This document shows, piece by piece, positions 1-64,000 of a stretch of 64,000 bases of DNA; position 1 is the stretch's first letter; each line of letters begins with the position of its first letter. Origin of the DNA: Methylobacterium sp. 10 (lineage in GTDB: Bacteria > Pseudomonadota > Alphaproteobacteria > Rhizobiales > Beijerinckiaceae); contig NZ_KI912577.1 of NCBI RefSeq assembly GCF_000519085.1, positions 2,609,331 through 2,673,330 on the forward strand, written 5' to 3'. A model generated the notes under the pieces. The model made no database searches and was not told the origin of the DNA. It worked only from the letters and a program-made list of their open reading frames with translations. The translations under genes and the position numbers were made by a program.

Positions 1-28
1 ATCTAGACTTTTCTGAGGCAGCGCCGCC

Positions 29-1414
29 CTAAAGCGCTACCTTCAGGCCTTCGGACGCGATCCAGGCCTCTGTCCGGTCAAGCGCACGAGTGAGGCGGTC
101 GAACAGCGTATCGATCTCGTCGTGGGAGATCACCAGGGGAGGACACACCGCAACCCGGTCGCCGGCAAGAAACCGGACGATCAAGCCCTCGGCCTGCGCG
201 AAGGCGACACAGCGGGCGGAGACGCCGGCCTTCGGCTCGTACTGGCGCTTGGATCGCTTGTCGGCGACAATCTCCAGCCCACCGATGAGACCGATGCCGC
301 GGGCCTCGCCGACGATGGGGTGATCGGCCAGGGCGGAGAGCCGGGCCTGGAAATGAGGGGCCTTCTCGGCGACGCCCTCGATGATGCGGTCGCGCTTGTA
401 GATCTCGATGGACTTCAGCGCGACGGCGCAGGCGACGGGGTGACCGGAATAGGTGGTGCCGTGGCCGAAGGTCCCGAGCTTGGCGCTTTGCGTCACCAGC
501 GCCTTGTAGAGCGGTTCGTCGATGCTGATGCCACCCAGGGGCATGTAGCCGGAGGTCACAGCCTTGGCGAAGGACAGGCTGTCGGGCCGCATTCCCAGGG
601 CTTCGGAGCCGAACCAGGTACCGAGCCGGCCGAAGCCGCAGATCACCTCATCGGCGATGAAGCGTACATCGTAGCGGTCGAGCACGGCCTGGATCCTGGC
701 GAAATAGCCGGCGGGCGGGGCGATGGCGCCGCCCGCTCCCATCACCGGCTCCGCCACGAAGGCGGCGACGGTATCGGGCCCCTCGCGCAGGATCAGCGCT
801 TCGAGTTCGTCGGCGAGGCGCTGCGAAAACGCGTCCTCGGTCTCGCCGGCCTCGGCGAAGCGGTAATGATGCGGGCAGCCCACATGCAGGAAGCCCGGCA
901 GCGGCAGGTCCCAATCGGCATGGTTGGCCGTGAGGCCGGTCATCGAGGCCGTGGCGACGGTGACGCCGTGGTAGCCCTTGATCCGCGAGATGATCTTCTT
1001 CTTGGCCGGACGGCCCAGCGCGTTGTTGAGATACCAGGTCAGCTTCACCTGGGTGTCATTGGCCTCCGAGCCCGACGAGGTGAAGAAGATCTTCGATGTC
1101 GGGATCGGCATCAGCTCCTTCAGCGTCTCGGCGAGCTCGATGGCCGGATCGTGGCTGCGGCCGGAGAACAGGTGAGTGAAGGGCAAGCGCGACATCTGCT
1201 CGCTCGCCGCCTCCACCAGTTCCTCGTTTGAGTAGCCGAGCGCCGTGCACCACAGGCCGGCCATGCCTTCGAGATAGGGCCGACCGTCGCTGTCATAGAC
1301 CCAGACCCCGTGGCCGCGCTCCAGAACCAGGGGGCCGGTCTCGCGGAAGGTGGAAAGGTTGGTGTAGGGATGGATCAGCGTTTCGACGTCGCGGGTCGCG
1401 AGGTTCGAGAGCAT
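29..1414 (-). CDS. Class III (omega-amino acid type) PLP-dependent aminotransferase
   Basis: This is a fold-type I aminotransferase of the aspartate aminotransferase/beta-alanine-pyruvate transaminase group. It probably moves an amino group from an omega-amino acid or amine to pyruvate or a related keto acid in the cytoplasm. The sequence shows the SGSEAND segment that grips PLP phosphate, the FIADEVICGFGR stretch with the PLP-pyridine aspartate, and the Schiff-base lysine K284 in the context SFAKAVTSGY. Length (461 aa) fits the family. The start was placed at the methionine beginning MLSNLATRD. Two upstream in-frame ATGs (1462 and 1474) would add a tail unlike the family. It is divergent from the next gene with about 130 bp between them. 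The substrate cannot be read from the sequence. Class assignment is firm; substrate is unknown. Confidence 0.9.
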   Translation of the reverse strand: MLSNLATRDVETLIHPYTNLSTFRETGPLVLERGHGVWVYDSDGRPYLEGMAGLWCTALGYSNEELVEAASEQMSRLPFTHLFSGRSHDPAIELAETLKELMPIPTSKIFFTSSGSEANDTQVKLTWYLNNALGRPAKKKIISRIKGYHGVTVATASMTGLTANHADWDLPLPGFLHVGCPHHYRFAEAGETEDAFSQRLADELEALILREGPDTVAAFVAEPVMGAGGAIAPPAGYFARIQAVLDRYDVRFIADEVICGFGRLGTWFGSEALGMRPDSLSFAKAVTSGYMPLGGISIDEPLYKALVTQSAKLGTFGHGTTYSGHPVACAVALKSIEIYKRDRIIEGVAEKAPHFQARLSALADHPIVGEARGIGLIGGLEIVADKRSKRQYEPKAGVSARCVAFAQAEGLIVRFLAGDRVAVCPPLVISHDEIDTLFDRLTRALDRTEAWIASEGLKVAL

Positions 1415-1541
1415 GGGCCTGCCGTTACCTGTGGAAGCGGGCCGGTTCGGCCCCGTGTTCATGCGATGCCACACTAGCGACCCGGCGCGCCTTCATAAAC
1501 CCATCCCGCCACCGCAGCGCCTCGCACGGAACGTCAGGACC

Positions 1542-2069
1542 ATGCTCGACCCCGCAACCTTCGTGGCCCATCCGGCGCCCGGCCGCTCCTGCGGAACCTG
1601 CACCCTGTGCTGCAAGGTCTACGACGTCCCGGCGGTGGAGAGCGTCGCCGGCCAATGGTGCCTGCACACGAAGCAGGGGAGGGGCTGCGCCATCCATCCA
1701 ACGCGGCCGGACCATTGCCGCGCCTTCCACTGCCTCTGGATGACGGAAGCCTGGCTCGGGGCCGAGTGGAAGCCTGAGCGGGCCAAGATGGTGCTCGCCC
1801 TCGATCCGGTGACGAAGAACATGAATGTCCAGGTCGATCCCGGCCAGCCGAACGCCTGGCGGCGGGAGCCGTATTACGCACAGCTGCGGCGCTGGGCCGC
1901 CGCATCGCTGGCGCAGGACCGCCTCGTCCTGGTTCATCTCAACACATCCACCACCGTCATCCTGCCGGACCGAGACGTCCCCCTTGGAGTGTTCGAGCCC
2001 GGCGACCGGATCGTGCGGCGAGATCGCGCCGGCGCCTTCGATGTCGAGAAGGTGAGGGCCGGCGCGTGA
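1542..2069 (+). CDS. YkgJ-like zinc/iron-chelating cysteine-cluster protein
   Basis: A 175-aa soluble protein with an N-terminal cysteine cluster, CGTCTLCCKVY, plus further Cys/His residues (WCLHTKQGRGCAIH and HCRAFHC). This is the pattern of the YkgJ/UPF0153 family, thought to bind zinc or an iron-sulfur cluster. The role of the family is not established. A longer reading from 1413 is possible, but it would run back into the divergent aminotransferase, so the ATG giving MLDPATF was preferred. The stop overlaps the start of the following HAD phosphatase gene (GTGA), so the two are probably translated together. Confidence 0.8.
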   Translation: MLDPATFVAHPAPGRSCGTCTLCCKVYDVPAVESVAGQWCLHTKQGRGCAIHPTRPDHCRAFHCLWMTEAWLGAEWKPERAKMVLALDPVTKNMNVQVDPGQPNAWRREPYYAQLRRWAAASLAQDRLVLVHLNTSTTVILPDRDVPLGVFEPGDRIVRRDRAGAFDVEKVRAGA

Positions 2070-2800
2070 ACCAGCCCCGCCCACGCCGTCTCGTCGGCAT
2101 CCTGTTCGACAAGGATGGCACGCTCATCGATTTCGACCGGACCTGGGGGCCGGCAGCATATGCGGTCATGGATTGCCTGGCCGGCGGCGACCGGGGCCGC
2201 CTGGAAGACCTGATGCAGGTGAGCCACTACATCGAGGAGGAGCGGCGCTTCCTGCCGACGTCGCCTCTCATCGCCGGTTCCTCGGCCGCCTATGGCCCGC
2301 TGTGGGCGAAAATGCTCGACCGGCCCGCGGGGCCTGATCTCTACGGGGAGATGGACCGGCTGTTCCGGCGCGAGGGGCTGGCGCATCTGTGTCCCATCGG
2401 CGACCCGGCGGGAACCGCGCGGCGTCTCATCGATGCAGGTTACGCCCTCGGCATTGCCACCAACGACGCCGAAGCCTCGGCGCGCGCGCAGGCCGATGCT
2501 CTCGGACTGACACCGCATCTAACATACGTCGCGGGCTACGATTCCGGGCATGGAGCCAAGCCGGAGCCGGGCATGGTCGAAGCCTTCGCGATGCATCTCG
2601 GCGTCGCACCGGGGCGGATCGCGATGGTCGGCGATTCGCCCTACGACCTCGTGGCCGGCCGCTCCGCCGGGGCCGTCACCATCGCCGTCCTGAGCGGCCC
2701 CCTGGGGGAAGCCGCCCGCGAGGTCATGGCTCCGCTCGCCGACCATGTGATCGCCTCGATCGGTGATCTCGCCGCCGTGCTCGACCGAATCGACGATTAG
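2066..2800 (+). CDS. HAD-superfamily phosphatase (phosphoglycolate phosphatase-like)
   Basis: A 244-aa haloacid dehalogenase-type hydrolase. Motif I is FDKDGTLIDFD near the N-terminus, carrying the nucleophilic aspartate and the acid/base aspartate. A lysine in the GHGAKPEPGM segment (motif III) and MVGDSPYDLVAGRSAG (motif IV, Mg2+ binding) follow in order. The cap lies between motifs I and II, as in Gph-like phosphatases. It probably hydrolyses a small phosphorylated metabolite such as 2-phosphoglycolate, but the substrate is inferred from overall similarity only. The GTG start overlaps the previous stop by 4 bp, indicating an operon with the YkgJ-like gene. Confidence 0.85.
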   Translation: MNQPRPRRLVGILFDKDGTLIDFDRTWGPAAYAVMDCLAGGDRGRLEDLMQVSHYIEEERRFLPTSPLIAGSSAAYGPLWAKMLDRPAGPDLYGEMDRLFRREGLAHLCPIGDPAGTARRLIDAGYALGIATNDAEASARAQADALGLTPHLTYVAGYDSGHGAKPEPGMVEAFAMHLGVAPGRIAMVGDSPYDLVAGRSAGAVTIAVLSGPLGEAAREVMAPLADHVIASIGDLAAVLDRIDD

Positions 2801-3002
2801 CGGGCGCCATCGGCGGCCGTCCCAGGACGGATGTGAGGGGAATTTTTACCGGTACGCGACCATAGTCCGGACCGCCATCGAGAGGCCCTTGGTTGCGCCA
2901 CGCGCCATCTCATACGGCCGCGCGACGACGATGGGGCGATGGCGCATCGCGGATGCCTCGCCGTTGCGCCCCCCGCCATGCTTTTCCGGTGAGGACCCGA
3001 CG

Positions 3003-4511
3003 ATGATCCGTAACGACCGCGCCGGATTCGATGGCAGCAGCCCTGTCGCTCCGACGAAACGCGACATTCTCCGTGGCGTCGCCGGCACGGCCTTCACGGC
3101 GGCACTGCCCTTCATCGCCTCGCCCGCCCTCGCTCAGACGGGCAAAGCCCCGAAACACGTGCTCGTTCTCGGTGCCGGCATGTCTGGGCTGACAGCGGCG
3201 CTGGCACTCCTGCGCCGTGGCCACCGCGTCACGGTGATCGAGTATCAGGACCGCATCGGCGGCAGGCTCCTCTCGCTCCCGCTGAAGAACGGACAGTTCA
3301 CGGAGGCGGGCGGCGGGCATTTCCGGTCCAACATGCCCTATGTGCTGAGCTACATCCGGCGCTTCAACCTGCCGCTCCTGAGCCTCAACGACGGCCTTCC
3401 CCGCTACATGCTCGGCGGGCAGACCGGGACGGGCGCCGACCTCGCCGACTGGCCCTGGCCCGTCTCGCGAGAAGAGCGCAACGTCAGCGTCGCGACCAGC
3501 CTGAACCGCTATCTCTACCGGGCCGGGCTCGACACCGATTCGGTACTCGATTCCCGCTGGCCCGACCCGGACTCCCTGGCGCGCTACGACAACGTCACCG
3601 TGGGCGACCTCGTGAAGGGCGTCGGTGCATCGGATGCGTTCTGCCAGCTCCTCGACGCCCATGGCGGTACCTTCACCAGCCGGTCGCAGGCCCTGGGTGC
3701 CATTCCCGACCTCGCCTATCATTTCGGCGACCAGAACGTGTTCCGCATCGAAGGCGGCAACAACCGCCTGCCCATGGCGCTGGCGGGGGCGATCGGCCCG
3801 CCCAACATCGTCCTGAAGGCAGAGGTGGTCAGCATCGAGCAGACCACCGGCGGCGTCCGGGTGGGCACCCGCGACGGCCGCGACTTCTCCGGCGACGCAA
3901 TCGTATCGACGATCCCCTTCAGCGTTCTTCCCGAGATCGATGTGAAACCCGCCTGGTCGGCGGGCAAGCGGCGCATGTTCGCCGAGATGGAATGGGACAA
4001 GACCGTGAAGGTCATCGTCCAGACCAGGACGCCGTCCTGGCTGTCAAAGAACGTCCATGGCTGGCCGATGGCCGGCGGCGACCGGCCCTGGGAGCGGGTC
4101 ATCGACATCACCGGCAACGAGACCGGTTCGCATGGAAACGTCTTCTTCTACCTCAACGGCGCGAATGCCGAGGCGATCCTGGCCCGCCCCCGTGAGACGC
4201 GGGCTCAGGTGACGGTCGACCAGTTCCGGGCCGACATGCCCGACCTGTTCGACGAGGTGATCACGGTGAAGGACTTCGCCTGGACCGAGCAGCCCTGGAT
4301 CAAGGGCTCGTTCGGCTCACCGCCCCTGGGGGGCGGCTGGATGATCCGCGAATGGACGACGCCCGAGGATCGCATCCATTTCGCCGGGGACTTCACCAGC
4401 CTGAAGACCGGCTGGGTCGAGGGCGCGATCGAGGCGGGCCTGCGGGCCGCCCGCCAGATCGACCCGCTGGTCGAGGCCGAGGGCCGACCGGTGATCCGTC
4501 AGTCACTCTGA
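3003..4511 (+). CDS. FAD-dependent amine oxidase (flavin monoamine oxidase family)
   Basis: A 502-aa oxidase. After an N-terminal export-like segment (KRDILRGVAGTAF...ASPALA), the FAD dinucleotide motif VLGAGMSGLTAA is followed by the second half of the Rossmann fold (VIEYQDRIGGRL). Near the C-terminus is the amine-oxidase FAD segment HFAGDFTSLKTGWVEGAIEAG. The leader resembles a twin-arginine signal with KR in place of RR, so a periplasmic location is likely but not certain. An in-frame reading from 2763 exists but precedes the signal peptide; the start at 3003 has a GAGG ribosome site a few bases upstream. The gene converges on the MarR gene and overlaps its 3' end by 13 bp. Substrate unknown. 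Confidence 0.85.
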   Translation: MIRNDRAGFDGSSPVAPTKRDILRGVAGTAFTAALPFIASPALAQTGKAPKHVLVLGAGMSGLTAALALLRRGHRVTVIEYQDRIGGRLLSLPLKNGQFTEAGGGHFRSNMPYVLSYIRRFNLPLLSLNDGLPRYMLGGQTGTGADLADWPWPVSREERNVSVATSLNRYLYRAGLDTDSVLDSRWPDPDSLARYDNVTVGDLVKGVGASDAFCQLLDAHGGTFTSRSQALGAIPDLAYHFGDQNVFRIEGGNNRLPMALAGAIGPPNIVLKAEVVSIEQTTGGVRVGTRDGRDFSGDAIVSTIPFSVLPEIDVKPAWSAGKRRMFAEMEWDKTVKVIVQTRTPSWLSKNVHGWPMAGGDRPWERVIDITGNETGSHGNVFFYLNGANAEAILARPRETRAQVTVDQFRADMPDLFDEVITVKDFAWTEQPWIKGSFGSPPLGGGWMIREWTTPEDRIHFAGDFTSLKTGWVEGAIEAGLRAARQIDPLVEAEGRPVIRQSL

Positions 4512-5053
4512 CCAACCGGAAGATCAATGGGTTCGGCGGGCGGCGGCGGCGCGGTTGCGCGGGCAGAGGACGATGAGGTCTCCGAATCGGCGCGGGCCAC
4601 GTCGCGCCACTTCAGAACGAGCTGCTCGAAGGCCGCGATGTCGTCCGGTGCCAGGGTGCCGAGGGTACGGCCGACATAGGCCTTCTGCGCGCCGATGCCA
4701 CGGGCCGCGATCTCGGTCCCGGCAGGCGTGAGGCGGAGGGCGTGCGAGCGCCGGTCTCCCGGGATGGCATGCCGCTCGACGAAACCGGCCTGCACGAGCC
4801 GGTCGATCAGTCCCGAGACGTTCCCCTTGGTGACGTAGAGACGCGCGGCGAGATCCTGCTGCGTCAGGCCCTCGCGTTCGGTGAGCGTCGAGAGCACGTC
4901 GAATTGCGGGATGGACAGCCCGAGGCTGCGCAACTCGGCCGCCATCGCGGCGGTCACCCTCCGGTTGAGGCGGATGAAACGGAACCAGACGCGCAGCGGG
5001 TCGTCCGATGGGGCATCGGTGACGGGATTTCCGGGCGCTGCGGTGAGTTTCAT
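4499..5053 (-). CDS. MarR-family transcriptional regulator
   Basis: A 184-aa winged-helix regulator. Residues about 50-110 carry the MarR DNA-binding region (LSIPQFDVLSTL, LTQQDLAARLYVTKGNVSGLIDRL, FVERHAIPGDRRSHALRLTPAG), with the conserved D-R-R of the wing. The C-terminus ends in a serine/proline-rich tail. It lies tail-to-tail with the amine oxidase gene, overlapping it by 13 bp, and head-to-head with the DUF1499 gene about 155 bp away. Its natural target could be either. The ligand is unknown. Confidence 0.9.
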   Translation of the reverse strand: MKLTAAPGNPVTDAPSDDPLRVWFRFIRLNRRVTAAMAAELRSLGLSIPQFDVLSTLTEREGLTQQDLAARLYVTKGNVSGLIDRLVQAGFVERHAIPGDRRSHALRLTPAGTEIAARGIGAQKAYVGRTLGTLAPDDIAAFEQLVLKWRDVARADSETSSSSARATAPPPPAEPIDLPVGQSD

Positions 5054-5209
5054 GGCGATGCTGCTATAGCAGAAGCGGGCGGCATCGAAAGCACGGCCAT
5101 CTCGCGGGTGGCGTCGGAAAGCGAGGCCCGGTAAAGCTTTGGGCTCAGGCGCGCGGGCACTCCCTCCCGACGGCGCGGCGATCTCCCGGACAGCGATTTC
5201 ACCCGTATC

Positions 5210-5989
5210 ATGCGTCGTTCGCTTATCGAGGAGCCCATCACCCGCGCCGGTCCGCTCTCGCGCGGGACCGCGATCCTGTCGGTCCTCGTCACCCTATTCG
5301 CCCTCGTTCTGGTGCGCGACCCGAGGGCGGAGGAGGGGCCCGCCCTGGTGACGCTGGCATCCGGCCTCGTCCTGGCGGTGATCGCGATCGCCTTTGCCGT
5401 CTTCGCCTTCGTCCGGGTCTGGCGCGAGGGAGCACGGGGAGTGGGAAGCGCTCTCGCCGGCCTGTTCCTTGCCGCGATCACCCTCGGCTATCCGGTCTTC
5501 GTCGGGCTGCGCGGCCTGAGGCTCCCCGCCATCGCCGACGTGACCACCGATACCGACAACCCGCCTGCCTTCTCGCGCTCGCATGCCGCCTTCGCGGCCC
5601 GCGAAGGACATTATCCCCCCGATCCGGGGCCGGAGGCGCGAACCGCGCAGCGCGCCACCTATCTGCAGATCGCGCCGCTCACCCTCGACCTCGACGCCAA
5701 TGCAGCGTTCGAACTCGCCCGCAAGGCTGCGGTGAACCGCAAATGGCAGATCGTGGAGGCGATCCGCCCCGGGGGCCGTGTCGGTAACGGTCGGATCGAG
5801 GCGGTGACGCGCGGGCTCATCCTGAACCTCGCCAGCGACATCACGGTCCGTGTGCGACCGAGGGCGGACGGAGCCCGGATCGACGTGCGCTCCGCCTCCC
5901 GCATCGGCGACCGCGATTTCGGCGCCAATGCCGACACCATCCGGGCCTATCTCGACGAGGTCGCCAACCTCGCCATCGCCGTCAAGTAA
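5210..5989 (+). CDS. DUF1499 membrane protein
   Basis: A 259-aa protein. Three hydrophobic segments occupy residues about 20-110 (AILSVLVTLFALVLV, LASGLVLAVIAIAFAVFAFV and ALAGLFLAAITLGYPVFV). A soluble DUF1499-type domain follows (VTTDTDNPPAF, YLQIAPLTLDLDANAAFELARKAA, KWQIVEAI, SDITVRVRP, GARIDVRSASRIGDRDFGANADTIRAYLDEV). The family is common in alphaproteobacteria and has no established biochemical function. The gene stands alone on its strand, divergent from the MarR gene. Confidence 0.85.
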   Translation: MRRSLIEEPITRAGPLSRGTAILSVLVTLFALVLVRDPRAEEGPALVTLASGLVLAVIAIAFAVFAFVRVWREGARGVGSALAGLFLAAITLGYPVFVGLRGLRLPAIADVTTDTDNPPAFSRSHAAFAAREGHYPPDPGPEARTAQRATYLQIAPLTLDLDANAAFELARKAAVNRKWQIVEAIRPGGRVGNGRIEAVTRGLILNLASDITVRVRPRADGARIDVRSASRIGDRDFGANADTIRAYLDEVANLAIAVK

Positions 5990-6138
5990 GGGGTCGGGCC
6001 GACTCTGTCGGTTCGGTTGCAGGGGAAACGCGGGCTCCCTTTATGGGAAGGGCTCCATATTCACGCATTCCGTAGAATGCGCGGCTCTCCTCCCCACAAG
6101 GGCTACGATATCCAGACATCTCGCAGGTAGCGCGGGTC

Positions 6139-6230
6139 CCCTCTCCTGGAAGGAGGGGGACAGGGTGAGGTGTGTGACCTCTCCGGAGATGGACCACACC
6201 TCACCCCAACCCTCTCCTTCCAGGAGAGGG
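6139..6230. repeat. Large imperfect inverted repeat in a gene-free stretch
   Basis: The 400 bp between the DUF1499 gene and the hydrolase gene hold no credible gene. Its main structure is a pair of 36-bp arms, 6139-6174 and 6195-6230, which match on opposite strands at 32 of 36 positions with a 20-bp loop. Each arm begins with CCCTCTCCTGG and ends with GGTGAGGTGTG. The element sits in the intergenic space between two convergent genes. It looks like a dispersed palindromic repeat of the REP/BIME kind. It could also act as a bidirectional transcription barrier, although no T-run follows. Confidence 0.75.
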
Positions 6231-6390
6231 AGCCGGTCGCGCCCTACGGCGAACCCTCTTGGATGAACGAACAGCCGTCGCGCGAATGCGTGAATCCAAC
6301 GGCCCTTGTGAGGAGGAGGTGGGGTGGTTGGGCGACCCTCAGGCTGCGGAGGCTGGCGGAGCCCCCCCACTCCCACGCACGATGCCGGTT

Positions 6391-7326
6391 TCAGGCCGGC
6401 CTGTAGATGCCGTCGAGGCGCGGGGGGCCGTCGGTGACGACGATCCCGCGCTCCACCAGATCCTCGAGATGGGCGAAGACCGAGAGCGCCGCCGCACCCT
6501 GGAGAGGCGCGCTCAGGCCCTGATAGATCACGCCGACGATAGAGCGGATATCGCGCTCCCCGGCCTCGATCCGTGCACGGATCGCGCTCTCGCGCTGGCG
6601 CCGGTGGGCGGCGAGACCACGGACGAAGCGGCGCGGATCGCGCACCGGACCGCCATGGCCCGGCCAGTAGATCGTCTCGTCGCGCCCGCGCAGCGCTTCG
6701 AGCGACGCCATATAGGCGCGCATCGAACCGTCGGGGGGGGCCACGATGGTGGTGGACCACGCCATCACGTGGTCGCCCGAGAACAGGGCCGCTTCCTCCG
6801 GCAGAGCGAAGGCGAGGTGATTCATGGTGTGGCCTGGCGTTTCCACCGCTCGCAGGGTCCAGCCCGGCCCCTCCAGCGTGTCGCCCTCCGCCATCTGGCG
6901 GTCGGGCCGGTGGTCCCGGTCGGCGCTGGCGTCGAGATGCGGGAACTCGCCCTCCGCCAGGAGTCTGGCGGCGCGATGCGGGCCGCAGCCGACGATGGGC
7001 GCGCCCGTCTCCGCCTGCAGCAGGCGGGCGCCGGGCGAGTGGTCGCGATGGGTATGGGTGACGACGATGGCGGTGAGCCGCTCGCCGGTAATGGCGGCGA
7101 TCAGCGCCGCCACGTGAGCGGCATCGGCCGGACCGGGATCGATGATCGCGACCTCGCCCTGGCCGACGATGTAGCTGCAGGTGCCGCTCGACGTGAACGG
7201 ACTGGCGTTGGGACAGATCCGCCGGCGCACCAGCGGCGACAGGCTCACCGTCTCGCCGTTTGCCGGCGCCGCCCCGTCGAAGTTCGGATCGACCGCGGTG
7301 TCGCCGTCGTCGCTGGTCTTGGTCAT
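6391..7326 (-). CDS. Metallo-beta-lactamase-fold hydrolase
   Basis: A 311-aa MBL-fold protein. The zinc signature THTHRDHSPG (HxHxDH) is followed by the later ligands in ETPGHTMNH, FSGDHVM and YWPGHGGP. Together these place it in the glyoxalase II/LACTB2-like branch. A C-terminal helical domain (residues about 230-311: AIRARIEAGERDIRSIVGVIYQGL) resembles the winged-helix tail of LACTB2-like nucleases and hydrolases. The start MTKTSDDGD was chosen because the upstream extension looks non-coding. The substrate could be a thioester, RNA or another ester; this is not resolvable here. Confidence 0.85.
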   Translation of the reverse strand: MTKTSDDGDTAVDPNFDGAAPANGETVSLSPLVRRRICPNASPFTSSGTCSYIVGQGEVAIIDPGPADAAHVAALIAAITGERLTAIVVTHTHRDHSPGARLLQAETGAPIVGCGPHRAARLLAEGEFPHLDASADRDHRPDRQMAEGDTLEGPGWTLRAVETPGHTMNHLAFALPEEAALFSGDHVMAWSTTIVAPPDGSMRAYMASLEALRGRDETIYWPGHGGPVRDPRRFVRGLAAHRRQRESAIRARIEAGERDIRSIVGVIYQGLSAPLQGAAALSVFAHLEDLVERGIVVTDGPPRLDGIYRPA

Positions 7327-7484
7327 GCGGTACCTGGAACGATCACACTCGCATCCGCCCGTAAGCCATCGCGGGACAAGCCACAACGGAAGCCTGAGCG
7401 GGTTCAGCAGAAGTGGTCACCGCTTTTGCGTCCTGAAACCTGAGACACTTCAAAGGGCTAAGCAGGTGACGTCGACAGGTGACG

Positions 7485-8510
7485 TCAGCGGATGAAGGGT
7501 GAGGACACCACGACTCGGACGACGGCAAAACCCACATCGACGTCCTGCCTGCGCTGGACGCTGCCAAAGCCTCCGGCCTCATCGCCGGCGCCCATCTGGG
7601 CGACACGAATCCGCGAAGCGCGGTCGATCGCTCGGCCGGACTGACGGACATCCTGCTCGGCGGCACGCGCGTCGGCCTCGCGCCGGACGACGTCGATCTT
7701 GTGGTCGATGCTGCGGCGCTCGCGCCGGGAGAGGATGCCGGCCTCGCGAAAATCCACCACCGTGTAACCGCCGGGCCGGGTGGAGACCACCACACGGGCG
7801 CTCGATGGGGTAGCGACCACGTCGCCCACCCGTGCGGTCGGGTCGCGCTCGATCGGCAGTGGTACCGCCGCCACGCCTTCGGGCTGACAGGAGCACTGCT
7901 CGACACGCTTGGTGCGGTACAGGTTGGCGACTTGAAGGGCCCGGTAGGGACGCCCGTCGAGACCGACGGCCCGGTCGAGATCGTTCTGCCGCGCACCCAG
8001 CGTGTAGAGGCTGGTGGCGGCATTTGGGCAAGCCGCGGCACAGGCCGCCTCGTGCAGGGGGATGTCGGAGCGGGACGCCAGGCGCCCGAGGGGGAACAGG
8101 TAGCCGTCACAGGCCCGGACGCAGACCGTGCGGGCTCCCAGCGCCGAGGCGGTCAGCGCGGCGGATGCGGCGCGGCTCGCATGGGCGGGGGAGGGGCGCA
8201 CGAGACGAGCGAGGCGTGGCGTCTGGCGCGGCGCCTGGACCGCCGTGATGCGGCTCGTAGTCGGAAGGGAGGCGTAGCGGGGCCGGGCAGGGTGGGGCAT
8301 AGAAACGGGTGCGGGCTGAGGTTGGACCCCCGGTCCGCGAAAGATCTGTTCGAAGAAGCTGAAGATACCTCCCTGTTCGGAGGCTTGAACCAGGCTGGAT
8401 CCGGCAACGACCCCGCCGAGGCCGAGGATCAGTCCGGCCATGACCGGGGCGACGACGCGCGTCTGCGCCGCGAAACTCGTCAGTCCCCTGCAGGGGTTCG
8501 CCGACCGCAT
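7485..8510 (-). CDS. DUF2865 exported protein
   Basis: A 341-aa protein with an N-terminal hydrophobic export segment (VMAGLILGLGGVVAGSSLVQA) and a proline-rich linker. A cysteine-containing core follows, RTVCVRACDGYLFPLG...HEAACAAACPNA, typical of DUF2865, which is found mainly in Hyphomicrobiales. Basic and alanine-rich residues dominate the C-terminus. A periplasmic location is likely. No function is established for the family. It lies downstream of nothing obvious: the hydrolase gene on the same strand starts about 160 bp beyond its end. Confidence 0.8.
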   Translation of the reverse strand: MRSANPCRGLTSFAAQTRVVAPVMAGLILGLGGVVAGSSLVQASEQGGIFSFFEQIFRGPGVQPQPAPVSMPHPARPRYASLPTTSRITAVQAPRQTPRLARLVRPSPAHASRAASAALTASALGARTVCVRACDGYLFPLGRLASRSDIPLHEAACAAACPNAATSLYTLGARQNDLDRAVGLDGRPYRALQVANLYRTKRVEQCSCQPEGVAAVPLPIERDPTARVGDVVATPSSARVVVSTRPGGYTVVDFREAGILSRRERRSIDHKIDVVRREADARAAEQDVRQSGRAIDRASRIRVAQMGAGDEAGGFGSVQRRQDVDVGFAVVRVVVSSPFIR

Positions 8511-8861
8511 CGTTCTCTTAACCCTTCGGCAACCATCCGCTAGGACGCCCGTCCTGCCTAAGGCCGAGGCAAGCGCCTTCGCAACGGGGGTAGACCACCG
8601 AGTTTCGCGGATCGGCGAAGGGCCGACACCCCCCTGTGTCGGTCCGCGCTTCCCGCCTTCGGCCAGCCAGGGGGAGCGGGGGGCGGACTCGCCCCATACT
8701 CGGCTGCGGCCGTTTCATGCCCTCGACGCGGCTCCGCCACGACAGTGACGAGACCCGGCGCCGACCCGCAATCTTAGCCTTTGTTTTCCATTATAGCCGA
8801 TGCTATATGCCGTTCCGGGTGCAGTGCGGTACCCGTGACTCAGCTCGGCGAAAGACGCGGC
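8511..8861. other. Intergenic region upstream of the Mn importer gene
   Basis: These 351 bp separate the divergent DUF2865 and Nramp genes. Apart from the 16-bp palindrome described separately, I see no gene, terminator or repeat. The GC-rich central part (8640-8700) has no coding signature. Confidence 0.5.
8792..8807. promoter_or_regulatory. MntR-like operator upstream of mntH
   Basis: A perfect palindrome TATAGC-N4-GCTATA lies 55 bp before the mntH start. The only other copy I see in this window is upstream of the porin gene (10318-10333). The core ATAGC-N4-GCTAT resembles the enterobacterial MntR box as I remember it. This suggests manganese-dependent repression. No mntR gene lies in this window. 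Confidence 0.7.
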
Positions 8862-10208
8862 ATGGACAGGCTCGACGAAGACCGGGGGTGGCGCTTCAGC
8901 CGCGAAACGAACGAACAGCCGAGCCTCGGGCGCATGAACGCCAGCATTCCCGTGCTGTCCCACGGAACTTGGCTGCGGCGGCTGCTGGCCTTCCTCGGGC
9001 CGGGCTACATGATCTCCGTCGGCTACATGGACCCGGGCAACTGGGCCACCGACATCGCGGGCGGCTCGCAATTCGGTTACACGCTTCTGGCCGTCATCCT
9101 GCTCTCGAACCTCATGGCGATCGTGCTGCAGGCCCTCTCGGCCAGGCTCGGCATCGCCACCGGCCGCGACCTCGCCCAAGCCTGCCGCGATCATTATCCC
9201 CGGCCCGTCAGCTTCGTCCTGTGGATCGCCTGCGAGGCGGCGATCATCGCCTGCGACCTCGCCGAGGTCATCGGCACCGCCATCGCCCTCAAGCTGCTCT
9301 TCGGCATCCCCCTCGTCATCGGGGCGATCATCACCGCCCTCGACGTGTTCCTGATCCTCCTGCTGATGCGGCGCGGCTTCCGGGCGCTCGAAGCCTTCGT
9401 CATCGCGCTGCTGCTGGTGATCTTCGTGTGCTTCGGCATCCAGATCGCGCTCGCCGCGCCTCCGATCCAGGCGGTGCTCGCGGGCTTCATCCCCTCGTCG
9501 CAGATCGTCACCAACCCGGCCGCCCTCTACATCGCCATCGGCATCATCGGCGCGACCGTCATGCCCCATAACCTCTACCTGCACTCCTCCATCGTGCAGA
9601 CGCGGGCCTATCCCCGCACCGAGGAAGGACGTCGGGGCGCCCTGCGCTTCGCGGTGACGGATTCGACCATCGCCCTGATGCTGGCGCTGTTCGTCAATGC
9701 CGCGATCCTGATCATGGCCGCCTCGGTGTTCCATTCCACCGGGCGCACCGACGTGCAGGAGATCGAGCAGGCCTACGAGTTGCTGTCGCCGCTGCTCGGG
9801 GCCGGCATCGCTTCCACCCTGTTCGCCGTGGCGCTCCTCGCCTCGGGGCTCAACTCCACCGTCACCGCGACGCTGGCCGGCCAGATCATCATGGAAGGCT
9901 TCCTGCGCCTGCGCATTCCCGACTGGGCGCGGCGCCTGATCACGCGCGGCATCGCCATCGTGCCCGTCGTCATCGTGACGTGGCTCTACGGGGAGGATGG
10001 CACGGCGCGCCTTCTGGTGCTCAGCCAGGTCGTCCTGTCCATGCAATTGCCCTTCGCGGTGATCCCCCTCGTCCGCTTCGTGTCGGACAAGCAGAAGATG
10101 GGGGCGCTCGTCATTCCTGCCTGGCTGAAGGTCATCGCCTGGGTGATCGCCGCGATCATCGTCGTCCTCAACATCAAGCTCCTAGTGGACACCGTCACGG
10201 GTGCCTGA
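8862..10208 (+). CDS. mntH: Nramp-family divalent metal (manganese) importer
   Basis: A 448-aa inner-membrane transporter with about 11 hydrophobic segments. The Nramp metal-binding signature [18 protein letters not shown] lies in the first helix, and helix 6 carries [13 protein letters not shown]. Both motifs are the DPGN and MPH metal-site residues of proton-coupled Mn2+/Fe2+ importers. The start at MDRLDEDRG was chosen because a longer reading from 8781 would place the operator inside the coding region. The paired MntR-like boxes here and before the porin gene argue that Mn2+ is the physiological substrate. Confidence 0.92.
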
Positions 10209-10317
10209 CGCATAGGGTCCGACGCCCGCGCCCCTGACGGGCAGCGAGCGGACACCGCATAGACCAACCCCCACCGGGCCGCGTTGCGGCATCGGACGGT
10301 GAAGCTTTGCCCAGTTA

Positions 10318-10333
10318 TATAGCATAGGCTATA
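10318..10333. promoter_or_regulatory. MntR-like operator upstream of the porin gene
   Basis: A second perfect TATAGC-N4-GCTATA palindrome, 20 bp before the porin start. It would overlap the -10 region or the early transcript, a position suited to repression. It shares all 12 defined bases with the mntH box. Confidence 0.7.
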
Positions 10334-10352
10334 CTGTCGAGATGAGGCGTCG

Positions 10353-11777
10353 ATGATCAGCATGAGGATGATCGCGCGGGGGCACGTCGCGCCGGCTCGC
10401 GGCGTCGCCGCCGTTCTCGCCCTCTTGGCGGTCCATCCCGCCTGCTCGGACCCGGTCGAAACGGGCGCCGTGGATGATCGTCCGGCGCAATCGGCTCCCC
10501 TGGAGCCCGATCGTCCCCCCTCTATCCAGACGTCGCTCGGTGCATTTGGGGATCCGGGCGGCTTCCGCAGCCTGCTGGCGGCGCGGGGCATCGGCTACAA
10601 CCTGCTCTATACGAACGAAGTGCTCGGCAACGTGGCCGGCGGGGTGAGGCGAGGCGCGATCTATGCCGGCAAGTTCGAGACCGCCGTCACGGTCGATTTC
10701 GACCGTCTCGCCGGCTGGACCGGCTGGAGCGGATTTGCCAACGTCTTCCAGATTCACGATACCGGCGGCTTGCGCGACCGGAGCTTCCAGCGGCTCGTCA
10801 CAGTCAGCAACATCGAAGCCTATCCCTCGACGCGCCTCTCGGAATTCTGGTTGGAGCGGGCCTCCGACGACCGGCACCTGAGCTTGCGCCTCGGGCAACT
10901 CGTAGCAGACGGCGAGTTCTTCTCGTCGGAGACCGGCAAGATCTTCCTGAGCAACGACTGGCCGACCATCACCGGGGCGAACCTTCCGAGCGGCGGCCCC
11001 GCCTACCCGATCTCGACCCCCGGCATGAGGCTGCGCTGGACGCCCGATGCCTCGGTGAGCGGGCTATTGGCGATCTTCAACGGGGATCCCGGCGATCAGG
11101 CAAGTGTCAATCGGACCGGTTTGAATTTCCGACTGAACGATGCGCCGCTGCTGATGGGAGAGATTCAGTTTCGCGCAGCGCCCGGTCCCGACGGGTTGGG
11201 CCGAAGTCTGAAGCTCGGCGGGTACCGGCATTTCGGGCGCTTCGACGATTACCGCTACGACTGGGCGGGGCTTCCCCTGGCAAACCCCCGCAGCAGCGGA
11301 GCGGCTCACCGCCACGCGGGCACGAGCGGGGCGTATGCGGTGATCGATGCACATCTGTATCGGCCTCCAGGCGGCGAGGAGGCCGACGGGATCTCCGCCT
11401 ACGCCCGCCTCTCCACGAGCCCGTCCGACCGCAACCTCATCGATCTCTGGGCGGATGGGGGCATCGTTGTCTCGGGCATGGTGCCAGGCCGACCGAAAGA
11501 CGCATTCGGCCTGAGCTTCATCTACGCACGGATCGGCGAGAACGCCCGGCGCCACGACATCGACCGGATCTCATTCGGCCCGAATTTCCACGTTCCGCGC
11601 AGCTACGAGGCGACGATCGAGGCAACCTACCTTTTTGCGGTAGCGCCAGGCTGGACGATCCAGCCGGACATCCAATACGTCTTCAACCCCGGCGGCGGGA
11701 CCAGCGATCCACTTCGCGCAGGCCACCGCATCAAGGGCGGCGCCGTGTTCGGCCTCCGCTCGACGCTGACCTACTGA
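10353..11777 (+). CDS. OprB-family outer-membrane porin, probable Mn2+ channel
   Basis: A 474-aa protein with an N-terminal export signal (RGVAAVLALLAVHPACS). It then has a beta-rich body typical of carbohydrate-selective OprB porins: AARGIGYNLLYTNEVLGNVAGG, RLSEFWLERASDD, SLRLGQLVADGEFF, and a C-terminal strand ending LRSTLTY with the terminal aromatic residue expected of outer-membrane barrels. The GAGG ribosome site fits the ATG at 10353, although two further ATGs follow within 15 bp. Because it shares the MntR-like box with the adjacent mntH, I infer that it admits manganese. The Bradyrhizobium MnoP channel, co-regulated with mntH, is a known precedent for this arrangement. Sugar transport remains the family default. 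Confidence 0.8.
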   Translation: MISMRMIARGHVAPARGVAAVLALLAVHPACSDPVETGAVDDRPAQSAPLEPDRPPSIQTSLGAFGDPGGFRSLLAARGIGYNLLYTNEVLGNVAGGVRRGAIYAGKFETAVTVDFDRLAGWTGWSGFANVFQIHDTGGLRDRSFQRLVTVSNIEAYPSTRLSEFWLERASDDRHLSLRLGQLVADGEFFSSETGKIFLSNDWPTITGANLPSGGPAYPISTPGMRLRWTPDASVSGLLAIFNGDPGDQASVNRTGLNFRLNDAPLLMGEIQFRAAPGPDGLGRSLKLGGYRHFGRFDDYRYDWAGLPLANPRSSGAAHRHAGTSGAYAVIDAHLYRPPGGEEADGISAYARLSTSPSDRNLIDLWADGGIVVSGMVPGRPKDAFGLSFIYARIGENARRHDIDRISFGPNFHVPRSYEATIEATYLFAVAPGWTIQPDIQYVFNPGGGTSDPLRAGHRIKGGAVFGLRSTLTY

Positions 11778-11787
11778 CGCCGCGCAA

Positions 11788-11934
11788 TCAGCGCCGGCGC
11801 TCACTGCGGACGCGAACCGGCACTGGCTGGGGAGAGGGCGAAGCGCCCTCGACAGCCTGTACGAACCCGCGAGCGGCAGCGGCGACCGCATCGAGGAAAC
11901 GTCGTGCGAGGGATGCGGCCAGCGACTCTCTCAT
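11788..11934 (-). CDS. Small basic protein under an EcfG promoter
   Basis: A 48-aa reading frame, MRESLAASLARRF...RSERRR. It has an amphipathic alanine/arginine N-terminal half and a proline-rich basic tail. On composition alone it would be doubtful. It is supported by a perfect EcfG-type promoter whose -10 element ends 33 bp before the ATG, giving a leader of roughly 25 nt. A weak GGA ribosome site lies about 12 nt before the start. Its end is 10 bp from the porin stop in convergent orientation. Function unknown; likely part of the general stress regulon. Confidence 0.5.
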   Translation of the reverse strand: MRESLAASLARRFLDAVAAAARGFVQAVEGASPSPQPVPVRVRSERRR

Positions 11935-11966
11935 CAGATTGTATCCGTGCTCGGGAACAGGTGACG

Positions 11967-11991
11967 AACGCCACATGGGACACCGGGTTCC
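11967..11991 (-). promoter_or_regulatory. EcfG-type stress promoter
   Basis: On the minus strand, GGAAC (11991-11987) and CGTT (11970-11967) are separated by exactly 16 bp, matching the alphaproteobacterial EcfG consensus without mismatch. It faces the 48-aa gene. Confidence 0.75.
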
Positions 11992-12216
11992 ACACCAAGG
12001 TCAACCGCTATGTGGGGCTTACCTCCAAGCACCGGCAAGAGACCCGTCGATATGACGCATGTCTTCGATGCGCGCCGTGCCACGGACCCTCTCACTCATA
12101 CGCCTGGGCAGGCGAACGGCGGGAGACAGCGTCATTGGAAAAAGGAGCGTCCCGATGGACGCGGTCCCGGCGGGTCGGCGCCGAACATCAATCGTGACCG
12201 CTTTGTGTCAAAGTCA

Positions 12217-12241
12217 GGAACCGGCCGGACAACTTGGCGTT
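12217..12241 (+). promoter_or_regulatory. EcfG-type stress promoter of the DUF1328 gene
   Basis: GGAAC (12217-12221), 16-bp spacer, CGTT (12238-12241). The predicted transcript starts near 12248, leaving a leader of about 50 nt before the DUF1328 start codon. Confidence 0.8.
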
Positions 12242-12296
12242 ATTGGTGTCATGAGGTCGCGGCACAGGTCGCGCCAGCTTCAAAAGGATCCGGACC

Positions 12297-12473
12297 ATGC
12301 TTGGTTGGGCTGTAACATTCCTCGTCGTCGCCCTCGTCGCTGCTCTGCTTGGCTTTGGTGGTATTGCCGGTACGGCGATGGAAGCCGCAAAGCTCGTCTT
12401 CTTCGTGGCGATCGTCCTGTTCGCCATCTCAGCCGTGATCGGCCTGATGCGCGGCCGTTCGCCGACGCTCTGA
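12297..12473 (+). CDS. DUF1328 small membrane protein
   Basis: A 58-aa protein made of two hydrophobic helices, [25 protein letters not shown] and [20 protein letters not shown], joined by a short AGTAMEAA turn. It ends RGRSPTL. This matches the YtjA/DUF1328 family, small inner-membrane proteins often induced by stress. The ribosome site AGGA lies 8-10 nt before the ATG. A perfect EcfG promoter upstream and an intrinsic terminator 50 bp downstream make it a single-gene stress transcript. The molecular function is unknown. Confidence 0.88.
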
Positions 12474-12523
12474 TTAATCGATCGGCCGGCGTAGTCAGAC
12501 GGCTGTAGACGGATACGCAGAAA

Positions 12524-12550
12524 GCCGCCGGGTCATCCGGCGGCTTTTCT
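12524..12550 (+). terminator. Intrinsic terminator after the DUF1328 gene
   Basis: An 8-bp GC stem GCCGCCGG/CCGGCGGC with a 5-nt loop is followed by TTTTCTT. It also begins with AAA on the opposite side, so it may stop nepR transcripts from the right as well. Confidence 0.85.
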
Positions 12551-12635
12551 TCGATAGAGAGCGATCCACGACACTGACTTGGATGCCCTCGATCGTGCCG
12601 ATACACACGCCCGGAGCCGTGCCCGTGGTGTAGCT

Positions 12636-12872
12636 TCAAGCTTCGTCGAGGGTTTGAACGGAGGAATCGTCCATTCGGGCGATCAGATCGCGAAAACGAT
12701 CCGGAACCGGTTGCTGAACGATGGTGTCGTACATGGCTCGCAGGTGCAGGCCGATTCGCTTCTGAGTGAGATCACTCAGGCGGTGGGGTTCTGGACCTTC
12801 TGGCTTCGGCTCACGTTCCTGCTCCGATCGCGTCTCCGTTGCGGAGATGCGGCCCGTCTCGTCTTCGTCCAT
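12636..12872 (-). CDS. nepR: NepR-family anti-sigma factor of the general stress response
   Basis: A 78-aa protein. The diagnostic NepR core is at residues about 38-68: IGLHLRAMYDTIVQQPVPDRFRDLIARMD. In known systems NepR holds the sigma factor EcfG inactive until phosphorylated PhyR captures NepR. The N-terminus is acidic and probably disordered, and the C-terminal tail is short. The start at 12872 is preceded by AAGGGG at proper spacing. The upstream ATG at 12938 would lie within a few nucleotides of the predicted transcription start and is disfavoured. It is divergent from phyR. Unusually for alphaproteobacteria, no ecfG gene follows it; EcfG must be encoded elsewhere. Confidence 0.9.
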   Translation of the reverse strand: MDEDETGRISATETRSEQEREPKPEGPEPHRLSDLTQKRIGLHLRAMYDTIVQQPVPDRFRDLIARMDDSSVQTLDEA

Positions 12873-12950
12873 TCGGTTATCCCCTTGATGCCACGTGGTG
12901 GCATCGCCGCGATTGTTTTGCGGCTTGACATAAGTCATGGCTGCACCTGC

Positions 12951-12975
12951 AACGCAGCGCCATACAATCGGTTCC
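12951..12975 (-). promoter_or_regulatory. EcfG-type promoter of nepR
   Basis: On the minus strand, GGAAC (12975-12971), 16-bp spacer, CGTT (12954-12951), with no mismatch to the consensus. It gives a leader of about 70 nt to the chosen nepR start. This implies that the stress sigma factor activates its own anti-sigma gene. Confidence 0.85.
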
Positions 12976-12984
12976 GGGCTTAGC

Positions 12985-13009
12985 GGAACACAGCCCATCG
13001 ATCCGCGTT
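12985..13009 (+). promoter_or_regulatory. EcfG-type promoter of phyR
   Basis: GGAAC (12985-12989), 16-bp spacer, CGTT (13006-13009). The -35 elements of this and the nepR promoter lie only 9 bp apart and back-to-back, so two holoenzymes would compete or occupy opposite faces. Confidence 0.85.
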
Positions 13010-13053
13010 GTGGCGGTGGCGACCATAAAGAACGGCAGAGCCAAGGGGATCTA

Positions 13054-13854
13054 ATGTCGACAGCTCAACTCGTCGTGCAACATCTGCCGTACCTGCGCCG
13101 CTACGCGCGGGCGCTGACCGGCAGCCAGGTCGCCGGCGATGCCTACGTGGCCGCCACCCTGGAAACGCTCGTGAACGAGCCTGACACGTTGGGGCGCAGC
13201 ACCAATGTCAAGGCCGACCTGTTCCGTGTCTATACGCGCATCTGGAACTCTCTCTCGGTGAACGGCCAGAGCGATCATGTCCAGCATGACCTGCCCGCCG
13301 AAGTGCGCCTCGGCCAGATCACGCCGCTGCCGCGCCAAGCCTTCCTCTTGTCGTGCCTCGAGGGCTTCTCCGAGGAGGACGCCGCCGTGATCCTCGAGGT
13401 AGACGTCAGCCAAGTCCGCGACCTCGTCGACGAAGCAGGTCGGGAACTGGCGGCCGACATGGCGACGGAGATCCTCATCATTGAGGACGAGCCTCTGATC
13501 GCCATGGATCTCGAAGCCCTCGTGGAAGGCCTTGGCCACAATGTGATCGGCGTGGCACGCACGCGCACCGAGGCGATCAAGATCGCGTCTGAGGGTTCGC
13601 GCCCGGGCCTGATCCTGGCGGACATCCAGCTCGCCGACGGCTCGTCGGGTCTCGATGCCGTCAACGACCTCCTGAAGACCTTCGAGGTTCCGGTGATCTT
13701 CATCACCGCCTATCCCGAGCGGTTCCTCACCGGAGAACGTCCGGAGCCGGCCTTCCTGATCGCCAAGCCGTTCCAGCCGGCCAACGTGTCGGCCGTGATC
13801 AGCCAGGCGCTGTTCTTTCAGCAGAGCGCTCGCCGGCGCGATAAGTCGGCCTGA
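13054..13854 (+). CDS. phyR: PhyR, response regulator of the general stress response
   Basis: A 266-aa protein. Residues about 1-130 form the sigma-like domain (HLPYLRRYARALTGSQVAGDAYV, PLPRQAFLLSCLEGFSEEDAAVILEVDVSQV) that mimics EcfG to bind NepR. Residues about 138-258 form a receiver domain with the acidic pocket IEDEPLIAMD, phosphoacceptor D190 in LILADIQL, and the FITAYPERFLTG segment of the FATGUY class. Phosphorylation opens the protein so that it sequesters NepR and frees EcfG. D190 coincides with the phosphoacceptor of Methylobacterium extorquens PhyR. An AAGGGG ribosome site precedes the ATG. A GC-rich terminator follows. Confidence 0.97.
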   Translation: MSTAQLVVQHLPYLRRYARALTGSQVAGDAYVAATLETLVNEPDTLGRSTNVKADLFRVYTRIWNSLSVNGQSDHVQHDLPAEVRLGQITPLPRQAFLLSCLEGFSEEDAAVILEVDVSQVRDLVDEAGRELAADMATEILIIEDEPLIAMDLEALVEGLGHNVIGVARTRTEAIKIASEGSRPGLILADIQLADGSSGLDAVNDLLKTFEVPVIFITAYPERFLTGERPEPAFLIAKPFQPANVSAVISQALFFQQSARRRDKSA

Positions 13855-13895
13855 CCCACGGAAGCCGCACTTCGCAGCAGGTTGAGCGACGCAAG

Positions 13896-13925
13896 AAGCC
13901 CCGGTCTCGGACCGGGGCTTTTCTT
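13896..13925 (+). terminator. Intrinsic terminator of phyR
   Basis: A 10-bp stem AAGCCCCGGT/ACCGGGGCTT with loop CTCGG, followed by TTCTT, 41 bp after the phyR stop codon. Confidence 0.9.
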
Positions 13926-13951
13926 ATGGCGATTGACACCGTCCAAGCATG

Positions 13952-13981
13952 AAAAAACGGGCCGGACAGGGTCCGGCCCGT
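13952..13981 (-). terminator. Intrinsic terminator of the phyR-adjacent small RNA
   Basis: An 11-bp stem ACGGGCCGGAC/GTCCGGCCCGT with a 3-nt loop. On the minus strand it is followed by a run of six T. The plus strand lacks a T-run after the stem, so it works leftward only. Confidence 0.85.
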
Positions 13982-14039
13982 AAAAAGTTTCCGGCCAATG
14001 CACAAGGGGAATGCGGGGGAGGACCAGGCGGCCGGGTGA
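13952..14039 (-). ncRNA. Candidate EcfG-dependent small RNA (GsrN-like) next to phyR
   Basis: No credible reading frame fits here. On the minus strand, a perfect EcfG promoter (14070-14046) is followed about 90 nt later by an intrinsic terminator. The predicted RNA has a CCGGCC/GGCCGG stem (14035-14030 with 13996-13991). Its large loop carries two C-rich stretches, CCTCCCCC (14022-14015) and TCCCCTT. Such unpaired C-runs can pair with Shine-Dalgarno sequences. Caulobacter GsrN, a general-stress small RNA encoded beside the stress-response genes, has the same design: sigma promoter, C-rich loop and terminator. The homology itself is inferred. The start is estimated at 6-8 nt from the -10 element. 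Confidence 0.6.
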
Positions 14040-14045
14040 CCTGAC

Positions 14046-14070
14046 AACGAGCCTGACGCAACACGGTTCC
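14046..14070 (-). promoter_or_regulatory. EcfG-type promoter of the phyR-adjacent small RNA
   Basis: On the minus strand, GGAAC (14070-14066), 16-bp spacer, CGTT (14049-14046), with no mismatch. Confidence 0.8.
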
Positions 14071-14210
14071 AAAAAATGCGCTGCCTGCCATTTCTTGGAT
14101 TGACGTGCTTTTTATGCAACGAACGTCGGCTGGCGACTCGCTACAAACTGAAAACTTTTCGCAACAAACAGAGTCTTATTTACTAGCCGTAAAGTTTTTA
14201 GACCAGTCAA

Positions 14211-14236
14211 GGAACCCGTGACCAGCTCGTTTCGTT
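14211..14236 (+). promoter_or_regulatory. EcfG-type promoter of the small exported protein gene
   Basis: GGAAC (14211-14215), 17-bp spacer, CGTT (14233-14236). It lies 40 bp before the ATG at 14276. The spacer is 17 rather than 16 bp, which the consensus allows. Confidence 0.75.
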
Positions 14237-14275
14237 GTCCGGCATCCTGTCAAGCTCCGTTTGGAGATTACGACA

Positions 14276-14656
14276 ATGCTTCGGTCGGGTTTGATCCTGA
14301 GTGTCGGTGGACCTGCTGCCCTCCTGACGATGCTCGTGCATCCCATCCTGCAGCGCGAGGCTGACCTACGGTCGCCCCCCAGCGTTATTGCGCGGCAGGC
14401 GCCTGTGACCGTGAGTCCCGCCATCATCCTCGCACCATACGGACTCAACAAAGCCGAGGGCATGGCAATCCGGTTCTCGACGGCTCTTTCCGTCGAGCGT
14501 CGGGCTCCTGGCATGTCATCCGGTCAGGATTCGGCTCTGACGGACAAGCCTGTGCTCAAGCCGCGCCGGACGATGCGGGATGGCTGCGAGGGCGCGATCA
14601 GCTCGTTGGCGGGCCCCGAAGCACGCCGCATGATCCCGGGACGCTGCATCGCCTGA
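14276..14656 (+). CDS. Small exported protein under an EcfG promoter
   Basis: A 126-aa protein. The N-terminus MLRSGLILSVGGPAALLTMLVHPILQRE looks like a signal or anchor segment. The rest is polar and ends CEGAISSLAGPEARRMIPGRCIA, with two cysteines that could pair in the periplasm. The GGAG ribosome site lies 8 nt before the ATG. The upstream perfect EcfG promoter and the downstream terminator define a single-gene stress transcript. I do not recognise a named family. Confidence 0.7.
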   Translation: MLRSGLILSVGGPAALLTMLVHPILQREADLRSPPSVIARQAPVTVSPAIILAPYGLNKAEGMAIRFSTALSVERRAPGMSSGQDSALTDKPVLKPRRTMRDGCEGAISSLAGPEARRMIPGRCIA

Positions 14657-14689
14657 ACTCTTTTCTCACTGCGCCATCGACAGCAGAAA

Positions 14690-14720
14690 AGCCCTTCGCG
14701 GAATGCGAAGGGCTTTTTGT
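14690..14720 (+). terminator. Intrinsic terminator after the small exported protein gene
   Basis: A 10-bp stem AGCCCTTCGC/GCGAAGGGCT with a 5-nt loop, followed by TTTT. The A-run before the stem lets it work on the opposite strand too. Confidence 0.9.
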
Positions 14721-14771
14721 TGTCGCCAGTCGTCGTGAAGCAATGGCGTAATCGGCGATAGCGCGCCCGCA

Positions 14772-14807
14772 ACAAAAAGGCGCGCGCCGGATGCCGGCAC
14801 GCGCCTT
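14772..14807 (-). terminator. Intrinsic terminator of the KGG-domain gene
   Basis: On the minus strand, a long GC-rich stem (14807-14794 with 14790-14777, one or two imperfect pairs) is followed by TTTTTG, about 20 bp after the KGG gene stop. Confidence 0.85.
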
Positions 14808-14828
14808 GTCTCATTATCGATCCGGGCC

Positions 14829-15023
14829 TTAATCTTCGCCGTGGCGCCCGGGAGTGGTCGACTGGCCGCCTTTGCGTCCCGCCGATGAGGCAAGCTCGCG
14901 GTCCTGGGAGAAGGAACGCTTTTCCGCAGGAACGCTTCGTCCACCCTTGCTCGCGATCTCGCGTTGCCGCTCCAGATCCATCGATGCAAAACCTCGCTTC
15001 GAGGTAGAATTTCCTGATGCCAT
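14829..15023 (-). CDS. KGG-domain stress-induced protein
   Basis: A 64-aa hydrophilic protein built of KGG repeats: KRGFASMDLERQREIASKGGRSVPAEKRSFSQDRELASSAGRKGGQST. This is the GsiB/con-10-like small stress protein family, often linked to desiccation or general stress. The start MASGNSTS is preceded by GAGGAGG at ideal spacing. The longer upstream reading is rejected. A near-consensus EcfG promoter (GGAAC-N16-GGTT) lies about 40 bp upstream. Its placement in the stress island supports a general-stress role; the biochemical function is unknown. Confidence 0.88.
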   Translation of the reverse strand: MASGNSTSKRGFASMDLERQREIASKGGRSVPAEKRSFSQDRELASSAGRKGGQSTTPGRHGED

Positions 15024-15367
15024 CAGCGCCTCCTCAGCATGTGGTTCTCGAACAGAACAACCTTCGCCAATATCGATGGTTCCTCGGCCGACGTTGCCGA
15101 AGACAAATGGCCGCCTCCATCTGGCCGGGCACGGTCCATCACTGTCGTCACATGGCTCGGCGCCGGGAAAAATCCGCTTCGGGATGCGGCTCGGCACTCC
15201 CAATTACCGGTGGGAATCATCGTCTCGTCGATCCTCGAGATGGAGAGTTATGCGCGAGGATGGGCAAGGGCTGGACAATGCATGGGCAAACCGCATGGAT
15301 GCGCGGGACGTGAAGGCGCCCGGCAGGCGGCGCCCGGGAGCGGAGCGCTCAGAATGGTCCATGCATC
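15024..15367. other. Intergenic region between the KGG and cyclic-nucleotide-binding genes
   Basis: 344 bp between divergent genes. It holds the probable KGG-gene promoter. I find no other gene, terminator or repeat; several overlapping frames are open but none has coding character. Confidence 0.5.
15059..15083 (-). promoter_or_regulatory. Near-consensus EcfG promoter of the KGG gene
   Basis: On the minus strand, GGAAC (15083-15079), 16-bp spacer, GGTT (15062-15059). The -10 element differs from CGTT at one base, so the call is weaker than for the other stress promoters. Confidence 0.5.
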
Positions 15368-15811
15368 ATGACCCTCGACACGGAGGTCTCTTCGCTACGG
15401 CAGGTGCCGTTGTTTCGCGGTGTCGAGCCGTCGCGCCTGAAGCTCCTCGCCTTCACCAGTGAGCGGGTTCATTTCGAGGCCGGCCAGCAGCTCTTCGCCC
15501 GAGGCGACGTAGCGGATGCCGCCTACCTTCTCCTGGAAGGCTCTGCGGCCGTGACCATCGATGGATCGTTCGGCCCGTTCCGGCTGGCTCTCCTCGGGCC
15601 GAATGCCCTCGTGGGCGAGATGGGCATCCTGGCCGATCAGCCGCGCTCGGCCACCGTCCAGGCTGACACTCCCGTCACGGCCCTCCGGATCGATCGGACC
15701 GTCTTCCTCGAACTCCTGGCTCAGTTCCCGCAGATCAGCATCGCCGTCATGCGTGAACTCGCGCTGCGGCTCGAACATACGAATCAGCAGCTGGCGGAAC
15801 GCCAAGCCTGA
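15368..15811 (+). CDS. Cyclic-nucleotide-binding-domain protein
   Basis: A 147-aa protein that is one cNMP-binding domain: LRQVPLFRGVEPSRLKLLAFTSERVHFEAGQQLFARGD, then the phosphate-binding-cassette region ALVGEMGILADQPRSATVQA, then a C-terminal helix FPQISIAVMRELALRLEHTNQQLAER. No DNA-binding helix-turn-helix follows, so it is not a full CRP-type regulator. It may be a ligand sensor acting on a partner protein. The glutamate and arginine of the cassette are present, so nucleotide binding is plausible. It is convergent with the VOC gene 10 bp downstream. Confidence 0.85.
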   Translation: MTLDTEVSSLRQVPLFRGVEPSRLKLLAFTSERVHFEAGQQLFARGDVADAAYLLLEGSAAVTIDGSFGPFRLALLGPNALVGEMGILADQPRSATVQADTPVTALRIDRTVFLELLAQFPQISIAVMRELALRLEHTNQQLAERQA

Positions 15812-15821
15812 ACCGGAACCG

Positions 15822-16265
15822 TCATTCCGTCGGGTAGGTGATGAATTCCATCAACGACCCGTCCGGATCGCGAAAGTAAACACTGATCCCCGTGCCGGCG
15901 GCCCCGTTACGTTCCACGGGGCCAAGCTCGATCGGAACGCCCCGCTCCGCCAGATGAGCCATCGCGTCGTCGATCGACCCCGACCAGCGAAAGCACAGAT
16001 CGCTGCCGCCGGGCATCACCGGCCGTTCGGCCAGGGGCGTCGGCGACAGGCCCGGGCCATGGACGTTCAATTGCACGCCGCCGAACCGGTACGCGACCCC
16101 TTCTCCACGGGGGATCACCTCGGCCCCCAGCACATCGCGATAGAACGCGGTGGACCGCTCCCAATCCGAGACATGGATCACGCAATGATCGAGATGAATC
16201 GCTGGGCCGAGCTCGGCGAGGGGCTCCTCGATCTCCGCGACCGTGAGTGTCTCAGTGTCGGCCAT
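15822..16265 (-). CDS. VOC-family (glyoxalase/dioxygenase-like) protein
   Basis: A 147-aa protein of the vicinal-oxygen-chelate fold. It has paired beta-alpha-beta modules: LDHCVIHVSDWERSTAFYRDVLGAEVI, FGGVQLNVHG, DLCFRWSGSIDDAMAHLAERGVPIELGP and GISVYFRDPDGSLMEFITYP. The histidine in LDHCVIH and the final glutamate in LMEF fit metal ligands. The start MADTETLT was chosen over an upstream extension rich in arginine and glycine. Members include glyoxalases, extradiol dioxygenases and antibiotic-resistance proteins; the reaction cannot be told here. Confidence 0.85.
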   Translation of the reverse strand: MADTETLTVAEIEEPLAELGPAIHLDHCVIHVSDWERSTAFYRDVLGAEVIPRGEGVAYRFGGVQLNVHGPGLSPTPLAERPVMPGGSDLCFRWSGSIDDAMAHLAERGVPIELGPVERNGAAGTGISVYFRDPDGSLMEFITYPTE

Positions 16266-16373
16266 TGGCCCTGCGCCTTGTTTTCCGGCGGCCCGGCCGC
16301 GTCGAGGGCGAGCATGCCCCGTGCGGATCAGCGGGGCAACGCAGAACACGCGGACGCGCAGGCGCCATAAACC

Positions 16374-16395
16374 TGAGATTAATTGTTAAATCTCA
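16374..16395. promoter_or_regulatory. Operator-like palindrome between divergent genes
   Basis: Inverted repeat TGAGATT-N8-AATCTCA in an AT-rich island between the VOC and amidase genes. It could be a regulator site for either gene. The regulator is unknown. Confidence 0.4.
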
Positions 16396-16472
16396 AGTTG
16401 CATTACCCCTCGGCTTTTCCACATGATCGTCCTGCCGCGAATCGCTCGCGGCTCAAGACGGGGGCGGGGATC

Positions 16473-17309
16473 ATGGCGTTCGCGATCAGTGCCAATCAGT
16501 TGCGCCGCGATGGCAAACCGGTCCCCTCCATACCCTCGCCCTATACCGGCGGAGCACTTCCGTCGCCGACGCGATTTTTGGTGATGCATTTCACCTATGG
16601 AGCCAGTGCGAGATCCAGCGCCGAGTGGTTCCGGAGCAAGAACAACCCAGGGTCGTCGGCACATCTCGTCATCGACCGCGATGGATCGGTCATCCAATGC
16701 GTGCGGTTCGACAAGGTGGCGTGGCATGCGGGCAAGTCGACATGGCGCGGCATATCCGGCCTCAACCAACAGTCCATCGGCATCGAGCTCGCCAATTGGG
16801 GGTACCTCAATCCGGCCGGGGCCGAATGGAAGAGCCATACCGGCGTCACCATCGCCCATCCGCACATGGCCGCCCACAGGAACGGCAATCCCAACGGCGT
16901 GAAGGGGCCGATCGGATGGGAGCCCTATCCCCCGGTTCAGTTCCAGGCCGCCGTCGAGATCGCGAGGCTCCTCGCGGAGAGCTATGACGTCGAGGAGGTC
17001 ATCGGCCATGACGACATCAGTCCTGACCGGAAATGGGACCCCGGCCCCGCCTTCGACATGGCGCATTTCCGCAGCCTCGTCTTCGGTGGCCGGGCCGATG
17101 ACGGCGGCATCAGCCTCCGGGTCGATGTCGCCGAGGGCCTCAACCTGAGGACGGGGCCCGGAACGACGTTTCCCGTGGTCCGGCTGCTTCCCGCCGGGAC
17201 GCTGGTGGAGCCGATCGAGCGCGATGGCAGATGGCTCAGCGTCAGCGTGCTGAATGCGCAAGGTCAGCCGAGCCAGACTGGCTGGGTCCACGACCACTAC
17301 CTCTCGTAA
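16473..17309 (+). CDS. N-acetylmuramoyl-L-alanine amidase with SH3 domain
   Basis: A 278-aa peptidoglycan amidase of the Amidase_2 (AmpD/AmiD) fold. Zinc-site and catalytic stretches are FLVMHFTYGASA, SSAHLVIDRDGSVIQCV, AWHAGKS, SIGIELANWG, and EEVIGHDDISPDRKWDPGPAFD. Residues about 215-275 form a bacterial SH3 domain (GLNLRTGPGTTFPVVRLLPAGTLVEPIERDGRWLSVSV), probably for cell-wall binding. No clear signal peptide is seen from the chosen start, so the location is uncertain. A longer reading back to 16383 also lacks a signal. It cleaves the lactyl-amide bond between MurNAc and the peptide. Confidence 0.88.
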   Translation: MAFAISANQLRRDGKPVPSIPSPYTGGALPSPTRFLVMHFTYGASARSSAEWFRSKNNPGSSAHLVIDRDGSVIQCVRFDKVAWHAGKSTWRGISGLNQQSIGIELANWGYLNPAGAEWKSHTGVTIAHPHMAAHRNGNPNGVKGPIGWEPYPPVQFQAAVEIARLLAESYDVEEVIGHDDISPDRKWDPGPAFDMAHFRSLVFGGRADDGGISLRVDVAEGLNLRTGPGTTFPVVRLLPAGTLVEPIERDGRWLSVSVLNAQGQPSQTGWVHDHYLS

Positions 17310-17428
17310 AGATGGCAAGACGGACATGTTCCCTCCTGCTGCGACGTGAAAGACACAACATCAGAGGCCACCGGACGGTAGTCATGAGGGCAATGATCCG
17401 CCCGACGACCACTTTCGTGGAGCCCTCG

Positions 17429-18070
17429 ATGCATATTCGCCGCGTCCTTCTCAGCCTGCTCGTCATCGCTCCATTGGCCGCGTGCAATTCCCGTGGGCCC
17501 ATGACGGTCGCACAGGACGACGAGGCGGCGTGGTATACCGGTACGATGCCCGACAAGCCCTACGACGTGCCCCTGGTGGATACGTCTCGGCTCGACCCGA
17601 AGTACCGCCGTCAGGTCGTGCGCTACACGGGCGCGGAGAAGCCGGGCACCATCGTCGTCGACATCGACAACCGCCAGCTCGCCCTGGTGCAGGAGGACGG
17701 CACAGCCCGTCAGTACGGCATCGGCGTCGGCAAGCTCGGCTTTTCCTGGAAGGGCGAGGCCAAGGTCGGCCGCAAGGGCGTGTGGCCGGACTGGAGCCCC
17801 ACCACAACGATGGTCTCCCTCAACCCCGACCTGCCGCGGACCCGCAAGGGCGGTGTCGACAACCCGCTGGGGGCCCGCGCGCTCTACCTTTACCAGAACA
17901 ACCGGGACATCCTGTTCCGCATCCACGGTACCAATGAGCCGTGGAGCATCGGCGAGCAGATGTCGTCCGGCTGCGTCCGCATGCTGAACGAAGACATCGT
18001 CGACCTGTTCGAGCGCGTTCCCGTCGGCACGCGGGTGCTGGTCAGGCGCAACGGCAAGTATCGGGTCTGA
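17429..18070 (+). CDS. L,D-transpeptidase (YkuD family) lipoprotein
   Basis: A 213-aa lipoprotein. The signal MHIRRVLLSLLVIAPLAAC ends with a lipobox cysteine. A YkuD catalytic domain covers residues about 75-210 (GTIVVDIDNRQLALVQEDGTARQYGIGVG). The active-site signature HGTNEPWSIGEQMSSGCVRM has the nucleophilic cysteine. Such enzymes form 3-3 crosslinks in peptidoglycan or attach proteins to it in the periplasm. The start was placed at the ATG directly before the lipoprotein signal, with GGAG upstream. The last 18 bp, including the stop, are duplicated downstream. Confidence 0.92.
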   Translation: MHIRRVLLSLLVIAPLAACNSRGPMTVAQDDEAAWYTGTMPDKPYDVPLVDTSRLDPKYRRQVVRYTGAEKPGTIVVDIDNRQLALVQEDGTARQYGIGVGKLGFSWKGEAKVGRKGVWPDWSPTTTMVSLNPDLPRTRKGGVDNPLGARALYLYQNNRDILFRIHGTNEPWSIGEQMSSGCVRMLNEDIVDLFERVPVGTRVLVRRNGKYRV

Positions 18071-18088
18071 GGCAAGTATCAGGTCTAA
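18053..18088. repeat. Tandem 18-bp duplication across a stop codon
   Basis: Two head-to-tail copies of an 18-bp unit, 18053-18070 and 18071-18088. They encode Gly-Lys-Tyr-Arg-Val-stop and Gly-Lys-Tyr-Gln-Val-stop. They differ at two bases (CGG/CAG and TGA/TAA). The second copy would encode the same tail if the first stop were read through. Confidence 0.8.
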
Positions 18089-18431
18089 GGAAGGGCCGGG
18101 ACAGCGGCATCCGTGGGTTAGGGCCTCGCTGACATCGCCCCTCGATCCTCGGGCGAGGTCTGCCGGGAGCGACGATGGCTCACGCTCCGGTGGAACCGTC
18201 CGGTTCCCTCCGGTCGAGGTGATCCGCGCCGCCCGGAGCCGAGGTTCGTCAAGGCTCGCAGTCTCGGACCCGATCTTCGCGTGGTGCATTTTTGCCACAT
18301 TGGGGTATGACAAACCCGGGCCGTCGTTACATGCAACGTGCCCCGAACGGCCGTTCATCTTGCGTTGCAGCATGCAATGGTCCAACGCGGCATCTAGGGG
18401 TATGATATCCCGACGTGGTGCAAGCGGATCA
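18071..18431. other. Intergenic region upstream of pyruvate phosphate dikinase
   Basis: 361 bp without a credible gene. It holds the duplication above, an inverted repeat TGCAACG (18332-18338)/CGTTGCA (18363-18369), and two copies of GGGTATGA near 18303 and 18397. The latter could be promoter or operator elements of ppdK. None matches a consensus well enough to name. Confidence 0.4.
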
Positions 18432-21116
<2,685 letters not shown>

Positions 21117-21148
21117 GTGCCGGATTATTCAGTCAGTCAGACGGGACA

Positions 21149-21175
21149 GGGCGGCCGGTGGCCGCCCTTTTTTTT
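21149..21175 (+). terminator. Intrinsic terminator of ppdK
   Basis: An 8-bp stem GGGCGGCC/GGCCGCCC with a 3-nt loop and a run of eight T, 33 bp after the stop codon. Confidence 0.93.
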
Positions 21176-21360
21176 GGATTGTCCCTGGGCGCGTTTGTCC
21201 ACTGTGCTTCGGCATGAGACGCGTCGAAATTTCGTTGAACAAATCTCCGAATACCACGTGAACCGATGTCGCTTCGGCACGTTGAGTGCTAGTGCCAGTC
21301 CAAAGCGCGACGACGCTCCCGGCTGGGTGGGATGGCATTGAACGCGCGGGAACGCCGACC

Positions 21361-21618
21361 ATGAGCGACTCGAGCCAACCTCCTGTTTTTCTCTCCGAAA
21401 CCTCGCATGCCGTGCCCGTGCCACGGGTCGTCCAGCAGGCCTATTTCTGGGTCGTCTCGGCGCTCGGCGGTCTCGCGACCATCGCTCTCCTCGTCTTCGC
21501 GGTCGCGACGCAGAGCAATGCCGATGCGGAGCGCATCGCCGAGACCACGGGACGCTCCAGCATCAATGCTCTCGTGGGCGCCCTCGCGGTGACACACGGT
21601 CGGCCCGGAAACCTTTGA
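21361..21618 (+). CDS. Small single-helix membrane protein
   Basis: An 85-aa protein with a polar N-terminus, one hydrophobic helix at residues about 28-50 (AYFWVVSALGGLATIALLVFAVAT) and a short polar tail. The start MSDSSQPP was preferred over an upstream reading. No family is recognised. It stands between the ppdK terminator and the SleB-type hydrolase gene. Confidence 0.55.
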   Translation: MSDSSQPPVFLSETSHAVPVPRVVQQAYFWVVSALGGLATIALLVFAVATQSNADAERIAETTGRSSINALVGALAVTHGRPGNL

Positions 21619-21793
21619 TCGCTCCAGTACCTCAAGACGACTTCGTGGGGACCGATCGATGTCTTCGCGAGACGAGATCACTCGCATCGTCTTAAGACAC
21701 TCGCAACCATAACGCCCGATAGTTTGGATCATACCTTCTGGTCACCCATGCGCGTGACCGGCGAGGCCAGGTCCCTAACCGGGTTGTACGGTC

Positions 21794-22819
21794 GTGAGTA
21801 CGAAACGCGTTCGCCGCCCCTGCCAACGGCCCTGGTTTCGCGCCTCCATGGTGCCGTGGACCCTTGCCCTCGGCTTCGTTGTCTCTTTCACGGCAAGTGC
21901 CGGAACCGACCCTTCCGCGTCCGGCCTGACGGGGCAGGGCGGAGCGAGGATCGCCTTGCGCCTTCCCCACGATACGCCGGGGGTTCGTCGCCGCGTCGAT
22001 GCGAAGGCGACGGAGCGGCTTTATCCGAACCATGAGGCAGGCGTCGGCAAGGACGTGACGGTGCCCGTCGTCAGGGTCGGCCTGTCGGGTGCCGAGATCG
22101 GCATGCTGGTCCCCGGCTCCGCGATCTGGTCGCCCGACCTGGAACCGGCTTCGGGTTTCACGCCTCCGCACGAGGTGTCCGGCGAGGAAGAGACCGACGA
22201 GCCGTCAGACGGCGCCACACCGGCCATTCCGCGCGCCATCGCCCTGTCGTCGACGACACCGGCCCCGGCGGATGCCACCCCAATCGAAGTCGCGGCGGCG
22301 AGCCTGATGATCCCCGGCTTCTCGCCGCGAAAGGATCTCGGCGCCGGCATCGCCGAGATCGTCCCCGAAGACGCCCGGCACCGCTATGCCGACCTCATCG
22401 TCCCAGATTCCATCGACCGCGAGCAGCGCTGCCTCGCCGAAGCGGTGTACTTCGAAGCCCGGAGCGAGCCCGAGGACGGCCAAGCGGCCGTCGCCCAGGT
22501 CGTGCTGAACCGGGTGAAAAGCGGTCTCTACCCGTCGAACGTCTGCGGCGTCGTCTACCAGAACCGCCACCGCTACATGGGCTGCCAGTTCTCCTTCGCC
22601 TGCGAGGGCAAGTCCCTGCGCATTACCGACGGCCCCTCCTGGCAGAGCGCCACCCGCATCGCCAGCGCGGTGATCGAAGGCCGCACCTATCTCAGCGAGG
22701 TCGGAGGCGCCACGCATTACCACGCCGATTACGTGAAGCCGGGCTGGTCCCGGCGCCTGAAGAAGATGGACGTGATCGGCCGTCACATCTTCTATCAGCT
22801 GAAGCGCGGCCAGACCTGA
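21794..22819 (+). CDS. SleB-type cell wall hydrolase
   Basis: A 341-aa exported protein. A hydrophobic N-terminal signal (MVPWTLALGFVVSFTASA) is followed by a long low-complexity region. The hydrolase_2/SleB domain is at residues about 210-335: RCLAEAVYFEARSEPEDGQAAVAQVVLNRVKSGLYPSNVCGVVYQN, CQFSFACEGKS, and GGATHYHADYVKPGWSRRLKK. In alphaproteobacteria this domain remodels peptidoglycan rather than serving spore germination. The GTG at 21794 is the frame start given. An ATG at 21848 directly before the signal is an equally good start. Confidence 0.88.
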   Translation: MSTKRVRRPCQRPWFRASMVPWTLALGFVVSFTASAGTDPSASGLTGQGGARIALRLPHDTPGVRRRVDAKATERLYPNHEAGVGKDVTVPVVRVGLSGAEIGMLVPGSAIWSPDLEPASGFTPPHEVSGEEETDEPSDGATPAIPRAIALSSTTPAPADATPIEVAAASLMIPGFSPRKDLGAGIAEIVPEDARHRYADLIVPDSIDREQRCLAEAVYFEARSEPEDGQAAVAQVVLNRVKSGLYPSNVCGVVYQNRHRYMGCQFSFACEGKSLRITDGPSWQSATRIASAVIEGRTYLSEVGGATHYHADYVKPGWSRRLKKMDVIGRHIFYQLKRGQT

Positions 22820-22886
22820 AGCCGGTTTAACGCCCCCTGAATCAACATCGCTCGCTTTACTTAAGCAGAGTGAAAATTGCGTAGTC

Positions 22887-22901
22887 TTAAGCCAGGGTTA
22901 A
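22887..22901. promoter_or_regulatory. Possible CtrA-binding site
   Basis: TTAA-N7-TTAA, the full CtrA recognition pattern, in an AT-rich stretch about 125 bp before the exported repeat protein gene. By chance such sites are rare in this GC-rich DNA, but one site alone is weak evidence. Confidence 0.4.
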
Positions 22902-23026
22902 TTTTACCCTGATCTGCGATAGAGCTTGCTCCGAGCGCAACTTGACCGCCTCTAATGCGTCGAAGGGTGCACGCCAACGTCAGGCGCGCGCCGATCACAC
23001 CGCATTTCAGTGTCGAGGATTCGAGC

Positions 23027-23653
23027 ATGACCGCGCCGGTCGCCCATTTCACGCGTTCTACCTTCGCCGTTGCCGGCGCCCTGCTCGGTGCTTCGATCCT
23101 TGCGACATCGGCTCAGGCCGGAGGATGCGGGGGAGCCGAATGCTATCGGCATGTGACGACCCCTCCCGTCTACGACACCGTGTCCGAGCGCGTACTCGTC
23201 CGCCCCGCCCGCACCGTCTACCGCTCGATTCCTCCGGTCTACGAGACCGTCTCCGAACAGGTCCAGGTGTCGCCCGGCGGCCGCGTCTGGCAGACCCGGC
23301 GTGACGCCTACGGCGAGATGATCGGCTGCTGGGTCGACATCCCGCCGCGCTTCGCCGTGCGCCATCGTCGGATCCTGGCCCAGCCCGGCCAGACCATCCC
23401 CGAAACGATTCCCGCCGAATACGCCAGCATCCAGCGCTCCGTCCTGGTCTCGCGCGGCCGCTCCGGCTGGGTGCCGGCTCACGGCGGCGCTGGTTATGGC
23501 GGCGTTGGTTATGGCGGCGTTGGTTATGGCGGCTCCCACCGCGCTCCGCTCATCGGCTCGATCCCCGACGCCTTCGGCATCACTGGCGCCAGTTCGGCCG
23601 ATATCGGAGTCGGCCTCGGCTTCTCCACCGGCAGCATCTACGACGGCTATTGA
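23027..23653 (+). CDS. Exported protein with Gly-Tyr repeats
   Basis: A 208-aa protein. The signal peptide ends ...GASILATSAQAGG. The body is rich in Val/Tyr/Pro and contains two similar segments, PPVYDTVSERVLVRPA and PPVYETVSEQVQVSPG. A GYGGVGYGGVGYGG tract follows, encoded by a 15-bp tandem repeat (about 23494-23533). An upstream reading from 22955 is rejected because it precedes the signal. The pattern suggests a periplasmic or outer-surface structural protein. I do not recognise the family. Confidence 0.75.
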   Translation: MTAPVAHFTRSTFAVAGALLGASILATSAQAGGCGGAECYRHVTTPPVYDTVSERVLVRPARTVYRSIPPVYETVSEQVQVSPGGRVWQTRRDAYGEMIGCWVDIPPRFAVRHRRILAQPGQTIPETIPAEYASIQRSVLVSRGRSGWVPAHGGAGYGGVGYGGVGYGGSHRAPLIGSIPDAFGITGASSADIGVGLGFSTGSIYDGY

Positions 23654-23765
23654 TCGACCGCGAGGCGATGCCTTCCCGGCCCCGGGCGCATCCGCGCTCG
23701 GGGCCGGCTTGATTCGTGCCCACACCGCCACAGGTCATCACCGAGGCGTGAGGAGACCGACGGAC

Positions 23766-24752
23766 ATGGCGACGTTCAAGGCATGGGTGATCGAGAAGGG
23801 CGAAGCGGGGCAGAGTCTCCGCTTCACCGATTTCGACGAAACGAACCTGATGGAGGGCGACGTCACCGTCCGGGTCACGCACTCGACCCTCAACTACAAG
23901 GACGGATTGGCGATGACCGGGCGCTCGCCCGTGGTGCGCCGCTTCCCCATGATCCCCGGCATCGATTTCTCCGGTATCGTCGAAAGCTCGGACCATCCTG
24001 ACTACAAGCCCGGCGATGCGGTGGTGCTCACGGGCTGGGGCGTGGGTGAGAGCCATCTCGGCGCCTATGCCGAGCGAGCGCGGGTGAAAGGCGATTGGCT
24101 CGTGCCGCTGCCGGAGGGATTGAAACCCGAAGAGGCGATGGCGGTCGGCACCGCCGGCTACACCGCCATGCTCTGTCTCATGGCCCTCGATGCCCATGGC
24201 CTGAAACCCTCCGATGGAGCCGCCATCGTTACAGGCGCCTCCGGCGGGGTCGGATCGGTGGCGGTGGCGCTTCTCGCAAAGGCCGGCTGGCACGTCATCG
24301 CCGTCACCGGCCGCGCCGGCGAAGCCGATTACCTCACATCCCTCGGCGCATCCGAGATCCTGGACCGGGCCGAACTCTCCCATCCCGGCAAGCCCCTGGC
24401 GAAAGAGCGCTGGGCGGCCGGGATCGATGCCGTAGGCTCGACGACCCTCGCCAATCTCCTTGCCGCCACGAAGGCCGACGGAGCCATCGCGGCCTGCGGA
24501 CTGGCGGGCGGCATGGACCTGCCGACGTCGGTGGCGCCCTTCATCCTGCGCGGCGTCACTCTGTTCGGCATCAACAGCGTCACCACCCCCCTGGACAAGC
24601 GCAGGCAAGCCTGGGCGAGGATCGCGAGAGACCTCGATCGGGATATCCTCGCCAGAATGACGAGCACCGTGCCTCTCGCGCAAGTCGGGGCGCTCGCGGA
24701 AGACATCCTCGCGGGACGGACCCGGGGGCGCACCGTCGTCACCGTCGGATGA
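23766..24752 (+). CDS. acuI: AcuI/YhdH-type NADPH-dependent acryloyl-CoA reductase
   Basis: A 328-aa medium-chain dehydrogenase/reductase without structural zinc. The family start MATFKAWVIEKGE, the STLNYKDGLAMTG segment, the GIDFSGIVE region and the nucleotide motif VTGASGGVGSVAVALLAKAG all match the YhdH/AcuI group. This group reduces acryloyl-CoA to propionyl-CoA. The nearby acyl-CoA genes are not in the same operon. Other 2-enoyl substrates are possible. The gene is followed 42 bp later by the Gre-type gene. Confidence 0.85.
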   Translation: MATFKAWVIEKGEAGQSLRFTDFDETNLMEGDVTVRVTHSTLNYKDGLAMTGRSPVVRRFPMIPGIDFSGIVESSDHPDYKPGDAVVLTGWGVGESHLGAYAERARVKGDWLVPLPEGLKPEEAMAVGTAGYTAMLCLMALDAHGLKPSDGAAIVTGASGGVGSVAVALLAKAGWHVIAVTGRAGEADYLTSLGASEILDRAELSHPGKPLAKERWAAGIDAVGSTTLANLLAATKADGAIAACGLAGGMDLPTSVAPFILRGVTLFGINSVTTPLDKRRQAWARIARDLDRDILARMTSTVPLAQVGALAEDILAGRTRGRTVVTVG

Positions 24753-24794
24753 GAGCAAGCGGAACCGTTTGGCCCCCGGAGCATTGCCGTTTCC

Positions 24795-25256
24795 ATGAGC
24801 AGTGCATTCGTCAAAGAGCGTGAAGGCGGCGAAGCCTTCGAGGATCTTCCCGATCGTCCGATCTCGCCCCACACCAATTTCGTCACCCCCCAGGGCCTTG
24901 CCCAGATGGAGGCCGAGGTGGCGCGGCTGCAATCGGAGTTCTCCGCGCTCACGCCGGGGGCCAAGGCCGACGAGGCCCGTGTCACCCGTGACCTCGCCTA
25001 CTGGACGGCCCGGCTCGGCTCCGCCGAACTGGTGGAGCCCATGAGCGGCGACACCGTGCATTTCGGTTCCACCGTCTCGATCGTCAAAGAGGACGAGACC
25101 AAGCAGACGTTCCGCATCGTCGGTGAGGATGAAGCCGACCCGGCGAAAGGGTCGATTTCCTACGTGTCGCCCATGGCCAAGGCGCTCACCGGCAAGAGCG
25201 TCGGGGACAGTGTCGAAGTGAACGGGCACGATGTCGAGATCGCGTCGATCGCCTGA
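24795..25256 (+). CDS. GreA/GreB-family elongation factor-like protein
   Basis: A 153-aa protein with the two-part Gre layout. The N-terminal coiled-coil starts at FVTPQGLAQMEAEVARLQSEF. A C-terminal FKBP-like domain follows: DTVHFGSTVSIVKEDETKQTFRIVGEDEADPAKGSISYVSPMAKALTGKSVGDSV. Gre factors help stalled RNA polymerase cut its transcript. The coil is shorter than in canonical GreA, and the acidic tip residues are not obvious, so it may be a Gre-like regulator of the Rnk type rather than a true cleavage factor. Confidence 0.82.
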   Translation: MSSAFVKEREGGEAFEDLPDRPISPHTNFVTPQGLAQMEAEVARLQSEFSALTPGAKADEARVTRDLAYWTARLGSAELVEPMSGDTVHFGSTVSIVKEDETKQTFRIVGEDEADPAKGSISYVSPMAKALTGKSVGDSVEVNGHDVEIASIA

Positions 25257-25490
25257 TCGACGCGCGGCCGGCTTTTATTCTTGCGACCTGATCGATCTCG
25301 CGCCGAGCGCGACGCCTGTCGGCGTTTATACGGCTTCGTCGCGCGAGGTCTCATTCCCCATGCGCCGCAACGTATCTGGGGAGGCGTAGGGCAGCTTTCC
25401 CGGACCGAGGCACTTCCAGGCGCCTTGCACGCTCCGATACGCTGCCCGGCATGACGTCCTGTTGCGGCATTCATGGATGGAGCGAAGACG

Positions 25491-26090
25491 ATGGCGAAGG
25501 TTCTGGTTCTCTACTACTCGTCCTGGGGACATGTGGAGCAGATGGCGCACGCCGTGGCGGAGGGAGCCCGTGAGGCCGGGGCCGAGGTCAGCGTGAAGCG
25601 CGTGCCGGAACTCGTCCCCGACGATGTCGCCAGGCAGTCCCACTATAAGCTCGACCAAGAGGCGCCCATCGCCACCGTGGACGAACTGGCCGATTACGAC
25701 GCGATCATCTTCGGTACGCCCACGCGCTACGGCAACATGGCTGCCCAGATGAAGCAGTTCATCGACCAGACCGGCGGTCTCTGGGCGGAGGGCAAGCTGA
25801 TCGGCAAAGTCGGTTCGGTCTTCACCTCCACCGCCTCCCAGCATGGCGGACAGGAGACGACGCTCACGAGCTTCCACACCGTGCTTTTCCATCACGGCAT
25901 GGTCGTCGTTGGTCTGCCCTACGCCTTCGCCGGACAGAACGGTGTCGAGCAGGTGAAGGGCGGTACACCCTATGGCGCCTCCACGATCGCCGATGGCGAC
26001 GGAAGCCGGCTGCCGGCCAGTATCGAACTCGATGGCGCCCGCTATCAGGGCAGGCACGTGGCCGGCATCGCCGCCAAGCTCGCCGGCTGA
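25491..26090 (+). CDS. wrbA: NAD(P)H:quinone oxidoreductase WrbA
   Basis: A 199-aa flavodoxin-fold protein. FMN phosphate-binding loop [12 protein letters not shown], then [27 protein letters not shown] and [17 protein letters not shown], are all diagnostic of WrbA. It reduces quinones with two electrons in the cytoplasm, limiting oxidative stress. The start MAKVLVLYY has a GGAG ribosome site at good spacing. No EcfG promoter was found directly upstream, although a stress small-RNA candidate lies just downstream on the other strand. Confidence 0.95.
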
Positions 26091-26162
26091 ATCGGGCTCG
26101 CAACGTAGCGGGTCTCGCGCATCGCGCCGGGCCCCTTACTCTGCCTATGAAACGCGCCCAAG

Positions 26163-26191
26163 AAAAAAGGCTCGGATGATATCCGAGCCTT
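26163..26191 (-). terminator. Intrinsic terminator of the second small RNA
   Basis: An 11-bp stem AAGGCTCGGAT/ATCCGAGCCTT with a 3-nt loop. On the minus strand it is followed by a T-run (TTTTTTCT). The plus strand lacks one, so it does not serve wrbA. Confidence 0.88.
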
Positions 26192-26233
26192 GAAAGGAGG
26201 AAGGTCATCTGGGGGCTGAACCGACCTTCGTGT
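26163..26233 (-). ncRNA. Candidate EcfG-dependent small RNA with anti-Shine-Dalgarno motif
   Basis: A perfect EcfG promoter (26264-26240, minus strand) is followed about 70 nt later by a strong terminator, with no reading frame between. The predicted RNA forms a 7-bp hairpin GAAGGTC/GACCTTC (26229-26223 with 26206-26200) whose 16-nt loop holds CCCCC. A pyrimidine-rich stretch centred on TCCTCC (about 26203-26192) follows the hairpin and is complementary to a strong Shine-Dalgarno site. The terminator then follows. The design parallels the candidate near phyR. The transcript start is an estimate. Confidence 0.6.
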
Positions 26234-26239
26234 ATGACG

Positions 26240-26264
26240 AACGTGCTCAGGGCACACGAGTTCC
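26240..26264 (-). promoter_or_regulatory. EcfG-type promoter of the second small RNA
   Basis: On the minus strand, GGAAC (26264-26260), 16-bp spacer, CGTT (26243-26240). It matches the consensus fully and is 12 kb from the phyR island. Confidence 0.75.
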
Positions 26265-26281
26265 ACGAGTTCGAAAAAAAT

Positions 26282-27274
26282 TCAGCGGGGTGCTGCGGCC
26301 CGGCGCAGCCGATCGTTGATCGCCTCGCCGAGGCCCGTCCGGGGGATCGGAGCGACGGCGATGGTCCCGGTTCCGGCCTCGTCCAGATGCCGCAGAGCGG
26401 AGAACAGGCTGGCGGCGGCCTCCTGCAGATCGCCGGCTGCGCTCAAGTTCAAGCGCGCTGTCGCCGCTTCCGTTCCCGGCGGGTCCACGGGGCCGAAGAG
26501 GAGAACCGCTTCGTTCGGTTCCACCCGCGACGCGTCCAGGCGCACGGCGGCCCGTGGCGCGTAGTGGGAAGCGAGGAGGCCGGGACCGATCGGCGCCTCG
26601 CCGGACTCCTGACCGCCGTCTAGGGCAAATCCCAGAACCGCCTCGACCGCCTCCCGCGTCACGCCGCCGGGACGCAACAGGCGCGCACGACCGTCGAGAC
26701 AAGCGATGACCGTCGATTCCACGCCAACCGGAGTACATCCTCCATCGAGTATTGCGGCGATGCGGCCGTCGAGATCGGCGAGGACGTGCTCGGCACGGGT
26801 CGGGCTCACACGGCCCGAACGGTTGGCGGAGGGCGCCGCCACGGGCCGCCCGACTTTTCGCAGCAGGGACAGGGCGACGGGATTGGCCGGGACGCGCAGG
26901 GCCACGCTGGGCAGACCGGCGCGTGCCAGATCACTGACGGTTCCCCCCGATGCCGCCGGGACGACGAGCGTCAGCGGACCGGGCCAGAATGCCTCCGCGA
27001 GGCGGAGAGCGATCCCGTCGAACACGCCTTCGCGCCGTGCGGCATCGAGACCGGGCACGTGTGCGATCAGCGGGTTGAAGCTCGGCCGCTCCTTGGCCGC
27101 ATAGATCCGCGCGACGGCGCCCGCGTCGGAGGCATCGGCGCCAAGCCCGTAGACCGTCTCGGTGGGAAAGGCGACGAGCCGGCCGTTCCGCAGGACTTGC
27201 GCGGATCGCTCGATGCCGGCCTCGTCCGTGCCCAGCCACAGCGTCTTGCCGGGGATTGACCCGAGATCGTTCAT
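26282..27274 (-). CDS. L-threonylcarbamoyladenylate synthase (Sua5 type)
   Basis: A 330-aa enzyme making threonylcarbamoyl-AMP from threonine, bicarbonate and ATP for the t6A37 modification of tRNA. The N-terminal YrdC domain contains GRLVAFPTETVYGLGADA, AAKERPSFNPLIAHV, FWPGPLTLVV, SVALRVPANPVA and GRPVAAPSANRSGRVSPT. The C-terminal Sua5 extension begins after the linker at GLLASHYAPRA. The start at 27274 is the first methionine of the conserved frame; the much longer open frame upstream is a shadow of the acyl-CoA dehydrogenase gene. It is divergent from that gene. Confidence 0.92.
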   Translation of the reverse strand: MNDLGSIPGKTLWLGTDEAGIERSAQVLRNGRLVAFPTETVYGLGADASDAGAVARIYAAKERPSFNPLIAHVPGLDAARREGVFDGIALRLAEAFWPGPLTLVVPAASGGTVSDLARAGLPSVALRVPANPVALSLLRKVGRPVAAPSANRSGRVSPTRAEHVLADLDGRIAAILDGGCTPVGVESTVIACLDGRARLLRPGGVTREAVEAVLGFALDGGQESGEAPIGPGLLASHYAPRAAVRLDASRVEPNEAVLLFGPVDPPGTEAATARLNLSAAGDLQEAAASLFSALRHLDEAGTGTIAVAPIPRTGLGEAINDRLRRAAAPR

Positions 27275-27460
27275 ATCTAAACTATCCCATGCCTGAGGGG
27301 CGTCGGGCTCGGTGCCGCATCCTCGATGGGGACTGCCTATCCCCGCGAACCCGTCTTGCCTATGCCTGGGGGCACATGGCGCGACAGGCCGTATCGCCGG
27401 GTCGGTTCGCGCGTCAAACTCAGGGTAAGCGTCGCTCGAGACGACGCGGGAGGAGCATCC

Positions 27461-29227
27461 ATGACCTATCGCACGCCGGTTGCCGACATCAGCTTCGCCT
27501 TGCGCCACGTGGCGGGGCTCGATGCCGCCATCGCCTCGGGAGCCCATGGCGACCTGACGATGGAGGATGCGGACGCGATCCTGCAGGAGGCGGGCCGGGT
27601 GGCGGATGCGGTGATCGCGCCGCTTAACCAGGTGGGGGACCGCCAGGGCGCTCGTCTCGCCGACGGCGCGGTGACCACGTCGCCGGGCTGGCGCGAGGCC
27701 TATCGCGCCTGGATCGAGGGCGGCTGGAACGGCCTCAGTGCCGAAGCCGATCACGGCGGCCAGGGCCTGCCCCTCTTGCTGAACGCGGCCTGCAGCGAGA
27801 TGTGGAATGCCGGCAGCATCAGCTTCGCCCTGTGTCCGCTGCTCACCGCCGGCGGCATCGAAGCCCTGGCCAAGCACGGCTCCGACGACCTGAAGGCGCG
27901 CTACCTCGGAAAGCTCGTCTCCGGCGAGTGGACCGCCACGATGAACCTCACCGAGCCGCAGGCGGGCTCGGATCTGTCGCTGCTGCGCAGCCGGGCGGAG
28001 CCCGCGGGCGACGGGACCTACCGGATCGTCGGCTCGAAGATCTACATCACCTATGGCGACCACGACCTGACCGACAACATCGTCCACCTTGTCCTCGCCC
28101 GGCTGAAGGATGCGCCGGCCGGCACGCGGGGCATCTCCCTGTTCCTGGTGCCGAAGTTCCTCCCCGACGGCAGCCGCAACGACCTGCGTTGTTCCGGCCT
28201 GGAGCACAAGCTCGGCATCCACGGCTCACCCACCTGCTCCATGGCCTTCGGCGACGAGGGTGGCGCGACGGGCTGGCTCATCGGCGAGGAGAACCGGGGC
28301 CTCGCCTGCATGTTCACGATGATGAACTCCGCCCGGCTCAATGTCGGGCTGCAGGGCGTCGGCGTCGCCGAGCGCTCCTACCAGCAGGCGCTGGCCTATG
28401 CCCGCGACCGGCGCCAGGGCAAGGCGGCCGGCTCGTCCGATCCCGTCAGCCCCATCGTCGCGCATGCCGACGTGCAGCGGATGCTGCTGACGATGAAGGC
28501 CTATACGGCGGCGGCGCGCGGCATCTGCTACCTTACGGCGGAGGCCCTCGACGCGGCGCGCGGTGCCGAGGGCAGGGCCGGGCTCGACCGGGCGTCGCTG
28601 CTGACCCCCGTGGCCAAGGCCTTCTCCACCGACATCGCCAACGAGGTCACGTCGCTGGGCGTCCAGGTCCATGGCGGCATGGGGTTCGTAGAGGAGACAG
28701 GCGCCGCCCAGCACATGCGCGACGCGCGCATCCTCGCCATCTACGAGGGCACCAACGGGATCCAGGCCATCGACCTCGTGGCGCGCAAGATCCCCCTGAA
28801 CGGCGGGGCGACGGTGCGGGCGCAGCTCGCGGCGATGCGTCGGGTTGCGGAGGCCGTGCAAAAGGACGCGACACCGGCCTTCGGCCATCTCGGGCCACGT
28901 CTGCGCGCCGGGATCGAAAGCCTCGACCGCGCGACGAGCTTCCTCCTCAAGGCGCTGGCCTCGAACCGTCCGGAGGAGGCCCAGGCCGGAGCGGCGCCGT
29001 ATCTGCGCCTGTTCGGCCTCGCGCAAGGGGCGGCCTGCCTTGCCCGCGCGGCTTTGGCCTCGAATGCCGCCCTGAGGGCCGGCGAGACCGATCCGGCGCA
29101 TGGCGCCCGCATCGCGCTGGCGCGGTTCTTCGCCGAGAACCTCCTCACGGCGGCGAGCGGGTTGGAACAGAGCGTCGTCGACGGCGGCGGGTTCACGCAG
29201 GACGGCATGCTGGCTTTGGCGGGGTGA
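27461..29227 (+). CDS. Acyl-CoA dehydrogenase (large, with C-terminal extension)
   Basis: A 588-aa FAD flavoenzyme. N-terminal helices are followed by the beta domain (ATMNLTEPQAGSDLSLLRSRAEP, YRIVGSKIYITYGDHD). The C-terminal domain includes QVHGGMGFVEETGAAQHMRDARILAIYEGTNGIQAIDLV, whose YEGTNGIQ holds the catalytic glutamate. An extra C-terminal segment of about 130 aa matches the DUF5672/AcdX-like class found in long acyl-CoA dehydrogenases of alphaproteobacteria. It oxidises an acyl-CoA to the 2-enoyl-CoA. A GGGAGGAG ribosome site precedes the ATG. It leads a four-gene catabolic set. Confidence 0.92.
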   Translation: MTYRTPVADISFALRHVAGLDAAIASGAHGDLTMEDADAILQEAGRVADAVIAPLNQVGDRQGARLADGAVTTSPGWREAYRAWIEGGWNGLSAEADHGGQGLPLLLNAACSEMWNAGSISFALCPLLTAGGIEALAKHGSDDLKARYLGKLVSGEWTATMNLTEPQAGSDLSLLRSRAEPAGDGTYRIVGSKIYITYGDHDLTDNIVHLVLARLKDAPAGTRGISLFLVPKFLPDGSRNDLRCSGLEHKLGIHGSPTCSMAFGDEGGATGWLIGEENRGLACMFTMMNSARLNVGLQGVGVAERSYQQALAYARDRRQGKAAGSSDPVSPIVAHADVQRMLLTMKAYTAAARGICYLTAEALDAARGAEGRAGLDRASLLTPVAKAFSTDIANEVTSLGVQVHGGMGFVEETGAAQHMRDARILAIYEGTNGIQAIDLVARKIPLNGGATVRAQLAAMRRVAEAVQKDATPAFGHLGPRLRAGIESLDRATSFLLKALASNRPEEAQAGAAPYLRLFGLAQGAACLARAALASNAALRAGETDPAHGARIALARFFAENLLTAASGLEQSVVDGGGFTQDGMLALAG

Positions 29228-29239
29228 GTACGAGAAGAC

Positions 29240-29290
29240 CCTCCCCCTCTGCGGGGGGAGGATGCCTGCGGAGCAGGCGGGAGAGGGATC
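29240..29290. repeat. Intergenic double-hairpin repeat element
   Basis: Between the dehydrogenase and hydratase genes are two adjacent hairpins: CCTCCCC/GGGGAGG (29240-29261) and GCCTGC/GCAGGC (29264-29278, loop GGA). A GGGAGAGGG tail follows. The layout resembles a dispersed intergenic palindrome. It could lower or modulate downstream expression in the operon. Confidence 0.6.
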
Positions 29291-29310
29291 GCCGGAAAAC
29301 AGGGACAGAC

Positions 29311-30069
29311 ATGACCGAGCACGTCGCGATCCAGGACAGCGCCGAAGGCGTCCGCCTCATCCGTCTCGACCGGCCGGAGAAGAAGAACGCGCTCACCGGC
29401 GCCATGTACGATGCCATGCGCGAAGCACTGGCGCAGGCGGACGCATCGGATGCCATCGGCGCCATCGTCTTCGCCGGGGCGCCGGGCGCGTTCAGCGCCG
29501 GCAATGACATCGCCGATTTCGTCGCCGGCGCGCGAAAACCCTTCACCGAGGCGCCGGCCCTTCACTTCATCCGCCAGCTCGCCCGGACGACGACACCGAT
29601 GGTGGCGGCGGTGGATGGGATCGCGGTGGGGATCGGTACGACGCTGACGCTGCATTGCGACCTCGTCTATGCGAGTCCGGCCGCGCGGTTCCGGATGCCG
29701 TTCGTGGAACTCGGACTCGTGCCGGAAGCGGCCTCGTCTTACCTGCTGCCGCGCCGGGTCGGGATCCTGAAGGCCACCGAGTTCCTTCTTTTGTCGCAAC
29801 CGTTCGACGCGGACGAAGCCCTGCGTCTCGGCCTCGTCAACGCCATTGCGCCGAGCGATCTCCTGCTCGATCACGCCTTGGCCCAGGCCGAGCGCCTCGC
29901 CGCCCTTCCGCCCGGCGCGGTCGCCGCGACGCGCAGGCTCATCCGCGGCAATCAGGCCGAGGTCGAGGCCGCGCTCGAAGCGGAGGCCGTGGCTTTCGAG
30001 GCACGGCTGCGTTCGCCCGAGGCGCAGGAGGCGTTCGGGCGCTTCCTCGGCAAGACCAGAACCTCATGA
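29311..30069 (+). CDS. Enoyl-CoA hydratase/isomerase family protein
   Basis: A 252-aa crotonase-fold enzyme. Oxyanion-hole stretches are AGAPGAFSAGNDIADF and AAVDGIAVGIGTTLTLHCDLVYAS, and the catalytic region is FRMPFVELGLVPEAASSYLLPRRVG. The glutamate of VPEAA fits a hydratase or isomerase base. It probably hydrates the enoyl-CoA made by the upstream dehydrogenase. Its stop overlaps the next ATG by 4 bp, so it is co-translated with the short-chain dehydrogenase gene. Confidence 0.9.
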   Translation: MTEHVAIQDSAEGVRLIRLDRPEKKNALTGAMYDAMREALAQADASDAIGAIVFAGAPGAFSAGNDIADFVAGARKPFTEAPALHFIRQLARTTTPMVAAVDGIAVGIGTTLTLHCDLVYASPAARFRMPFVELGLVPEAASSYLLPRRVGILKATEFLLLSQPFDADEALRLGLVNAIAPSDLLLDHALAQAERLAALPPGAVAATRRLIRGNQAEVEAALEAEAVAFEARLRSPEAQEAFGRFLGKTRTS

Positions 30070-30923
30070 GCGGGCGCGCCTCCGTTCCGGATCTGCGCCG
30101 GACGATCTGCCTCGTCGCGGGCGCCTCACGCGGTGTCGGCCGGGGAATCGCCCGCGGGCTGGGGGAGGCCGGAGCCACGGTGATCGTCACTGCCCGGTCG
30201 AGCGAGACGGGGCCGCGCACCGAGGGCAGGTCAGAGACCATCGAGGACACCGCCCGCGAGGTCGATGCCGCCGGGGGCGAGGGCCATCATTACCTCTGCG
30301 ACCACACCAGCGAGCGGGCGGTGGACGGGCTCGTCCACTGGGTGCTGCGTCGCTTCGGCCGGATCGACGTCGCGATCTCCAGCGTCTGGGGCGGCAACGA
30401 AGGGTTCGACGGCGAGCGCTATGCCGACGGGGTCGAATGGGGCACGCCGTTCTGGCGCCGCTCCACCGAATCCTTCTCGCAGTTCTTCGAGACCGGTCCC
30501 TATCCGGCGCTGCTCCTCGCCAGAGCCGTCGCGCCGGCGATGGTCTCGGCCAAACGCGGCCTCATCGCCTTCGTCTCGTTCGACACCGGGACCGGCTACC
30601 TCGGCGACGTGTTCTACGACCTCGCCAAAGCCAACACCAACCGGCTCGCCTTCGCCTGCGCACAGGAGCTCGCCCCCCACGGCGTCACCGCCCTCGGTCT
30701 TTCGCCCGGCTTCGTCCTCACGGAGCGGGCACGCGACAACGGCCATGCCGACCGGGCGACGGAGAGCCCGCTCTATGCGGGACGGGCGCTGGCGGCGCTC
30801 GCCGCCGACCCCGATGTCCCTGCCCGGGCCGGGCGCATCCTGCATGCGGGCGATCTCGCCGCCGAATACGGCTTCACCGACGCCGACGGCACGACGCCGC
30901 CGCGTTTTCAACTCGGATCGTGA
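30066..30923 (+). CDS. Short-chain dehydrogenase/reductase (DHRS1-like)
   Basis: A 285-aa SDR. Cofactor motif VAGASRGVGRGIARGLGEAG, catalytic YDLAKAN (YxxxK) after FVSFDTGTGYLGDVFYD, and the FGRIDVAISSVWG segment in the middle. Instead of the usual NNAG motif it has SSVWGG, as in the DHRS1-like branch. It overlaps the hydratase stop (ATGA). It is likely to oxidise a 3-hydroxyacyl intermediate or reduce a keto group; this is inferred from position. Confidence 0.87.
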   Translation: MSGRASVPDLRRTICLVAGASRGVGRGIARGLGEAGATVIVTARSSETGPRTEGRSETIEDTAREVDAAGGEGHHYLCDHTSERAVDGLVHWVLRRFGRIDVAISSVWGGNEGFDGERYADGVEWGTPFWRRSTESFSQFFETGPYPALLLARAVAPAMVSAKRGLIAFVSFDTGTGYLGDVFYDLAKANTNRLAFACAQELAPHGVTALGLSPGFVLTERARDNGHADRATESPLYAGRALAALAADPDVPARAGRILHAGDLAAEYGFTDADGTTPPRFQLGS

Positions 30924-30933
30924 GGAGACGGCC

Positions 30934-31800
30934 ATGACGGATCCGACGTCCCTGAAGGGCAAGACCCTCTTCATCACCGGCGCCTCGCGCGGCATCGGCC
31001 TCGCCATCGGCCTGCGCGCCGCCCGCGACGGGGCCAACGTCGCCATCGCTGCCAAGACCGACACGCCACATCCAAAGCTCGACGGCACGATCCACTCGGC
31101 GGCGGCGGCCATCGAGGCGGCGGGCGGGCACGCCCTGCCGCTTCTCGTCGACGTGCGCGACGAGAGCAGCGTCGCCTCGGCCATCGCGCGGACGGCGGAG
31201 ACCTTCGGCGGCATCGACATCGTGGTGAACAACGCGAGCGCGATCTCGCTCACCCGCACGCCGCAGACGGAGATGAAGCGCTTCGACCTGATGCACCAGA
31301 TCAACACGCGCGGAACCTACATGGTCTCGAAATACGCGATCCCCTATCTGGAGAAGGCGGATAACCCGCATATCCTGATGTTGTCGCCACCCCTCGACAT
31401 GGCGGAAAAGTGGTTCGCCCCGCATCTCGCCTACACCATGGCCAAGTTCGGCATGTCCCTCTGCGTCCTCGGCCTCGCCGGCGAGCTGCGTCGACAGGGC
31501 ATCGCGGTGAACGCCCTGTGGCCGCGCACCACCATCGCCACGGCGGCCGTGCGCAACCTCCTCGGCGGCGAGGCGCTGATCCAGGCGAGCCGGACGCCGG
31601 AGATCATCGCCGATGCGGCCCATGCCCTGTTCGTGAAACCGTCCCGCGACATCACCGGCCGCTTCCTCATCGACGACAGCTTCCTCGCCGAGCAAGGTGT
31701 CACGGACTTCACACAATACCGCGTCACACCCGGCATACCCCTTGCGCCGGACTTCTTCGTGCCGGATGCGAACACACCGCCTTCCGGGGCCCTCGCCTGA
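30934..31800 (+). CDS. Short-chain dehydrogenase/reductase (HSDL2-like)
   Basis: A 288-aa SDR with cofactor motif ITGASRGIGLAIGLRAARDGANVAI, IVVNNASAISL (NNA), LAYTMAKFGMS (YxxxK), and the conserved C-terminal RDITGRFLIDDSFLAEQGVTDFTQYRV. This C-terminal signature marks the hydroxysteroid-dehydrogenase-like 2 group, which is linked to fatty acid metabolism in eukaryotes. Two different SDRs in one acyl-CoA operon is uncommon and suggests an unusual acyl substrate. Confidence 0.88.
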   Translation: MTDPTSLKGKTLFITGASRGIGLAIGLRAARDGANVAIAAKTDTPHPKLDGTIHSAAAAIEAAGGHALPLLVDVRDESSVASAIARTAETFGGIDIVVNNASAISLTRTPQTEMKRFDLMHQINTRGTYMVSKYAIPYLEKADNPHILMLSPPLDMAEKWFAPHLAYTMAKFGMSLCVLGLAGELRRQGIAVNALWPRTTIATAAVRNLLGGEALIQASRTPEIIADAAHALFVKPSRDITGRFLIDDSFLAEQGVTDFTQYRVTPGIPLAPDFFVPDANTPPSGALA

Positions 31801-31810
31801 GACGTAAAGC

Positions 31811-32815
31811 GTGATCTTCATCCATCAGCCGATCGCCGGCCCCGGGCACATCCTGCTCGACCGCCGTCCCCTCGAACTGCAGGACCCCATCCCCGACGAG
31901 ACCGTCTGGCTCGACATGATCCGCCCGACGCGGGAGGAGGACCTCAAGGTCGAGGCCTTCATGGGCATCTCGGTGCCGACCCGCGAGGAGATGAAGGACA
32001 TCGAGCCCTCCGAACTCCTCTACGTCGAGGACGGGGCGCGCTACATGACCGGCCGGGTGCTGAGCAAGGTCAGCGACGCGGACGAGCCGGGGCTGGCCGG
32101 CATCACCTTCATCCTGCGCGGCAATCGCCTCGTGACGGTGCGCTACGAGGAGCCCCAGGCCTTCCGCATGTACACCCAGCGGGCCGGACGCTCGACCGGC
32201 AACGGCCCTTCGGCCGCGCCCTCGGGCGAGACGATCCTCGCCGGGCTGATCGAGACGGTGATCGACCGGGCGGCGGACGTGCTCCAGCTTCAGGGCGAGC
32301 GGATCGACCGGCTCTCGGGCAAGATCTTCGAGGAGAAGGCGGACCCGTCGGCCCGCAACACCGCCCTGCAGGACACCCTAAGGGCGCTCGGACGTCTGGG
32401 CGACCTGATCTCGAAGCAGCGCGAGAGTCTGGTCTCGATGGAGCGCATCCTGCTCTCCCTGTCTGCGACCTACCGCACCACCAAGGCGCCGCGAGAATTG
32501 CGCGAGGACGTGCGATCGACCCTGCGCGATCTGCAATCGCTGGAGGAGCACGCGACCTTCCTCTCGTCCAAGATCCAGTTCCTCCTCGACGCGACGCTAG
32601 GCCTCGTGAACCTCGAGCAGAACAACATCATCAAGCTGTTCTCGGTCATGGCGGTGGTATTCATGCCGCCGACCCTCATCGCCTCGATCTACGGCATGAA
32701 CTTCAAGGCGATGCCCGAGCTCGACTGGACCTTCGGCTATCCCATGGCCGTGGTGATGATGGTCGTCGCGGCCGTGCTGCCGTATGTCTTCTTCCGCTGG
32801 AAGAAATGGCTGTAG
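31811..32815 (+). CDS. corA: CorA-family Mg2+/Co2+ transporter
   Basis: A 334-aa channel. A long cytoplasmic N-terminal domain (with RLVTVRYEEPQAFRMYTQRA) is followed by a helix linker. Two C-terminal membrane helices flank the selectivity motif YGMNFKAMPELDW. It moves Mg2+ (also Co2+ or Ni2+) down the membrane potential. The GTG start follows the SDR stop by 10 bp, so transcription may run on from the acyl-CoA operon. No riboswitch or Mg-sensing leader is seen. Confidence 0.93.
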   Translation: MIFIHQPIAGPGHILLDRRPLELQDPIPDETVWLDMIRPTREEDLKVEAFMGISVPTREEMKDIEPSELLYVEDGARYMTGRVLSKVSDADEPGLAGITFILRGNRLVTVRYEEPQAFRMYTQRAGRSTGNGPSAAPSGETILAGLIETVIDRAADVLQLQGERIDRLSGKIFEEKADPSARNTALQDTLRALGRLGDLISKQRESLVSMERILLSLSATYRTTKAPRELREDVRSTLRDLQSLEEHATFLSSKIQFLLDATLGLVNLEQNNIIKLFSVMAVVFMPPTLIASIYGMNFKAMPELDWTFGYPMAVVMMVVAAVLPYVFFRWKKWL

Positions 32816-32900
32816 GGCAGGACGGGTCGCGTGCACCCCCGGACCCTCGACACCGCTCATCGGATTCGTCCTGCACTGGACCGCCGGGGAAAGTAACCAC

Positions 32901-33662
32901 ATGTGCGGCCGTTTCCTCATCCAGCAGGATCCGAACGTCTTCCGGTCGTTCTACGGCTATCCCGAACAGCCGAATTTTCCGGCCCGCTACAACGTGGCGC
33001 CGACCCAGCCGGTGCCGATCGTGCTAGCGGAACGCGGGGAACGCCACTTCCGGCTCATGCGCTGGGGCTTCCTGCCGGGCTGGCTGAAGGACCCGAAGGG
33101 CTTTCCGCTCATCATCAACGCGCGCGTCGAGACGGTGCAGGAGAAGGCGACGTTCCGGGGAGCCATCCGCCACCGCCGCTGCGTCTTCCTCGCCGACGGT
33201 TTCTACGAGTGGCGCCGGGAGGGAACCGGCAAGGCCATGACGCGCACGCCCTATATGATCCGCCGGGCGGACGGGGCGCCGATGGCCCTGGCGGGCGTGT
33301 GGGAGAACTGGCTCGGGGCCGACGGGTCCGAGATCGATACCGCCGCCATCGTCACCACGGGCGCCAACGGCACGATGGCGGCGGTCCACGACCGGATGCC
33401 GGCCATCCTGCCGCCCGAGGCCATCGAACCCTGGCTCGACCAACTCGGCACGGAGCCACGCGATGCGATCGCCCTATGCCGGCCGTGTCCCGACGAATGG
33501 CTGACCCTCGACGTGGTGAGCGCGCGGGTCAACGATGCGCGCAACGAGGGTGCGGATCTCGCCGTCCCGGTCGGCCGGGCCAGAGCGGAGGCGGTATCGG
33601 ACATTCCGCCGGAGGAGCGCCCGTTATCGAGCGACGAGGACGCTCAAGGGACGCTGTTCTGA
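32901..33662 (+). CDS. SRAP/HMCES-type abasic-site protein (YedK family)
   Basis: A 253-aa protein that begins at the catalytic cysteine: MCGRFLI, where Met is removed and Cys2 forms a thiazolidine with abasic DNA. Conserved motifs NVAPTQPVPIV, RWGFLPGWLKDPK, INARVETV, CVFLADGFYEW, and VHDRMPAIL appear in order. It shields abasic sites in single-stranded DNA during replication. The start is fixed by the requirement for Cys2. The family is often linked to the SOS response, but no LexA box was identified here. Confidence 0.95.
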   Translation: MCGRFLIQQDPNVFRSFYGYPEQPNFPARYNVAPTQPVPIVLAERGERHFRLMRWGFLPGWLKDPKGFPLIINARVETVQEKATFRGAIRHRRCVFLADGFYEWRREGTGKAMTRTPYMIRRADGAPMALAGVWENWLGADGSEIDTAAIVTTGANGTMAAVHDRMPAILPPEAIEPWLDQLGTEPRDAIALCRPCPDEWLTLDVVSARVNDARNEGADLAVPVGRARAEAVSDIPPEERPLSSDEDAQGTLF

Positions 33663-33679
33663 CCGAAGGGCGGAGGCGC

Positions 33680-33928
33680 TCAGGGTTGCGGACGGGAAGT
33701 GGTACGCTCTTCGGCTCCGCGACGAAAATCGGTGTAGACGTCGAGGAGGGCCCAGCCGGCGGTCAGCAGGGAGAAACCGGCAACGGCCGTAACGATGGCT
33801 GCGGAAACCAGCAGCTTGGCGGTGAAGACGTCCACGACAAAGGATCCTAAATGGGGTGACAATTGGCTTATCCCCAACATGGCAATGGCAAGGTGCACCG
33901 GCCATGGGATTTCGAGCGCGGCTGCCAT
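33680..33928 (-). CDS. Small two-helix membrane protein
   Basis: An 82-aa protein with a hydrophobic N-terminal segment (VHLAIAMLGISQLSPHLGSFVV) and a second helix (VSAAIVTAVAGFSLLTAGWALLDVYTDF), then a basic tail. GAGG lies 6-7 nt before the ATG. The stop is 18 bp from the SRAP gene stop in convergent orientation. It follows the RNA methyltransferase pair on the same strand by 84 bp. No family was recognised. It resembles small uncharacterised membrane proteins. Confidence 0.6.
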   Translation of the reverse strand: MAAALEIPWPVHLAIAMLGISQLSPHLGSFVVDVFTAKLLVSAAIVTAVAGFSLLTAGWALLDVYTDFRRGAEERTTSRPQP

Positions 33929-34011
33929 GACCTCGCAGAGCCCTGCAGCGTGCCGCAGCGCACCGCGACCCGGAAAGCGAGGCTGGCTCCGCGACCGGCC
34001 GGCCTTGGATC

Positions 34012-35292
34012 CTACCTCAGCGAGGGCCTGCGCTTGGCCACGTCCTTCCGGAACACGCCCACCATTTCGAGATGGCTCGAATACTTGAACTGGTCGACGG
34101 GGACGACCCGTTCGAGGCGGTAGCCGCCCTCGATCAGCGTCGCCGCATCGCGGGCGAACGAGCCGATGTCGCAGGCGACGCCGATGACCAGGGGCACTTT
34201 CGATTCCGCGATGCGCTTGGCCTGGGCCTGGGCTCCGGCGCGCGGCGGATCGAACACCACGGCGTCGAAGGTCTCGAGTTCGATGGGCAGGAGCGGCCGG
34301 CGGAAGAGGTCGCGGGTCTCGCTCGTGATCCGGCGCAGGCCGCGCGTGGCACGGAACGCCCGGTCGAGGCTGGCGATCGCCGCCGCCTCGCCCTCCACCG
34401 CATGGACATCCCGCGTGCGGGCCATGGCGAGGGTGAACGGGCCTGCCCCGGAGAACAGGTCGACCACGCGCTTCACGCGCTTGTCGAGGGCGGAGACGAC
34501 GAGCTCGGCGAGCATCGCCTCGCCCGCTTCCGTCGCCTGCAGGAAGCCCCCCGGCGGCGGCACGAGACGGGTCTCGCCGGTGGTGATCGCGGGCGCGCGG
34601 CGCTCCACCACGATGTCGCCGTGCAGGGACAGGCGCGCGAGGTCGAGTTCGCCCGCGAGGCGCACCAGTGTGGCGCGCAGGCCCTCGCTCACCGGGCCGT
34701 GCCCGCGCAGATCCACGTCGAGACCGGCTTCGGTGGCGGTGAAGGCAACGTCGAGGGGCTTGCGGCCATGGCCGAGGGGAGCGCTGAGCGCCCGCGCGAC
34801 GGCCGGCGCCCGGTGGAGCTGCTCGACGGTGATGGGACAATGATCGATTGCCACGAGGGCGTGACTGCGCGCCTCCATCAAACCGGCGACGCCCTTGCCC
34901 TTGATCTCGCGCACATGGAGCGTAAGCCGGCGGCGGCCCGATCCATGCGCATCGCGCGCGGGCTCGCACGGCACGTCGATGCCGGCCTGAGCCAGACCCT
35001 GCGCGAGGTTGCCCCGCTTCCAGGCGGAGTAGGGCTCCGGCGCGAGATGCTGGACCGCGCAGCCGCCGCAAGTTCCGAAATAGCCGCAGAACGGGTCGAT
35101 CCTGTCCGCGGAGGGGGTCTCCACCGCGACGAGGGAGACCCGCGCCCCATCGCTGCGAATCGAAACGCGCTCGCCGGGCAGGGCATAGGGCACGATGGTG
35201 CCGTCCGTCGCCATGCCGTCGCCGCGCTGCCCGAGGCGCGCGATCTCGACGGTGCGAAGGGTCTGTTGTTCGGTCATGGAGATGTCCGTCAT
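34012..35292 (-). CDS. TrmA/RlmD-type iron-sulfur RNA (uracil-5) methyltransferase
   Basis: A 426-aa SAM-dependent enzyme. An N-terminal TRAM-like region is followed by the iron-sulfur cysteines DPFCGYFGTCGGCAVQHL (residues about 67-84). The Rossmann motif VVDLFSGAGPFTLAMA and the DPPRAGAQ catalytic loop come next. The nucleophile cysteine lies in GVACDIGSFARD. Its start overlaps the tlyA-type gene stop by 4 bp. The exact target (a uridine in 23S rRNA or tRNA) is not determined. Confidence 0.9.
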   Translation of the reverse strand: MTDISMTEQQTLRTVEIARLGQRGDGMATDGTIVPYALPGERVSIRSDGARVSLVAVETPSADRIDPFCGYFGTCGGCAVQHLAPEPYSAWKRGNLAQGLAQAGIDVPCEPARDAHGSGRRRLTLHVREIKGKGVAGLMEARSHALVAIDHCPITVEQLHRAPAVARALSAPLGHGRKPLDVAFTATEAGLDVDLRGHGPVSEGLRATLVRLAGELDLARLSLHGDIVVERRAPAITTGETRLVPPPGGFLQATEAGEAMLAELVVSALDKRVKRVVDLFSGAGPFTLAMARTRDVHAVEGEAAAIASLDRAFRATRGLRRITSETRDLFRRPLLPIELETFDAVVFDPPRAGAQAQAKRIAESKVPLVIGVACDIGSFARDAATLIEGGYRLERVVPVDQFKYSSHLEMVGVFRKDVAKRRPSLR

Positions 35293-36035
35293 GGGCGCAC
35301 CGTCGAGCGTGCCCCGATGAGGAACTCGCGATTGCCGTCGCCACCGGCGACAGGGGAGGGGATGAGGCCGAGGACCGACAGGCCGAGATCGGCGACGAGG
35401 CTCGCCACCTCCTCGCAGACCGCCTGGTGGACGGCTTCGTCGCGCACGATGCCGCCGCGCCCGACCCGGTCTCGCCCCGCCTCGAATTGAGGCTTGATCA
35501 ATGCCGCCAGGGCCGCACCGGGAGCCATGAGCGGCACGATTGCGGGCAGGACAAGGCGAAGGGCGATGAAGCTGACATCGATCGCCACCAGGGACGGCGC
35601 GCGGGGGATCGCCGCGGTGTCGAGGCCGCGCACGTCCCGGCCCTCGAGGCTGGTCACGCGGGGATCGCCACGGAGGGAGGCGTGCAGCTGATCGCGGCCG
35701 ACATCGACGGCATAGACATGCCCGGCGCCGGATTTCAGCAGGACATCGGTAAAGCCGCCGGTGGACGCGCCGACATCGAGGCAGACGAGCCCGGCCGGAT
35801 CGAAGCCGAACGCCGCCAGCGCGGCCTGCAGCTTCAGCCCGCCGCGCGAGACGAAGGGGTGTGGCGCGCTCGCCACGATCCGCGCCCGAGGATCGAGCCT
35901 GTCGGAGGCGCGGGTCACGGGGCGGTCGTCGGCGGTGACGAGGCCCGCCTCGATCGCCGCCTGGGCTCTCGCCCGGCTCTCGAAATGGCCACCCTCGACC
36001 AGGAGCCGATCGGCCCTCACCCGGTCCACCGTCAT
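35289..36035 (-). CDS. tlyA: TlyA-family rRNA 2'-O-methyltransferase
   Basis: A 248-aa protein with an N-terminal S4 RNA-binding domain (MTVDRVRADRLLVEGGHFESRARAQAAIEAG) and an FtsJ-type methyltransferase domain (VCLDVGASTGGFTDVLLKSGA, LVAIDVSFIALRLVLPAI, LIKPQFEAGR). TlyA proteins add 2'-O-methyl groups to 16S and 23S rRNA. Many are misnamed hemolysins. It is the first gene of a two-gene set with the iron-sulfur methyltransferase. It is divergent from the CYTH/CHAD gene over about 210 bp. Confidence 0.92.
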   Translation of the reverse strand: MTVDRVRADRLLVEGGHFESRARAQAAIEAGLVTADDRPVTRASDRLDPRARIVASAPHPFVSRGGLKLQAALAAFGFDPAGLVCLDVGASTGGFTDVLLKSGAGHVYAVDVGRDQLHASLRGDPRVTSLEGRDVRGLDTAAIPRAPSLVAIDVSFIALRLVLPAIVPLMAPGAALAALIKPQFEAGRDRVGRGGIVRDEAVHQAVCEEVASLVADLGLSVLGLIPSPVAGGDGNREFLIGARSTVRP

Positions 36036-36245
36036 CGAACCCTTACGATCCCGCGCCTATGATCCCGTGCCCCGGATCGAGGCCCGACCAACCGGGCCAC
36101 CCCGTCCCAGCTACGGGAATTCTCGGGTTTGTCCATCCGGGCAACGACATGGCCCGCTTGCGCGCCCATCGAAGCCCATGGATGATCCACACCCGGTCCT
36201 CGGGCGTTGGCGCCCGTCATACCGGATCACAGAACAGGACGATCG

Positions 36246-37793
36246 ATGGGCACCCCGAGGGAAGTCGAGCTGAAGCTGGATTGCGGCGCCGCGGAACTGG
36301 CGGAGCTGGCGCGCCACCCGCTGCTCGCCGTCGAGCAGCCGACGGAGGCCGAGTTCCTTTCCGCCACCTATTACGACACGGCCGACCGAGCGCTTAACCG
36401 CAAAGGGATGACCCTGCGGGTTCGCCGGCATGGGGAGCGCCACGTTCAGACGGTGAAGGCCGCCTCCTCTGCGGCCGGCCTGTTCGACCGCTCGGAATGG
36501 GAATGGGCGGTGGACGGCCCGATTCCGGACCTGTCGCTTCTCGAGGATACGCCGGTGCCGGACGTGCTCGGCAGCGCGTCCTCGCCGGACCTCAACGCCG
36601 TCGTCACCACCGTGATCGAGCGCACCACCCGCGCCGTCGCTCATGGACACTCGCGCATTTCGGCGACCCTCGACCAAGGGCGGGTGGAGACGCCGGTCGG
36701 CGACGCGCCCATCTGGGAACTCGAACTCGAACTGATGGAGGGCGATCCGGCGGACCTGTTCTCCCTGGCGCAGGGCCTCGCTGAGACCGTGCCCCTGCGC
36801 CTCGGCGTGCTCTCGAAGAGCGAGCGCGGCTTCAGGATCCTCGCCGAGACCCTGCGGCGGCCGAGCAAGGCCGTAGCGGTCAAGCTCGACGAGGACGCCT
36901 CGGCGGCGACAGCCTTCCGCTCCATCGCCGTCGCCTGCCTGACCCATCTGCGGCTCAACGAGGATGTCTTCTTGAAGACGCGCGACCCGGAAGGGCTGCA
37001 CCAGATCCGCGTCGCCCTGCGGCGGCTGCGCTCGGCCTTCACCCTGTTCAAGCCGATTCTCGTGAGCGATCCCGCCGCCACGCATCTGCGTGAGGAGATC
37101 AAGCGCGTCACCGAGCCGTTCGGACACGCCCGCAACCTCGACGTCTTCCTCAGCGAGACCCTGGCCGACGAGATGGCGCGGAGACCGGAGGAGGCGGGGC
37201 TCGACGATCTGCGAATCCGGCTCGAAGCCGAGCGGGACCGCGCCTACGGGACCGTCTTCTCGATCCTGGAATCGCAGTCCTGGCGCGGCCTGATCCTCGA
37301 TTTGTCCGCCTGGATCGAGACCGGGCCGTGGCGCGGCGACGCGAAGCGGGAGGCGGTCTCGGCCCGCGATCATGCGGAAGCGATGCTCGACAAGGCCCGT
37401 CGGCGCATCCGCAAGCGCGGCCGCCATCTCCAGCGCCTCGATGCGGAGGCCCGGCACGAGGTCCGTATCGAAGCCAAGAAACTGCGCTACGGTGCGGAGT
37501 TCTTCGCCTCGCTCTACGGGGAGAAGAGGGCGCAGAAGCGCCACAAGGCGTTCGTCTCGGCTCTCTCGGACCTGCAGGACCATCTCGGCGCGCTCAACGA
37601 CCTCGCCACCGCCCATTCCGTGCTCGCGAGCCTGGCCTCCACCGGGACGGGCGAGGCCGCCGATGGCGACGGGCGGGCGCTGTTCGCCGCCGGCCTCACC
37701 GCCGCCGACGGCGAAGCCCGCACCCACGACCTGCTGAAGGCGGCGGAGAAGGCACATGCGACGCTGCTCGACGTGAAGCCGTTCTGGCGCTGA
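36246..37793 (+). CDS. CYTH and CHAD domain protein
   Basis: A 515-aa two-domain protein. Residues about 1-200 form a CYTH triphosphate-tunnel domain starting with EVELKLD (ExExK). Residues about 220-510 form a CHAD domain rich in histidine and basic residues, with HQIRVALRRLRSAF and HEVRIEAKKLRYGAEFF. CYTH enzymes hydrolyse triphosphates, and CHAD binds polyphosphate. The fusion therefore probably acts on inorganic triphosphate or polyphosphate granules. The ATG at 36246 is the only one adjacent to the domain start. Confidence 0.92.
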   Translation: MGTPREVELKLDCGAAELAELARHPLLAVEQPTEAEFLSATYYDTADRALNRKGMTLRVRRHGERHVQTVKAASSAAGLFDRSEWEWAVDGPIPDLSLLEDTPVPDVLGSASSPDLNAVVTTVIERTTRAVAHGHSRISATLDQGRVETPVGDAPIWELELELMEGDPADLFSLAQGLAETVPLRLGVLSKSERGFRILAETLRRPSKAVAVKLDEDASAATAFRSIAVACLTHLRLNEDVFLKTRDPEGLHQIRVALRRLRSAFTLFKPILVSDPAATHLREEIKRVTEPFGHARNLDVFLSETLADEMARRPEEAGLDDLRIRLEAERDRAYGTVFSILESQSWRGLILDLSAWIETGPWRGDAKREAVSARDHAEAMLDKARRRIRKRGRHLQRLDAEARHEVRIEAKKLRYGAEFFASLYGEKRAQKRHKAFVSALSDLQDHLGALNDLATAHSVLASLASTGTGEAADGDGRALFAAGLTAADGEARTHDLLKAAEKAHATLLDVKPFWR

Positions 37794-37918
37794 ACCGCAG
37801 CCTCATACCGGACGGTGGTGAGTGCACCTCATCGCCGTCCGCCCGCGCGACGGCGCAGCGGCTTGCGTGCGCCGAACGCGCTGAGACCGGCCATCGGTCG
37901 AAACAGCGCCGCTCGGTA

Positions 37919-38734
37919 TCAGTCGCCGCGCACACTCAAAGCATAGAGCGTGATCGCTGCGGCGTTCGACACGTTGATGCTGCGGATCTCGCCGCTGAAG
38001 GGAATGCGGGCGAGAACGTCGCAATTGTCCCGCGTGCGCTGGCGCAGGCCCTTGCCCTCGGCGCCGAGCACGATCACCGCCGGCCGCTTCGGTCCGACGG
38101 AATCGAGGGTGGCCTCGCCCTCGGAATCGAGACCGATACGGGTGAAGCCGCGCTTGCCGAGGTCGATCAACGCATCGGACAGGTTGCGCACGATCACGAG
38201 GGGCACGTGTTCGAGCCCGCCCGATGCGGATTTGGCGAGCACGCCGGTGGCAGTGGGCGAATGCCGCGCCGTTGTGATGATCCCCGCGACGCCGAAAGCG
38301 GCTGCGGTACGGACGATGGCACCGACATTGTGCGGGTCGGTGATCTGGTCCAGCGCCAGCAGCAGCGCGTCGTCCGGCAGGTCGTCGAGATCCGGGCCGG
38401 GCAGGGGATCGGCCTCGAGATAGAGGCCCTGATGCACGGCGTCCGGCCCGAGAAGGGCGTTGATCGCATTGGGACGCACCAGTTCGGCGTCGATCCTGAG
38501 CGGGCCGAGCTCCTCGGTTAGGCGGGCGAGAGCGTTCTCCGTGGCGAGCAGCCGATGCAGCCCGCGCCCCTCGTTCGCCAGCGCCTGCGACACTGGGTGC
38601 CAGCCATAGAGCACGACATGGTCGCCGCTCACGCCGCGCGGCCCGGAGGAGGGCGGTCCGTGACGAAACCGGTCGCGCTGGCCGCCGGGGCGGCTGGTGC
38701 GGGGCCCGCCCGGCCCGTCGCGTCGCGTATTCAT
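37919..38734 (-). CDS. rlmB: 23S rRNA (guanosine-2'-O)-methyltransferase RlmB-like (SpoU family)
   Basis: A 271-aa protein. An N-terminal substrate-binding region (VVLYGWHPVSQALANEGRGLHRLLATENA) is followed by the SPOUT domain with its three motifs: LDQITDPHNVGAIVRTAAAFGV, VIVLGAEGKGLRQ and IPFSGEIRSINVSNAAAITLYAL. The knotted fold binds SAM. Gm2251 of 23S rRNA is the expected target. The start MNTRRDGPGG was chosen; an upstream extension looks non-coding. It is divergent from tRNA-Glu. Confidence 0.92.
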   Translation of the reverse strand: MNTRRDGPGGPRTSRPGGQRDRFRHGPPSSGPRGVSGDHVVLYGWHPVSQALANEGRGLHRLLATENALARLTEELGPLRIDAELVRPNAINALLGPDAVHQGLYLEADPLPGPDLDDLPDDALLLALDQITDPHNVGAIVRTAAAFGVAGIITTARHSPTATGVLAKSASGGLEHVPLVIVRNLSDALIDLGKRGFTRIGLDSEGEATLDSVGPKRPAVIVLGAEGKGLRQRTRDNCDVLARIPFSGEIRSINVSNAAAITLYALSVRGD

Positions 38735-38889
38735 GGTGTGATCCACTGTCTGACGGCAGGACGGAAACGCCGCGCCGATGCTGAGCAGCGACAAAGCGAC
38801 CGCCATGCCGTTCGTCAAGCGTGAAACACCGCGAAACGCCGGTTGCCCTGCCGGGGGAAGCCGCCTATAGAACCCTCGCTCTTGAGCAA

Positions 38890-38964
38890 GCGCCCTTCGT
38901 CTATCGGTTAGGACGTCAGCCTTTCACGCTGAAAAGGCGGGTTCGATTCCCGCAGGGCGCGCCA
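38890..38964 (+). tRNA. tRNA-Glu (anticodon TTC)
   Basis: A 75-nt cloverleaf. The 7-bp acceptor stem is GCGCCCT/AGGGCGC, the anticodon stem TCAGC/GCTGA with loop CTTTCAC gives anticodon TTC (38923-38925), and the T-arm is GGCGGGTTCGATTCCCGC-like. The CCA end is encoded. No integrase or duplicated 3' end nearby suggests use as an attachment site. Confidence 0.97.
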
Positions 38965-39380
38965 ACACCATCAAGCGTCGACGCTGATCGGGTTGGCGCG
39001 ATGCGTTCGCCGCCAAGTCGGGCGATGGCTGCGAGGCCGGCGTGTAGATCCTACTGCCCTGGCGAATATCTCGACGAACATCCGTAGATGCTGACATCCC
39101 TGGTCATGCCGGCGCGCTGATGCTGCCGGGCGGCGCGACCTCATCTGGTGAGAGCCCGCTTCCGGATTGTGATCCTCGACATGGCGGATTGTCCCGCCGG
39201 CCACATGGTCATCACGTGGCGTGCGGACGGCCAACGGGCATCCCAAGGTGATTTCGACGCGGACGTCGTTGATCGACCACTCTGGTCGGGGACGTCAGTA
39301 TGGAGATGTAGTCGATCTCCATGCCGTGCCCCGAGATGGGCCGAGACACGATCCCGGAGCCGGCCGCACCGGCCTTGCCT
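38965..39380. other. Gene-free stretch downstream of tRNA-Glu
   Basis: 416 bp with no credible gene. It begins with a nested inverted repeat: GCGCCAAC (38959-38966, reaching back over the CCA end) pairs with GTTGGCGC (38992-38999). An inner palindrome AGCGTCGACGCT lies at 38974-38985. This may act in 3'-end processing or termination. Nothing else was recognised. Confidence 0.4.
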
Positions 39381-40769
39381 TCAAACGACGGTCGAAATGG
39401 CGCCCGGCGGGTGTGCCAGCAGGGTCGCCAGAAGGCCGAGGCCGTATTGCAGGGCCTCGCTATCGGGCGCGGCACCGAGGGAGACGCGGATCGAGTCGGG
39501 CGCCGGACCGACGGCGAAGGCGTCGCTCTGGATCACCGACACACCGAGTTGGCGCGCATGCGCGCCGAACTCGCCCCGTCGCCACGGTGCCGGAAGCGAG
39601 AGCCAGAGATGGTGCCCGCAGGAATGCGCGTGGACATCGAGGCCCGCGAGGGCCTCCCGCGCCACGATCTGACGGCGGCCGTTCTCCCGCCTGATGGAAG
39701 CGACGATCTCGTCGAGGTCTCCATTCGTGATCCAGTGAGAGGCGAGGGCGGCGGCAAGTGGTGACGCCATCATGCTGATGGCGCGCAGTTCCGCCGCGAC
39801 GCGGACCGCTTCGTTCGTGCCCGGCACGGCGACATAAGCGATGCGCAAGCCCGGGGTGACGCATTTGGACAAAGTCGCCACATGCCAGGTGATGTCGCCG
39901 GCGAAAGCTGCGAACGGGGCCGGGGCGTCGGGAGGCAGGGCGCCGTAGGCGTCATCTTCGATGATCGCGACCCCGTGGGACCGGGCAATCTCGGCGATCC
40001 GCTCGCGACGGGACAGCGGGATCGTCGCCGTCGTCGGGTTGTCGAGGGTCGGCACGAGGTAGAGGGCCCGCGGCGTCCCCACCCGGCAGCATTCGAGGAA
40101 GGAATCGGGATCGATGCCGTCGCCGTCCGTCGCGACGGGAAGCAGCCCAGCCCCACGCCGCTCGGCCACCATGCGCAGGCCCGGATAGGTCAGGGCGGGA
40201 ACGCACAGCGCATCACCGGGCCTCAACAGCACGGCGAGAATGGCCGAGAGGGCGGCCTGCGCACCGCCGGCCACGATGACCCGCTGGACCGGGACAGGAC
40301 CCAGCCGGCGAGCGAGCCATGCCGCCGCGGCCGCACGATCCGCCATATTGCCCGCACTGTCCTGGTACTGCATGCGGTCGAGGAAGCCCGGCGAGGAGGA
40401 AAGCCGCGCCAGGCCCGCCTCCATGCGCTCGGCAAGCCGCGCCTCCGCCGGCTGGGGCGGCATGTTCATGCTGAAATCGACGCTCGCCGAAGGGTCCGGC
40501 GTACGGACCTTAGGGAGTGGCGGCGCGGCGGCGCGAACGAAGCTGCCTCGTCCGGCCGAGGCATCGATCAGCCCGGCCCTCCGCGCCTCGTTGAATGCAC
40601 GCGTGACCGTGGTGAGATCGACGTCGAGATGCTTGGCCAAGCTGCGCTGGGGCGGCAGCCGCATGCCGGGGGCCAGCCGCCCGGTGCGAATGTCGTCCGC
40701 CAGGACCCGGACGATGGCCAGATATTTCGGCCCGGTCTCGTCCGATATTGTAGGGCTCCACGATTCCAT
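39381..40769 (-). CDS. MocR-type regulator (GntR DNA-binding domain fused to aminotransferase)
   Basis: A 462-aa fusion. Residues about 1-80 form a GntR winged helix: PKYLAIVRVLADDIRTGRLAPGMRLPPQRSLAKHLDVDLTTVTRAFNEARRAGLIDASAGRGSFV. Residues about 110-460 form a PLP aminotransferase-like domain (TLDNPTTATIPLSRRERIAEIA, IIEDDAYGALPPDAP, TLSKCVTPGLRIAYVA) with the PLP lysine in LSKC. MocR regulators sense amino or PLP compounds rather than transaminate. It is divergent from the DUF983/bd-oxidase genes, with repeated TTGTAT sites between. Confidence 0.93.
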   Translation of the reverse strand: MESWSPTISDETGPKYLAIVRVLADDIRTGRLAPGMRLPPQRSLAKHLDVDLTTVTRAFNEARRAGLIDASAGRGSFVRAAAPPLPKVRTPDPSASVDFSMNMPPQPAEARLAERMEAGLARLSSSPGFLDRMQYQDSAGNMADRAAAAAWLARRLGPVPVQRVIVAGGAQAALSAILAVLLRPGDALCVPALTYPGLRMVAERRGAGLLPVATDGDGIDPDSFLECCRVGTPRALYLVPTLDNPTTATIPLSRRERIAEIARSHGVAIIEDDAYGALPPDAPAPFAAFAGDITWHVATLSKCVTPGLRIAYVAVPGTNEAVRVAAELRAISMMASPLAAALASHWITNGDLDEIVASIRRENGRRQIVAREALAGLDVHAHSCGHHLWLSLPAPWRRGEFGAHARQLGVSVIQSDAFAVGPAPDSIRVSLGAAPDSEALQYGLGLLATLLAHPPGAISTVV

Positions 40770-40782
40770 GATTGACCCTACA

Positions 40783-40893
40783 TTGTACGAAGTTGTATGC
40801 ATACGCAGAACAGATACACACGCTGCACAATCTTGCAAACCAACAGCCGCACGTTACGAAGCAAGCCATTGTATGGATTTTGATACCATACAA
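40783..40893. promoter_or_regulatory. Probable MocR operator region
   Basis: An AT-rich island between the divergent MocR and DUF983 genes. It holds TTGTAC and TTGTAT (40783 and 40793, exactly 10 bp apart), the palindrome GTATGCATAC (40795-40804), and the inverted repeat TTGTATGG-N9-CCATACAA (40869-40893). Repeated TTGTAT half-sites suggest cooperative binding by the regulator. Confidence 0.55.
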
Positions 40894-40963
40894 GGCTGAG
40901 CACGCAAACCCGAGCCGCTTCCGCTGCACTGCGGGACGTGAGCCAAAGCGAGGAACCTCGACC

Positions 40964-41368
40964 ATGGACGGAACGACGGATCGATCCTTGTTGTCGGTCG
41001 GCCTGCGTTGCCGATGCCCGCGCTGCGGCGAGGGGCGGCTGTTCGATGGTTTCATCACCCTCAAGCCGGGATGCGAGGCCTGCGGCCTCGATTACGGTTT
41101 CGCCGATCCGGCGGACGGCCCCGCCTTCTTCATCATGATGTCGATGGCATTTCCCGTCACGGCCTTCGGAATCTGGCTGGAATTGTCCTACGATCCGCCG
41201 CTCTGGCTCCATGCGGTGCTGACGCTCCCGCTGCTGCTCCTGGCCTGCGTGCCGATCATCCGCCCCCTCAAGGGGCTCTTCATCGCGAGCCAGTACATCA
41301 ACAGGGCCGAGGAGGGCCGCTTCGCCGTTGCGGCCCCACAGAGGCCCGAACCCGAGTCGGGGCGTTGA
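40964..41368 (+). CDS. DUF983 membrane protein
   Basis: A 134-aa protein. A cysteine-rich start (LRCRCPRCGEGRLFDGFITLKPGCEACGLDYGFADPADGPAFF) looks like a zinc-ribbon. Two or three hydrophobic helices follow (FIIMMSMAFPVTAFGIWLEL and AVLTLPLLLLACVPIIRPL). DUF983 proteins often lie near cytochrome oxidase genes. Here it precedes the bd oxidase by about 90 bp. A role in oxidase assembly is a plausible inference, not shown. The upstream open frame from 40772 runs through the operator region and is rejected. Confidence 0.85.
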   Translation: MDGTTDRSLLSVGLRCRCPRCGEGRLFDGFITLKPGCEACGLDYGFADPADGPAFFIMMSMAFPVTAFGIWLELSYDPPLWLHAVLTLPLLLLACVPIIRPLKGLFIASQYINRAEEGRFAVAAPQRPEPESGR

Positions 41369-41461
41369 GCGCGACGAGACGATGGGGCAGGGTTACGTCC
41401 ACATATCGAGCCGCCGAGTCGCGTTCCTGCCCGTTCCCCGTCACCATCCAGGTTGATCGAC

Positions 41462-42880
41462 ATGCTGTCGGACGTTGACGCCCTCTTGCTCGCGAGAATC
41501 CAGTTCGGGTTCACGGTGGCATTCCACATCGTGTTCCCGGCGTTCTCCATCGGGCTCGCCAGCTTTCTCGCCGTACTGGAGGGACTCTGGCTGGCGACGG
41601 GCCGTCAGGTCTTCCTCGATCTGTTCAAGTATTGGATCAAGATTTTCGCCATCGCATTCGCCATGGGCGTCGTGTCCGGCCTGGTCATGTCCTACCAGTT
41701 CGGCACGAACTGGTCGGTCTTCTCCGACAGGACGGGTCCGGTGCTCGGGCCACTGATGGCCTACGAGGTGCTCTCGGCCTTTTTCCTCGAGGCCGGCTTC
41801 CTCGGCGTGATGCTGTTCGGCATGTCCAGGGTCGGGCCGAAGCTGCATTTCTTCGCGACCCTCATGGTGGCGATCGGTACCTTCTTCTCCGCCTTCTGGA
41901 TCCTGTCGGTGAATTCCTGGATGCAGACGCCGCAGGGCTACGGCATCAATGCCGCCGGCCAGTTCATCCCGGAGGATTGGTGGGCGATCGTCTTCAATCC
42001 TTCCTTCCCGTACCGTCTGGTCCACATGGTGCTGGCCGCCTACCTCACCACTTCCCTCGTTGTCGGGGCGGTGGGAGCCTGGCACCTGCTGCGTGACCGC
42101 TACAATCTCGGGGCGCGGACGATGTTCTCGATGGCCATGTGGATGGCCGCCATCGTCGCGCCGCTACAGATCCTGGCCGGCGACGCCCACGGGCTGAACA
42201 CCCTCGAGCACCAGCCCGCCAAGGTCATGGCAATGGAGGGGCATTTCGAGAGCCATCCGGACGGGGCGCCGCTGATCCTGTTCGGCCTGCCGAACCAGGC
42301 GGAAGGCCGGGTCGATTACGAGATCTCCATTCCGAAACTGTCCTCGCTGATCCTCAAACACGGGTGGAACGAGCCGCTGAAGGGGCTCGATACGGTTGAT
42401 CGGAAAAACTGGCCGCCGGTTCCGGTGGTGTTCTGGTCCTTCCGCGTGATGATCGGCCTCGGCATGCTGATGCTGCTCCTCGGCCTCTTCAGCCTGTATG
42501 CGCGCTACAGGAAGGCGCTCTACGAATGGACGCTCCTGCACCGCTTCGCCATCGCCATGGGTCCGGCCGGATTCGTGGCGGTGGTGGCGGGCTGGATCAC
42601 CACGGAGGTGGGGCGCCAGCCCTTCACCGTCTACGGCCTGCTGCGCACGGCGGAATCGGCGTCTCCCCTGTCGGCACCGGCCGTCGGCTCCTCCCTCGTC
42701 GCCTTCGTGCTGATCTATTTCGCGGTGTTCGGCATGGGGATCCTCTACATCCTGCGCCTGATGGCCAAATCCCCGCATCTCGGCGAGCACGGGATCGAGC
42801 CCGGCGTTCCGATCCGCACCGCGGGCATCACGCCCGCATCCTCGGTCGATCCCGGCCGCTCCCTCCATCCGGCCGAGTGA
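41462..42880 (+). CDS. cioA: Cytochrome bd-type quinol oxidase subunit I
   Basis: A 472-aa inner-membrane subunit with about nine helices. Haem-ligand regions are RIQFGFTVAFHIVFPAFSIGLASF, GVVSGLVMSYQFGTNWS and GWITTEVGRQPFTVYG; the EVGRQPW-like motif is characteristic. The quinol loop between helices 6 and 7 is short, as in cyanide-insensitive oxidases (CioA), not the long E. coli CydA type. It takes electrons from quinol to reduce oxygen. An ATG at 41462 and a TTG at 41453 are both possible starts; the ATG has the better ribosome site. Confidence 0.93.
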   Translation: MLSDVDALLLARIQFGFTVAFHIVFPAFSIGLASFLAVLEGLWLATGRQVFLDLFKYWIKIFAIAFAMGVVSGLVMSYQFGTNWSVFSDRTGPVLGPLMAYEVLSAFFLEAGFLGVMLFGMSRVGPKLHFFATLMVAIGTFFSAFWILSVNSWMQTPQGYGINAAGQFIPEDWWAIVFNPSFPYRLVHMVLAAYLTTSLVVGAVGAWHLLRDRYNLGARTMFSMAMWMAAIVAPLQILAGDAHGLNTLEHQPAKVMAMEGHFESHPDGAPLILFGLPNQAEGRVDYEISIPKLSSLILKHGWNEPLKGLDTVDRKNWPPVPVVFWSFRVMIGLGMLMLLLGLFSLYARYRKALYEWTLLHRFAIAMGPAGFVAVVAGWITTEVGRQPFTVYGLLRTAESASPLSAPAVGSSLVAFVLIYFAVFGMGILYILRLMAKSPHLGEHGIEPGVPIRTAGITPASSVDPGRSLHPAE

Positions 42881-42890
42881 GGACGCCACC

Positions 42891-43898
42891 ATGCTCGCGA
42901 GCATCGACCTGACCGTCGTCTGGGCCTTCATCATCGCCTTCGCGGTTTTCGCCTACATCGTGATGGACGGGTTCGATCTCGGTCTCGGAATCCTGTTCCC
43001 GGCATTCCGGCCGGGCCAGGAGCGGGACACCGCCATGAACTCCGTGGCCCCGGTCTGGGACGGCAACGAGACCTGGCTGGTCCTGGGCGGGGGAGGGCTG
43101 TTCGCCGCCTTTCCGCTCGCCTACGCGGTGATCATGCCGGCCCTCTACGCGCCGATCATCGCCATGCTGCTGGGCCTGATCTTCCGCGGCGTCGCCTTCG
43201 AGTTCCGCTGGCGCGACCCCGGCCATCGCGCCCTGTGGGACATCGCCTTCACCGGCGGATCGGTGGTGGCTACCTTCGCCCAGGGTGTCGCCCTCGGTGC
43301 CCTGCTGCAAGGCATCAAGGTCGAGGGCCGCGCCTATGCCGGCGGCTGGTGGGACTGGCTGTCTCCCTTCAGCGTGCTCGTCGGAATCGGCCTGGTCTGC
43401 GGCTATGCGCTGCTGGGGGCGACCTGGCTCGTCATGCGCACGGAAGGGTCGCTGCAGGCCCGTGCCCGCACCCTCTCCCTCTGGCTCGGCGCGGCGACGA
43501 TCACGGCTGTGGCGGTGGTCAGCGCGGCGACGCCGTTCCTGAAAGGGCAATACTGGGAGCGCTGGTTCTCCATGCCGAACGTGCTGCTCACGGCGCAGGT
43601 GCCGATCCTGGTGGCCGTCGCCTCGTTCCTGTTCTTCCACCTGCTGCGGAAGGGGGCAGAGACCGCGCCGTTTCTCCTGTCCCTCGGCCTGTTCCTACTG
43701 TCCTTCGCCGGGCTCGGGATCAGCATCTTCCCGGATATCGTGCCCGGTCGCATCACCATCTGGGAGGCCGCCTCGCCGCATTCGAGCCAGGTCTTCCTCC
43801 TGGCCGGCGCCTCCGTGCTGATCCCCATCATCCTGGCCTATACCGCCTATTCGTACTGGGTCTTTCGCGGAAAGGTCGACGCGGCGGGGTACCATTGA
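42891..43898 (+). CDS. cioB: Cytochrome bd-type quinol oxidase subunit II
   Basis: A 335-aa membrane subunit with about eight helices. The family start IDLTVVWAFIIAFAVFAYIVMDGFDLGLGILFP and the VWDGNETWLVLGGGGLFAAFPLAYAV segment are diagnostic of CydB/CioB. It follows subunit I by 10 bp. Its stop is immediately followed by the start of a DUF2474 gene (TGATG). Together they form a bd oxidase that works at low oxygen or with cyanide present. Confidence 0.94.
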   Translation: MLASIDLTVVWAFIIAFAVFAYIVMDGFDLGLGILFPAFRPGQERDTAMNSVAPVWDGNETWLVLGGGGLFAAFPLAYAVIMPALYAPIIAMLLGLIFRGVAFEFRWRDPGHRALWDIAFTGGSVVATFAQGVALGALLQGIKVEGRAYAGGWWDWLSPFSVLVGIGLVCGYALLGATWLVMRTEGSLQARARTLSLWLGAATITAVAVVSAATPFLKGQYWERWFSMPNVLLTAQVPILVAVASFLFFHLLRKGAETAPFLLSLGLFLLSFAGLGISIFPDIVPGRITIWEAASPHSSQVFLLAGASVLIPIILAYTAYSYWVFRGKVDAAGYH

Positions 43899-44035
43899 TG
43901 GAGCCCGCCACGTCTCCCCGGAGACCTCTTCCGTTGTGGCGGCGTCTCCTCTGGTTCGCGGCGATCTGGGCGGCGAGCATCGTCGCCCTCGGGATCGTCT
44001 CGTTCGGTCTGCGGGCCTGGCTCAAGGCCAATTGA
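43898..44035 (+). CDS. DUF2474 small membrane subunit of the bd oxidase
   Basis: A 45-aa single-helix protein, MEPATSPRRPLPLWRRLLWFAAIWAASIVALGIVSFGLRAWLKAN in composition: a basic N-terminus then one membrane helix. The ATG overlaps the last base of the cioB stop (TGATG), so it is translationally coupled. Small proteins of this family follow cioAB genes and are thought to be accessory subunits analogous to CydX. The role is inferred by position. Confidence 0.85.
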   Translation: MEPATSPRRPLPLWRRLLWFAAIWAASIVALGIVSFGLRAWLKAN

Positions 44036-44081
44036 CACCTGGCGACCGAACGCATGGCGACATGCGAAGCGGCTACCTCGA

Positions 44082-45308
44082 TCACGACGAACGGGTCGAA
44101 TGCGTCATAAAGAACCGCACCATCTCGCGGCTGGCATCGGGGCCGCGCGGGTCGGTGTAGCTTCCGTCGCTGCTTCCACCGGACCAGGCATGTCCGGCGC
44201 CATGAAGCGCCCAATGTTCGAGCATGGCGCGTCCGGACGCATCCGTCCTGACCGTACGGGTGAAGCCCATCCCGCCCTCGCTCTCACCGCGAGTGGCCGC
44301 ACGCGCCAGCGAGACGCCCGGCATGGCGAGGGCGATGACCTGATCGCCGTTGACCGGCTTCACCGTCTTGTCGGCATCCCCGTGGAAAACGATGGTCGGC
44401 ACGCCCGGGCCGTTCCGTGGGGCCTTGGCGCTTCCGCTTCCGTTCATGGCGGCGAAGGCGGAGGGCATGTCGCTCGCCGCCCCGCACGGCAGCCCGGAAT
44501 GGACGCCGATCGCCGCGAAGATATCCGGATAGGTCGCCGCCATGATCGCCGCCGCCGCCCCGCCGGCCGACAGGCCCGCCGCATAGACCCGGCTCGGATC
44601 TGCGGAGAACTCCTTCACCACCTCCAGGGCGATACCGGCGATCAGGCAGGGTTCGCCACGGCCCCGCTGCTGGTCGCCGGCGTTGAACCAGTTCCAGCAT
44701 TTCTGCATGTTGGCCGATTGCGGCTGGCCGGGATAGGCCACGAGGAACGTCTGCTCCTCGGCGAGTTCGTTCATACGGGTTCCGGCAGCGAAGTCGTCCG
44801 GGTTCTGGGTGCAGCCATGCAGCATGACGACGACGGGGAGGGCCTGTCCCCGGAAGCCGCTCGGGACATAGACCTTGTACGCCCGGCTGCCCGCTTCATT
44901 GCTGAAACTACGCTCCTCGAACCGTGCCCCTTCCGGCACGGCGACGGTGACGCCTCGCGCCGATCCGATGCCCTGTCCGAGGTCCGGCATCGCGCCCATC
45001 TTGGGGAAACGCTCGCGCAGGATCTGAATCGTCTCCGCGAGACCCGGCCGTGCGAAGGTGGCTTTCGCCGCGTTCGCGACACCATCGGCGGCGGCGGCGC
45101 GATCGATGCCGGGCGCGGTCCAGGCCCCGCCGGACATCGTGGGCGCCACCATGTCGATGGTCCCGGCGGCCCCCTGGTCGCCGGCCTGCGCCGCCGCGGG
45201 TGAGGCGGACTTGCCCTGGAGCAGGGCCATCGCCTCGCTCAGCTGGCCTGCGCGGGTGAGACGGGTCACCTCAGCCATGTCGATGGTCGAGAAAGCGGTC
45301 ATGGTCAT
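44082..45308 (-). CDS. PHB-depolymerase-family esterase (LpqC-like)
   Basis: A 408-aa alpha/beta hydrolase. The N-terminal 130 residues are low-complexity. The catalytic part starts RAYKVYVPSGFRGQALPVVVMLHGCTQNPDDFAAGT, with the oxyanion segment HGCTQ. The nucleophile serine is in YAAGLSAGGAAAAIM (GLSAGG). The C-terminal region includes DADKTVKP and GAGHAWSGG with the catalytic histidine. It resembles poly(3-hydroxybutyrate) depolymerases or acetyl xylan esterase-like enzymes. No strong signal peptide is seen, so it may act inside the cell on PHB granules. A CopG-type regulator gene lies 58 bp upstream on the same strand. Confidence 0.87.
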   Translation of the reverse strand: MTMTAFSTIDMAEVTRLTRAGQLSEAMALLQGKSASPAAAQAGDQGAAGTIDMVAPTMSGGAWTAPGIDRAAAADGVANAAKATFARPGLAETIQILRERFPKMGAMPDLGQGIGSARGVTVAVPEGARFEERSFSNEAGSRAYKVYVPSGFRGQALPVVVMLHGCTQNPDDFAAGTRMNELAEEQTFLVAYPGQPQSANMQKCWNWFNAGDQQRGRGEPCLIAGIALEVVKEFSADPSRVYAAGLSAGGAAAAIMAATYPDIFAAIGVHSGLPCGAASDMPSAFAAMNGSGSAKAPRNGPGVPTIVFHGDADKTVKPVNGDQVIALAMPGVSLARAATRGESEGGMGFTRTVRTDASGRAMLEHWALHGAGHAWSGGSSDGSYTDPRGPDASREMVRFFMTHSTRSS

Positions 45309-45366
45309 GATCCTGGATGGGGTGGCGGCGCGGAACGGCGTTCCGAGCGGGTGATGGCGAAAAATG

Positions 45367-45786
45367 TCAGGCGATACGGTCGGCCAAGGCCGCCTTGACC
45401 TCGGGACTGGCCTGGAAGGCCCCAAGAACCTGCACCGAGGCGATGGCCTGTCGGGCGAGCTCCGGCGTCACATCGAACGCGATGCTGGCAAGACCGAGCA
45501 CCTGAATATGCAGCGGCGTCCCCGCAGCCCTGGCGGCTTCGAGATCGCGGGTGGTGTAATGGGACAGCCCGAGGCTGAGCTGCTTGCGGGCGACGGATTG
45601 CTTTACCGCGTCCCCTTGCCGGTCGAGCTGATTGCGCACGGCCGTGCGGATGAAATCGGCACGGTTGGCGTAGAACCCGTCCCGTACCAGGAGGTCGATC
45701 TGGCCGAGATCGACGAAGCCGAGATTGAGGGTCAGCTTCTCGCTGTCGGGCGCTTTTGGACGAAAGTCGCGAACTGTACCCGACAT
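45367..45786 (-). CDS. CopG-type ribbon-helix-helix regulator
   Basis: A 139-aa protein. Residues about 15-60 carry the ribbon-helix-helix pattern (KLTLNLGFVDLGQIDLLVRDGFYANRADFIRTAVRNQLDRQ). A C-terminal segment (LSHYTTRDLEAARAAGTPLHIQVLGLASIAFDVTPELARQAIASVQVLGAFQASPEVKAAL) is unlike plain antitoxins. It probably controls itself and the esterase gene just downstream. The inverted repeat ACCATC-N6-GATGGT upstream could be its operator. Confidence 0.8.
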   Translation of the reverse strand: MSGTVRDFRPKAPDSEKLTLNLGFVDLGQIDLLVRDGFYANRADFIRTAVRNQLDRQGDAVKQSVARKQLSLGLSHYTTRDLEAARAAGTPLHIQVLGLASIAFDVTPELARQAIASVQVLGAFQASPEVKAALADRIA

Positions 45787-45802
45787 GAAGAACCATCCCC
45801 TT

Positions 45803-45820
45803 ACCATCTCATTGGATGGT
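45803..45820. promoter_or_regulatory. Possible CopG operator
   Basis: Inverted repeat ACCATC-N6-GATGGT, 17 bp before the CopG gene start. A further GATGGT follows at about 45826. It is consistent with autoregulation, but no family consensus was matched. Confidence 0.4.
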
Positions 45821-46043
45821 CTGTAGATGGTGCGCTGCAGTACGAGCGCAAGAGGCGGCAGTGATCGGCGGCCCGCTGGATCGCGGGCACCTGACGCGAT
45901 GCGTTGCATTCCAAAGGTGCGAAGAGCTTCGCGTCCCCATGCAGGCGACAGGAGGCGTCGTCGCCCGCCGCCTGGAACACCACATGCGTCTTGCTCGGCG
46001 CAGCCCTCATCAAGGCCGCCGCCATCGGCCCGGATCACCCACG

Positions 46044-46832
46044 ATGCTCACGTTCTGGCTCGACCAGCCGATCTGGCTGATCTTCGGATTCCTCACGCTC
46101 CTCGTCTCGGCCTGGTGCCTGATCCTGATAGCGCTCACCAACACGAAGCGGACCCGCCCCGTCGTCATGGCGGTGGCGACCGGCATCGCCCCCGCCTTCG
46201 TGGGGGTCCTGTCGGTGCTGCTCTCGCTGCTGATGGGCTTCGTCGCCAACGATGCGTGGGAGCGCCAGAGGCAGGCTTCCCGCGTCGTCCAGACGGAGAG
46301 CGCTCAGGCACGGGCCGTGTTCAACCTCAGCCGGTCCGTATCCAAGGATCTTCCGGATATCCGCGTGATGCTCGCGGATTACATCGAGTTCATCGTCGTC
46401 GAGGAATGGCCGGCGATGGCCAATGGCGGAAGGGCCTCAGCGAGGGTGGATCAAGCTTTCGGCCGGCTGCTCCAGGCCGTGGTGGCGCCGAACTTCGACA
46501 TCGTCGTGGGACGGGCCAATCACTCCGCCCTCCTGGCCGCCACCCTCGCCCTGCAGACCGCCCGCAGCGAACGGCTCGCCCTCAGCGAGGTGGAGGGGGA
46601 TGACAGCAAGTGGGTGACCCTACTCGCGCTCCTGGCCCTGACCTTGCTGGTCATCGCCGCGATCCATACGGAGCGCCCCTCGTCGCAGGCCGCGACGCTG
46701 GCCATCTTCGGCATGGCGATGGTGATCACCCTCGGCGTCGTGGCGATGCACGAGCGCCCTTTCGACGGACCGCTGGCGGTCCGTCCGTCATTGCTGGAAC
46801 AGGTCCGCACGGTCATCGACCCAGGCAACTGA
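46044..46832 (+). CDS. DUF4239 membrane protein
   Basis: A 262-aa protein with N-terminal helices (WLIFGFLTLLVSAWCLILIAL, APAFVGVLSVLLSLLMGFVANDAWERQRQA), a soluble middle and two C-terminal helices (WVTLLALLALTLLVIAAIH and ATLAIFGMAMVITLGVVAMHERPFDG). The FVANDAWER segment and PFDG tail fit the bestrophin-like DUF4239 family. Ion-channel activity is suspected for some homologues but not shown. The ATG at 46044 was chosen; the upstream open frame runs into the regulator's promoter. Confidence 0.82.
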   Translation: MLTFWLDQPIWLIFGFLTLLVSAWCLILIALTNTKRTRPVVMAVATGIAPAFVGVLSVLLSLLMGFVANDAWERQRQASRVVQTESAQARAVFNLSRSVSKDLPDIRVMLADYIEFIVVEEWPAMANGGRASARVDQAFGRLLQAVVAPNFDIVVGRANHSALLAATLALQTARSERLALSEVEGDDSKWVTLLALLALTLLVIAAIHTERPSSQAATLAIFGMAMVITLGVVAMHERPFDGPLAVRPSLLEQVRTVIDPGN

Positions 46833-46861
46833 AAGCCTCGCCGCCCGCGATGAGCGCGGAC

Positions 46862-47059
46862 TTACCTAAGGGTCGGGGACTCGCCAGCGTGAAGGGCGCG
46901 GCCTTCATCGGAACCGCTGACCGCGTTCAGGCGCTCGAGATGCTCGAAGACATGCTCGAAGGCTTGCGTGACAGCCTGCTCGAACGATCCGTCACCCTTG
47001 CCCTGTGCGGCTTTCAGCGTGGCCAGGAGAGCCTGATGTTTCTCGGTGTCGCTCGACAT
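46862..47059 (-). CDS. Small hypothetical protein
   Basis: A 65-aa acidic protein, mostly helical by composition (MSSDTEKHQALLATLKAAQGKGDGSFEQAVTQAFEHVF...). It is supported by an excellent GAGGAG ribosome site 5-10 nt before the ATG. It lies convergent with the DUF4239 gene and upstream of nothing on its strand. No family was recognised. Confidence 0.6.
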   Translation of the reverse strand: MSSDTEKHQALLATLKAAQGKGDGSFEQAVTQAFEHVFEHLERLNAVSGSDEGRALHAGESPTLR

Positions 47060-47216
47060 GGCCGTCTCCTCGGCCGGGCGGAATGCCGGCTCGTGAGGGC
47101 AAGCGCGGGGGGCGGGGTCGGGTTCCCACGCGGCAGAAGGCGGTCAGAGATTGAATCCGGGCACCGCCGCGAGCGTCAGCGAAACAGCGATGCGGTAGCC
47201 AGCCGTTGCAAGGCGA

Positions 47217-47738
47217 TCACCCCAGCAACTCATCGTCGCCCCGACGCTGTTGGTGGGCGGCAGTGATTGTCTTCATCAGGCGGATCAGGGTCGCCTGCTC
47301 CTCGTCCGAGAGGGGTTCGAGCGTCGCGTCGTGGGCCTCTCGCGCGGCCGCCTCCATCCCGCTCAGCAAGGCGCGGCCGGCCTGGGTCGGGCGGCAACTT
47401 TGAGAGCGCCGGTCGGTCAGGGAAGCAGAGCGTTCGACGAATCCGCGTGCCTCCAGGCGTTTGAGGGCGCCGGTCGTCGTCGTACGGTCGAGAGCCACAG
47501 CATTGGCTAAGGTCGTCTGATCGGCTTCGCCGCGTTCTGCCAACAAAGAGAGCAGGCTGTACTGCAGCGGAGTGATCCGGAAAGCGCCACACCGCTCTGA
47601 AAAGAGGCTGACGTGAATCTGATGAAGGCGCCGGATTAGAAATCCCGGCCGCTCCGGCAAAAGCCAAGGCGCTCCCTGGGTCTGAAGTGCCTCCGGTAAC
47701 GGCGCTACGTCCGTTTCGACCGGCGCGATCTCGTTCAT
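47217..47738 (-). CDS. MarR-family regulator of the divergent catabolic operon
   Basis: A 173-aa winged-helix regulator. The MarR DNA-binding region spans residues about 55-115 (FRITPLQYSLLSLLAERGEADQTTLANAVALDRTTTTGALKRLEARGFVERSASLTDRRSQSCRPTQAGRALL), with the DRR wing motif. It is divergent from the amidohydrolase-led operon over about 150 bp. That gap contains the palindrome CGAAG-N4-CTTCG. The arrangement strongly suggests it represses the operon until a substrate-derived ligand binds. Confidence 0.9.
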   Translation of the reverse strand: MNEIAPVETDVAPLPEALQTQGAPWLLPERPGFLIRRLHQIHVSLFSERCGAFRITPLQYSLLSLLAERGEADQTTLANAVALDRTTTTGALKRLEARGFVERSASLTDRRSQSCRPTQAGRALLSGMEAAAREAHDATLEPLSDEEQATLIRLMKTITAAHQQRRGDDELLG

Positions 47739-47810
47739 CTGCTTCCCATCCTCCGATCAGAATCCGACCCATGGACGCCTCATGGCACGTACCATGCTTG
47801 GACCAATATA

Positions 47811-47824
47811 CGAAGCATACTTCG
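47811..47824. promoter_or_regulatory. Probable MarR operator
   Basis: Palindrome CGAAG-CATA-CTTCG in the AT-rich middle of the divergent gap, 65 bp before the amidohydrolase start. Size and position fit a MarR dimer site. Confidence 0.55.
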
Positions 47825-47888
47825 CATTTCCCGGTCATGTCGATGCAAGGCAGGACGAAGGCCGACGTGAGACGATGAAGGAGACGAA

Positions 47889-49163
47889 ATGGACGTTGGT
47901 CGCTACGACACGCTGCTGCGCGGCGGACGGGTCATCTGCCCGGTTTCCGGCATCGACGGCATCAAGGACGTTGCCATCCGTGACGGGCGGATCGCCGCCG
48001 TCGAGAACCATATCGTCCCCTCCGCCTCGACCGAGGTGGTGAACGTCCAGGGAAAGCTGGTCCTGCCGGGGATGATCGACACCCACGGCCACGTCTACCA
48101 ATACGTCACCGGCCGGTTCGGCCTGCCGCCGGACATGGTCGGCGTGCGCTCGGGCGTGACCACGGTCATCGATCAGGGCGGCGCGTCCTGCATGACCCTG
48201 CCGGGCTTCCGCCACTTCGTCGCGGAGAAGGCCGAGACCCGGATCTACGCTTTCCTCTCCGCCTATCTGGTCGGTGGCCTCGAAGGGCACTTCTACCCGA
48301 ACCTCTACAGCCCGGACGGCGTCGACATCGACGCCACGGTGAAGTCGGCGGTGGAGAACCGCGACCTCGTGCGCGGCATCAAGGGACACGCAGAGATCGG
48401 GGGCTTCGCCCGCTGGGGCATCAAGGTGATGGAGATGGCGGCCGAGATCAGCCGCCGGGCCGACCTGCCGCTCTACGTGCATTTCGGTCAGCTCTGGGGC
48501 CTGCCCGAGAGCGGCGCCAACGGCGAGGACGCCAACACCATCATGGAGCGGGTGATCCCGCTATTGCGCCCCGGGGACTTCCTCGCCCACCCGTTCACGC
48601 GTCATCCGGGCGGCTTCATCAACGAGGAGGGCGTGGTCCATCCGATCATCCGGGCCGCGATGGATGCCGGCCTGCGGGTGGATGTCGGGCATGGCAGCCA
48701 CTTCTCCTACCGGGTCGCCCGCGCCTCCCTGCCGGCGGGCGTCGTGCCCTACACGCTGGGCGCCGACATGCATGGCTACAATACGGAGGTGCCGCGGCCG
48801 GCGGGCACTCCCGATGAGCACCACGACGACGAGAACCACCCCTTCCTCGGCCAGGCCCGCTTCAGCCTGACCCAGGCCATGAGCTCGATGATGGCCTTGG
48901 GCCTCAGCCTCGAAGAGGTGGTGCCCATGGTGACGAAGCATCCGGCCGAGATGCTGGGCCTCTCCGACCGGATCGGCGCCCTGACGCCGGGTTTCGCCGC
49001 CGACGTCTCGGTGCTCCACGACCATCGCGGCCGCTTCCTGCTTCGGGACAACGAGGACACCCAGGTCATCGCCCAGCGCCTGCTGCAGCCGGCCTTCTGC
49101 CTGCGCGCCGGCAAGCGCTTCGACGCCGACTCGCCGATCCTGCCCAGCGCCATCGCGGCCTGA
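47889..49163 (+). CDS. Amidohydrolase-superfamily metal hydrolase
   Basis: A 424-aa enzyme of the dihydroorotase/deacetylase-like amidohydrolases (COG3964-like). The first metal pair is in GMIDTHGHVYQYVTG (HxH). Further ligand candidates are GIKGHAEIG, YVHFGQLWG, LAHPFTRHPGGF and the final aspartate region TLGADMHGYN. A composite beta-sandwich is formed by the N-terminus (LLRGGRVICPVSG) and C-terminus (GALTPGFAADVSVLHD). It hydrolyses a C-N (amide or lactam) or ester bond; substrate unknown. It leads the operon 47889-59541, with 25 bp to the next gene. Confidence 0.88.
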   Translation: MDVGRYDTLLRGGRVICPVSGIDGIKDVAIRDGRIAAVENHIVPSASTEVVNVQGKLVLPGMIDTHGHVYQYVTGRFGLPPDMVGVRSGVTTVIDQGGASCMTLPGFRHFVAEKAETRIYAFLSAYLVGGLEGHFYPNLYSPDGVDIDATVKSAVENRDLVRGIKGHAEIGGFARWGIKVMEMAAEISRRADLPLYVHFGQLWGLPESGANGEDANTIMERVIPLLRPGDFLAHPFTRHPGGFINEEGVVHPIIRAAMDAGLRVDVGHGSHFSYRVARASLPAGVVPYTLGADMHGYNTEVPRPAGTPDEHHDDENHPFLGQARFSLTQAMSSMMALGLSLEEVVPMVTKHPAEMLGLSDRIGALTPGFAADVSVLHDHRGRFLLRDNEDTQVIAQRLLQPAFCLRAGKRFDADSPILPSAIAA

Positions 49164-49188
49164 CCCCGGCACTCAAGGAGACGACCGC

Positions 49189-50073
49189 ATGAGGGCCGAT
49201 CCGTCCCCGCTGCCGCCCGACCCCCGGCACGACTGGTGCCGCCTCGACCGGGCGGCGCGCGATGCGGCCTACGACAACAACGCGGCGGTGCCCGATTCCG
49301 CCGCCCAGGCGGCCGCGCGCAACGCGGCTTCCGCCGCTTACCGCGCCGCGCATCCGAGAGCCCTCGACATCCCCTATGCGCCCGGGCCGCGGACGGCCCT
49401 CGACCTTTATCCGGCGAAAAACCCGGCGGCGCCCTGCCTCGTCTTCATCCATGGCGGCTACTGGCAGCGCAATTCCCGCGACCTGTTCGCCTGCTTCGCC
49501 GAAGGCCCCGCCGCCGCCGGCTGGTCCGTGGCGATGCCGGGCCACACCCTCGCCCCCGAGGCGAGTCTGACGCAGATCGTCGACGAGATCGGCCTCGCCC
49601 TCGACTGGCTGGCCGAGAACGGGCCGGCGCACGGCCTCGGTGGCCCTCTCGTTCTGGCCGGCTGGTCGGCAGGGGCGCATCTCGCGGCGATGCAGCTGCA
49701 TCACCCGGCCGTAGTGGCGGGGCTCGCCATCTCGGGGATCTACGAACTCGGGCCCATCCGCGACACCGGGCTGAACGATGCCCTCTCCCTCACCGACGCC
49801 GAGGTCGCCACCCTTTCGCCCCTGCGCCTGCCGGTGGTGGGAAAGCCCCTGGCCATCGCCTACGGCACGGCCGAGCGCCCGGCCCTCGCCCACGATGCCC
49901 GAGACTTCCACGCCCTGCGCAGCGCCCAGCATGCGCCGGGGCCGCTCCTCCCCGTGGCGGGGGCCGAGCATTTTTCCATTCTGAACGAATTGCGTCGTCC
50001 CGGCGGCGTGCTGGTGCGCGCCGCGATCGCTCTCGTGGAAGACCTCGATCTCACCAAGGGGAGACCGGCATGA
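49189..50073 (+). CDS. Alpha/beta hydrolase (arylformamidase/esterase-like)
   Basis: A 294-aa hydrolase. Oxyanion region FIHGGYWQRNSRDLFA (HGGYW), nucleophile serine in LAGWSAGAHLAAM (GWSAG), and a late histidine in AGAEHFSILNEL. The HGGYW and GxSAG pair is typical of kynurenine-formamidase-like enzymes, which hydrolyse N-formyl or related amide bonds. It overlaps the next gene by 4 bp (ATGA). In this operon it probably acts after the amidohydrolase or oxidase on a ring-opened product. The substrate is not known. Confidence 0.87.
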   Translation: MRADPSPLPPDPRHDWCRLDRAARDAAYDNNAAVPDSAAQAAARNAASAAYRAAHPRALDIPYAPGPRTALDLYPAKNPAAPCLVFIHGGYWQRNSRDLFACFAEGPAAAGWSVAMPGHTLAPEASLTQIVDEIGLALDWLAENGPAHGLGGPLVLAGWSAGAHLAAMQLHHPAVVAGLAISGIYELGPIRDTGLNDALSLTDAEVATLSPLRLPVVGKPLAIAYGTAERPALAHDARDFHALRSAQHAPGPLLPVAGAEHFSILNELRRPGGVLVRAAIALVEDLDLTKGRPA

Positions 50074-52439
50074 GCGACGCGAACGGCCTTACCGAGGGCA
50101 TCGGCGCACGCCTGCCCCGCAAGGAGGACGACCGCCTCATGCGCGGGCGCGGGCACTATGTCGGCGACCTGCGCCTGCCCGGCCTGCAGGACGTGGCCTT
50201 CGTACGCAGCCCCCTGGCCCATGCCCGAATCCGGGCGATCCACGTGCCGGAAGCGTTCCGCGACCGGGTGTTCACCGCGGCCGATCTCGAAGGCGTTCTC
50301 CCGATCCGGGCCGTCTCGGGACTCGCCGGCTTCAAGGTGTCCGAGCAGCCCATCCTCGCCAAGGACAAGGTGCGGCAGGTCGGCGAATTGCTGGCGATCT
50401 GTCTCGCGCCGACCCGCGCCGAGGCCGAAGACATCGCCGCCGCCATCGTCCTCGACCTGGAAGAACTGCCGGCGATCCACGACATGCTCGCCGCCCGCGA
50501 GCCCGGCTCCGCCCTGGTCCACGAGGATTGGGGCGACAACGTCTTTCTGGAAACCCTGGTCGACGTGAACTTCGCCTCGGCCCTGGATGCCCCGATCAAG
50601 GTCTCGCGCACCATCTCGACGGGTCGCCAGTGCATGGCGCCCATCGAGGGGCGGGGCACGGTGGTCCATCTCGACCACCGCATGGACCAGCTCGTCGTCC
50701 ACACGGCGAGCCAGATGCCGCACATCGTGCGCAACGGTCTCGCCGAATGCCTCGGGATCGAGCAGGGGCGCCTGCGCATCGTCTCCCCCGATGTCGGCGG
50801 CGGCTTCGGCTACAAGGCGATCCTGCTCGCCGAGGATGTCTGCCTCGCCTGGCTGGCCCTCCGCGTCGGCCATCCGGTGCGCTGGCTGGAGGACCGGCGC
50901 GAGCACCTCACCGCCAACGCCAATTGCCGCGAGCACCATTACCGCATCACCGCTTATGCCGAGCGGGACGGCACGCTCCGGGGCATCGATTGCGAGGCCA
51001 CCGTCGATTCCGGGGCCTACTCGGCCTACCCGTTCTCCGCCTGCCTGGAGGCCGCGCAGGTGGCGAGCATCCTGCCCGGCCCCTACGACTTCCCGGCCTA
51101 TCGCTGCCGGACCTGGTCGGTGGCCACCAACAAGTGCCCGATCCTGCCCTATCGCGGGGTGGCCCGCACCGGCGTGTGTTTCGCCATGGAGCTCATCCTC
51201 GACGCGGTGGCGGCCGAGGCGGGCATCGAGCCCTGGACGGTGCGCGAGAAGAACCTCGTGCGGGCCGACCAGATGCCCTTCGACAACATCACCGCCAAGC
51301 ACTTCGACAGCGGCGACTATCCGCAGGCGCTGAGACGCGCCCTGGAAGCCATCGATGTCGGGGCCGTACGGGCACGCCAGCGGACACCGGAGCCCGACGG
51401 GCGCCGCATCGGCCTCGGGCTCTCGATCTATTGCGAGCAGGCGGCGCACGGCACCTCTGTCTATTCCGGCTGGGGCATTCCCATGGTGCCGGGCCACGAG
51501 CAGGCCGGCGCGCGCCTCACACCCGATGGCGGGCTCGAACTGCGCATCGGCGCCCATTCCCACGGGCAAGGGTTGGAGACGACCCTGGCGCAGGTGGCGC
51601 ACGAGATCCTCGGCGTCCCGGTGGCGCGCACGCGGCTCGTCCACGGCGACACGGCCATGACGCCCTATTCCACCGGCTCATGGGGCTCGCGCGTCATGGT
51701 CATGGCCGGCGGCGCCGTGGCGGCGGCCTGCCGCGAACTCAGCCTGCGGGCGGTCCGCATCGGAGCGCACCTGCTCCAGACCGACCCGGCCACCTGCCGC
51801 TTCGAGGCGGGCCGCGTCGTCGGACCCTCGGGCGATGTCGGCCTCGATCAGATCGCCCATACCTGGTACCGGCGCCCGCAGGACCTCGCCCTCGACGTCG
51901 ATCCGGGCGGTCTCGAAGTCACCGCCGGCTACAAGCCGCAGCGCGATTCCGGCACCTTCTCCTACGCGGCGCACGCGGCCCTCGTCGCCGTGGACCCGGA
52001 CCTCGGGTCGGTGGAGATCCTCGACTACGTCATCGTCGAGGATGGCGGCACCCTCGTGAACCCGCTGGTGGTCGACGGCCAGCTCTATGGCGGCCTCGCG
52101 CAGGGGATCGGCACGGCCCTCTACGAGGAGATGCGCTTCGATTCCCGGGGCCAGCCGCTGGCCTCCACCTTCGCCGATTACCTCCTGCCGGGCCCGGCGG
52201 AGGTGCCGGAACCGCGGATCGACCACATGGCGACGCCCTCGCCCTACACGCAGTTCGGCGTGAAGGGGATCGGCGAGGGCGGGGCCATCGCGCCCCCGGC
52301 GGCACTCGCCAACGCCATCAATGACGCCCTGCGCCCTCTGGGCGTCGCCATGTTGCATTCGCCGGTGAGCCAGCACCGCATCGTCGAGGCCGTGCTCGCC
52401 GCCCGAGCCGCGGCCTCCTCCAGCCGGAAGGCCGCATGA
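50070..52439 (+). CDS. Molybdenum hydroxylase large subunit (xanthine dehydrogenase family)
   Basis: A 789-aa molybdopterin-cytosine-dinucleotide-binding subunit. The N-terminal a/b hammerhead starts ARLPRKEDDRLMRGRGHYVGDL. The molybdopterin segments include DVGGGFGYKAI and the PYRGVARTG loop (residues 360-368). The catalytic glutamate lies in GIGEGGAIAPP near residue 735. The PYRGxxR loop is like form-II CoxL (AYRGAGR) rather than true CO dehydrogenase (AYRCSFR), so CO is not the expected substrate. It hydroxylates a carbon next to nitrogen or an aldehyde in aromatic heterocycles. Overlaps both neighbours by 4 bp. Confidence 0.93.
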   Translation: MSDANGLTEGIGARLPRKEDDRLMRGRGHYVGDLRLPGLQDVAFVRSPLAHARIRAIHVPEAFRDRVFTAADLEGVLPIRAVSGLAGFKVSEQPILAKDKVRQVGELLAICLAPTRAEAEDIAAAIVLDLEELPAIHDMLAAREPGSALVHEDWGDNVFLETLVDVNFASALDAPIKVSRTISTGRQCMAPIEGRGTVVHLDHRMDQLVVHTASQMPHIVRNGLAECLGIEQGRLRIVSPDVGGGFGYKAILLAEDVCLAWLALRVGHPVRWLEDRREHLTANANCREHHYRITAYAERDGTLRGIDCEATVDSGAYSAYPFSACLEAAQVASILPGPYDFPAYRCRTWSVATNKCPILPYRGVARTGVCFAMELILDAVAAEAGIEPWTVREKNLVRADQMPFDNITAKHFDSGDYPQALRRALEAIDVGAVRARQRTPEPDGRRIGLGLSIYCEQAAHGTSVYSGWGIPMVPGHEQAGARLTPDGGLELRIGAHSHGQGLETTLAQVAHEILGVPVARTRLVHGDTAMTPYSTGSWGSRVMVMAGGAVAAACRELSLRAVRIGAHLLQTDPATCRFEAGRVVGPSGDVGLDQIAHTWYRRPQDLALDVDPGGLEVTAGYKPQRDSGTFSYAAHAALVAVDPDLGSVEILDYVIVEDGGTLVNPLVVDGQLYGGLAQGIGTALYEEMRFDSRGQPLASTFADYLLPGPAEVPEPRIDHMATPSPYTQFGVKGIGEGGAIAPPAALANAINDALRPLGVAMLHSPVSQHRIVEAVLAARAAASSSRKAA

Positions 52440-53311
52440 AACCCGCCCGCTTCGCCTATGAGCGCCCCGGCGATCTTCCCGCCCTGCTCGCCCGCCTCGC
52501 CACCGCTGAGGGCAGCGTGAAGCTGATGGCCGGGGGACAATCCCTCGGACCGATGCTGAACCTGCGCCTCGTCGAACCGGATCTCGTCCTCGACATCACG
52601 GGCATCCCCGAACTGCGCCGGGCGGCAATCGAGGGGGAGACCCTGGTGCTCGGCGCCTGCGTTACCCATGCGGATATCGAGGACGGGCGCGTTCCCGACC
52701 TCACCGGCGGCGCCATGGCGCGGGTGGCCACCGCCATCGCCTACCGGCCGGTGCGCAATCGCGGCACGATCGGGGGCTCCCTCGTCCATGCCGACCCGGC
52801 CGCCGACTGGGTAACCTCCCTCATCGCACTGGGCGCCGAGGTCGAACTGGCCTCCACCTCCGGCCGGCGCCGCCTGGCCCTCGCGACCTTCGTCACCGGC
52901 GCCCTCGACGTGGCCCTGGCGCCCGGCGAGATGCTGGTCGCCGTGCGGATTCCCGCGCTCCCGCCCGGCATCGCCTGGGGCTACGTCAAGCACTGCTCAA
53001 AGATCGGCGAGTTCGCCCACGCCATCGGGGCCGTGCGGATCGAACCCGATGCCGGGCGCGGCCGGGTGGTGATCGGCGCCATCGAGCGCGCGCCCCTCGT
53101 GGTCGCGGAACCGCACGACCTGTTCGGCGGGTGGATCGGCCCCGACTTCGCCGACCGGTTCGACGCCCGTGCGGCCGATGCGCTCCTGCGAGAGGCCGGG
53201 ATGTCCGACCCCGTGGCGCGCCACGTCCACGTCACCGTTCTGGCGCGCGCCCTCAGGCAGGCGGCCTCCGCACCGCCCTCCCTCACACGCACCATCGGCG
53301 AGGCCGCATGA
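52436..53311 (+). CDS. Molybdenum hydroxylase FAD subunit (CoxM-like)
   Basis: A 291-aa FAD-binding medium subunit. FAD-binding segments are VKLMAGGQSLGPMLNLRL, ITGIPELRRAAIEGETLVLGACVTHADI, and VATAIAYRPVRNRGTIGGSLVHADPAADW. They match the CoxM/XdhB pattern (the AGGQSL and TIGG loops bind FAD pyrophosphate). It passes electrons from the iron-sulfur subunit to an acceptor, perhaps quinone or the Rieske protein of this operon. It overlaps its neighbours by 4 bp each. Confidence 0.93.
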   Translation: MKPARFAYERPGDLPALLARLATAEGSVKLMAGGQSLGPMLNLRLVEPDLVLDITGIPELRRAAIEGETLVLGACVTHADIEDGRVPDLTGGAMARVATAIAYRPVRNRGTIGGSLVHADPAADWVTSLIALGAEVELASTSGRRRLALATFVTGALDVALAPGEMLVAVRIPALPPGIAWGYVKHCSKIGEFAHAIGAVRIEPDAGRGRVVIGAIERAPLVVAEPHDLFGGWIGPDFADRFDARAADALLREAGMSDPVARHVHVTVLARALRQAASAPPSLTRTIGEAA

Positions 53312-54531
53312 GCACCGCATCGGCCGCCCTCCGCGACGAGAGCCTGCCCCTCGACCTCACCGTGAACGGCCGGGCGCGAAGCCTGCGGGCCGAGCCGCGA
53401 ACGCATCTCGCCGACGTCCTGCGCGACACACTCGACCTCACCGGAACCCATCTCGGCTGCGAGCACGGCGTCTGCGGCGCCTGTACGGTGCTCCTCGACG
53501 GCGAGCCGGCCCGCGCCTGCCTGACCTTCTCCGGGGCCTGCGCGGGCGCCGAAGTGACCACCATCGAGGGGCTCGACGACGATCCCGTCGCCGGCGAGTT
53601 GCGGGCCGCGTTCAACCGCGAACACGCTCTGCAATGCGGCTACTGCACGCCCGGCATGCTCATCGCCGCCCGCGACCTCGTCCTGCGCCTGCCCGACGCC
53701 GACGAGCGCCGCATCCGCGCCGGACTCTCGGGCAACCTGTGCCGCTGCACCGGCTATGTCGGCATCGTTCGCGCGGTGCGCGGCGTCATCGCCGAGCGCC
53801 GCGCCCGCGGCATCGCGCCGACAACCGGCGGACAGCGCGCTCTCGGCCCCGTAGGCGCGCGCTTCGGCACCCCGTCGGGCCCGGCATCGGAGGCGGCCCG
53901 CACGCCCCTGCGGCCCGTCGCGCAGGCCGAGGGCGCGCCGCGGATCGCCGATATCGGCGGCGATTTCGTCCCCGCCCATCGCTTCGAGCAATCCTTCGCG
54001 GTGGCCCATCCCCCCGACACCGTCTTCGCCTTGTTCGGCGACGTGGAGGCCGTGGCCGCCTGCCTCCCCGGAGCCGAACTGACGGGACATCCCACACCGG
54101 ATGCCGTCGAGGGTGCCCTTCAGGTGCGGATCGGGCCAATCGCCGCGCGCTTTCGCGGCCATGCCCGGATTTTTCGCGATGAGGCGGCCCGCACGGGACG
54201 CATCCTTGGTGCCGGCAGCGACGCGGGTGGCCGCTCCGCCACCCAGGGGGAGATCCGCTACCGCGTCGGACCGGGCGAGACTTCCGGTACCGCCCGGATC
54301 GATCTCGCCGTCGGCTACACCCTCAAGGGACCGCTGGCGCAATTCGGCCGGCCGGGCCTCGTGCGTGACCTTGCCGGGCGCCTAGGGGCTGAGTTCGCCG
54401 CGAATCTCGAAGCCCGCCTCTCCGGTGCCCCGGCTCCGGTCTCCGCAGGCCTGAACCCGCTGCGCCTTCTCCTTACGATGCTGACGACCTCCCTGCGCCG
54501 GCGCCTCGCCGCGTGGGGTCGCCTTCCCTGA
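53308..54531 (+). CDS. Fused [2Fe-2S] small subunit and CoxG-like domain
   Basis: A 407-aa fusion. Residues about 15-165 form the small iron-sulfur subunit of molybdenum hydroxylases: GCEHGVCGACTVLLDG...C for the first cluster and QCGYCTPGM...GNLCRCTGYVG for the second. A linker rich in alanine and proline follows (about 165-220). Residues about 225-375 form a CoxG/SRPBCC-like domain (FEQSFAVAHPPDTVFALFGDVEAVAACLPGAELTG, ARIDLAVGYTLKGPLAQFGRPGLVRDLAGRLGAEFAANLEARL). CoxG-type proteins help anchor or assemble CO dehydrogenase at the membrane. Such a fusion in one chain is unusual and may tether this enzyme to the membrane. Confidence 0.9.
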   Translation: MSTASAALRDESLPLDLTVNGRARSLRAEPRTHLADVLRDTLDLTGTHLGCEHGVCGACTVLLDGEPARACLTFSGACAGAEVTTIEGLDDDPVAGELRAAFNREHALQCGYCTPGMLIAARDLVLRLPDADERRIRAGLSGNLCRCTGYVGIVRAVRGVIAERRARGIAPTTGGQRALGPVGARFGTPSGPASEAARTPLRPVAQAEGAPRIADIGGDFVPAHRFEQSFAVAHPPDTVFALFGDVEAVAACLPGAELTGHPTPDAVEGALQVRIGPIAARFRGHARIFRDEAARTGRILGAGSDAGGRSATQGEIRYRVGPGETSGTARIDLAVGYTLKGPLAQFGRPGLVRDLAGRLGAEFAANLEARLSGAPAPVSAGLNPLRLLLTMLTTSLRRRLAAWGRLP

Positions 54532-54586
54532 CCGTCGCCTCCCACCGCGATCCTGCCCGCGATTCTGCCAAAGACCGGAGACCACC

Positions 54587-55741
54587 ATGACGCGCAGCCT
54601 CACCATTCTTCCTGCCCTGACCCTCGCCTTCGTCCTGTCGGCGGGGGTGGCTTATGCGCAGGCGATCCGGATCGGCGTCAACGAGCCCCTCACCGGGCCC
54701 TTCGCGGCGTCGGGCACCTACGTGGTCAACGGGGCCAGGATCGCCGCCGACGAGATCAACGCCAAGGGCGGCGTCCTCGGAAAGAAACTCGAACTCGTCG
54801 TCGAGGACAACAAGAGCAATCCCACCGAAGCGGCGGCGGTGGCCGAAAAGCTCATCACCAGCGACAAGACCCCGGTGCTCATGGGCGCCTGGGGTTCCAG
54901 CCTCACCCTGGCCGTGATGCCCAAGCTGGCCGATTACGAGACCCCGATGCTGGTGGAGACCTCGTCGTCGGGCAAGATCACCACCTCGGGCAACCCGTAC
55001 GTCTTTCGCATCTCTCCGCCCTCGGCCCTGGAGGCCGAAGCCTTCGCACCGATGGTGGAGAAGCTCGGCCTGAAGAAGGTCGATTTCCTCGCCATCAACA
55101 ACGACTGGGGCCGGGGGGCGGCGGCCGATTTCGGCAAGATGCTCAAGGGCAAGGGCGTCACGGTGGGCCTCGTGGAGACCATGGACCAGGGCGCGCAGGA
55201 CATGAGCGCCCAATTGTCCAAGCTGAAGGGCTCGGATGCCGACACGCTTCTGATCACGGCCGCCGTCGACCAGCTCACGCTCCTGTTCAAGCAGATGGCG
55301 GCGCTCGGCCTCAAGAAGCGGATCATCACCACCGGCGGCTCCCAGAACCCCGACCAGATCATCGCCCAGGCGGGTACCGCCGCCGAAGGAACGATGCACC
55401 TGACCACCTTCCTGCCCTGGTACCCGGAGAAGACCCCGAACCCGGCGGCCACCGCCTACTTCATCGCCGAGTGGAAGAAGCGCGGCTTCGAGTTCGCCGG
55501 CGTCACCGAGAGTTTTCGCGGCTACGACGGCATCCGCACCATCGCGGCGGCCATCGAGAAGGGCGGCGGCACCGACGCGGCCTCCATCAGGAAGGGCTTC
55601 TGGTCCGTGGACCTGACCGGCCTCAACGGCCCGGTCCGCTTCGCCAAGGCCGGCCCCGCCGGGTCCGAGAGCGGCCAGAGCAAGCCGGATGTCTACCTCG
55701 TGAAGATCGACGGCGGAAAAGTCGTGGTGCCCGAACTCTAA
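54587..55741 (+). CDS. Branched-chain-amino-acid-type ABC substrate-binding protein
   Basis: A 384-aa periplasmic protein. Signal MTRSLTILPALTLAFVLSAGVAYAQ is followed by the type I periplasmic-binding fold (IRIGVNEPLTGPFAASGTYVVNGARIAADEINAKGG, VVEDNKSNPTEAAAVAEKLI, VETSSSGKITTSGNPYVFRISPPSALEA, GYDGIRTIAAAIEKGGG). The LivJ/AmiC-like group binds amino acids, amides and urea. It follows the iron-sulfur gene by 55 bp in the same direction. The operon context suggests it captures the compound that the hydrolases and oxidase degrade. Confidence 0.92.
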   Translation: MTRSLTILPALTLAFVLSAGVAYAQAIRIGVNEPLTGPFAASGTYVVNGARIAADEINAKGGVLGKKLELVVEDNKSNPTEAAAVAEKLITSDKTPVLMGAWGSSLTLAVMPKLADYETPMLVETSSSGKITTSGNPYVFRISPPSALEAEAFAPMVEKLGLKKVDFLAINNDWGRGAAADFGKMLKGKGVTVGLVETMDQGAQDMSAQLSKLKGSDADTLLITAAVDQLTLLFKQMAALGLKKRIITTGGSQNPDQIIAQAGTAAEGTMHLTTFLPWYPEKTPNPAATAYFIAEWKKRGFEFAGVTESFRGYDGIRTIAAAIEKGGGTDAASIRKGFWSVDLTGLNGPVRFAKAGPAGSESGQSKPDVYLVKIDGGKVVVPEL

Positions 55742-55812
55742 CCGCGCGCAAGCCTCCCGGCGGCCCAATGACCGGGCCACCGGGTCCAACCGTCGCAATA
55801 GGCGAGGCCGCG

Positions 55813-56685
55813 ATGACCGAATTCCTGCAGCACCTCCTCAACACCCTGGTCCTCGGGGGCACCTATGCCTTGCTGGGCATCGGGTTGACCCTGATCTTCG
55901 GCATCATGAACGTGGTGAACTTCACCCACGGGGCGCTCTACACGGTGGGCGCCTACGTCATGTACCTCGCCGTCACCGCCCTCGGGCTCGGCTTCTTCGC
56001 GGCCCTGCCCACCGCGATCCTCGGCGGCCTCCTGCTGGGAGCGATCCTCGACCTCGCACTGCTGCGCCCCCTGCGGGGCGCGGACATGGATACGACCATG
56101 CTGGTGATGATCGGGGCCGGCATCGTCCTGCAATCGGGCACGCTCTGGCTGTTCGGCGGCGTCGCGAAATCGATCCCCACGCCGTTCCCGGACGCGCCAC
56201 TCCAACTGGGGGGCGTCTCGGTATCGTGGTTGCGGCTGTTCGTGCTGAGCGCGGCCCTCGCGCTGATCGGGCTGACCTATTGGCTCATCAATCGCACGCG
56301 CCTCGGCCTCGCCATGCGGGCCACCTTCCAGGACCACGACACCGCCGCCCTGATGGGGGTCAACGTGCGGCTCATCTACACCGCGACCTTCGCCATCGGT
56401 TCCAGCCTCGCGGCGGCGGCGGGCGCCCTCCTCGGGCCGGTCTACGTGGTGTTCCCGCAGATGGGAGGCATGGCCGAGTTGAAGGCCTTCGCCATCGTCA
56501 TTCTCGGCGGGCTCGGCAACGTCACCGGGGCAGCCATCGGCGGCTTCATCCTGGCACTCGCCGAGGAACTCGGCGCCGGCTACATCTCGTCCGGCTACCG
56601 GGACGCCATGGGCTTCCTGATCATCATCGCGGTGCTGATCTTCAAACCGACGGGCCTCTTCGCCAAGGCGGAGCGCATCGGATGA
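55813..56685 (+). CDS. Branched-chain-type ABC transporter permease (LivH-like)
   Basis: A 290-aa permease with about eight helices. The family signatures NTLVLGGTYALLGIGLTLIFGIMNVVNFTHGALYTVGAY and MAELKAFAIVILGGLGNVTGAAIGGFIL are present. The start at MTEFLQHLL has a GGCGAGG ribosome site. An upstream ATG at 55768 is possible. It overlaps the second permease gene by 4 bp. Confidence 0.92.
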   Translation: MTEFLQHLLNTLVLGGTYALLGIGLTLIFGIMNVVNFTHGALYTVGAYVMYLAVTALGLGFFAALPTAILGGLLLGAILDLALLRPLRGADMDTTMLVMIGAGIVLQSGTLWLFGGVAKSIPTPFPDAPLQLGGVSVSWLRLFVLSAALALIGLTYWLINRTRLGLAMRATFQDHDTAALMGVNVRLIYTATFAIGSSLAAAAGALLGPVYVVFPQMGGMAELKAFAIVILGGLGNVTGAAIGGFILALAEELGAGYISSGYRDAMGFLIIIAVLIFKPTGLFAKAERIG

Positions 56686-57713
56686 ATCAGCATCTCCCCG
56701 CCCTCGCCCTCCTCGCGGCCCTCGTCGCCGTACCACTGGCGCTGGGCAATGAGCCCTACCTGCTCAACGCGCTGATCACGACGGGCATCGTCACCATCGC
56801 CGCCATGAGCCTGAACCTGCTGCTCGGCTTCACCGGGCAGCTCAGCCTCGGGCACATCGCCTTCTTCGGTATCGGCGCTTATGTGAGCGCCCTCACGAGC
56901 CTCGGCTTCGACGTCGAGGTGTTCGGCGGCCTTCGCGTCGTGCACGAGCCCTGGCCGCCGGTGGTGGGCTTCGGCCTCGCCGTGCTGGCGACGGCCGCCT
57001 GCGGCTACCTCGTGGGGCGCCTCTCGTTCCGGGTGAGGGGCGCGTATTTCGTCATCGTGACGATCTCCTTCGCCGAGGTGGTACGCCTCGTCGCCCTCAA
57101 CTGGGTGGAGCTGACTCAGGGACCCCTGGCGCTGACGGGTATCCCGCCCTTCAGCCTCTGGCTCCCCGGTCTCGGCACGACGACCCTGCGCACGAAGCTG
57201 CAGAACTACTACCTGGTCCTCGTGGTCGGAACGCTCTGCTACGTGCTCATCGCGCGCCTCGTCCGCTCGCGCTTCGGCCGGGCCATGCGGGGCCTCAAGG
57301 AGAACGAGTCCCTCGCCCTCTCGGTGGGAATCAACGCCACCCGGACCCTGACCCTCGCGGCGGTGATCTCGGCGGCGATGGCGGGTGCGGCCGGCAGTCT
57401 CTACGCCCATTATCTGCGCATCATCGACCCCGACGTGTTCCTGTTCTCGACCACGGTGACCATGGTCATCATGGTGGTGGGCGGCGGCAAGGGCACGCTG
57501 CTCGGCCCCGTCGTCGGCGGCCTGATCTTCGGCCTGCTCCCGGTCGCCCTGCGCCCGGTCATGGTGCCCGAGGCGCAGTGGATGGTGTTCGGCCTCGTGC
57601 TGATCGTGATCCAGTTCGTGATGCCCCGGGGCATCGTGCCTGGGCTCGTCCGCTTCGCCACGCGCCGCCGCGCATCGGCACCCGCCAGCGTTCCCGTGGA
57701 GGTCAGGCCATGA
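56682..57713 (+). CDS. Branched-chain-type ABC transporter permease (LivM-like)
   Basis: A 343-aa permease. Conserved stretches NLLLGFTGQLSLGHIAFFGIGAYVSAL, FRVRGAYFVIVTISFAEVVRLVALNW and VVGGGKGTLLGPVVGGLIFGLLP identify the LivM half of the pore. ATGA overlaps join it to both neighbours. The C-terminal tail is basic and proline-rich. Confidence 0.92.
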   Translation: MNQHLPALALLAALVAVPLALGNEPYLLNALITTGIVTIAAMSLNLLLGFTGQLSLGHIAFFGIGAYVSALTSLGFDVEVFGGLRVVHEPWPPVVGFGLAVLATAACGYLVGRLSFRVRGAYFVIVTISFAEVVRLVALNWVELTQGPLALTGIPPFSLWLPGLGTTTLRTKLQNYYLVLVVGTLCYVLIARLVRSRFGRAMRGLKENESLALSVGINATRTLTLAAVISAAMAGAAGSLYAHYLRIIDPDVFLFSTTVTMVIMVVGGGKGTLLGPVVGGLIFGLLPVALRPVMVPEAQWMVFGLVLIVIQFVMPRGIVPGLVRFATRRRASAPASVPVEVRP

Positions 57714-58525
57714 GCGAGACCGGCGTTCCCATTCTGTCGGTGGACCATGTCGGCGTGCGCTTCGGCGGCCTCGTCGCCATCGCCGACCTGCATTTCGACG
57801 TCCATCCCGGCGAGATCGTCAGCCTGATCGGCCCCAACGGGGCCGGCAAGACGACGGCCTTCAACGTGATGACAGGGTTCCTCAAGCCCAGCCAGGGTCA
57901 GGTCCGCTTTCGTGGCACCGGCCTCGAGGGGTTGCCGCCGCACGAGATCGTCCGGCTCGGCCTGAGCCGCACCTTCCAGCGCACCAGCGTGTTCCCCGAC
58001 GACACCGTGTTCGACAACGTGATGATCGGCCTCCATCGCCGGGGCCGCGCGCGGCTGGTCGATACGCTGCTCGGGCGGGACCGTGCCGGCGAGGCGGCCC
58101 TGCGGGAGCGCGCCCAGGAACTCCTCGACTGGGTCGGGCTCTCCGGCCGGGCACGGGACAAGGCCGGGTCGCTGGCCTATGGCGAACAGCGCCTCGTCGG
58201 GGTCGCGCTGGCGCTGGCCACGGAGCCCGCCATGCTGCTCCTCGACGAGCCGGTCTCCGGTATGAACGCCTCCGAGACCCAGGTCTTCGTACGCCTGATC
58301 CGCTCGATCCGCGAACGGGGCGTCACGATCCTCCTCGTCGAGCACGACATGCCGATGGTCATGGAGGTCTCCGACCGGATCGTGGTGCTGAATTACGGCC
58401 GCCTCATCGCCGAGGGGCCGCCGGCGGCGATCCGATCCGATCCGGCCGTGATCGAGGCCTATCTCGGCCAGGGCAGCGCCGCCCGCGAAGCCGCACAGGC
58501 GGTCAGGGAGACGACCCATGCTTGA
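57710..58525 (+). CDS. Branched-chain-type ABC transporter ATPase (LivG-like)
   Basis: A 271-aa ATPase. Walker A GPNGAGKTT, the LivG landmark GLSRTFQRTSVFPDDTVFDNVMIG, signature LAYGEQRLVGVALALA and Walker B MLLLDEPVSGM, then the switch histidine in LLVEHDMPMV. The signature loop reads AYGEQ rather than the more common SYGQQ. It energises uptake through the two permeases. Confidence 0.93.
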   Translation: MSETGVPILSVDHVGVRFGGLVAIADLHFDVHPGEIVSLIGPNGAGKTTAFNVMTGFLKPSQGQVRFRGTGLEGLPPHEIVRLGLSRTFQRTSVFPDDTVFDNVMIGLHRRGRARLVDTLLGRDRAGEAALRERAQELLDWVGLSGRARDKAGSLAYGEQRLVGVALALATEPAMLLLDEPVSGMNASETQVFVRLIRSIRERGVTILLVEHDMPMVMEVSDRIVVLNYGRLIAEGPPAAIRSDPAVIEAYLGQGSAAREAAQAVRETTHA

Positions 58526-59222
58526 GATCCGCGACCTCGTCTGCGGCTACGGCGCGGTGACGGCCCTCAAGGGGCTCTCCCTGACAGTCGAAGCAGGGCA
58601 GCTCGTGGCCCTGGTGGGCGCCAACGGCGCCGGCAAATCGACGACGCTCCGGGCCGTCTCCGGCCTGATCCCGGCGCGCTCGGGCAGCATCCACTTCGAC
58701 GGGCGGGACATCACCGGCACCGACCCGCGCAAGGTGCTGGCGCAGGGTATCGCTCATTGCCCGGAGGGGCGGCGGGTGTTCCCGCAGATGAGCGTGGCGG
58801 AGAACCTCGCCATGGGCGCCTACCTGCGGCGCGACCCGGCGGGGGTGTCCGCAGATCTCGCACGCATATACGGCGAGTTCCCACGCCTCGCCGAGCGCCG
58901 GCACCAAATCGCCGGTACCCTCTCGGGGGGCGAGCAGCAGATGCTGGCGATCGGCCGCGCGCTGATGTCCCGCCCCCGGCTCGTCCTGTTCGACGAGCCC
59001 TCTCTGGGCCTCGCCCCCAACATCGTCGAGCGCATGTTCGCCGTCATCCGGGCGATCTGCGACACCGGCACCACGGTCCTCCTGGTGGAGCAGAACGCCT
59101 TCGCGGCCCTGGAACTCTGCGACTACGCCTACCTGCTGGAGACCGGCCGCATCGTGCTGGCGGGAAAAGGCTCGATGCTGATCGCGGATCCTCATGTGCG
59201 CCAAGCCTATCTCGGCGGCTGA
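58518..59222 (+). CDS. Branched-chain-type ABC transporter ATPase (LivF-like)
   Basis: A 234-aa ATPase. Walker A GANGAGKST, LivF landmark GIAHCPEGRRVFPQMSVAENLAMGAYLR, signature LSGGEQQMLAIGRALM, Walker B LVLFDEPSLGL and LLVEQNAFAAL. It overlaps the LivG-like gene by 8 bp and the Rieske gene by 29 bp, so all three are tightly coupled. Confidence 0.93.
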   Translation: MLEIRDLVCGYGAVTALKGLSLTVEAGQLVALVGANGAGKSTTLRAVSGLIPARSGSIHFDGRDITGTDPRKVLAQGIAHCPEGRRVFPQMSVAENLAMGAYLRRDPAGVSADLARIYGEFPRLAERRHQIAGTLSGGEQQMLAIGRALMSRPRLVLFDEPSLGLAPNIVERMFAVIRAICDTGTTVLLVEQNAFAALELCDYAYLLETGRIVLAGKGSMLIADPHVRQAYLGG

Positions 59223-59541
59223 GGGCGGGCGCTGGGTTCACGCCTGCCGTATCGACGCGTTCGCCGGCCGTGCGATCGTCCCGGTCTTCGTGGCAGGCCA
59301 TCATCTCGTTCTCGTGCAGGACGATGACGGGATCTTCGCCGCGGAACGGGCCTGCCCGCATGAGGGGGCGGATCTCGCCCTGGGCCATTGCTCCGGAGGG
59401 CGCCTGTTCTGCCCGCGGCACCGAGCATGGTTCGCGCTCGCGAACGGTGCCGTCTCGGCGGGATGGTATTTTCGCGATCTTCGCACCTACCCGACCCGCA
59501 GGGAGGGGAGCGGCATCCAAGTTCTGATCGATGTACGATAG
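59194..59541 (+). CDS. Small Rieske [2Fe-2S] protein
   Basis: A 115-aa protein with the Rieske motif: CPHEGADLALGH...CPRHRAWF, where CxH and CxxH hold the cluster. It begins within the 3' end of the LivF-like gene, with a 29-bp overlap. It lacks an oxygenase catalytic domain, so it is a ferredoxin-like electron carrier. It may accept electrons from the molybdenum hydroxylase of this operon, though an oxygenase partner elsewhere is also possible. Confidence 0.85.
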   Translation: MCAKPISAAEGGRWVHACRIDAFAGRAIVPVFVAGHHLVLVQDDDGIFAAERACPHEGADLALGHCSGGRLFCPRHRAWFALANGAVSAGWYFRDLRTYPTRREGSGIQVLIDVR

Positions 59542-59857
59542 ATCCCGAATGCTCGACAAGAAGACATGCCTCTTCCTGACGCGTCCCTCCGTGTTTCATC
59601 ACAAGGCCGACGCAGTAAAAATTCCGTGCCGATACGGACGACCTGTTCGATGAGGTTGGCCATGGTCACGCGAACATCGATATCGGCGAGCGATCCTTGC
59701 TCGATGACGTTGTGGAGGCCAACATTACTGCAGACGAGCGCCGACACGGCGGCGTTCTGCGCCGCGACCGTAGACGACCTTCACCACGAGGGGCGCTGTA
59801 TCCATAATTATGTTGGCCTGAGGTTTGCTGGAGCCGTGCGACAAACACGGAGGGTTC
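59542..59857. other. Gap between the catabolic operon and the second importer
   Basis: 316 bp. I find no convincing gene. A minus-strand frame of 86 aa lacks a ribosome site and family motifs. GGCCAACATTA (59717-59727) recurs nearly inverted as TTATGTTGGCC near 59808-59818. This could be a regulator site for the second importer. No terminator with a T-run was seen. Confidence 0.4.
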
Positions 59858-60643
59858 ATGACGGCTTCCTCGGTCCAGCTCAGCCTGGACGGCATCCGCA
59901 AGTCCTTTCCCGGCAAGGGCGGGCCGGTGCCGGTCTTGGACGGTCTCAGCTTCGACATCTACGAGCGCGACTTCGTCAGCATCATTGGCCCGAGCGGCTG
60001 CGGCAAGACGACGGTCTTCAACGTCATCGCCGGACTTCTCGAACCCGATAGCGGCACGATGACGTTTCGCGGCGAGGTGGTGCCCGGACTTCAGGGCCGG
60101 GTCGGCTACATGATGCAGAAGGACCTGCTGTTTCCCTGGCGGACGGTCCTTCAGAACGTCATGCTCGGCCTGGAGATGAAGGGCGTCGACCGCGCCCAGG
60201 CCCTCGACACGGCCCGCGAATATCTCTCGACCTTCGGCCTGTCGGGCTTCGAGAACGCCTACCCGAAGATGTTGTCCGGCGGCATGCGGCAGCGGACCGC
60301 CCTGATCCGGACCTTGATCATGGATCCCGACATCCTGCTCCTGGATGAACCCTTCTCGGCCCTCGACTACCAGACGCGGCTCTACCTCGAAGGCGTTCTC
60401 CTCGACGCCGTGGAGACCTTCCACAAGACCGTCGTCCTTGTGACGCACGATATCGACGAGGCCGTCGCCCTATCGAAGCGCGTCGTGGTCCTGGGCAATC
60501 GCCCCACCAAGGTGAAGTCCGTCCACGAGATCGGACTCGATGCCCGTTCACCGATTGGTGCGCGCAGCGATCCGCGCTTCTCCGACTACTTCCAAACCCT
60601 GTGTGGCGAACTCGAAATCCAGACCCGTCAGAGGGCAGCCTGA
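59858..60643 (+). CDS. ABC transporter ATPase (nitrate/sulfonate/taurine type)
   Basis: A 261-aa ATPase. Walker A GPSGCGKTT, then GYMMQKDLLFPWRTVLQNVMLG (Q-loop), signature LSGGMRQRTALIRTLIM, Walker B LLLDEPFSALD and switch LVTHDIDEAV. The LFPWRTVLQN segment is typical of SsuB/TauB/NrtD-like importers. The start MTASSVQLS has GGAGGG just upstream. Its stop overlaps the permease ATG (TGATG). Confidence 0.93.
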   Translation: MTASSVQLSLDGIRKSFPGKGGPVPVLDGLSFDIYERDFVSIIGPSGCGKTTVFNVIAGLLEPDSGTMTFRGEVVPGLQGRVGYMMQKDLLFPWRTVLQNVMLGLEMKGVDRAQALDTAREYLSTFGLSGFENAYPKMLSGGMRQRTALIRTLIMDPDILLLDEPFSALDYQTRLYLEGVLLDAVETFHKTVVLVTHDIDEAVALSKRVVVLGNRPTKVKSVHEIGLDARSPIGARSDPRFSDYFQTLCGELEIQTRQRAA

Positions 60644-61563
60644 TGACGACGCAGACATTAAAAACGTCGGAAGTCTTGCAGACCTCCCAAAACCCGAAAT
60701 CTTCCTCCCCAGCCTCAGTCCGACCCGCCAAGAAACCTGTTGCCCGGCGTCGCGCCAAGCCGGGCGCCTTTGCCCGAGCAGCCGATACGACACTCGGCCG
60801 AGGCGTCATCCAACTGCTGGCGGTCGCCGTGTTTTTCCTTGCCTGGGAGGTCGCGGTTCGGGCCGGCTGGCTCACGGAGTTCCTGGTCGGAGCACCTTCA
60901 GGCATCTGGCGGGTCTTTCTCGCCTCCATGCTGGACGGATCGCTGCCGGTCGACACCTGGTACACCGTGATCGAAGCGATCATCGGGTTCCTCATCGGCA
61001 CGCTCCTGGGGTCGGTGGCCGGCCTCGGCCTGTGGTACTCGGCCTTCGTGGCGCGGCTCGTCGAGCCCTTCATCGTGGCGATCAACTCGGTGCCGAAGAT
61101 CGCGCTGGCTCCGATCGTGATCCTGTGGTTCGGGACAGGCTTCGTCTCGAAAGTCGCGCTCGCGGTGTCGCTGACCGCCCTCGTCGCCCTCATCGCCGCC
61201 TATCAGGCCGCGCGCGACGCCGACCCCGATCTGCAGGCCCTGCTCGCCTCGATGGGCGCCTCGAAGAACCGCATCTTCAGGAGCGTGATCGTGCCATCGA
61301 CCCTGCCGGCCATCATCGGGATGTTTCGCATCAACATCGGCTTCGCCCTCGTGGGCGCGGTGGTCGGCGAGTTCATCTCGTCCCAGCGCGGCCTCGGGCA
61401 CCTGATCTACTCGGCCTCGAGTCTCTACGACCTCAATACCGTCTGGGTCGGATTGTTCGTGCTGATGTTCGTGGGCTTTCTTCTCTACCACGTCATCGAT
61501 TTCGCCGAGCGTCGCATCTTGCCCTGGCGGCAGATCAACACCGCCGGTCAGGTTCAGGTTTGA
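60643..61563 (+). CDS. ABC transporter permease (SsuC/TauC-like)
   Basis: A 306-aa permease with a basic, serine-rich N-terminal tail of about 60 residues before six helices. The cytoplasmic coupling loop includes EPFIVAINSVPKIALAPIVILWFGTG and AAYQAARDADPDLQALLASMGASKNRIFRSVIVPSTLPAIIGMFRINIG, the EAA-type motif. The long tail is unusual for the family. It follows the ATPase without a gap. Confidence 0.92.
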   Translation: MTTQTLKTSEVLQTSQNPKSSSPASVRPAKKPVARRRAKPGAFARAADTTLGRGVIQLLAVAVFFLAWEVAVRAGWLTEFLVGAPSGIWRVFLASMLDGSLPVDTWYTVIEAIIGFLIGTLLGSVAGLGLWYSAFVARLVEPFIVAINSVPKIALAPIVILWFGTGFVSKVALAVSLTALVALIAAYQAARDADPDLQALLASMGASKNRIFRSVIVPSTLPAIIGMFRINIGFALVGAVVGEFISSQRGLGHLIYSASSLYDLNTVWVGLFVLMFVGFLLYHVIDFAERRILPWRQINTAGQVQV

Positions 61564-61674
61564 TCTTACCCCCTCGAGGGCGGGCCCGCATCGGTGGCCA
61601 CTCTCGACGCATAGCGGGGCAAAGGCGCTCCAGACTCCCCCATACCCAGCTTTTGTCGAAAAAGGGCCTCACGG

Positions 61675-62652
61675 ATGATCCGTTCCAAGCGTCTGCGTTA
61701 CTCGACCTCCCTGGCAGTGATCCTGGGGGTCGCCGGCCTCGTGGCATTGCCTGCCCGCGCGGCGGACAAGGTGACGATCTCGCAAGCCTTCCAGTCGATG
61801 CTCTACCTGCCCTTCTACGTCGCCATGGATGGCGGCTTCTTCGCCGGCGAGGGCGTCGAGGTCACGAAGGAGACGGCAGGGGCGCCGGCCGTGGCTCTCT
61901 CGGCCGTGATCTCGAAGAGCGCGCAGTACTCGATCCACGGCCCCGAATGGACCGCCATCGCCGCCTCGAAGGGCGCGCCGGTCAACGTGGTGGCGAACGT
62001 GGTCAACGGAGCCGCGGTCTGGATCGCGACTGCGCCCGACGTGACCTTCAACGACGTGAAGGACCTGAAGGGTCAGAAGATCGTCACCGGGCTGATGCCG
62101 ACCACCAGCACCTCGCTGTTCCTCAAGCTCCTCAAGGAGAACGGCCTGAAGCCCGAGGACGTCGAGATGACCCAGGTCCAGCTCGGCTCCGAGCCGGGGC
62201 CCCTCCTTGCCGGGCAGGCCAAGATCGCCGTGATGTACGAGCCCGGCCTCGATCAGGTGGTGGCCAAGGGCATGAAGGTCGTGCTGAGCTTTCCCGAGCG
62301 CTACGGCCCCTATGCCTTCTCGTCCGTGAGCGCCCGCAAGGACGTCGATCCCGCCATCACTCAGAAGGTCGTGAATGGCATGCAGAAGGCGATCCGCTTC
62401 ATGCACGCCGAACCGGAAAAGACCGTCGCCATCGCCAAGAAGCAGTTCTCCAACCTCGACCCCGCCGTCGTCGAGGCTGCGGTCAAGCGCATGATGCAGG
62501 AGAAAGTCTACCCGGATAGCGTCGACATCACCGCCGAGGCGCTGAAGGCCGGCATGGAGACCCAGGTCGCCTTGGGCAACCTCTCGGCCCTGCCTGACTA
62601 CGCCACCTTCGTGCGCCGCGACTACATCGAGAAGAGCCTCGCGGCGAACTGA
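61675..62652 (+). CDS. ABC substrate-binding protein (NMT1/SsuA type)
   Basis: A 325-aa periplasmic protein. Signal ...ILGVAGLVALPARAADKV is followed by the NMT1/SsuA-like fold (ISQAFQSMLYLPFYVAMDGGFFAGEGVEVTKETAG, IATAPDVTFNDVKDLKGQKIVTGLMPTTST, AVMYEPGLDQVVAKG). This family binds sulfonates, nitrate, pyrimidine precursors or aromatic compounds. The ligand is not readable here. It follows the permease by about 110 bp, and a strong hairpin follows it. Confidence 0.9.
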   Translation: MIRSKRLRYSTSLAVILGVAGLVALPARAADKVTISQAFQSMLYLPFYVAMDGGFFAGEGVEVTKETAGAPAVALSAVISKSAQYSIHGPEWTAIAASKGAPVNVVANVVNGAAVWIATAPDVTFNDVKDLKGQKIVTGLMPTTSTSLFLKLLKENGLKPEDVEMTQVQLGSEPGPLLAGQAKIAVMYEPGLDQVVAKGMKVVLSFPERYGPYAFSSVSARKDVDPAITQKVVNGMQKAIRFMHAEPEKTVAIAKKQFSNLDPAVVEAAVKRMMQEKVYPDSVDITAEALKAGMETQVALGNLSALPDYATFVRRDYIEKSLAAN

Positions 62653-62670
62653 TACCGCGCGACCGCCGCC

Positions 62671-62703
62671 GCGCCGATCCCGGCCATCGGTCGGGATCGG
62701 CGC
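62671..62703. terminator. Strong hairpin after the importer genes
   Basis: An 11-bp perfect stem GCGCCGATCCC/GGGATCGGCGC with an 11-nt loop, 19 bp after the substrate-binding gene. No T-run follows, so it may be an attenuator or mRNA-stabilising stem rather than a full intrinsic terminator. Confidence 0.45.
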
Positions 62704-62783
62704 GGCTCGATATGAGGCTGCGAAGGTCCGGGAACCGTGCCGCATCGGCGCGGCTCCCGGTTGCACCAGACAATGGATCCTAG

Positions 62784-64000
62784 ATGATCAATCACCTCGG
62801 TCTCGTCGACGCCCTGCGGGCGTTTCGCGATGGACGCGTGCTGCCCGGCGCCTACCTTGCGGCCTGCCATGATGCGGCTCTTTCGCGCTCGGATCTGGCC
62901 GCCTTCACGTATCTGGCGACGGAGCTTTCACCGGGGGACGGATCCTGGACCGGCATCCCCGTGGGGGTGAAGGACATCATCGCCACCGCCGACATGCCGA
63001 CCACGAACGGCTCGCCCGTCTATGCCGACCACGTGCCCGCCGCGGATGCCTGGATCGTCGCTCGCCTGAAGTCCCTCGGGGCCTCTGTCCTGGGCAAGAC
63101 GGTCTCGACGGAATTCGCTTGGCGCCACCCGGGGCCGACGCACAATCCCTGGAGGCGCGGACACACGCCGGGCGGCTCGTCGAGCGGCTCGGCCGCCGCC
63201 GTGGCGGCCGGGATCGTTCCCCTTGCTCTCGGCACGCAGACCTTCGGATCGGTGATCCGGCCGGCCGCCTATTGCGGAGTCGTCGGCTTCAAGCCGAGCT
63301 TCGGCGCCATTCCGCGGGTCGGCGTACACCCGCTCAGCCCCTCCCTCGACCATCTGGGCCTGTTCACCCGCTCGGTGACGGACACCGCCTTTGCCCTGTC
63401 CCGCCTGATCGGCCAGGACGACGCGGACCGGCATGGCCGCCCTCTACCGGGCTTTTCCATCGACCTCGACTCGGGACTGGCACCCCGCGAGGCGCCGCGC
63501 CTGGCGCTGGTTCAGACCACGATCTTGGACAGGGCCGAACCGGAGCAGCGTGCGCTGCTCGACTCCGCGACGACCGCTTTCCGAACGGCCGGAGCCCATG
63601 TGTCCAACCTCGTGCTCCCGGCCGCTTTCGAAGTCCTGTGGGACTGCGCGCGCACCATCCTCGCCGTCGAGGCGAGCGTCTGCTTCCAGCCGTTGGTCGA
63701 GCGTTTCCCAGACCGGACGAGCCAGCCGCTCAAGGATCTCGTCGCGGACGGTCTGCAGATTCCGGCCGTCGCTTACGTGGATGCCCTGCATCGGCAGGCC
63801 GATCTGCGGGCGCTCCTCGATACTGTGCTGGCAGGCTACGATGCAGTCCTGACTCTGCCCGCCTCCGGTCATGCCCCGGAAGGGCTGGCCTCGACCGGCG
63901 ACCCCGCCTTCTGTGTGCCCTGGACCTGCCTCGGCGTCCCAGCCGTCGCGCTTCCGGCTGGGATGCACCACGGGCTTCCGCTCGGACTCCAACTCGTCGG
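62784..64000 (+). CDS. Amidase signature family enzyme (3' end beyond window)
   Basis: At least 405 aa, cut by the window edge. Catalytic lysine in GIPVGVKDIIAT, cis-serine loop GHTPGGSSSGSAAAVAAG, and nucleophile serine in GTQTFGSVIRPAAYCGVVGFKP. These are the Ser-cisSer-Lys triad of the amidase signature family. The usual GTDTGGS is GTQTFGS here, as in a subgroup of amidases. It hydrolyses an amide to acid and ammonia; substrate unknown. It follows the second importer by 131 bp in the same direction, suggesting that the importer brings in its substrate. Confidence 0.9.
   Translation, partial: MINHLGLVDALRAFRDGRVLPGAYLAACHDAALSRSDLAAFTYLATELSPGDGSWTGIPVGVKDIIATADMPTTNGSPVYADHVPAADAWIVARLKSLGASVLGKTVSTEFAWRHPGPTHNPWRRGHTPGGSSSGSAAAVAAGIVPLALGTQTFGSVIRPAAYCGVVGFKPSFGAIPRVGVHPLSPSLDHLGLFTRSVTDTAFALSRLIGQDDADRHGRPLPGFSIDLDSGLAPREAPRLALVQTTILDRAEPEQRALLDSATTAFRTAGAHVSNLVLPAAFEVLWDCARTILAVEASVCFQPLVERFPDRTSQPLKDLVADGLQIPAVAYVDALHRQADLRALLDTVLAGYDAVLTLPASGHAPEGLASTGDPAFCVPWTCLGVPAVALPAGMHHGLPLGLQLV

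Follow-up and report, generated by a model that had tools for sequence, protein, structure and literature searches.

The minus strand between positions 26264 and 26163 of the window (the whole stretch of 64,000 nucleotides that was analyzed) very probably encodes a short general-stress-response RNA of Methylobacterium. In the preferred reading, to which a probability of about 0.62 is assigned, this RNA would be a trans-acting sRNA of the general stress response of this genus, with a constant loop of five cytosines (C5) as the likely seed for a small number of target mRNAs. The gene structure, the promoter, the terminator, the predicted fold and their conservation are all apparent from the sequences compared, and they are described in the following sections together with the searches for targets.

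Structure of the Predicted RNA Gene

The layout of the gene, its neighbors and the other loci mentioned in the text is given in Table 1. An earlier interpretation of this DNA, the sequence-only reading, had placed a perfect EcfG promoter on the minus strand, followed by a gene-free RNA of about 70 nt with a C5-containing hairpin loop and a strong terminator. The promoter was read directly in the sequence, the predicted RNA of approximately 72 nt agrees with the length proposed, and the loop and the terminator were both recovered. A short leader separates the −10 box from the 5′ hairpin in the minus-strand sequence of the window. The fold predicted for the 72-nt RNA reached −28 kcal/mol, whereas shuffled sequences averaged −13.95 (z −5.6), and 0 of 200 shuffles folded as well. 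When the whole window was scanned with Rfam at the gathering scores, one tRNA was the sole match. The linker CTCCTTTC together with C26200 reads CCTCC, which is the anti-Shine-Dalgarno segment of the earlier interpretation and is complementary to a GGAGG-type site. Since this motif begins with a C (26200) that closes the 5′ hairpin, the anti-Shine-Dalgarno-like stretch would be partly bound.

Table 1. Position of the predicted RNA gene, of its neighbors and of the other loci mentioned in the text.
Feature	Position	Strand	Remarks
σEcfG promoter, GGAAC-N16-CGTT	26240–26264	−	−35 box 26264–26260, −10 box 26243–26240; direct sequence reading
Predicted small RNA, ~72 nt	26163–26234	−	Start set from the promoter, ±2 nt
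5′ hairpin, GAAGGTC (26229–26223)/GACCTTC (26206–26200)	26200–26229	−	7 bp, 16-nt loop
Loop GGTTCAGCCCCCAGAT	26207–26222	−	C5 at 26215–26211; putative pairing (seed) element
Pyrimidine linker CTCCTTTC	26192–26199	−	Predicted single-stranded
Strong intrinsic terminator, AAGGCTCGGAT-ATC-ATCCGAGCCTT	26163–26191	−	Hairpin 26191–26167, T-run to 26163
Upstream neighbor, Sua5-type L-threonylcarbamoyladenylate synthase	26282–27250	−	ORF end; start not fixed; TIGR00057, 174 bits, above cut-off
Convergent downstream neighbor, WrbA-type NAD(P)H:quinone oxidoreductase	25473–26090	+	TIGR01755, 341 bits, above cut-off
Twin RNA, beside PhyR	13952–14070	−	EcfG promoter 14070–14046, predicted sRNA to 13952
PhyR	13054–13854	+	NF006623, above cut-off
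NepR-like protein	within 12636–12998		35.6 bits, below the cut-off of 100
RF00519 loci L061–L063	G000:C1 2088701–2088775, 3285461–3285534, 1168991–1169067		

Promoter Matches in the Genome

Perfect sites of the form GGAAC-N16,17-CGTT were found 64 times genome-wide versus 41 times for the reversed pattern, and a promoter match alone is therefore weak evidence. The approximately 270 bases after each of these 64 sites were surveyed for terminators with a crude script, which considered perfect promoters only. A terminator-like hairpin within 150 nt was detected after two of the 64, namely the site of the RNA described here and that of a second candidate at 14.0 kb, referred to below as the twin. 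The two instances pointed out in the sequence-only reading are thus the only such cases among the perfect promoter matches. A third perfect promoter (L222) has a hairpin 206 nt downstream and was excluded by the 150-nt limit. The rarity of the terminator (2/64), taken together with the conservation reported below, makes a chance origin very unlikely.

The Twin RNA and the phyR Locus

The RNA at 26163–26234 sits 12 kb from phyR/nepR, with the twin lying in between. In another genome, G018, both are found on one contig, the RNA at 4,498,835 and the twin at 3,132,957. The twin region (13945–14080) had a match in each of the 37 genomes of the genus that were searched, and in none of 24 other genomes. 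Among 30 twin loci, the promoter reads GGAAC-N16,17-C/GGTT in 29 and has TGTT in one. The CCTCCCC of the twin loop and its terminator were kept in all of the 30 loci checked, unlike the corresponding motif of the RNA at 26163–26234. The loop of the twin, GGTCCTCCCC..CATTCCCCTTGTGC, differs from the GGTTCAGCCCCCAGAT loop; what the two RNAs have in common is the plan and not the sequence. Given this common plan without visible common sequence, the RNA and its twin are read as two families and not as members of a single one.

Additional EcfG promoter matches were observed around nepR/phyR, where six perfect ones lie within 2.3 kb (window positions 11967–14236). One of the EcfG promoter matches, at 12217–12241, precedes a small hydrophobic protein (about 12298–12474), presumably of the DUF1328 type.

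Distribution of the RNA

Of 99 genomes searched by blastn with the 121-base region, 52 had a match, corresponding to the genome of origin, 51 of 58 others of the same genus and 0 of 40 outside the genus. A covariance model (R1), for which 43 sequences were used, recovered the RNA in six of the seven same-genus genomes missed by blastn (53–65 bits), and all six copies showed the promoter, the C5 loop and the terminator when they were read. By the two methods together, the RNA is present in 58 of the 59 same-genus genomes, its own included; the remaining one, G015, gave no credible match with either blastn or the covariance model.

Over the whole order, the covariance model matched 203 of 347 genomes at E ≤ 0.01, eight of them from the same genus. 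The 22 loci read from outside the genus (L077–L098) were rejected: all had a similar GC-rich terminator only, AGCCCCC was absent near every one of the 22, and L085 was the sole one with an EcfG-like motif in the 400 bases scanned. A stem-loop pattern scan of a collection of named genomes (one genome per species, 84,980 species by its description) returned 62 records, all from Methylobacterium, Methylorubrum or one Methylobacteriaceae MAG. The promoter-plus-AGCCCCCA pattern was found in 10 of 10 same-genus genomes. Elsewhere in the family, 6 of the 189 genomes scanned had it, a background level that was not above the reversed control (18 control matches, counted by eye). As far as the genomes compared here indicate, the RNA family is new and restricted to the genus.

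Conservation of the Promoter and the Fold

The promoter and the loop were compared in 54 loci (52 loci plus L069 and L073), and spacers of 16 and 17 nt only were tried. The −35 box reads GGAAC in 53 of the 54 and is absent from one, while the −10 box is CGTT in 35, TGTT in nine, CATT in nine and GATT in one. Nineteen loci thus deviate at the −10 box (TGTT or CATT in 18, GATT in one) from GAAC-N16,17-C/GGTT, the consensus given for M. extorquens EcfG in passages of PMC4814048. The spacer measures 16 nt in 46 of the 54 loci and 17 nt in the other eight, and the distance from the −10 box to the RNA hairpin is 9 nt in 53 loci and 10 nt in one. The pairwise identity across the 42 loci with a 16-nt spacer was 37% for the spacer and 84% for the −10 box; the value of 1.00 for the −35 box is built in, because the comparison took only loci with an exact GGAAC (51/52).

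These figures bear on the interpretation that there is no separate RNA gene, in which the sua5 transcript would simply end and terminate in these hairpins and the promoter match would be due to chance. The genomic context agrees with it, given that at 57 of 58 homologous loci the adjacent upstream gene, in the same orientation, is sua5 (it was undetected in one) and that perfect promoter matches are common (64 versus 41 for the control). However, both promoter boxes and the distance that separates them from the hairpin are conserved although the spacer between them is 37% identical, and a bare terminator has no need of a second, conserved hairpin carrying a C5 loop; this interpretation is considered extremely unlikely. 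On the other side of the gene, wrbA is present at 42 of the 58 homologous loci and lies on the opposite strand in all 41 that were re-examined.

The predicted fold was examined for covariation in 29 diverse sequences chosen by hand. Of 492 cells, 99.2% were paired, and changes on both sides were observed at five pairs. Helix 1, the 5′ hairpin, had 100% of its cells paired, with one pair changing from CG to UA in 10 of the 29 sequences; in helix 2, the terminator, both sides had changed at four pairs. None of 500 shuffles, which ignore the relatedness of the sequences, reached the observed values in four of five measures including the covariation score, four of 500 reached the fifth, and all slid versions of the fold scored far lower. 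At one homologous locus (L014, near 1480–1520), CAAGAAAAAAGGCTCG occurs twice at the distal side of the terminator, as if the outer arm had been partly duplicated.

A small protein was considered as the product of the region and was rejected on account of the length of the linker, which is 10, 11 or 12 nt among the loci: shifts of one and two bases break any common reading frame, and a coding function is thus unlikely. This is in line with the RNA being noncoding, as the earlier interpretation had it.

The Loop and the Linker

The element that hardly varies is the loop. All 54 loci have its core, GCCCCCA, and 50 of them have CAGCCCCCA, and GCCCCC was kept in all 60 when six diverged copies were added. 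The mean unpaired probability of the loop CCCC was 0.97, with a lowest value of 0.75 (53 loci, the set used for the linker as well, which leaves out the five diverged loci L296–L300). The conservation of the promoter, the loop and the terminator in relatives, on which the earlier interpretation had invited a check, was therefore observed for each of them (GGAAC in 53/54, GCCCCC in 60/60).

The linker behaved differently. CCTCC occurs in 3 of the 60 loci, namely this one, L011 and the diverged copy L300, where it is shifted toward the terminator, while the other five diverged copies read CCGCCTC (four) or CCCCCTT (one). Its pyrimidine character is nevertheless kept, with purines at 5 of 398 positions over the 53 loci when the last three linker bases are excluded, and it is mostly unpaired (mean probability 0.86, lowest 0.37). 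The linker thus drifts in sequence while staying mostly pyrimidine, next to a C5 loop that is almost invariant.

The exposed CTTCCTCCTTTC anti-Shine-Dalgarno segment of the sequence-only reading was accordingly not supported as a motif, its pyrimidine character being what is kept; in the loci compared, the mechanism proposed there rests on a poorly conserved segment. In that mechanism the linker CCTTCCTCCTTTC would be an anti-Shine-Dalgarno decoy or blocker, covering ribosome-binding sites broadly. Its complementarity to a GGAGG-type site in this genome (with the adjoining C), the unpaired and pyrimidine-rich state of the linkers and the retention of CCTCCCC in the twin are compatible with such a role. 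Yet the first base of CCTCC lies in a stem, and the motif is missing in nearly all relatives, which disfavors a function that depends on CCUCC, and the decoy is regarded as distinctly unlikely. A pyrimidine linker would still allow weak pairing to sites of the AAGGA or AAGGG type. Of the two, the loop is more likely to be what pairs with targets, as in GsrN of Caulobacter.

Search for Targets

Perfect 9-nt complements of the loop at 0–30 nt before an ATG were not enriched, with 12 matches versus 16 for the reversed control. The 12 matches represent 11 distinct sites, one of which is the antisense of the sRNA itself. The sole plausible match at a ribosome-binding site belongs to an RTX-repeat protein (L265:115–1503, minus strand), where an 11-nt perfect complement covers the site. 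The first 146 residues of this protein had matches in 4 of 41 genomes, its own included, and the 11-mer was absent from the 10 other leaders examined out of the 18 other matches listed.

Passages of a 2016 study of M. extorquens report that stress raises the EcfG3 protein and not its transcript, with proteolysis, or possibly a small RNA, as the means (PMC4814048), and for this reason the leaders of ecfG-like genes were searched. No pairing above that of shuffles was obtained in the own genome (three loci) or in five relatives (19 of 30 loci); the longest loop complements were 5–7 nt and were reached by 17–99% of the shuffles. One 7-mer at −103 is common to two genomes (L323, L324), and GGGGGCT is found at −94 in L331. 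One of the ecfG-like matches of genome G009 (L320) contains an in-frame TGA.

The katG leaders were also analyzed, in 15 cases and over 200 bases upstream of the start codon, and gave no kept complement of the loop; isolated 6-nt complements were present in 2 of the 15. The start codons were assigned by a simple rule and are probably too far downstream in several cases, and since start codons were set by rules of this kind, the negative results on targets are weak. The katG match is split into two pieces in G024 (L355, L357), and that of G009 (L356) is partial with two in-frame TGA.

These leaders are relevant to the idea that the RNA activates, in which its C-rich loop would bind a G-tract of an mRNA leader and thereby open or stabilize this leader, as GsrN does on katG. 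The promoter type and the C-rich 5′ loop are shared with GsrN as described in passages of PMC5869019. On the other hand, besides the scarcity of complements in the katG leaders, 12 of 29 genomes of the genus have no katG match and all 12 carry the RNA. Activation as the main mode of action is thus judged unlikely, and the RNA may activate a target other than katG.

Alternatively, the RNA could be a sponge or antagonist, with the C5 loop titrating another RNA or an RNA-binding protein instead of mRNAs. A single, strongly conserved loop for which no conserved mRNA partner was detected would fit such a function. However, no candidate partner RNA came up in the analyses made here. The target search covered perfect 9-mers and a selection of leaders, which makes the missing mRNA targets weak evidence for a sponge, and this function appears highly unlikely.

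Proposed Mode of Action and Its Significance

From the features of the gene we infer its transcription and its dependence on EcfG in the cell, and the preferred reading of a trans-acting sRNA would then proceed as follows. Under stress signaling, PhyR would free σEcfG from NepR, and RNA polymerase with σEcfG would initiate at about 26234 and terminate intrinsically at 26163, which would yield an RNA of ~72 nt. The first hairpin would hold the constant loop ..AGCCCCCA.. single-stranded, and this loop, as the most likely seed, would recognize a small number of mRNAs by pairing with stretches rich in G (UGGGGGCU). Pairing in trans with UGGGGGCU-like sequences is expected by analogy with the six-C loop of GsrN, which acts on G-rich mRNA stretches. 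It would most simply take place at or near ribosome-binding sites and lower translation, and an activation like that of katG by GsrN could also occur. G-rich runs are common at ribosome-binding sites, which makes repression the simplest outcome, and the blocking of such sites by the RNA, put forward in the earlier interpretation, is likewise something that we infer. The pyrimidine linker probably adds weak pairing or serves as a spacer for protein binding or processing.

A broader scheme can be drawn, in which the two unrelated EcfG sRNAs with C-rich loops form a private post-transcriptional arm of the stress response, dividing between them the task of GsrN and explaining control at the level of protein and not of transcript, for example of EcfG3; this scheme is speculative and seems rather doubtful. 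Among the papers listed in the literature covered, with most subscription papers and all supplements outside its scope, no EcfG-controlled sRNA of Methylobacterium or Methylorubrum was found. Two short, conserved sRNA candidates with exact coordinates make the control of EcfG3 by a small RNA directly testable.

Comparison With Known Systems

Like the σEcfG-dependent sRNAs of alphaproteobacteria, the predicted RNA has a conserved EcfG promoter directly upstream, although 19 of the 54 loci depart from C/GGTT, and it appears from its sequence to be noncoding, with its own terminator and a conserved structure.

The best of the Rfam matches obtained, by bits and by E-value, was ar8/MmgR (RF00519, "suhB"). 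Membership in this family was rejected, since the score was 19.6 bits (E 0.04) versus a gathering score of 41. The likeness consists of a 5′ hairpin, a TTCCTCC segment and a terminator; the TTTCCTCCCT core is not conserved here (CCTCC in 3/60 loci), and the promoter is of the EcfG type. Moreover, the own genome carries three separate RF00519 loci above the gathering score (76.3, 75.2, and 46.0 bits), all of which read TTTCCTCCCT.

Among sRNAs with C-rich loops in other phyla, LhrC, B11, and RsaE pair with Shine-Dalgarno regions through C-rich unpaired stretches. Their hosts and promoters are different, and the comparison, made by description, is one of analogy only.

ReC64 of Rhizobium etli is a noncoding RNA at the phyR locus with a σEcfG1 promoter motif, whose start was mapped via 5′ RACE and whose EcfG dependence was established with a reporter, according to passages of PMC3892343. 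Compared by description, it resembles the predicted RNA in being noncoding and in having an EcfG-type promoter motif, and the twin is its positional counterpart.

GsrN of Caulobacter crescentus, as presented in passages of PMC5869019, is transcribed directly by the general stress sigma factor of the EcfG type; it has a loop of six C that binds G-rich stretches of mRNA, and it activates katG. The same passages place its BLASTn homologues in Caulobacteraceae only and describe GsrN-like genes predicted beside phyR in several Rhizobiales. The gsrN gene of C. crescentus is itself distal to phyR/nepR, and proximity to these genes is the paper's criterion for candidates outside Caulobacteraceae (PMC5869019). 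In Methylobacterium, the position beside phyR is occupied by the twin, and the RNA at 26163–26234 does not lie there. No counterpart of the katG site of GsrN was seen in the 15 katG leaders. GsrN is known from Caulobacteraceae, whereas the RNA described here was found in Methylobacterium only, and the two are likened by promoter and loop: a promoter of the EcfG type, predicted in the present case, and a C-rich unpaired 5′ loop, with six C in GsrN and five in the Methylobacterium RNA.
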